From: a virus
Strand: one strand, 5' to 3'
DNA: 24,069 bases
IMG/VR virus record: IMGVR_UViG_3300030098_002187
Location: 1-24,069 of that record
Shown piece after piece: positions 1-24,069 of this stretch. The translations under genes and the position numbers were made by a program. Under the pieces are notes generated by a model. The model saw nothing but the letters and a program-made list of their open reading frames with translations. It had not been told where the DNA came from and searched no databases. Each line of letters begins with the position of its first letter. Positions within the stretch are counted from its first letter, which is position 1.

Positions 1-2
1 AA

Positions 3-116
3 CCTTTTTCAGGCGAAAGACCAGCTGTAATGTTCAGAAAGTCTAATCAGGCTTGGAAAGTTTGTATCTCGCTAAAAGATTTTATTTATTTGGTCAGGGA
101 AACTTTCGATGAGTAA
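3..116 (+). CDS. C-terminal end of a truncated upstream gene, unidentified
   Basis: An open frame enters from the left edge and ends at TAA 114-116, overlapping the start of the next gene by 8 bases, which is the spacing style of the whole window. The 37 visible residues (beginning PFSGERPAVMFRKSNQAWKV and ending in FIYLVRETFDE) have a beta-strand/beta-strand/helix look. The pattern 'P-h-h-h-F-R-K-x-x-x-x-W-x-V-x-h-x-L-x-D-F' reminds me of the C-terminal end of small phage PD-(D/E)XK or Holliday-junction-resolvase-like nucleases. That is a resemblance from memory only; no catalytic residue is in view. The true start lies outside the window. Confidence 0.5.
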   Translation, partial: PFSGERPAVMFRKSNQAWKVCISLKDFIYLVRETFDE

Positions 117-330
117 AGTATTTTATTTTATTGTTGCTTTAGTTGTAACACTTTTAACCTTTTATTTACTGCTCAATCAAAGCAAAGATTTAATGTTTTC
201 AATTTTTCAAAATGGTTATGAAAAAGGTTATGGGGATGGCTATGCAGTTTCTAAGCATCAACATAAACTTACACATGACCAGCTTGGCGCAGCATGTATG
301 TTTCATGACTATGAGCAACCAAACGAGTGA
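109..330 (+). CDS. Small single-pass membrane protein, unknown function
   Basis: The product is 73 residues. After MSKV, residues 5-22 form one uninterrupted hydrophobic segment (FYFIVALVVTLLTFYLLL) that would be a membrane anchor or uncleaved signal. The remaining roughly 50 residues are polar, with a glycine/tyrosine-rich patch (NGYEKGYGDGYA) and a histidine-rich patch (KHQHKLTH). It overlaps the preceding gene by 8 bases and lies among early, replication-side genes. No family is recognised. Small membrane proteins in this position are common in phages, and a lysis or superinfection role is possible but nothing in the sequence shows it. The start has only a weak upstream purine stretch (GGGAAA at 98-103). 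Confidence 0.6.
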   Translation: MSKVFYFIVALVVTLLTFYLLLNQSKDLMFSIFQNGYEKGYGDGYAVSKHQHKLTHDQLGAACMFHDYEQPNE

Positions 331-343
331 AATGAGGTTATTA

Positions 344-643
344 ATGGCAGTTGTAAATCAAGCTGTTTCAGATATGTGTTTAGTGCCACATAAACAAATA
401 CCACGTTCTATTACAGTTTGTGCGTTTGAGGATTTGTTTTTAGGACACCTGGATAATTATTTGTTAGCTAGTAATATACAGCCACACTACTACATTAAAC
501 ATTTGGTCAAACATATGTTTTCAAACAAGTTGCCGGTGAATAAATATGATTACACTTTGCAAAGAAAAAAGAACTTTAGAGTTAATTATAAATATGTAGT
601 TAATAAATTAAAAAAAGCAAACGTGAGGGTTATTGTTGAATGA
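344..643 (+). CDS. Hypothetical small basic protein
   Basis: The frame is open from 212, but the ATG at 344 is preferred. It has GAGG at 334-337 with a 6-base spacer, lies just after the stop of the membrane-protein gene (330), and removes a methionine-rich N-terminus that would overlap that gene by more than 100 bases. From 344 the product is 99 residues (MAVVNQAVSDMCLVPHKQIP...), moderately basic, with a lysine-rich C-terminal third. ATGs at 305, 311 and 332 are alternatives. No domain is recognised; the HYYIKHLVKHMF stretch and basic tail might suit nucleic-acid binding, but this is a guess. Its stop TGA (641-643) forms an ATGA overlap with the ATG at 640 of the overprinted ORF and also overlaps the methyltransferase start. 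Confidence 0.6.
   Translation: MAVVNQAVSDMCLVPHKQIPRSITVCAFEDLFLGHLDNYLLASNIQPHYYIKHLVKHMFSNKLPVNKYDYTLQRKKNFRVNYKYVVNKLKKANVRVIVE
625..629 (+). promoter_or_regulatory. Shine-Dalgarno GAGGG shared by two overlapping starts
   Basis: GAGGG at 625-629 is the only clear ribosome-binding sequence before the methyltransferase locus. It is 3 bases from TTG 633, 6 bases from TTG 636 and 10 bases from ATG 640. The first two codons are in the methyltransferase frame and the last opens the overprinted +1 frame ORF. One site could therefore serve both frames, with the spacing best for TTG 636 and the stronger start codon at 640. Confidence 0.6.
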
Positions 644-1520
644 GTTGGCATTATTCTCAGGCATTGGTGGAGGAATTTTGGGGGGAAAACTGCTTGGATG
701 GAGAACAGTCTGTGCAGTTGAACAAGACCCCTACTGCATCGCTGCACTTGCCCAAAGACAAAATGAAGGCTTTCTCTCGCCTTTTCCAATCTGGGATGAC
801 GTTTGTGCCTTTGATGGAAAAAGATGGAGAGGAATTGTTGACGTTGTATCTGGGGGATTCCCATGCCAAGATATCTCAGCAGCGGGAAAAGGAACAGGAA
901 TTAAAGGTTCAAGATCAGGACTCTGGTCAGAAATGGCAAGGATTATTGGCGAAGTACGACCCAGATTTGCATTTATTGAAAACAGTCCAATGCTCGTTAT
1001 TCGAGGACTCGACACAGTACTCTGTGACCTTGCCAAAATGGGGTTTGATGCAAAATGGGGATGTATTTCAGCAACCGAAGTCGGAGCAAATCACAAAAGG
1101 GATAGAATCTGGATTGTTGCAAGAAACAAAATGGCCGACACCGACAGCATCAACTGGGGGAGCATCAAAAAATCCAGAAAATCCAAGAGGAAAACATGGG
1201 GGGAATCCACTAGCAACAGCCGTTCAAATGTGGCCGACACCGGATGCCAATATGGGAGCAAGGGGAACTCAGGAGAATTGGACAAAGATAAGACCATCAG
1301 GCCAACCAGCACAATACACACTCAATCAGGCAGTCAGGGATTCGTTGGATGTAGCAGTACAACACACGGACAACCAACAAAAAACTGGTGGTCAGCTGAA
1401 CCCAACATTTGTCGAGTATCTTATGGGATGGCCTTTAGGGTGGACAGACTTAAAGCCATTGGAAATGGACAAGTTCCAGAAGTGGTTAGAACTGCATGGG
1501 AGATATTAAGATGGGATTAG
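636..1520 (+). CDS. dcm: DNA (cytosine-5) methyltransferase
   Basis: It transfers a methyl group from S-adenosylmethionine to C5 of cytosine in a specific DNA sequence, probably shielding phage DNA from restriction. The family motifs are in order (numbering from TTG 636): AdoMet motif I ALFSGIGGG at 5-13, acidic E29 in motif II, catalytic Pro-Cys GGFPCQDIS at about 73-81 (Cys77), motif VI as E-N-S at 115-117 instead of the usual E-N-V, motif VIII HKRDR at 153-157, a variable target-recognition region from about 165 to 260, and motifs IX/X ending in RLKAIGNGQVPEVV. The 294-residue length is normal for compact phage enzymes. TTG 636 is preferred to TTG 633 because of Shine-Dalgarno spacing; there is no ATG at the N-terminus. 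The locus looks GC-richer than its surroundings. The target sequence cannot be read from the protein. Confidence 0.92.
   Translation: MNELALFSGIGGGILGGKLLGWRTVCAVEQDPYCIAALAQRQNEGFLSPFPIWDDVCAFDGKRWRGIVDVVSGGFPCQDISAAGKGTGIKGSRSGLWSEMARIIGEVRPRFAFIENSPMLVIRGLDTVLCDLAKMGFDAKWGCISATEVGANHKRDRIWIVARNKMADTDSINWGSIKKSRKSKRKTWGESTSNSRSNVADTGCQYGSKGNSGELDKDKTIRPTSTIHTQSGSQGFVGCSSTTHGQPTKNWWSAEPNICRVSYGMAFRVDRLKAIGNGQVPEVVRTAWEILRWD
640..1509 (+). CDS. Overprinted ORF in +1 frame of the methyltransferase ('WPTPTA' protein)
   Basis: A complete 289-codon ORF lies inside the methyltransferase gene in another frame. It begins with ATG in an ATGA overlap with the preceding gene's stop and lies 10 bases from GAGGG. 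The translation is not random-looking: it begins MSWHYSQALVEEFWGENCLD, has two WPTP motifs (WPTPTA at 165-170, WPTPDA at 198-203), and ends in GGQLNP...VEYLMGWPLGWTDLKP. From memory this signature is a recurrent phage/prophage protein type deposited as hypothetical or as a methylase. Each WPTP is the same DNA as an ADT motif in the methyltransferase (MADTDS, VADTG), so the pairing itself appears to be conserved. No catalytic motif is recognised. Either this is a true overprinted gene or an ORF kept open by its partner's composition; translation is unproven. Confidence 0.55.
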   Translation: MSWHYSQALVEEFWGENCLDGEQSVQLNKTPTASLHLPKDKMKAFSRLFQSGMTFVPLMEKDGEELLTLYLGDSHAKISQQREKEQELKVQDQDSGQKWQGLLAKYDPDLHLLKTVQCSLFEDSTQYSVTLPKWGLMQNGDVFQQPKSEQITKGIESGLLQETKWPTPTASTGGASKNPENPRGKHGGNPLATAVQMWPTPDANMGARGTQENWTKIRPSGQPAQYTLNQAVRDSLDVAVQHTDNQQKTGGQLNPTFVEYLMGWPLGWTDLKPLEMDKFQKWLELHGRY

Positions 1521-1534
1521 CAAGGAAAATTAAT

Positions 1535-2539
1535 ATGAGTGATGACAAAGTGGTTCCATTCAAAATTCCAGAACAACCGGATATCAAAAAAAAGAACTAT
1601 AAAGATCAAAGGCTGTTAATTGTTATGCCTTTCAACGCTTGGCAAGATAAAAGGTTATCTCACTTGCAAATTAGAGTTTTAATGGGGTTTTGTAGCTACA
1701 CAAAAAAGACTGGTCAGGTCTTTAACGACAACAATGACTCTGCAATGACTTATGTAAGCCAGAAAAGAATTGCTGAAGAGATGGGCATTAGTCGACAGAC
1801 TATTAACAAATCAGTTAAGAAGTTACGAGAGTGTGGGTACATTGTCTTTGAGGGCAAAGCTGGGATACCAGGATTAAAGGGTAAAACAATGAGGATTGTT
1901 TTTGGGCGCAACAAGAAAGAAAAGGCTACTACCCTACCACAGATAAAAGCATTGCTATCCAGCGATGGAGATTATAGAGATAAGACTGACAAAGAAATTG
2001 AAGATCAAGAAATTCTAGAAAAGATTAAAAAAGGAGAGATAAAGATGAAACTTACTAGTGGAACTATTAAAACACATATGCAGAGATTGAAAAAGTTTAA
2101 ATTAAGAAATGAACTTAATTCTAAAGCTGCTAAATTGATTCTTAAAAAGCTAAAAGATAGTGGTGAAGATGTGGATAAGTTGCTAAAAGAGTATGAAATA
2201 ATTGTAAGCCCCACGTTGACACCTAAAGATGAAGTGTGTAAACCAAATGATAAAAAAGTAAGCCCCACGTTGACACCTGAATTAAACCCTGAGGTTGACA
2301 CAAACAATGGTATTAACAATGTATATATAACATATAGTGAATTTTTAAATAAATACAAAATCAAAGACAACCCAACCCAGAATGAAACCGATCAATTATT
2401 GACCAGCTTACTTTTAGAAAAAGGTGAGGATCATGTTCAAGAGTTCATTCGATTTATGGATAAAGAACTTGGGGATGGTTGTAAGTATGTATCGTACACT
2501 AGGTTGCTAGAGTCTTTCCTTTCTAATGACCAAGGTTGA
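1535..2539 (+). CDS. Winged-helix replication initiator-like protein
   Basis: This is a probable DNA-binding protein that starts phage replication. Residues 40-110 form a winged helix-turn-helix: LSHLQIRVLMGF, then SQKRIAEEMGISRQTINKSV as the helix-turn-helix, then a wing ending GYIVFEGK. Residues 140-220 are very lysine-rich and helical; 224-248 hold two copies of VSPTLTP encoded by a near-perfect DNA repeat; a separate C-terminal domain (about 265-330) may contact a helicase or loader. Modular N-terminal HTH, repeat-bearing middle and C-terminal domain resembles lambda O-type initiators in layout, not demonstrably in sequence. ATG 1535 is chosen for AAGGA at 1522-1526 (8-base spacer); ATG 1511, with GGGAG at 1498-1502, is nearly as good and would overlap the methyltransferase end. 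A transcriptional regulator is the main alternative. Confidence 0.7.
   Translation: MSDDKVVPFKIPEQPDIKKKNYKDQRLLIVMPFNAWQDKRLSHLQIRVLMGFCSYTKKTGQVFNDNNDSAMTYVSQKRIAEEMGISRQTINKSVKKLRECGYIVFEGKAGIPGLKGKTMRIVFGRNKKEKATTLPQIKALLSSDGDYRDKTDKEIEDQEILEKIKKGEIKMKLTSGTIKTHMQRLKKFKLRNELNSKAAKLILKKLKDSGEDVDKLLKEYEIIVSPTLTPKDEVCKPNDKKVSPTLTPELNPEVDTNNGINNVYITYSEFLNKYKIKDNPTQNETDQLLTSLLLEKGEDHVQEFIRFMDKELGDGCKYVSYTRLLESFLSNDQG
2204..2278 (+). repeat. Iteron-like direct repeats inside the initiator gene
   Basis: Two 21-base identical copies of a sequence beginning GTAAGCCCCACGTTGACACC lie at 2204-2224 and 2258-2278, 54 bases start to start and in frame (both encode VSPTLTP). A partial third copy, GGTTGACACA, is at 2293-2302. 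The repeats are GC-rich compared with the AT-rich DNA that follows. Exact conservation at third codon positions suggests that the DNA, not only the peptide, is selected, as for initiator binding sites in lambda-type origins. Confidence 0.65.
2204..2356. other. Candidate replication origin (iterons plus AT-rich region)
   Basis: The repeats at 2204-2278 (with a partial copy to 2302) are followed at about 2309-2356 by a very AT-rich stretch (TATTAACAATGTATATATAA, then ATATAGTGAATTTTTAAATA) that would melt easily. Initiator binding sites next to an AT-rich unwinding element, all inside the initiator gene, is the lambda ori arrangement. Inference only; no functional origin is shown by the sequence. 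Confidence 0.45.
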
Positions 2540-2556
2540 TGTACAATTATCAAATG
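2540..2556 (+). promoter_or_regulatory. Intergenic motif copy 1 (TGTACAAwTATCAAAwG)
   Basis: TGTACAATTATCAAATG begins right after the initiator stop codon. It matches 9890-9906 (TGTACAAATATCAAAAG) at 15 of 17 positions and shares TGTACAATTA with 21592-21601. All three sites are between genes and upstream of a new module (SSB/terminase, capsid, fibre). It could be a phage promoter element or regulator site. Confidence 0.4.
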
Positions 2557-2568
2557 TTCGTTTGATGA
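2547..2568 (+). promoter_or_regulatory. Hairpin after the initiator gene
   Basis: TTATCAAA (2547-2554) pairs with TTTGATGA (2561-2568), 8 pairs including one G-U, around loop TGTTCG. It begins 7 bases after the initiator stop and overlaps motif copy 1. No T-run follows, so it is not a typical terminator; an operator or RNA-stabilising hairpin is possible. Confidence 0.35.
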
Positions 2569-2597
2569 GTAGACCAATGCGCCACAGCTACAAAATC

Positions 2598-2640
2598 GAC
2601 CCCTTCGCCCCCTACCCCCACACTAGCGATGGGGGTGTAC
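2598..2640 (+). promoter_or_regulatory. C-rich tract with GC hairpin before the SSB gene
   Basis: Positions 2598-2619 are almost all pyrimidines (CGACCCCTTCGCCCCCTACC and on), unlike anything else in this AT-rich window. ACCCCCA 2614-2620 pairs perfectly with TGGGGGT 2630-2636 around a 9-base loop. A T-run (TTTTTG, 2649-2653) lies about 12 bases further, so termination or attenuation ahead of the SSB gene is possible but imperfect. A strand-specific element tied to replication is an alternative. Confidence 0.35.
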
Positions 2641-2673
2641 CACACAATTTTTGTTCAATTTTTGGAGAAACCT

Positions 2674-3027
2674 ATGACAGATATTTTTAGTTGCACTTTA
2701 ATGCCAAATAATTTTCGTAATAAAGATAAAGAGCCATCCCACGTTTTGTATAAGCAAAATAAAGTAAAAGATGAAAATGGTAATTACACAGATGAGAAAG
2801 TAGATAATGTTGTTAAGTTACCGAATGGTACTCGCATTAATGTTGCCGGTTGGGTGCGTGATTTAAAAAATGGGGGGGTATCTGTTTATATCAAAGTTGA
2901 AGAGTTTAATGAAGAAAGAAAAAATTTAGATACTTTTGAAAAGCCAAAACAAAATGAAACGAAGAAAGTTCAAAATGAAACGAAAGTTCCAGGCTTTGAA
3001 GACATGAAAGATGATATTCCATTTTGA
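2674..3027 (+). CDS. Single-stranded DNA-binding protein-like
   Basis: A 117-residue protein ending in an acidic tip, GFEDMKDDIPF. The terminal D-D-I-P-F is the classical C-terminal tip by which bacterial-type SSB proteins recruit partner enzymes. The first ~90 residues are compatible with a small beta-barrel (OB-like) domain, with strands around VVKLPNGTRINVAGWV and GGVSVYIKVEEF. Residues 90-106 form a polar linker with an imperfect repeat (KQNETKK / VQNETKV). The ATG at 2674 is selected by GGAG 2664-2667 with a 6-base spacer, rather than the ATG at 2629, which would add 15 residues from the hairpin region. Its place between initiator and terminase genes fits. I did not recognise the barrel domain by sequence alone, so the call rests mainly on the tail and context. 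Confidence 0.72.
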   Translation: MTDIFSCTLMPNNFRNKDKEPSHVLYKQNKVKDENGNYTDEKVDNVVKLPNGTRINVAGWVRDLKNGGVSVYIKVEEFNEERKNLDTFEKPKQNETKKVQNETKVPGFEDMKDDIPF

Positions 3028-3407
3028 AAAACAATCAGTTAAAAAATTATGGTGGTGTTAGAACTGTACAGGCAAAGTTAAAAAGGTCTAGTACCTTGGC
3101 AGCGAACAGAGAGGCAGTTGCTTATGAGTTGTTGAGTATGGCATCGACTAAATTAACAGATATTGTTGACTGGGATGAAAATGGAAATGTCAAGGTTAAG
3201 CCGGTTGAAGATATTCCAAAACACGCATTATCTGCTTTAAAAAGCATTAAGGTGAGTGATAAGGGTGAGTTGCACGTTGAAATGTGGGATAAGGTTGGTG
3301 TCTTGCGAATTTTGGCAAAGGCATCTGGTTTGTTGGACAGGCCAGAGGATGAAGATAAACCAGCTGTCATTGGAATAAATGTAAAAGCACCAAACAAAGA
3401 TGCTTGA
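3024..3407 (+). CDS. terS: Terminase small subunit (short form)
   Basis: It recognises phage DNA and hands it to the large terminase for packaging. The part from residue 30 on looks like the small-terminase core: a helix (REAVAYELLSMASTKLTDIV), a D-W-D-E-N-G-N-V-K-V-K-P beta turn, the strand/helix KHALSALKSIKV, and DKVGVLRILAKASGLLD, the usual 'DK..AL..LAKH.GLL' end. The N-terminal DNA-binding helix-turn-helix seen in many relatives seems missing or very short, because only about 30 residues precede the core. The start is TTG in a TTGA overlap with the SSB stop, with only a weak upstream GAAAG; an alternative start is not evident. The large terminase lies downstream with one gene between. Confidence 0.75.
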   Translation: MKNNQLKNYGGVRTVQAKLKRSSTLAANREAVAYELLSMASTKLTDIVDWDENGNVKVKPVEDIPKHALSALKSIKVSDKGELHVEMWDKVGVLRILAKASGLLDRPEDEDKPAVIGINVKAPNKDA

Positions 3408-3645
3408 AGAAAAAGTAGAACATCCAAAACATTACACGCAAGGCAAAGTGGAATGTTTAGATGCAATAGAAAGTGCAACTTCTTCTATGACTGGAGTAGT
3501 AGCATTTTATGTGGCAAACATTTTTAAATATTTGTGGAGGCATCACATTAAACACAAAGACCCAATGGAAGATTTGTTAAAAGCAAAATTTTATTTAAAC
3601 AAACTGATTGAACACTATGCCCAGAACAAAACAAAAGACAAGTAA
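3400..3645 (+). CDS. DUF3310 family protein
   Basis: An 81-residue protein with the pattern of phage DUF3310: VEHPKHYTQGKVECLDAIES near the start, then YVANIFKYLWRHHIKH and DPMEDLLKAKFYLNKLIEHY. The family is sometimes labelled a nucleotide kinase, but it has no P-loop and its biochemical role is not established. Conserved H, Y, W and R residues (HPKHY, KYLWRH) suggest a small ligand- or nucleotide-binding fold. It overlaps the terminase small subunit by 8 bases and the large subunit by 29, so it is translated within the packaging operon although the family is usually found with nucleotide-metabolism genes. Confidence 0.85.
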   Translation: MLEEKVEHPKHYTQGKVECLDAIESATSSMTGVVAFYVANIFKYLWRHHIKHKDPMEDLLKAKFYLNKLIEHYAQNKTKDK

Positions 3646-5182
3646 AAAGATTGATGAAACTGGTTTAAATTTAGATTTTAGTCAATCACCCACAGTCTAT
3701 AAATTTTTACAAAGCAATGCTTTTGTTAGAGGGATTATGGGTGCTGTTGGTAGTGGTAAAACTTATGCTTGTTGCGCTGAAGTGATGATAAGAGCAGTAC
3801 AACAAAAACCAAGTCCTGTTGATGGCATTAGATATTCAAGATGTGCAATTGTTAGAAACTCTTATCCAATGTTAAAAACAACAACCATAAAAACTTGGTT
3901 AGAGTTATTTCCAGAAAATGTATTTGGTGCAATGAATTGGACACCCCCTATTACGCATCACATTCGTTTACCAGCTAGAGAAGGTGCAAGTGGAATTGAT
4001 TTAGAAGTTTTGTTTATTGCCCTGGATACCCCAAGAGATATTCGCAAATTACTTTCTCTGGAATTGACAACTTCATTTGTTAGTGAGGCAAGGGAATTAC
4101 CAAAAGCAGTAATTGATGGAATTACACACAGAGTTGGAAGGTATCCCACTAAAAGAGATGGTGGTGCAACGTGGCATGGATTGTGGATGGACACAAACCC
4201 AATGGATAGTGACCATTGGTATCATGTTTTAAGTGAACAAACTGATATGCGAGGAAAACACGCATGGAAATTTTTTAAGCAACCACCAGGTGTACTTGAA
4301 GTTTCACCAGATCAATTACCTGAAAATCCAGAGGCAAACGATCATACCTTTGCTGCTGGAAAATGGTGGAAGGTAAACGAGAAGGCAGAAAATTTAAACA
4401 ATTTACCGGCTGGTTATTATCAGCAAATGTTACCAGGTAAAAATTTAGATTGGGTTCAATGTTACGCAGCTGGGCAATACACATTTGTGAAAGAAGGAAA
4501 AAGTGTTTGGGAAGAATATAACGATCAAATTATGTCAGGGGTTGTTGAATATCAAGATTCTTTGCCATTAATTATTGGACTTGATTTTGGTTTAACTCCA
4601 GCAGCCGTTATTGGCCAAAAACATTTATCTGGCGTTTGGGTAATTTTGCACGAAGTCGTTACTTTCGATATGGGTTTGGAAAGATTTGCAAATCAACTTT
4701 TAACAGAAATTAATACAAGATTTCCAAAAGCAGAAATTAAAATCTATGGCGATCCAGCCGGAATGGCAAGGGATGCTGTTTACGAAACAACTGCGTTTGA
4801 CCATTTAAGATCAATTGGTTTAAATGCTCAACCAGCACCAAGTAATAATTTTAAAGTTAGGCGTGAGGCTGGTGCTGCTCCAATGCTTAGATTGATAAAA
4901 GGTAAACCAGGTTTAATGGTTAATGTTGATTGTAAGCAACTGCGAAAAGCATTAAGTGGTGGTTATCATTTTAAACGTGTCAATGTTGGTGCTGGGCAAG
5001 AACGATTTAAAGATATGCCAAACAAAAACGAATCATCGCACATTGGTGATGCCTATGGATATTTATTAACTGGGGGTGGTGAACACAAACGAATGACAAC
5101 CGGCAGATCGTCAAGCAATGATTTTTTTTCAAGATCAAATCGTGCAAATGCCGTACAAGATTTTGATGTTTTTTCTTTATAA
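3617..5182 (+). CDS. terL: Terminase large subunit
   Basis: ATPase and nuclease that pumps DNA into the prohead and cuts it. Numbering from ATG 3617 (521 residues): Walker A GAVGSGKT at 42-49; a VRNSYPMLKTTTIKTWL segment; a Walker B-like region FIALDTPRDI...LTTSFVSEARE with the catalytic glutamate in S-E-A; motif MDTNP. The C-terminal RNase H-like nuclease has Asp323 in GLDFGLTPAA, Asp379 in YGDPAG and Asp478 in SHIGDAYGYLL. The TTG at 3608 would add three residues; the ATG is preferred although no strong Shine-Dalgarno is visible and translational coupling to the DUF3310 gene (29-base overlap) is likely. The packaging strategy (headful or site-specific) cannot be stated from this sequence. 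Confidence 0.95.
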   Translation: MPRTKQKTSKKIDETGLNLDFSQSPTVYKFLQSNAFVRGIMGAVGSGKTYACCAEVMIRAVQQKPSPVDGIRYSRCAIVRNSYPMLKTTTIKTWLELFPENVFGAMNWTPPITHHIRLPAREGASGIDLEVLFIALDTPRDIRKLLSLELTTSFVSEARELPKAVIDGITHRVGRYPTKRDGGATWHGLWMDTNPMDSDHWYHVLSEQTDMRGKHAWKFFKQPPGVLEVSPDQLPENPEANDHTFAAGKWWKVNEKAENLNNLPAGYYQQMLPGKNLDWVQCYAAGQYTFVKEGKSVWEEYNDQIMSGVVEYQDSLPLIIGLDFGLTPAAVIGQKHLSGVWVILHEVVTFDMGLERFANQLLTEINTRFPKAEIKIYGDPAGMARDAVYETTAFDHLRSIGLNAQPAPSNNFKVRREAGAAPMLRLIKGKPGLMVNVDCKQLRKALSGGYHFKRVNVGAGQERFKDMPNKNESSHIGDAYGYLLTGGGEHKRMTTGRSSSNDFFSRSNRANAVQDFDVFSL

Positions 5183-5260
5183 GAGATATCACTTTGGTTG
5201 TATCAAGCAATTTATTAACGTAGGATTTTTTTATAGTTAAAAAAAATTGGAGATAAAAAA
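5183..5260. promoter_or_regulatory. Gap between terminase and the next gene; strong Shine-Dalgarno
   Basis: A 78-base AT-rich gap. TTGGAG at 5247-5252 lies 8 bases before ATG 5261 and fixes that start. A weak TTAAC...GTTAA inverted repeat (5215-5219/5236-5240) surrounds a T-run (TTTTTTT, 5226-5232). I see no convincing -35/-10 pair and no GC-rich terminator stem. Confidence 0.35.
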
Positions 5261-5803
5261 ATGGCATTTCCTTGGGCAGCAGTAGCAACTGTTCTTGGTG
5301 CGTTATACGCTGGACAACAAGCAAAAAAAGCCAGAAAACAGCAAAGAGTTGCAACTCAACAAGCCAATCAGGCAGCTAAAGATGCGTTAGCAGAGGCAGA
5401 AGAAAATAGAAAACAACAAGCTGGTTTTTATGAACAAACTTTGCAAGATAATCAAGACAGATTAACTTTGTTGACAGACGAACAAGCAGCTGCAAGTGCT
5501 GATAGGCAAAAACAAATTGATGCTTACAATGAAATGGTTAGTGTTCAACGTGGACAATTTGAAACAAGCCAAAAGGCTTTACAAGAAGAGTCAAAGAGAT
5601 ACCAAGAGCAAAGAGCCGATGCCCAAAAAAGAGAGGCAGCATTACAAAAAGAAATTGAAGATAGGCGAAGAGAACAAGGTGAAAAAGATTCTGCGACTGC
5701 GAAAGCCAGAAGAAGACGAGGTGGACGTAGAGGTTTATTAAGCCAGACAAGGTTAAATCCAGAACTTGGTTTGCCTGGTTTGAAAACCACGTTGGGGGCT
5801 TAA
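5261..5803 (+). CDS. Coiled-coil protein with hydrophobic N-terminus, probable virion-associated
   Basis: A 180-residue product. Residues 1-17 (MAFPWAAVATVLGALYA) are hydrophobic with small residues; residues 20-145 are almost all Q/A/E/K/R and predicted by eye to be one long coiled coil. The C-terminal tail is basic and then Gly/Pro-rich (RRRRGGRRGLLSQTRL...ELGLPG). Comparable short phage proteins with an N-terminal alanine/glycine helix, long coiled coil and 'RRGLLS'-like tail occur in head-tail modules, but I do not recognise a characterised family. It is followed with no gap by the next gene (stop 5803, ATG 5804), indicating co-translation. A scaffolding, connector-accessory or internal virion role is possible. 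Confidence 0.65.
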   Translation: MAFPWAAVATVLGALYAGQQAKKARKQQRVATQQANQAAKDALAEAEENRKQQAGFYEQTLQDNQDRLTLLTDEQAAASADRQKQIDAYNEMVSVQRGQFETSQKALQEESKRYQEQRADAQKREAALQKEIEDRRREQGEKDSATAKARRRRGGRRGLLSQTRLNPELGLPGLKTTLGA

Positions 5804-6625
5804 ATGGCAACTGCTTTAGATTATTACAGAGATTATCAAACAGCACTTGATACATACAATGAGGCATACGAACTTTATTCTGGTCAATACGATGATTACA
5901 TTGGAAGTTTTTACATGGGTGGTATGCGAATTCCTGATGCTCAATTTGGTGGAACACAATCACTTATTACGCAAGGTGGAGTTGGCAATAGAAGATTTCA
6001 AAATAATTTTGTTACACAAACCGAACAAGGTTTTGGAACTTATGCAAGAACAGGTGATATAAGACAAGCAGAATTAATTGAAAATATAAATCGCCCTGGT
6101 GGTTTTGGTGTGCGTGGGGTTCAAAAAAAAGTTTATCGTGATCCTCTCACCGGCATTACTTATGAAACGCCCAGGTTTAATACTAAGCAAGGTGTTGAAT
6201 TTGCAGATGGCACTTTTGGTTTTGCAGATGGAAAAATTATTGGTTTAGCACCAGAACCAGAGTTTACTGCAACTGCACCTACGTTTGACAAAGAAAAATT
6301 TCTTGAGTTATATGAAAAACCATTTACTGCATTGGACGATCAAATTGAAAAAGAAAAAATTGAAATACAAAAACTACAAGAAAAAAGAAGAATGGATGAA
6401 GAAGAATTTAACGCACGTTTTGCAAAGTTGCAAAGACAAAGTGCTGCTGAGTTGGAAACAATTCAAGCAGAAACTGAAGAGGCTCAAGCAAGTGTTGCAA
6501 GGCAACAAGAACTCTTAGAGTCTGAAACAAACGAAATCTTGAAACGTACTGGCAGAAAAAAAACTGCAATGGTAAGAGCAAGAACTTTAAGAGGCAGACC
6601 AATTTTGTCAGGCGAAAACGCATGA
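5804..6625 (+). CDS. Uncharacterised phage structural-type protein with C-terminal coiled coil
   Basis: A 273-residue product. The N-terminal 130 residues are Gly/Tyr/Phe-rich (GSFYMGGMRIPDAQFGGTQS, NRPGGFGVRGVQ), without recognised fold; 130-160 contain a short repeat (VEFADGTFGFADGKIIG). Residues 165-250 are a charged coiled coil (QIEKEKIEIQKLQEKRRM...). The tail, RKKTAMVRARTLRGRPILSG, resembles the basic 'RRGLLS' tail of the preceding protein. The stop TGA overlaps the next ATG as ATGA (6622-6625). Its place between terminase and portal suggests a head or connector-related role, but this is context only. Confidence 0.6.
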   Translation: MATALDYYRDYQTALDTYNEAYELYSGQYDDYIGSFYMGGMRIPDAQFGGTQSLITQGGVGNRRFQNNFVTQTEQGFGTYARTGDIRQAELIENINRPGGFGVRGVQKKVYRDPLTGITYETPRFNTKQGVEFADGTFGFADGKIIGLAPEPEFTATAPTFDKEKFLELYEKPFTALDDQIEKEKIEIQKLQEKRRMDEEEFNARFAKLQRQSAAELETIQAETEEAQASVARQQELLESETNEILKRTGRKKTAMVRARTLRGRPILSGENA

Positions 6626-7050
6626 GAAATTTAAAATTGACAACCCAAGAAAAAAATATTGTTAATTATCACAGGCAAACAATAAAAGATAAAAAAGTTG
6701 GGGTTGATGAGCAAGGTAGACCAATAACAGTATATGCTGTTGGACTTTCAATTTTAGATAATGATGGAAATGAAACTGGTAAGTTTGTAAGTGTTCCAGG
6801 TTACGTTGAAGATGAAAATGGAAATATGATTGTTCCAAAATATTCAGATGGAACAGTTAATGAAGATTATCTTAGAAATTATTGGAAGTCAGAAATAAAT
6901 ACAAACTTTTTTCCAATTTATAATTCTGGTGAAGAATTAAATAAAAGATCAGAAGAAATACACGAAATTATGAATAACGAAAAAGACATTGCAAATAAAT
7001 CTTTAAAAAGAAACCAAAGAAATTTACTTAAATCAATGGAGGAAATGTAA
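6622..7050 (+). CDS. Hypothetical phage protein
   Basis: A 142-residue protein. Residues 1-85 look like a small beta-rich domain (GRPITVYAVGLSILDND, then GKFVSVPGYVEDENGNMIVP), with SVPG/EDENG turns; residues 95-142 are helical and highly charged (NSGEELNKRSEEIHEIMNNE) and end in KSMEEM. The G-x-x-x-SVPGYV segment is reminiscent of small phage proteins found near portal genes, with no known function. ATGA coupling joins it to the previous gene, and its own stop overlaps the next small gene's ATG. Confidence 0.6.
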   Translation: MRNLKLTTQEKNIVNYHRQTIKDKKVGVDEQGRPITVYAVGLSILDNDGNETGKFVSVPGYVEDENGNMIVPKYSDGTVNEDYLRNYWKSEINTNFFPIYNSGEELNKRSEEIHEIMNNEKDIANKSLKRNQRNLLKSMEEM

Positions 7051-7205
7051 TGCCAGGATTGTATGAAAACATCCATAAAAAAAGAAAAAGAATTAAAGCT
7101 GGGTCAAAAGAAAAAATGAGAAGTCCAGGTGATAAAGGTGCGCCAAAAAAATCAGATTTTATTGCAGCTGCTAAAACAGCAATGACAAAAAAGAAAAAAT
7201 ATTAA
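7050..7205 (+). CDS. Small lysine-rich phage protein (GLYxNIHxKRKRI type)
   Basis: This short gene encodes 51 residues: MPGLYENIHKKRKRIKAGSK, then EKMRSPGDKGAPKKSDFIAA and a lysine-rich end. It has the best Shine-Dalgarno of this block (GGAGG 7038-7042, 7-base spacer) and ends two bases before the portal ATG. From memory, very similar small basic proteins (GLY.NIH.KRKRI.AGS.EKMR.PG..GAP) occur in many unrelated phages close to the portal gene; their function is unknown. High lysine content suggests DNA or capsid-interior contact, which is inference. It is easy to miss because of its size. Confidence 0.8.
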   Translation: MPGLYENIHKKRKRIKAGSKEKMRSPGDKGAPKKSDFIAAAKTAMTKKKKY

Positions 7206-7207
7206 TT

Positions 7208-8803
7208 ATGAAAATTAAAGGCAACAGATTATCAACTCAACAAGTTATCTCACGTTTTGAATTAGCGCAAAGAAAAAAAGATGTTTGGGAAGATTTATAT
7301 TCTGATGCTTATGAATTTGCAATTCCCCAAAGACAGTTGTATGGATATTATGAAGGTTCAAGTCAAGGTCAAAAAAAGATGACAAGAGTTTTTGACTCAA
7401 CAGCAATCCACTCAACTGCACGTTTTGCTAATCGGATGCAATCAGGTGTTTTTCCCCCACAAAGACGATGGTGCAGATTAGAACCTGGTAATCAAATTCC
7501 ATTTGAACAACAAGCAGAAGTTCAAGCAGTTTTAGATGAGTACACAGAAACAATGTTTTCTGTTTTAAAAAACTCAAACTTTGATATTGCAATGGGTGAA
7601 TTTTTATTAGATTTATCTGTTGGAACAGCTGTAATGATGATTCAACCTGGTAACGAAAATTCTCCAATTAATTTTATTCCTATCCCACTTTTTTTGGTTA
7701 GTTTTGAAGAAGGTGCAAATGGTGAAATTGATAAAGTTTATAGAAAAATGAGAATGAAAGGCGAATCAATTACTCAGCAATGGACAGATGCAAAGCTGCC
7801 TGAGTCGGTTGCAACTCGCATTAAAGATAAACCGACTGATGAAGTAGATTTAATTGAGGCAACAATTAAAGATTATGACCAAGGCGATTGGTGTTATCAC
7901 GTTATTGATAAAGCCTCAAAAGAAGAATTAGTTTATAGACGTATGAAAAATTCACCATTCGTTATTAGCCGTTATATGAAAGTGGCTGGTGAAATTTATG
8001 GCAGAGGTTTACTTTTAACTGCCCTACCCGACATAAAAACTTTAAACAAAACTAAAGAGTTATTGTTAAAAAATGCGACTCTTGCTGTTATGCCTGTATT
8101 CACAGCGCAAGACGATGGTGTCCTAAATCCTCATACAGTAAAAATAGTTCCAGGTGCAATTATTCCTGTTGCACGAAATGGTGGATCGCAAGGTGAAAGT
8201 TTAAGGCCTTTACCAAGAGCCGGAGATTTTAATGTTAGCCAATTAATTATTAATGATTTGAGAATGGCTATTAAACAAATTTTATTGGATGAAAGTTTAC
8301 CCCCAGACAACATGAGTGCAAGATCAGCAACAGAAATTGTCGAGCGCATGAAAGAACTTTCTCAAAACTTGGGAAGTGCTTTTGGTCGATTGATAAATGA
8401 AACGATGATTCCTATTGTTGATAAAACTTTGGCTGTTATGGATGAAAGAGGAATGATAAATTTACCATTGAATGTAAATGGTTTAGAAGTAAAAGTTTCT
8501 CCATCAAGTCCACTTGCAATGGCTCAAAATATGGAAGAAATAAATTCTATTGTTCAATTTATTCAACTTACTCAACCAATGGGTGCTGAAGGTGAATACG
8601 CAGTTAATAAGTCTGCATTGGTGGATTATCTTGGTGACAAACTTGGAGTGCCAAGTGAAGTCAGGCATGATGCTGCTGAACGTGCAGTAATGATTGAAGA
8701 AAGAGCAAAAGCTGAACAAGTTGCTGCTATGATGGCAGCGCAACAACAACAACAAATGGCTCAAGGTGGTGGAGAAGCTACTATTCCAGAAGGGATGAAT
8801 TAA
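7208..8803 (+). CDS. Portal (head-to-tail connector) protein
   Basis: It forms the dodecameric ring at the capsid vertex through which DNA enters and leaves. The 531-residue product has the layout of the podoviral head-to-tail connecting protein family (T7 gp8-like): an N-terminal helix with W-E-D-L-Y-x-D-A-Y-E-F-A-I-P, the FDSTAIHSTARFANRMQSGV segment, a central wing/stem with KVAGEIYGRGLLLTALPDIK, and ARSATEIVERMKEL near residue 380. The C-terminus is Q-rich (AAQQQQQMAQGG), a common low-complexity end. The portal follows the terminase genes across the four small genes and is translated just before the Bbp19-like and scaffold genes. Confidence 0.93.
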   Translation: MKIKGNRLSTQQVISRFELAQRKKDVWEDLYSDAYEFAIPQRQLYGYYEGSSQGQKKMTRVFDSTAIHSTARFANRMQSGVFPPQRRWCRLEPGNQIPFEQQAEVQAVLDEYTETMFSVLKNSNFDIAMGEFLLDLSVGTAVMMIQPGNENSPINFIPIPLFLVSFEEGANGEIDKVYRKMRMKGESITQQWTDAKLPESVATRIKDKPTDEVDLIEATIKDYDQGDWCYHVIDKASKEELVYRRMKNSPFVISRYMKVAGEIYGRGLLLTALPDIKTLNKTKELLLKNATLAVMPVFTAQDDGVLNPHTVKIVPGAIIPVARNGGSQGESLRPLPRAGDFNVSQLIINDLRMAIKQILLDESLPPDNMSARSATEIVERMKELSQNLGSAFGRLINETMIPIVDKTLAVMDERGMINLPLNVNGLEVKVSPSSPLAMAQNMEEINSIVQFIQLTQPMGAEGEYAVNKSALVDYLGDKLGVPSEVRHDAAERAVMIEERAKAEQVAAMMAAQQQQQMAQGGGEATIPEGMN

Positions 8804-8805
8804 TA

Positions 8806-9057
8806 ATGGCTGGTTGGGATGATATAGAACATATTGAACGTGCAACCTTAAAAAAAATTCCAGAAATTGACAAACTTTTTTTAAAAGTTTTTGGAACAAC
8901 TGAGGGGAAAAAATTAATGGCATGGTTAGTGGATCAAACGATAAACAAAGCAAGTTTTATTCCTGGCGCAGATCATTCAACCGGTTATTTTTTAGAAGGC
9001 AAAAAAGATTTAGTAAGAGAAATGCAATTGCGAATCAGGAGGGCGTTAGATGTCTGA
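8806..9057 (+). CDS. Small Bbp19-like phage protein
   Basis: An 83-residue protein directly after the portal stop (2-base gap). Residues 20-80, with 'FLKVFGTTEGKKLMAWLVDQ ... PGADHSTGYFLEGKKDLVREM', fit the pattern of the Bbp19-like phage domain: F..v..t..GrkvL..L, then a tyr/gly 'y.eGrr.lv..I' motif. The family is commonly encoded between portal and scaffold or capsid genes in podoviruses; no biochemical role is known. It overlaps the scaffold start by 8 bases and contains the scaffold's Shine-Dalgarno in its last codons. Confidence 0.65.
   Translation: MAGWDDIEHIERATLKKIPEIDKLFLKVFGTTEGKKLMAWLVDQTINKASFIPGADHSTGYFLEGKKDLVREMQLRIRRALDV
9037..9043 (+). promoter_or_regulatory. Strong Shine-Dalgarno for scaffold
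   Basis: AGGAGGG at 9037-9043, 6 bases before ATG 9050, is the closest match to the anti-Shine-Dalgarno sequence I saw in the window and lies inside the preceding coding region. It fits the high copy number needed for a scaffold protein. Confidence 0.7.
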
Positions 9058-9853
9058 AGAAACAACAACTGAAGAAACAAAGGTTGACGAATCAACAAAT
9101 GAAACACCAACTGAAGGATTATTGGCAGACCAAAAATCTTTTGATGAAAATAAAACTTTAGAGAGTGATACAGAAATTTCACATTTAGAAGTTGAGGAAA
9201 AAAAAGATACAGCTTCAGAAAAAATTGATGTTCCTGATTATTTTCCAAAACAGTTTTGGGATGAAGAAAAACAAGAACCTATGTTGGAACAAATGTCAAA
9301 AAGTTATGCCGACATGAGAAAAATTATTTCTCAAGGAAAGCATAAAGTTCCAAAGGAATATTCATTAGAAAAACTTGGTGATGATTTTGATAAAGACAAT
9401 CCGGCAAAAGATGTTTTTTTAAATTTTGCAAAAGAAAATAATTTATCTCAAAACCAGTTTGATAATTTAATTACTGACTTAGGATCAAAACTTGCAGAAC
9501 TTGCACCTAACAATTCTATTGATGCAGAAGAAGAAAAAAAACTATTAGGTAAAAATGCTAATCAACATATTGAATCAATGGTCACATGGGCAAGAGGTTT
9601 TGTTGACAAAGGCATTTGGTCAGCTGATGATTTTGAAGAATTTAAAATCATGGGTGGAACTGCAAGAGGTTTAAAAGCATTAATGAAAATTAGAGAAAGT
9701 TATGAGGGAAGAATTCCAATTGAATCACAGCCTCTTGAAGGTGCAATTAGTGACGAAGAATTAAAAGCAATGGTTGGTGATAGCCGTTACAAGACTGATG
9801 TGGGTTATCGCAAAAAAGTTGAAAATCTTTTTGCCCAAAGATATCCAAATTAA
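9050..9853 (+). CDS. Capsid assembly scaffolding protein
   Basis: A 267-residue acidic protein. Residues 1-65 are a disordered acidic tail rich in E/T/S; then VPDYFPKQFWDEEKQEPMLE is the conserved entry to podoviral scaffolds ('P..f..kFWd...g......l..sY..l'), followed by helices through SKLAELAPNN and a final domain ending KKVENLFAQRYPN. Scaffolds line the prohead interior and leave before or during packaging. Position directly upstream of the major capsid gene and separated from it by a terminator supports the call, as does the strong Shine-Dalgarno at 9037. Confidence 0.85.
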   Translation: MSEETTTEETKVDESTNETPTEGLLADQKSFDENKTLESDTEISHLEVEEKKDTASEKIDVPDYFPKQFWDEEKQEPMLEQMSKSYADMRKIISQGKHKVPKEYSLEKLGDDFDKDNPAKDVFLNFAKENNLSQNQFDNLITDLGSKLAELAPNNSIDAEEEKKLLGKNANQHIESMVTWARGFVDKGIWSADDFEEFKIMGGTARGLKALMKIRESYEGRIPIESQPLEGAISDEELKAMVGDSRYKTDVGYRKKVENLFAQRYPN

Positions 9854-9861
9854 TTTCTCCA

Positions 9862-9890
9862 GGGGGGTTTCCCTTTCCCCCCATCTTTTT
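9862..9890 (+). terminator. Rho-independent terminator after scaffold
   Basis: GGGGGG 9862-9867 pairs with CCCCCC 9877-9882 around loop TTTCCCTTT, followed after ATC by TTTTT (9886-9890). It begins 9 bases after the scaffold stop. It would reduce read-through into the capsid gene, which has its own promoter candidate immediately downstream. Confidence 0.75.
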
Positions 9891-9906
9891 GTACAAATAT
9901 CAAAAG
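9888..9906 (+). promoter_or_regulatory. Intergenic motif copy 2 (TTTGTACAAATATCAAAAG)
   Basis: This copy starts in the terminator's T-run and contains the palindrome TTTGTACAAA (9888-9897). TGTACAAATATCAAAAG (9890-9906) matches copy 1 at 2540-2556 at 15 of 17 positions. It is 25 bases or less upstream of the sigma70-like promoter candidate at 9913-9941, so an operator or phage-specific promoter role are both possible. Confidence 0.42.
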
Positions 9907-9912
9907 TAGCTA

Positions 9913-9941
9913 TTGCTAACAGAATTATTTTTTATTATTAT
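9913..9941 (+). promoter_or_regulatory. Candidate sigma70-like promoter for capsid genes
   Basis: TTGCTA (9913-9918; 4 of 6 to TTGACA) is followed after 17 bases by TATTAT (9936-9941; 5 of 6 to TATAAT). It lies between the terminator and the capsid gene, exactly where a new promoter would be needed. TATACT at 9939-9944 is an alternative -10 with a 20-base spacer. The AT-rich background makes chance matches likely. Confidence 0.45.
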
Positions 9942-10003
9942 ACTTGCAAGGACTAGCATAAATTTCTTTATGCCCCTCAGGTGGCAAACCTTAAAATGCA
10001 AGT
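9942..10003 (+). ncRNA. Structured leader element upstream of the capsid gene (possible three-way junction)
   Basis: Three nested or adjacent perfect stems are visible: ACTTGCA 9942-9948 with TGCAAGT 9997-10003; GCATAAA 9956-9962 with TTTATGC 9967-9973 around loop TTTC; AGGT 9979-9982 with ACCT 9988-9991. Together they would form a closed three-way junction in RNA. It does not match a tRNA or any riboswitch I know. If the promoter candidate at 9913-9941 is used, the outer strand would be partly untranscribed, so either the structure forms on read-through RNA or the outer pair is a DNA site. Confidence 0.35.
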
Positions 10004-10071
10004 TAGCCTTGAACTGTCAAGAATACTAGCGAAAAAAAATTTATTTTTAATTAACTAGTGGAGATTTTCAC

Positions 10072-10911
10072 ATGGCTATAGGATTATCTAGTGCTTTTGT
10101 TGAATTATTTTCAACAGAAGTCCATCAGGCTTATCAAGGTAGCATGACCCTTAATGGTTGCGTTAGGTTGAAATCTGGTGTCGAAGGAAACACATATAAG
10201 TTTCCTAAAATGGGAACTGGTACTGCCTCAGAAAGAGTGCCTCAAACAGACGTTGTACCAATTAATGCTACTTATTCTCAAGTAACTGCAACTCTCAAAG
10301 ATTGGATTGCAGCAGAATATTCAGATATTTTTTCTGCAAACAGAGTGAACTTTGACGAGAGAAGAGAACTTGTTGAAATGTTAAGTCATTCAATTGGCAG
10401 ACGTTATGACCAACAAATTATTGATGCTTTGGTTGCAAGTGGAACATCTTTAACAGTTGCCAATTCTGTTGGTGGTTCAACTACCAATTTAAATGTGGCT
10501 AAATTAAGATCAGCTAAACAGCAACTTGATGCAAAAAATGTTCCCCCAGGTGATAGACACATTGCAATTCATGCAAACGGCTTATCCAATTTACTTTCAG
10601 AAACATCAGTCACTTCAAGCGATTTCAATTCTGTGAAAGCCTTAGTAAGTGGCGAGGTAAATACGTTCCTAGGGTTTAACTTTTATGTACTCGGAGATCG
10701 GGATGAAGGGGGATTACCCATAAGTTCATCCGATAGAGATTGTTTTGCATTTCATAAATCGGCAGTTGGTTTAGCTGAAGGTTTACCAGTCCAAACCAAA
10801 ATTGACTATGTGCCAGAGAAAACTTCTTTTTTAGTTGCTTGTATGTTCCAAGCTGGAGCAGTTGCAATTGATGCTGAAGGCATAGTTAAAATTACTTGTA
10901 GGGAGTCTTAA
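10072..10911 (+). CDS. Major capsid protein
   Basis: A 279-residue shell protein. It starts MAIGLSSAFVELFSTEVHQA, has the beta segment GVEGNTYKFPKMGTG, VVPINATYSQVTATLKDW (core strand), helix ELVEMLSHSIGRRYDQQIID, PPGDRHIAIHANGLSNLL, FLGFNFYVLGDRD and a C-terminal strand AIDAEGIVKITC. These features fit the phage major-capsid type found in marine podoviruses (N-terminal arm, P-domain, A-domain order of an HK97 fold). It is located after scaffold and before tail genes, and starts from GGAG 10060-10063 with an 8-base spacer. No cleavage site is evident. Confidence 0.9.
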   Translation: MAIGLSSAFVELFSTEVHQAYQGSMTLNGCVRLKSGVEGNTYKFPKMGTGTASERVPQTDVVPINATYSQVTATLKDWIAAEYSDIFSANRVNFDERRELVEMLSHSIGRRYDQQIIDALVASGTSLTVANSVGGSTTNLNVAKLRSAKQQLDAKNVPPGDRHIAIHANGLSNLLSETSVTSSDFNSVKALVSGEVNTFLGFNFYVLGDRDEGGLPISSSDRDCFAFHKSAVGLAEGLPVQTKIDYVPEKTSFLVACMFQAGAVAIDAEGIVKITCRES

Positions 10912-10913
10912 AA

Positions 10914-11192
10914 ATGGCATTTGATAAGAAAAACTTAAACGTCACATTAGCGAGTGCTAGTGGTAATGCTCCAAAAATTTTTAGCTATACTACGACAGAC
11001 ACAGCTGAAGATGTGAACACTCATAATTATTTTAGTGGCATAAATACTATGGTAAGCAATGGTGATGCACTTTATCTTTACGCAGACAATGATGGTTCTG
11101 CAAGAGGTGTGTTGACATATTTTGCCGGTGTTAGTGCGACAGGTATTGACATTGTTGATGGAATGACAATCGCTAATACTGATACCGATTAA
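10914..11192 (+). CDS. Small beta-rich virion protein, probable capsid decoration
   Basis: A 92-residue protein two bases after the capsid stop, with GGGAG within the last capsid codons as Shine-Dalgarno. The sequence is Thr/Ser/Asn/Asp-rich and beta-strand-like: NLNVTLASASG, PKIFSYTTTD, YFSGINTMVSNGDALYLYAD, VLTYFAGVSATGIDIVDGM. Small proteins of this look directly after capsid genes are often head decoration or stabilising proteins; here the capsid gene and this gene alone lie between two terminators, supporting joint high expression. The specific family is not recognised, and a fibre-attached or head-tail role cannot be excluded. Confidence 0.6.
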   Translation: MAFDKKNLNVTLASASGNAPKIFSYTTTDTAEDVNTHNYFSGINTMVSNGDALYLYADNDGSARGVLTYFAGVSATGIDIVDGMTIANTDTD

Positions 11193-11210
11193 TAATTATT
11201 AATTAACACT

Positions 11211-11264
11211 TGATGCCCCAGTCACACCCTTAAAAAAACCAGCCCTTTTTTTGCTGGGGTATCA
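11211..11264 (+). terminator. Terminator/attenuator-like hairpin after the capsid operon
   Basis: TGATGCCCCAG (11211-11221) pairs with CTGGGGTATCA (11254-11264), 11 pairs including one G-U, around a 32-base loop, followed by TTTT. Within the loop, A7 (11232-11238) can pair with T7 (11246-11252). A competing hairpin, CCAGC 11239-11243 with GCTGG 11253-11257, uses part of the same right arm. On the minus strand this smaller hairpin is followed by T7 and reads as a classic intrinsic terminator. A bidirectional terminator or a switch between forms is possible. Confidence 0.6.
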
Positions 11265-11284
11265 TTTTATAACTTAGGAAAAAC

Positions 11285-11899
11285 ATGGCTGCTGGAGATA
11301 CAGCTGTTACGATTTGTTCTGATGCTCTTTTGCTCTTAGGCGCAAAGAGCATTTCTTCTTTTACAGAAGGCAATGATGAAAGCAATATTGCTGACAGATT
11401 ATATCCAGACATACGAGATACAACTTTAATGATGTTTCCTTGGAGTTTTGCATTTAAAAAAATACAACTTGCAAGATTATTAACAAGTCCAAATTCTGAA
11501 TGGAAGTATCAATATCAAATGCCTGGGGATCGACTAGGTAATCCAAGACAAGTTTTTACTACCAATCAAATAAATCCAAGTTCATTTAAAGATTTTGAAA
11601 TGCAAGGTGATTTATTGTTAACTAACGAAGAAACTATTTTTGTTGATTATCCTTATCGTACCCCTGAGTTTGCAATGCCAGAATATTTTATTCAGTTACT
11701 CAAATATATGTGTGCGTGGCACTTTGCTTTTCCGATTACCGAGCAAGAAAATAAATCACAATATTGGCAGATCGTAGCAACTGGAACACCAGGCGAAAAT
11801 GGCAGAGGTGGTTTTGCTAGACAAGCAATGGTAATGGATAGTCAAGGTAATCCATCAAATGTAATAGATGATTTTATTTTAGTTGATGCGAGGTTTTAA
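11285..11899 (+). CDS. Tail tubular protein A-like (gp11-like adapter)
   Basis: It forms the ring linking portal to the rest of the short tail in T7-like podoviruses. The 204-residue product has the family pattern: CSDALLLLGAKSISSFTEGN near the N-terminus, ADRLYPDIRDTTLMMFPWSFA, YQYQMPGDRLGNPRQVF, IFVDYPYRTPEFAMPEYFIQLLKYMCAWHFAFPIT. Length matches gp11-like proteins of about 190-200 residues. It is followed without gap by the gp12-like gene, the same order as in T7. Confidence 0.85.
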   Translation: MAAGDTAVTICSDALLLLGAKSISSFTEGNDESNIADRLYPDIRDTTLMMFPWSFAFKKIQLARLLTSPNSEWKYQYQMPGDRLGNPRQVFTTNQINPSSFKDFEMQGDLLLTNEETIFVDYPYRTPEFAMPEYFIQLLKYMCAWHFAFPITEQENKSQYWQIVATGTPGENGRGGFARQAMVMDSQGNPSNVIDDFILVDARF

Positions 11900-13885
11900 A
11901 TGGCTCGTTTCATTGATATGCAAACGAACTTTACAACAGGTGAACTTGATCCATTATTGCGATCAAGAGTTGATATTCAAGCATACGAAAATGCACTTAG
12001 CGAGGCAACAAATGTTGTAATACAACCCCAAGGTGGTTTAAAAAGAAGACCTGGTTTAGAACATATTATGGAGTTGCCAGATACAGGTTCGGCCTCTGCT
12101 GCTAATGGTGTTCGATTAGTACCATTTGAATTTTCTGTTGATGACTCTTATATGCTCGTTTTTACGCATGAAAGAATGTCAGTCATAAAAGATGGTACGC
12201 AAATTACAAATATAAATAGTTCTGGTAATAATTTTTTAACAACAAGTATTACTTCTGCAATGCTGAACGAAATGAATTATGTTCAGTCAGCAGACACAAT
12301 GATTATTACACATGAAGATTTATCGCCTTTAAAATTAATTAGAGGTGGTAGTGATGCAACCTGGACAATAAGTTCAGCAACTTTTGATTCTGTTCCTTTG
12401 TACCCTTTTTCACTAAGCGTTACAAATCCAACTGTTGATATTACACCATCGATTGTTTCTGGAAAAATACAAATTACTTCAAGCGCATCTGCTTTTGCAA
12501 GTAGTCATGTTAATCAATATGTAAATGCAGAGCCTCAAGGTAGAGCAAGAATTTTACAATTTGTTTCGGCAAAAGAAGTTAAAGCAGTAACAGAATATCC
12601 ATTTTTTGATACTTCAACAATCTCAGCTGGTAATTGGGATTTAGAACAAGGTTATGAGAATGTTTGGTCTGTCAGCAGAGGCTATCCAAAGTCTGTAATT
12701 TTCCATGAGGGCAGATTATATTTTGGTGGAAGTAAGTCAAGACCATCAACAATTTGGGGATCAAAGGTAGGATTGTTTTTTGATTTTAAACCAACTGAAT
12801 TATTAGATGATGATGCAGTTGAGGCAACACTTGATACAAACCAATTAAACTCTATTGTTGATATTATGTCTGGCAGAGATTTACAAATCTTTACAACTGG
12901 TGGCGAACATTTTGTTCCACAATCATCAACAAATCCAATTACCCCACTCACTATGATTTTTAAAAATGTTTCAAGGCATGGAACAAAGCCTGGAACAAAA
13001 GCAATACCATTAGAATCTGGAACTGTATTTGTTCAACGGCAAGGAAAAAGTTTAAATGAATTTTTATTTAGCGATCAACAATTAACTTACATTACTTCTA
13101 AAATAAGTTTATTAAGTGGTCACTTACTAAAAAGTCCTAAACGAATGGCATTAAGAAGAGCAACGTCAACCGATGAGGGAGATTTACTTTTAATAAGTAA
13201 TGATGACGATGGATCACTTGCAGTTTTTTCAATTATGAGAAGTCAAAATGTAGTTGCTCCAAGTAAGTATACAACTACAGGTGAGTTTTTAGATGTAAAC
13301 TGTGATGTTCAAGATATTTATGTTGCGACAAAAAGAACATTTAATTCTACAAATAAATTTTTTATTGAAGAGTTTAATGATAATTCTTTTACAGATTGTT
13401 CTTTTCTAAAATCGGTAGCAACTGCAACAGTAACTTCATTGCCTCATACTGCAACAAGCGTTGCTGTATTAACGGATGGCATACCACAGTCAAACGAAAC
13501 TGTTTCAAATGCAAGTGTAACTTTTGATAGAGCCTCAACAAGTTCTTACGAGGTTGGTTTGCCTTTTACAACTACTGTTTCAACAATGCCAATTGAAGTT
13601 AAATTAAAAACTGGAACAAGAACAAGTTTTAAAAAAAGAGTTTTGCAAGTGTCAGCGATTGTTGATAATACTCAGCATTTAAAAATTAATGACCAGACAA
13701 TTTCGTTTAGACAATTAGATAATCCTTTATTTGATTTAGCAGTACCGACATTTACAGGTGTAAAAAAAGTTGATGGAATTTTAGGTTATAGCAAAGATGC
13801 AAAGGTCACAGTAACTCAAGACCTACCATTAAAAATGACGTTGTTGGGTTTGGAATATAAAGTTGCAGTTAATCAAGGAACTTAA
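11900..13885 (+). CDS. Tail tubular protein B-like (nozzle)
   Basis: A 661-residue structural protein that would build the tail nozzle and form the outer end of the DNA channel. The N-terminus has the typical start of these proteins: MQTNFTTGELDPLLRSRVDI, then YENALSEATNVVIQPQGGLKRRPG. It is beta-rich throughout (propeller-like), with FEFSVDDSYMLVFTHER and a central GYPKSVIFHEGRLYFGGSKS, where the latter is a common signature in nozzle proteins ('GyP..v.f.egRL.fgG..'). Length is somewhat below T7 gp12 (about 790), but like shorter marine phage versions. It abuts its neighbours on both sides (11899/11900, 13885/13886). Confidence 0.85.
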   Translation: MARFIDMQTNFTTGELDPLLRSRVDIQAYENALSEATNVVIQPQGGLKRRPGLEHIMELPDTGSASAANGVRLVPFEFSVDDSYMLVFTHERMSVIKDGTQITNINSSGNNFLTTSITSAMLNEMNYVQSADTMIITHEDLSPLKLIRGGSDATWTISSATFDSVPLYPFSLSVTNPTVDITPSIVSGKIQITSSASAFASSHVNQYVNAEPQGRARILQFVSAKEVKAVTEYPFFDTSTISAGNWDLEQGYENVWSVSRGYPKSVIFHEGRLYFGGSKSRPSTIWGSKVGLFFDFKPTELLDDDAVEATLDTNQLNSIVDIMSGRDLQIFTTGGEHFVPQSSTNPITPLTMIFKNVSRHGTKPGTKAIPLESGTVFVQRQGKSLNEFLFSDQQLTYITSKISLLSGHLLKSPKRMALRRATSTDEGDLLLISNDDDGSLAVFSIMRSQNVVAPSKYTTTGEFLDVNCDVQDIYVATKRTFNSTNKFFIEEFNDNSFTDCSFLKSVATATVTSLPHTATSVAVLTDGIPQSNETVSNASVTFDRASTSSYEVGLPFTTTVSTMPIEVKLKTGTRTSFKKRVLQVSAIVDNTQHLKINDQTISFRQLDNPLFDLAVPTFTGVKKVDGILGYSKDAKVTVTQDLPLKMTLLGLEYKVAVNQGT

Positions 13886-14533
13886 ATGAATTTAAATTCG
13901 GTGTTTGATACAATTGGACAAGTAGCTGGTGCAGCCTCACCATTTTTACAACTTGGTTCTGGAATCGCAACTGCTGGTTCACAAAAAGCTGCTGGTATTT
14001 ACCAAGCTGGTTTGTATGAATTAAAAGCTATTGATACTTTAGCACTCGCAGACATTCGAGCAGAACAAACCGAAAAGATTGGAACGATACAAGCCGGTAG
14101 ACGTTTAATTCAATCTAAAATCCAAGCACGAAATTATATGATTCAGGGCAATCGTGTTTTAAAAAACATGAGAGCAACTAATGCTGCGTTAAGAGCAAGA
14201 GCAGCTGCAAATGGAGTTAGTCTTGGAAGTGGATCAATTGCTGGATTGCAACAGTCTAATACAGACGAGGCAATGTTTGATTTAACTTTATTAGACTACA
14301 ACGCACTCAATGCTAAAGTTATGGGTTTTGAAGATGCTGGAGCAATGTATATTTCAGCAATTAGACAAGGGCTTTATGATAAGTCAGCAGCTAAACTTCA
14401 AGCAAATCAGTTTAGAACAGCTGGTAGTTTTGCTAAAAAATCTGGTGGGTTACTTGCAGATCAGACGTTGCTTGAAACCGGAGCAAACTTTCTTACAAAA
14501 GCTGATTCAGTTTTTGCACCATTTAAGAAATAA
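13886..14533 (+). CDS. Internal virion protein, gp14-like
   Basis: A 215-residue protein: a hydrophobic alanine/glycine-rich N-terminus (DTIGQVAGAASPFLQLGSGI), a long alpha-helical alanine-rich core, and a conserved-type RARAAANGVSLGSGSI segment at about residues 107-122, which recalls the 'A..lRAqAAA.Gv...GS' of T7 gp14-like internal virion/ejection proteins. Such proteins are stored in the head, ejected and inserted into the outer membrane to form the DNA channel. Order after the two tail tubular genes is the same as in T7-like phages. Abutting ORFs indicate translational coupling. Confidence 0.7.
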   Translation: MNLNSVFDTIGQVAGAASPFLQLGSGIATAGSQKAAGIYQAGLYELKAIDTLALADIRAEQTEKIGTIQAGRRLIQSKIQARNYMIQGNRVLKNMRATNAALRARAAANGVSLGSGSIAGLQQSNTDEAMFDLTLLDYNALNAKVMGFEDAGAMYISAIRQGLYDKSAAKLQANQFRTAGSFAKKSGGLLADQTLLETGANFLTKADSVFAPFKK

Positions 14534-14535
14534 TA

Positions 14536-16170
14536 ATGGCACAGTTAAGATATCAACAACAATCATTGTTTGACAATGTTGGATCAACTCCAGCAAGGGC
14601 AACTAATTTGCGATCTACTCAATTTACAGGGATGCAAGAGGCTGCTAATTATCAAAGCACTAGAGCAAATGTAAAAAATAGATTAGCAAAAATGCTAGAC
14701 CCAATCGCAACAAATTATATTGAAAGTGAGGCATTAAAATATTCAGCTGAAAATCCTGTTACTCAAGAGCAATTAAAAGTTATTGTTGATGAAGGCGATG
14801 TTTCAGATTTAGAAGGAAATGAATTTACTGTTAGAGGAAAAATATTAAAAAAACTTAGAGCAAGTCAAGTTTCAAATCAATTACTAATACAAGCTAAAAC
14901 TGAAATGTTGACTATGCAGCCTGATATTGAATCAGGTGCTTTAAAACATTCTGACGTTTTAGAAAGAGCAAATCAAATTATAGATGGTTATACAGGTACA
15001 GTTGGAAAACTTGATCCACAGGTTGCAGTAAAGTTTAGAGCAAGTGCTGCTAGTTTAGGTAATACTCTTTATCAAAAAGCAATTGAATTAGATATAAAAA
15101 GGAATCAAGCATTAACATTAAATCAACTAAACCTAAGTATACAAAATGCCAAACAAGAAATACAATCAATAATAAACAATAATGTAAAAGAGTTTAATCC
15201 TCAAAGCGTAAAACTTATACAAGCATTAGAGAATGAAGGACTTAATATAATTGCTAGTTCTAATATAAGTGTTACTCAAATACCGGCTTTATCACAAAAA
15301 TTTCAAGATGATATTAAGCAATTAAAAATAGATACGATTGCGAACTATCTTAATAGCAATGATTTTTACCCTGGGTTATCAACTTCTGAAAAGTTAAATA
15401 AAATAAAAAAACTTGATGCCGGTTCGATGTCTGGATTTTTATCAAATCTTGAAAATAAAGATAGAGAAAAAGTTGAATCTCAATTTTTAAAAAACGTAAC
15501 AGATATAGAGGCAAGAAAAGAAAAAGAACTTGAGCAAAATAAATTAGTTGTAGAAGAAAAGTATGAAGAATTATTAGGAAAATATACAGAAGAAGAAAAT
15601 AAGATTTATCCTGATAGAAAAATATTAGATTCAATTAAAAATGACATTTTAAATCTTAAAACTATTGATGGTAATTCTTTTGTAGGAAGAAAAGAAATAG
15701 AAAATTTGTTTGCTAGGGGAGCAACTATATCTGATGAAGAAAATTTGCTTAATCAAATAAACCAAAATTTTTATCAAACTTTTGATGAAGTAAGAAAACA
15801 AGCGTTTTTTATTGGTGCAAACAAAGAACAAATGCAAAAATTTTCAAACAATTTTCGCAGTTCATTAGCAAGAGAAGAAAGACAAATTGAAAACTTAATT
15901 TTAGGTATTACTTCAGAGGGAATGAATTTTGGAATGTTGGATAGTTCAACTACAAGACAAAGATTGCAAAAAGCAAAAAGAATTTTATATAACTTTGAAA
16001 AATCTGAAAGAATTAAATTAAAAGAAAATTTTAATAAATTTGAATTTTTAAATGAAGTTTATACAAATTTATACGATAAAGATGGAACTTTAAAAACTGA
16101 GGTTGATAGTAAATATGAAACATTAAGAAAATCTTTGTATAAAAACCCAATTAAAGAAATGCAAAATTAA
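14536..16170 (+). CDS. Large helical protein, probable internal virion (gp15-like position)
   Basis: A 544-residue protein of long amphipathic, charged helices, with an AT-rich, lysine/glutamate-rich second half. The N-terminus (MAQLRYQQQSLFDNVGSTPA) and the helical body beginning TSTRANVKNR-type repeats (QSTRANVKNRLAKML) fit internal core proteins by style. Its gene position (after gp14-like, before two very large proteins) matches gp15 of T7-like phages. I see no direct sequence match, no enzymatic motif and no membrane segment. Role as a packaged, ejected core component is inferred from position and composition. Confidence 0.55.
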   Translation: MAQLRYQQQSLFDNVGSTPARATNLRSTQFTGMQEAANYQSTRANVKNRLAKMLDPIATNYIESEALKYSAENPVTQEQLKVIVDEGDVSDLEGNEFTVRGKILKKLRASQVSNQLLIQAKTEMLTMQPDIESGALKHSDVLERANQIIDGYTGTVGKLDPQVAVKFRASAASLGNTLYQKAIELDIKRNQALTLNQLNLSIQNAKQEIQSIINNNVKEFNPQSVKLIQALENEGLNIIASSNISVTQIPALSQKFQDDIKQLKIDTIANYLNSNDFYPGLSTSEKLNKIKKLDAGSMSGFLSNLENKDREKVESQFLKNVTDIEARKEKELEQNKLVVEEKYEELLGKYTEEENKIYPDRKILDSIKNDILNLKTIDGNSFVGRKEIENLFARGATISDEENLLNQINQNFYQTFDEVRKQAFFIGANKEQMQKFSNNFRSSLAREERQIENLILGITSEGMNFGMLDSSTTRQRLQKAKRILYNFEKSERIKLKENFNKFEFLNEVYTNLYDKDGTLKTEVDSKYETLRKSLYKNPIKEMQN

Positions 16171-16172
16171 AA

Positions 16173-18587
16173 ATGAACTACTCATCTTTTGAACAAAAAT
16201 ACATGGTAAATAGGATACCAGCTGCTGTTCCTGGTGCAAGTGGTAAAGCAAGGTTTCAGATGGAAAAATCTGCTGCTAGACAAATACAAGACCCCCCAGA
16301 AGTAAAAGATATTTTAGAAAGTATTGGTTATGTGTCCGATCAATATTTAGATGTTGGTGCTGCGACTGTAAAAGGTGTAACGCAAGGAACAGTCGGCTTA
16401 CCTGGTGATCTTGAAGGGTTAGTTAGAACTGTTGCTAATAGTTTGGGTGCTGATGTCAATGAGGAAACACTTGCTCCAACAACTGAAGAAGTAAAAAAAT
16501 GGTTCGATCAAAACATTGGAAAAGTTGGTGATGGAAAAAATCCATACGAAACAATTGGTGAATTTGCAGCATTAGGTAAGCCAACAGAGTTGGCAGTTCA
16601 AGGTGCAGTCAAAGGTGTTAAAAAAACAAAAGACGTAATACAAAATTTAGATGCCCCACTTCCTAGACCTACTGGTGCTATTAAACCAGGGGATGCAATG
16701 CCAAAAAAAATTGATGCACAAAAACAACCAGCAGTACAACGTACAACAGACGATTTTGGTTTTTACAGTAAAGCATTAGAAGAAACACAAAAGTTAAAAC
16801 AAGAAAAAGGTACAGGACAACAATTTAAACAAATGCTTGTTAAGGCTGGGGTCAAACAAGAGGAGATTGATTGGCTAGGGTTAGAAGATGTGTTTAAAGA
16901 AAAGAAAATTACCAAAGACGATATTGTAAAACATATTAACGATAATAGAATCAAGTTGCGTGAAGTAGTAGCAACAGGGGAATCTAAATTTAGTATGGAG
17001 TTTGGCGAGGGCGTAGAACTTACCCCAGCACAAACTTATGGTGATAACTATATAGACGAACGTGCTGATGAATTAATATCTTTTAAAGCTGAAGATGGAG
17101 AAACGCTAGGTTATGATGATGCTGTCAAAATGGCAGAAGAAGAATATTATGATGACCCAGTTATGAAATATGTAGATTCAAAAACTGGTTACACGATAAC
17201 TGGAAATGATAGTTTAGGTTATTCAATTTTTGAATCCGAAGCAGATACAGTTGGAGAAGGTTCTTGGAAAAATGCTTTTGCTACTTCTACTGGTAGAAAA
17301 CGATATGATCTGCGAAGAGATGAATCTGGCGATTTAGAAATTTATAGTTTAGACGAAGCAGAAGTACAAGCCAGAGGATTATTTGAAAACTCGACAGAGG
17401 CAGAACAAATGAGTTTAGTAGGTGATACACGCTGGTCAGATCATGTTGAACCTGATGGAGAAAATTATCAGGAGTTACGTTTTCAATTAGATGATGACGA
17501 GGTTAAATTTACAGAAGGTGTACATTTTTCTGATGATAAAAATAACTTGTTCCATATACGCACAACAGATAGAGATTATAACGGAGAAAAAGTTTTATAT
17601 ATAGAGGAACTTCAGTCTGATTGGGGTCAAACTGGTAGAGATAGAGGATTTAAACCAGAAAAAAAAGAAGAAAAAATTCTTAATGATAAAGTAACAACAA
17701 GTAAAAACGAATTAAAAAACAAATTAAACGAATACACAGTTTTGGAAGATAATGGAACAAAAACTTCTTTTGTAGATTTTGAAATAAAAAAACTAAAAGA
17801 TTCTATTAAAAGAGCAAATCCAGATGTACCAGATGATGCTCCAATTATGAAAAATGTTGAAAACCTTGAAGATTCCGATTTGATTAACATTTTTAACCAA
17901 TTTTTAGATGCAGTTGCAGAAGGTAAAATTTTCAAAAACAATGAACAAATACAAGGCAATTTTAAAAATAGAATGGTAAATGGTGTAATGACATTAAAAT
18001 CAGATGCACCACTTGATTTTATTTCTTTAGAAAAATTAACTAGAAATCATCGTGCTTTACAATTAGAACTATCTCCTTATCTAGTAGAACGTAGCCCATT
18101 TGTAACAAGTACAGACAAGTGGACACAATTAGCAATCAAGCGTTTATTATCAAAAGCAATTGACGAGGGATATGATTATGTTTCGTTTAGTCCTGGGGAT
18201 GTTCAATACGAAAGATGGAATAACGAAGGGTTAATAACATATTACGATTATATCGTTCCTAAAAATGCTGAAAAAGTTTTAAAGAAAATAGATAAAAATG
18301 CAATTTTATATACAAGAAGGAACGATTTAGGACTAGATGAAGATCGTGCAGCTATTGGAAAAGAAAGTCTGCAAGAGTTACAAACAGAAAGTAAAATACC
18401 AAATAATTTTTTTGACAATTTGTACGAAAAAAAGAACAACAATGTTTTATTAAAAAAAGGTTTATTTACAATTAAGATAACACCAAAAGTAAAAGATTCT
18501 GTTAGTAAAGGACAATCAATGTTTAGTGTTGCTCCAATAGCAGCTGGAAGTGTTGCTGTTTCCCAAGGTGAAAATGATGGCAATTGA
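16173..18587 (+). CDS. Large multidomain phage protein with 'polyvalent'-type domains
   Basis: An 804-residue protein in the ejection-protein position. Visible parts: residues about 50-140, a segment (YVSDQYLDVGAATVKGVTQG, TEEVKKWFDQNIGK) often seen in large virion proteins; about 195-265, FYSKALEETQKLKQ...KGTGQQFKQMLVKAGVKQEE; about 405-490, SDHVEPDGENYQELRFQL and VHFSDDKNNLFHIRTTDR plus KVLYIEELQSDWGQTGR; about 645-690, VTSTDKWTQLAIKRLLSKAI and YDYVSFSPGDVQ. These motifs are familiar to me from very large multi-enzyme ('polyvalent') phage and mobile-element proteins. The enzymatic activity, if any, is unknown. Ser/Asp/Trp (QSDW) and Thr-Asp-Lys-Trp (TDKW) are candidate functional residues. 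It probably enters the host with the DNA (inference). Confidence 0.6.
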   Translation: MNYSSFEQKYMVNRIPAAVPGASGKARFQMEKSAARQIQDPPEVKDILESIGYVSDQYLDVGAATVKGVTQGTVGLPGDLEGLVRTVANSLGADVNEETLAPTTEEVKKWFDQNIGKVGDGKNPYETIGEFAALGKPTELAVQGAVKGVKKTKDVIQNLDAPLPRPTGAIKPGDAMPKKIDAQKQPAVQRTTDDFGFYSKALEETQKLKQEKGTGQQFKQMLVKAGVKQEEIDWLGLEDVFKEKKITKDDIVKHINDNRIKLREVVATGESKFSMEFGEGVELTPAQTYGDNYIDERADELISFKAEDGETLGYDDAVKMAEEEYYDDPVMKYVDSKTGYTITGNDSLGYSIFESEADTVGEGSWKNAFATSTGRKRYDLRRDESGDLEIYSLDEAEVQARGLFENSTEAEQMSLVGDTRWSDHVEPDGENYQELRFQLDDDEVKFTEGVHFSDDKNNLFHIRTTDRDYNGEKVLYIEELQSDWGQTGRDRGFKPEKKEEKILNDKVTTSKNELKNKLNEYTVLEDNGTKTSFVDFEIKKLKDSIKRANPDVPDDAPIMKNVENLEDSDLINIFNQFLDAVAEGKIFKNNEQIQGNFKNRMVNGVMTLKSDAPLDFISLEKLTRNHRALQLELSPYLVERSPFVTSTDKWTQLAIKRLLSKAIDEGYDYVSFSPGDVQYERWNNEGLITYYDYIVPKNAEKVLKKIDKNAILYTRRNDLGLDEDRAAIGKESLQELQTESKIPNNFFDNLYEKKNNNVLLKKGLFTIKITPKVKDSVSKGQSMFSVAPIAAGSVAVSQGENDGN

Positions 18588-21500
18588 AGATAACATAGTT
18601 GATGAAATACAACCCCCAGATGCTGAAGTAGATACTGCTGATATTATTCAAGAACCAGATAATCTTGAATTAGATTTTGCAGAAGGAACTGAAGTTGCTG
18701 GTGTAGGTAAAAGTGCATCTGCAATTCGTAAAGCTATAAAAGAAAGTCAGGACAAAGAGTTAAATAAAATTAAATCAAATCCTGATGCCTCTGTGCAACC
18801 AATAATGCAAAGGAAAAAAGAGCCGGTATTGAGGTCTAAAAAAGTTTCACAGGAAACAACAGTTTTCCCAGAGGTAGATAAAGAAATAGCTGATGATGTA
18901 GTTGAAAAAATAAATATAAGAAAAACAGAACAAAATGTAACAGGTAAAGCACCAGAGCAAGAATTTAATTTTAATGTTATTAATGAAAATAATTTAAGTG
19001 GTGAAAATATATCTGCTGTTATAGGTGGGTTTTCAGATGCTTTAGGAATTAAAAAAAAGAAAGTTACATTCGATCAAATAAAAGAAAAAGCAAATGAAAT
19101 TGGTATTGATGAAAAATTTATAACAAGGGTTACAGAAGGTGGCAAAGAGTTTCAAGGCGATCCAGTACAAGTTTATCGTGCAATGCAATTGCTTGAAGTG
19201 TCTGCCCAAGAGTTAGACAAGTTAATGTTAAAAGCAGCGCAAGGCCAAGCAACTGAAATGGATTTGTTAAAACTAAGACAACAAATTACATTGCATGGCT
19301 TGATTCAAAAAGGTGTAAAAGGAATACAAACTAATACTGCAAGAGCATTAGCAATAATGAGAGTTAAACGTGATACATCAAATATAAATGCAGTACAAAA
19401 AATATTAGATGAAACTGGTGGTACTAATTCATTGCAAGATTTAGCAAGAGCATACATTAAAATACAGGACAGATCAGGCAAAAATAATTTGATTGAAAAA
19501 AGTATGTTTAGATCGACTGTTGATGTTTGGTTGACAACTTGGATTAATGGTTTGTTATCTGCTCCAACAACTCACGCAAAAAATATTATAGGTAATAGTT
19601 TATTTGCAATTTATCAAGCACCAGAAAGAGTAGTTGCTGCTGGTTTTTCAAAAGCATTAGATAAATTAAATTTAAGAAAAGAAATAATTCCTCAAGGATT
19701 TAGATTGCCAAAAATTAGTGATGAGGCTCAAGATGAATTAGTTGAAATGGGAGAGTTTATAACTGACTTTACATCTTTTAGAAAAAGTATGATGGAAGGC
19801 TTTGAGTTAGCTGGTAGAACATGGAAAACAAATAATCCATCAGACCCATTGTCTAAAATAGAATTACGAGGCAATCCAGATATTTCAGAAGATTTAAAAA
19901 ACATTTCTGAAGGATTTGGTTTAGATGTTTCAGAAGGCACATGGGTTGGAAAAGCAATTGATCTTTATGGAACAGCTGTGCAAATACCTGGTAGAGCATT
20001 ATTAACAGAAGATGAATTTTTTAAAGGCACTTTGTATCGAATGGGGTTAAATAGATTAATCTCAAGAAGAGCAAATGCTACCTTTAGAAATGCAATAAAA
20101 AATAATTTACCAGAAGATGAGGCAATAGCACTTGCACAAAAAGAAACCATAGATTTATACGACAACCCCCCTGATGACTTAGTAGAGGCAGCAAGAGAAG
20201 AGGCAAGAGTTTCTACTTTTACCAATGAACTACCTCCCCTTTTAAAGGGATTAGAACAGTCAATATTTAGAAACCCAATTGTAAAAACTATTGTTCCTTT
20301 TTTTAGAACTCCATCAAATATAGGAATGCAAATTTTAGAAAGAACCCCTTTTGCTCCATTGGTAAGTAGCAGATATAGAGCAGATTTATTAGCTGGTGGA
20401 GTTAAAAGAGATTTGGCTTTAGCTAAAATGACAATGGGAACATCTGTTTTAGTTACTTTTGCATCTATTGCTCAAGATGGATTTATGGGTATTACTATGA
20501 CCGGTGCTGGGCCTGGAAGAAAAAATGACAGACAAGCCTTAATGAGAACTGGTTGGAAACCATATTCAATTGTAATTGATGGGTCAACTGATGACTTGTC
20601 AGATGAGGCTAAAAAAACTTTTGCAATGTTGGAAGAACGAGGCTTGGCAAGTAAAGCTAAAAACAAAGTATATATTAGTTTTAGTGGATTTGAACCTATA
20701 AGTGTTTTTCTTGCAATGGCAGCTGACTATGCTGAGTATGCTAAATATAATGAAAATGCTGATAAAACTGAACAAGTATTTTATGGTGCAGCAGCCGGAA
20801 TGTTTAACTTTTTAAGTGAGCAACCTTTTTTAACCGGTATAAATGACATAGCAAAAGCATTTTCTGGTGACCCTACTTATGGCGATAGCATAAATAGAAT
20901 AGAGGCAGTTGTTAATGCAATAGCAAAACAAGGAACGACTGCATTTATTGGGGGATCGCCATTTGGTTTTCAAAGTAGTTTAATTGCAAGTATTGAAAGA
21001 TTAAATGATCCAACAGCAACAGATGTAACAGTTAAAGGTTTAGATTTACCTATTGGAGTAAAAGGATTTTATGAGGCTTTTAATAGGTACAAAAGCAGAA
21101 TACCTTTTTTTAATGATGACTTACCCCCAAGATTAAATCTTTGGGGAGAACCTGTGCAGTCAGGACAAGGCAAAGCATATGAAATGTTTTTGCCAACTAG
21201 AGTTTCAACTGAGCAAATGAGTTACGTTGATGCAGAGTTAGCTAGTATTGGTTCAACTATTTCTATGCCGTCCAGAGTAATGAGTTTAGAAAATACAAAA
21301 ATTGAACTTACACCAGATCAATATAATGAGTTTATTGGTTATTACAATGCCCCATTAGAAGAAGGTGGACTTACAGCAAAAGCAAGATTTTTTGAATTAA
21401 TGACTTCTGAGTTTTATCAAAATGCCACTATATATCAAAAACAATTAATCACAAAAAAATATCATAGTGACTTAATGGAAAAAGCTAGAGGATTGTTTAT

Positions 21501-21588
21501 AGCTAATAACGCTAACAATTTAGTTGAAAAAGTTAAAGATCATAAATTAAACCTTATTGATAAAGGAATGTTTTATGAAACACGTTGA
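18577..21588 (+). CDS. Very large probable internal/ejected virion protein
   Basis: A 1003-residue protein from ATG 18577 (AAGG 18565-18568, 8-base spacer; ATG 18574 and GTG 18550 are alternatives). It overlaps the preceding gene by 11 bases. Residues 1-130 are acidic and disordered; 150-300 helical; the main part has motifs recurrent in giant phage proteins that follow polyvalent-type modules: WLTTWINGLLSAPTTHAKNI, FFRTPSNIGM, and a hydrophobic region near 613-648 (ALAKMTMGTSVLVTFASIAQ, GFMGITMTGAGP) that could be membrane-active. The gene position corresponds to T7 gp16, which is ejected and reaches the inner membrane. There is no clear transglycosylase motif. The function is inferred from position and the hydrophobic segments. 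Confidence 0.55.
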   Translation: MAIEDNIVDEIQPPDAEVDTADIIQEPDNLELDFAEGTEVAGVGKSASAIRKAIKESQDKELNKIKSNPDASVQPIMQRKKEPVLRSKKVSQETTVFPEVDKEIADDVVEKINIRKTEQNVTGKAPEQEFNFNVINENNLSGENISAVIGGFSDALGIKKKKVTFDQIKEKANEIGIDEKFITRVTEGGKEFQGDPVQVYRAMQLLEVSAQELDKLMLKAAQGQATEMDLLKLRQQITLHGLIQKGVKGIQTNTARALAIMRVKRDTSNINAVQKILDETGGTNSLQDLARAYIKIQDRSGKNNLIEKSMFRSTVDVWLTTWINGLLSAPTTHAKNIIGNSLFAIYQAPERVVAAGFSKALDKLNLRKEIIPQGFRLPKISDEAQDELVEMGEFITDFTSFRKSMMEGFELAGRTWKTNNPSDPLSKIELRGNPDISEDLKNISEGFGLDVSEGTWVGKAIDLYGTAVQIPGRALLTEDEFFKGTLYRMGLNRLISRRANATFRNAIKNNLPEDEAIALAQKETIDLYDNPPDDLVEAAREEARVSTFTNELPPLLKGLEQSIFRNPIVKTIVPFFRTPSNIGMQILERTPFAPLVSSRYRADLLAGGVKRDLALAKMTMGTSVLVTFASIAQDGFMGITMTGAGPGRKNDRQALMRTGWKPYSIVIDGSTDDLSDEAKKTFAMLEERGLASKAKNKVYISFSGFEPISVFLAMAADYAEYAKYNENADKTEQVFYGAAAGMFNFLSEQPFLTGINDIAKAFSGDPTYGDSINRIEAVVNAIAKQGTTAFIGGSPFGFQSSLIASIERLNDPTATDVTVKGLDLPIGVKGFYEAFNRYKSRIPFFNDDLPPRLNLWGEPVQSGQGKAYEMFLPTRVSTEQMSYVDAELASIGSTISMPSRVMSLENTKIELTPDQYNEFIGYYNAPLEEGGLTAKARFFELMTSEFYQNATIYQKQLITKKYHSDLMEKARGLFIANNANNLVEKVKDHKLNLIDKGMFYETR

Positions 21589-21610
21589 CATTGTACAATT
21601 AACATATAAC
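21585..21610 (+). promoter_or_regulatory. Candidate promoter and motif copy 3 before the fibre gene
   Basis: TTGACA (21585-21590), overlapping the preceding stop codon, is an exact -35 sequence; TATAAC (21605-21610) is a possible -10 but the 14-base spacer is short. Between them TGTACAATTA (21592-21601) is identical to positions 2540-2549, within the palindrome ATTGTACAAT (21590-21599). The gap to the fibre ATG at 21628 is only 40 bases. Confidence 0.4.
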
Positions 21611-21627
21611 ACATTTGAAAGCTAGAT

Positions 21628-23133
21628 ATGAGTAACATACCTATAAGCAACGTAACAAGAAGGCAAGTCTTTGCAGCATCATCTGCCACTACTTTTGCTT
21701 TCACATTTGAGGTTTTATCAGAAACAGATATCTCTGTATTTTCTGATGATACTCAATTGGAATTATCAACAAACTATACAGTAACTCTTAATAGTGCAAC
21801 TGGAACTGGACAAGTTAATTTAAATTCAACGGCAGTTGGTGTTACTCAAATAGCAATTATTGGAAACAGAGCAATACAACGCACTACAGATTTCACTACT
21901 GGTGGAGATTTTAATGCTAAAACCTTAAACGATGAATTAGATTCATTAACTATTTTTGCCCAACAAAACCAAGAAGGTTTACAAAGAACTTTAATTGCTC
22001 CACAAACTGATCCAGCCGGATTAGACATGACACTACCAAGAGTGTCAGATCGTGCTAATAAATATCTGGCTTTTGGTTCTGCCGGTGAGGCTATTGGTGG
22101 CGCAGCTGCTATTGATATTTCTGGTATTCAAGATGTGACTGCTGAAATAAGTGCTTTAGGTGGATTGAGTGCAGAATTAACTGCCCTTGCTAGTAAGACT
22201 GCTGAATTAACAAGCCTTGGCTCTGCTGGAATGGTTGCCAATCTTTCGGCAGTAGGAACAGTAGCAACTGACATTCCGGTCGTTGCTGCAATGTCAGCCA
22301 ACATCAGCAACATCTTAGATTCAACAGCCGAAATTTCTGTGGTTGCCGGACTATCAACAGCAGTTTCAACTTTTAATGGAATTGGTACAGCTGATATTGC
22401 AACAGTTGCTGGGTATGGTACTGCAACCTTAGTGAGCGTTGCCGGACAATCTACACAAATAACTTCTGTTGCTGGTTTGTCTGCTGAAATAACGAGGGTT
22501 GGTGCTGCAAGTTATTCTGCCCTAATGTCTAATGCAATAGATATGTCGGCCAACATCACTCAGGTCTTATCGCAGTCTGCTCAGGTAACTCAACTTGCAT
22601 CACAGAGTGCTGAGATTTCAGCAGTATTTGCAATTAGATCAGACATTTCAGCTGTAAGCACAAACTCTTCTGCTGTTAGCGCAGTAAGTTTGAATATTAG
22701 TCCGGTCACAAATGTTTCATCAAATATGGGCAAAGTGACTTCTGTTGCAACAAGTTTAACTGACATAACAACAGTTGCATCTGCAATAGATTCTGTTAAT
22801 ACAGTAGCTACAAATGTTAGTGCAACAGTTACCTTTGCTAACACCTGGTATGGAGCAGCTAGTTCTGACCCAACAGGTTCAATTAACGATGGCAGTTTGT
22901 ATTACAACTTAACTAATAGTCAACTGAAAGTTTATGACGATGGATGGACTGATGCAGCCTTTGAGATTTCTTCAACAGGTGTTTTAAGTTTTGAAAGTAG
23001 GACTGGACATATATCTTTAACTACTGCCGACATTGCAGTTGGATTAGGAACGAGTGCAATTACCGGAATTACAGACAGTTCCTATGAAACAAAAGGCAGA
23101 GCAGTTGCAATGAGTGTGATTTTTGGTGGATAA
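21628..23133 (+). CDS. Tail fibre protein with T7-type N-terminal domain and repeat shaft
   Basis: A 501-residue protein. Residues 1-130 fit the phage T7 tail-fibre N-terminal (tail-attachment) domain: VFAASSATTFAFTFEVLSET, YTVTLNSATGTGQVNLN, IAIIGNRAIQRTTDFTTGGD, AKTLNDELDSLTIFAQQNQE. Residues about 165-415 are a shaft of short irregular repeats, 'S/A-x-I/L-x-x-V-A-x-x-S' (for example SAEISALGGLSAELTALASK and STQITSVAGLSAEITRVGAA). The C-terminal 90 residues have fibre-style turns (YGAASSDPTG...GSLYYNLTNSQLKVYDDGW and FESRTGHISLTTADIA). It would attach to the tail and reach for the host receptor. Start at ATG 21628 has no strong Shine-Dalgarno (GAAAG 21617-21621). Confidence 0.85.
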   Translation: MSNIPISNVTRRQVFAASSATTFAFTFEVLSETDISVFSDDTQLELSTNYTVTLNSATGTGQVNLNSTAVGVTQIAIIGNRAIQRTTDFTTGGDFNAKTLNDELDSLTIFAQQNQEGLQRTLIAPQTDPAGLDMTLPRVSDRANKYLAFGSAGEAIGGAAAIDISGIQDVTAEISALGGLSAELTALASKTAELTSLGSAGMVANLSAVGTVATDIPVVAAMSANISNILDSTAEISVVAGLSTAVSTFNGIGTADIATVAGYGTATLVSVAGQSTQITSVAGLSAEITRVGAASYSALMSNAIDMSANITQVLSQSAQVTQLASQSAEISAVFAIRSDISAVSTNSSAVSAVSLNISPVTNVSSNMGKVTSVATSLTDITTVASAIDSVNTVATNVSATVTFANTWYGAASSDPTGSINDGSLYYNLTNSQLKVYDDGWTDAAFEISSTGVLSFESRTGHISLTTADIAVGLGTSAITGITDSSYETKGRAVAMSVIFGG

Positions 23134-23157
23134 AAATAATTTAATGGAGATTTAGAA

Positions 23158-24060
23158 ATGGCTTTTAAAGGTAAACCAACAACAATAAGTGCTGACACCA
23201 CTTTGGTGACGATGGGAGTTGGACTGGAAGGAGCAGTTCATGGACTCCAGATCGGCAACAACTCAAGTGATAATATCAAATGTGAATTTAAATACTTTGA
23301 TTCTTCAAACAGTTCTACAACTAGTTTTTTAATAACAACTGTTTCTGGAGAGTCTACGTTTACATTTGAAAAACCAATTAATTTAAATTCCAGGGATGCA
23401 ATTATTGCATCATCATCAGCAAGTAATCTTGTTGCAATTTCAAGTGTGTTTGAAGACTCAACAGTAAACTTGGGAGTGTTAAGTGCAGCTGGTCAATATA
23501 CGTCTACAAGCACTTACAACTTTGGAGATTTAGTAACTGATGGTAATGGAAATACTTTTCTTTCTACGTTTGATGGCAATGCAAATCGAGGTATTAGCAA
23601 TTCATCTGCTTTTCAAACTTTTGCATCTAAAGGTGATACTGGTGAAGTCGGAATCTCAGCTAGTCAAGTCTTAAGTGGGAAATCCTTTAGTGATTCTGTA
23701 AATGTGTCGGCTGGATTAACTGCTAATACTGTTAGTGATGCAGATGGAAATTTAAGACAAGTAAATCAAAGTGGTTCAATTCAAAATACTGGGTTCACTC
23801 TAGGTGCAACAAATAAAGGCAATTATGTAAGGTGCAGTAGTACCTCGGCTTTGACTATTAATGTGGTAGGTGGGGTTTTTGAAACTGGTGACATTGTTTC
23901 GCTATTTAACTCTGGAACGGCTGCCACAATATCATCAAACTTTTGTACTTTGGCTGGTGCAGCAAGTGCCACAGCAGTTTTAACATTAGCAAATAATGGA
24001 GTGGGCAGTATCTTATTTGTTGGTTCGGCAGAAGCTGTAGTTACTGGGAATGTGAGTTAA
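23158..24060 (+). CDS. Second fibre-like protein with carbohydrate-binding-like segment
   Basis: A 300-residue protein 24 bases after the first fibre gene, with GGAG 23144-23147 as Shine-Dalgarno. Residues 1-105 are a beta domain (MGVGLEGAVHGLQIGNNSSD, FEKPINLNSRDAIIASSS). Residues 110-150, LGVLSAAGQYTSTSTYNFGD then LVTDGNGNTFLST, resemble the 'G.Y.....Y..GD.V...G..Y.a' of small chitin-type carbohydrate-binding modules. A short collagen-like KGDTGEVGI follows at about 159-167, then SFSDSVNVSAG. The C-terminus (YVRCSSTSALTINVVGGVFE, GDIVSLFNSGTAATI) fits a fibre head that could bind sugars. Ligand is unknown. Confidence 0.75.
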   Translation: MAFKGKPTTISADTTLVTMGVGLEGAVHGLQIGNNSSDNIKCEFKYFDSSNSSTTSFLITTVSGESTFTFEKPINLNSRDAIIASSSASNLVAISSVFEDSTVNLGVLSAAGQYTSTSTYNFGDLVTDGNGNTFLSTFDGNANRGISNSSAFQTFASKGDTGEVGISASQVLSGKSFSDSVNVSAGLTANTVSDADGNLRQVNQSGSIQNTGFTLGATNKGNYVRCSSTSALTINVVGGVFETGDIVSLFNSGTAATISSNFCTLAGAASATAVLTLANNGVGSILFVGSAEAVVTGNVS

Positions 24061-24063
24061 ATT

Positions 24064-24069
24064 ATGACA
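24064..24069 (+). CDS. Start of a further gene, truncated by window end
   Basis: ATG ACA follows the stop of the fibre gene by three bases, in the same compact spacing as other gene pairs here. Only two codons are in the window, so nothing can be said of the product and even the start is provisional. Confidence 0.3.

Follow-up and report, generated by a model that had tools for sequence, protein, structure and literature searches.

Organization of the overlapping genes

The window analysed here is an IMG/VR virus record of 24,069 bases, in which two genes occupy nearly the same DNA in different reading frames. A C5-cytosine DNA methyltransferase is encoded at 633-1520, and an ATG-started open reading frame (ORF) of 289 codons, in the +1 frame relative to the methyltransferase ORF, is present at 640-1509. 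The original prediction had described this frame as open over 289 codons, from an ATG overlapping the preceding stop codon, and this was confirmed. Within 640-1509 the +1 frame contains no stop codon and the third frame contains 18, and the ATG overlaps the TGA which ends the upstream ORF 212-643. The following features were assigned, with the evidence given in brackets:

625..629, plus strand: Shine-Dalgarno-like GAGGG (spaced 6 nt from TTG 636 and 10 nt from ATG 640)
633..1520, plus strand: C5-cytosine DNA methyltransferase, proposed catalytic subunit, 295 aa (PF00145, 3.6e-30; phrog_363, 4.1e-68)
640..1509, plus strand: overlapping +1-frame gene, proposed target-recognition/motif-IX subunit (phrog_1008, 3.1e-27; phase; purifying selection)
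640..1131, plus strand: N-terminal part of the +1 protein, over methyltransferase motifs I-VIII (selection; profile scores compared with recodings)
1132..1395, plus strand: variable WPTP-repeat region of the +1 protein, proposed target-recognition region (omegas; alignment with single-frame methyltransferases after motif VIII)
1396..1452, plus strand: LNPTFVEYLMGWPLGWTDL, candidate motif-IX equivalent in the +1 frame (hhalign to single-frame methyltransferases; motif census)
1461..1487, plus strand: motif X (GNGQVPEVV) in frame 0 (motif coordinates)

The methyltransferase (frame 0) starts with TTG at 633, or with TTG at 636 as judged from the alignment of relatives. It contains motifs I (654-674), IV (852-878, PC), VI (978-989, ENx), VIII (1089-1121) and X (1461-1487), and the DNA at 1132..1395, when read in frame 0, is an unconstrained linker. 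The signatures that had been noticed in the second frame were located in the +1 ORF, namely MSWHYSQALVEEF, two WPTP motifs (1132-1143 and 1231-1242) and LNPTFVEYLMGWPLGWTDL (1396-1452). Catalytic motifs were identified in none of the +1 proteins, and a comparison of the +1 protein to Pfam and NCBIfam revealed no family at a meaningful score.

Following the methyltransferase, a gene for a replication-initiation-like protein was identified at 1496-2539. Among the structural genes in the range 1496-21588, PHROG matches to terminase, head-tail adaptor, major head, tail and internal virion proteins were found, which suggests that the phage is short-tailed.

Distribution of the overlap

Related loci were fetched either by the methyltransferase alone, which gave a set of 44 loci blind to the +1 frame, or by the +1 protein (19 loci), and the set was widened by scans of viral contigs and bacterial genomes with the +1 alignment and a distant +1 relative. 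A +1 relative is present in all 44 methyltransferase-selected loci, where the frames are swapped only in cases in which an indel shifts both of them. With profiles for both proteins, the +1 protein was found over the methyltransferase in the +1 phase in 310 of the 310 fetched loci; 12 of these show an additional phase, resulting from a frame-swapping indel. Of the records in the phage collection, 75 match the +1 protein and 237 contain its C-terminal signature. Among the matches listed, the +1 protein overlies genes annotated as methyltransferase or hypothetical, with the exception of unannotated records. Stand-alone +1 homologues were absent from the best 80 matches of each scan (viral, genome, phage and plasmid collections), and among the fetched loci the N-terminal part of the +1 protein has no relative outside methyltransferase overlaps.

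The PHROG 1008 profile matches 103 of the 103 scanned +1 proteins, with an E-value of 3.1e-27 for the window, and by this profile match PHROG 1008 is the +1 family. It is listed apart from the methyltransferase PHROGs. The proposal that a separately deposited family is a widespread dual-coding partner of phage methyltransferases therefore holds. In GenBank, both frames are annotated as DNA methyltransferase in Paenibacillus phage Bloom (56/57), in Escherichia phage K1G (ORF31/ORF30) and in phage Lily (gp62/gp63), the latter with the note 'g62 internal gene'. The annotated +1 ORF of K1G begins within the methyltransferase gene. Searches of openly licensed papers revealed no report of such an overlap in phages.

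Start region

In the relatives, the two starts are paired in the sequence NTGAATG, 4 nt apart, and the first start codon is ATG, GTG or TTG in 148 of 172 loci. In these 172 relatives, the Shine-Dalgarno sequence most often precedes the methyltransferase start by 3-5 nt and the +1 ATG by 7-9 nt, so that one Shine-Dalgarno sequence can serve both starts.

Stop codons and profile scores compared with synonymous recodings

When the window gene was recoded synonymously, 5.5-13.5 stop codons appeared in the +1 frame, and with each of the three codon-usage schemes, 0 of 300 recodings left the frame open. For 141 non-redundant full-length loci, no +1 stop was observed, versus 5.1-9.0 expected per locus under synonymous recoding, with a probability of 0.001-0.008 per locus for an open +1 frame; these loci were selected partly via the +1 match, and the 44 blind loci, all of them with a +1 relative, provide the cleaner count. 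The third frame behaves as predicted, with 17.1 stops observed versus 16.6 expected in the 141 loci. Canonical methyltransferases have 13-26 stops in the corresponding +1 frame. Stops in that frame of homologous methyltransferase genes had been named in the original prediction as a sign of a chance ORF, and the relatives thus turned out to be free of them.

The +1 sequences were also scored with profiles from which the locus in question was held out. For the N-terminal part, the real sequence outscored all 20 recodings in 112 of 114 loci, and for the C-terminal part it did so in 113 of 114. For the N-terminal profile, the mean score was 231 bits for real sequences and 128 bits for recoded ones. 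The 289-codon +1 ORF is neither a product of chance nor an annotation shadow.

Selection in each frame

For the selection analysis, every change in 53 independent pairs was classed by its effect in both frames. Over motifs I-VIII, frame 0 is under tight constraint (omega 0.06-0.08). In the same region, the omega of the +1 frame at methyltransferase-synonymous sites is 0.24 (0.20-0.30), compared to 0.94 (0.81-1.14) in flanking genes; the control with single-frame methyltransferases gave 0.90 with a wide interval (0.48-8.4). After motif VIII, omega is 0.08-0.10 in the +1 frame versus a neutral 0.99-1.24 in frame 0, and the changes fall mostly on third positions of +1 codons. At the end with motifs IX and X, constraint was identified in both frames (omega 0.07-0.32). 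Methyltransferase-synonymous changes that create a +1 stop were not seen, whereas controls tolerate such changes at 0.45-0.78 of the rate for other synonymous changes. NN/NS ratios over motifs I-VIII were discarded, because similar values came out of the single-frame methyltransferase controls.

The +1 frame is under purifying selection over its whole length, and from after motif VIII until motif X it is the only selected frame. Purifying selection is accordingly not restricted to the methyltransferase frame; such a restriction is what the original prediction had associated with a chance or composition-driven ORF.

Nature of the +1 protein

The C-terminal signature of the +1 protein consists of WPTP repeats and LNPxFVEWLMGWPxGW. 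By hhalign, residues 163-289 of the +1 protein (P2) align with the tails after motif VIII of single-frame mycobacteriophage methyltransferases (E 3.8e-14, 89 columns). Common to both are LPTP/WPTP repeats and LNPxFxEWMMGWPxGW, located between motifs VIII and X. At least the C-terminal half of the +1 protein did not arise de novo, since it is homologous to methyltransferase sequence. No significant profile alignment was obtained between the +1 C-terminus and canonical host methyltransferases, their motif IX included, so that the link to motif IX runs via the single-frame phage enzymes and via position.

When the structure of a single-frame enzyme was predicted, the model could be superposed on M.HhaI along its entire length (model 1-391 on M.HhaI 12-325; Z 22.6, rmsd 3.8, 239 residues). 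In this model, the EWMMGWP helix is predicted to lie just before the motif X helices, at the position of motif IX; for the repeat region, confidence is low. In a pattern census, an IX-like element in the +1 frame together with motif X in frame 0 was found in 249 loci, and no locus of that census has IX and X within one frame. The C-terminal half of the +1 protein is best read as a putative target-recognition region followed by an equivalent of motif IX.

The +1 family profile gave no match to solved structures (best E 0.33). An AlphaFold model of the +1 protein alone, built with 103 relatives, was poor (mean pLDDT 56, pTM 0.24), which fits a protein that would depend on an obligate partner but also a sequence that is not a protein. 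This low-confidence model was set aside as a query for fold searches.

Other layouts and G/C tracts

In Mycobacteriophage Firecracker (locus 514-1459 of L311), gp6 contains motifs I-VIII and gp5 contains the recognition region, IX and X, in a +1 overlap; each of the two is annotated as DNA methyltransferase. In two further loci, L047 (3001-4108) and L131 (2949-4419), the +1 ORF extends into motif X and the frame-0 ORF stops before it. A distant branch from enterobacterial and Burkholderia phages (L310, L313, L314 and L315) has 'LNPAHSRWLMGLPxEWDDC' in the +1 frame over 'RDGKWRPVEPGTFPLANG' in frame 0. Judged from these sequences, the split, intermediate (Firecracker) and single-frame layouts seem to have been interconverted by loss, gain or shift of frame, in one direction or the other.

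The full-length overlaps, 147 kb in total, contain 16 runs of 10-15 G or C, compared to 2 in 854 kb of flanking DNA. Their positions are mostly codon ~82 and codons 164-167:

Codon ~82: L025, L035-L037, L039, L051, L054, L057, L059, L195, L204, L205
Codon ~165: L014-L017, L188, L192

In some of the tract-bearing loci both frames are intact, and in others the frames are swapped at the tract. This suggests that the tract-bearing overlaps form a phase-variable contingency locus; alternatively, assembly errors may be responsible. The overlap in the window has no G/C tract of such length.

A proposed two-subunit methyltransferase and its alternatives

Taken together, the overlap most likely encodes a two-subunit C5-cytosine methyltransferase, with the catalytic subunit in frame 0 and the recognition/motif-IX subunit in the +1 frame. 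Both chains would be launched from the neighbouring starts in NTGAATG after a single Shine-Dalgarno sequence. The frame-0 chain would contribute the AdoMet-binding and catalytic motifs I-VIII and also motif X, bridged by a linker without fixed sequence, which over the recognition region would need only to stay open for motif X to be reached. The +1 chain would supply the WPTP-repeat target-recognition region and the motif-IX helix, both of which are missing from the frame-0 protein, and would dock on the frame-0 chain, completing an enzyme for the methylation of phage DNA and perhaps of host DNA as well. We infer from the sequences that the +1 ORF is translated, that the subunits assemble, that specificity is carried by the +1 chain and that the enzyme has methylation activity. 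Held far more tentatively is the broader proposal that this two-subunit, near-fully overlapping enzyme exists in hundreds of phage lineages and that, in a subset, the G/C tracts make it a contingency locus, where one slip would alter both subunits and switch between two-subunit, fused and broken forms.

A ribosomal frameshift near motif VIII would instead produce one fused chain of motifs I-VIII, recognition region and IX, with the +1 ATG unused. Such a chain would account for the selection past motif VIII being confined to the +1 frame, and in five loci (L016, L017, L053, L054, L059) indels do join the methyltransferase N-terminus to the +1 C-terminus in one ORF. However, the +1 frame is stop-free and conserved across motifs I-VIII as well and begins at an ATG of constant position with a well-placed Shine-Dalgarno sequence, and the fused chain would lack motif X, which is nevertheless conserved in frame 0; we consider a frameshift unlikely. 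The start of its own, the selection over the whole length and an N-terminal half without known relative would also be expected if the +1 ORF coded for a separate protein outside the enzyme, such as an inhibitor, an anti-restriction protein or a regulator. A separate protein is nonetheless hardly to be expected only over methyltransferases, as found in 310 of 310 loci, nor with a C-terminal half homologous to precisely the recognition/IX region that frame 0 is missing, and this explanation appears quite improbable.

It is true that the codons of a conserved methyltransferase force some similarity on the +1 frame, as seen from the 128 bits that recoded N-terminal sequences still reach on average, and a composition-driven or annotation shadow would have this origin. 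Real sequences average 231 bits, though, the 5-9 stops expected per locus are missing, the selection ratios are far from the flanking-gene control, and canonical methyltransferases are interrupted by 13-26 stops in that frame, which makes a shadow extremely improbable. The original prediction had left open whether the second frame is a real protein (inhibitor, co-factor or immunity protein) or a shadow; the co-factor, as a recognition/motif-IX subunit, is favoured, while the inhibitor, the immunity protein and the shadow are disfavoured.

Two selected genes rarely overlap almost completely on the same strand. The present case, which can be quantified in hundreds of loci, provides a clean system to study how one sequence serves two frames. 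The two-subunit reading would account for a family that is labelled a second 'DNA methyltransferase' or left without annotation. It implies that many phage methyltransferases annotated as single-chain enzymes are without their recognition half, so that cloning of a codon-recoded gene would destroy activity. Recognition and catalysis on separate natural chains would also be useful for the engineering of split methyltransferases.

Comparison with known systems

PHROG 1008 (329 positions) carries the label 'DNA methyltransferase', which is silent on its nature as an overlapping partner. The single-frame enzymes gp69 of mycobacteriophage Moonbeam and gp6 of prophiFSIL01-1 share with the window the WPTP/LPTP repeats and LNPxFxEWMMGWPxxW between motifs VIII and X, but have all of their motifs on a single chain, in a single frame.

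When C5-methyltransferases are split between motif VIII and the recognition domain, naturally or artificially, the parts complement well (PMC5944983). M.AquI consists of two polypeptides split after motif VIII, with the small one containing motifs IX-X (PMC3404938). The window is alike in its two proposed polypeptides and a split after motif VIII, but while the beta subunit of M.AquI holds both IX and X, the window keeps X (GNGQVP) in frame 0. A split like that of M.AquI is found in Firecracker gp6/gp5.

M.EcoHK31I has the target YGGCCR, and its small gene was reportedly described by Lee, Kam and Shaw in 1995 as lying within the large gene in a different frame. The enzyme has been called 'naturally split' (PMC3439449), with motifs I-VIII and X on the large polypeptide, motif IX on the small one and the target-recognition domain assigned to the large subunit (PMC3404938). 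The two-frame arrangement is thus on record for a single bacterial enzyme, whereas the loci analysed here come from hundreds of phages. Compared by description, the phage locus is similar in that frame 0 has motifs I-VIII and X without IX and the +1 frame has a putative IX equivalent. In contrast to M.EcoHK31I, whose recognition domain is in the large subunit (PMC3404938), the recognition-like region of the phage version is placed by selection in the small (+1) subunit. The phage overlap differs further in its extent, which is almost the entire gene between start and stop, and in forming a family in hundreds of loci of phages and prophages.
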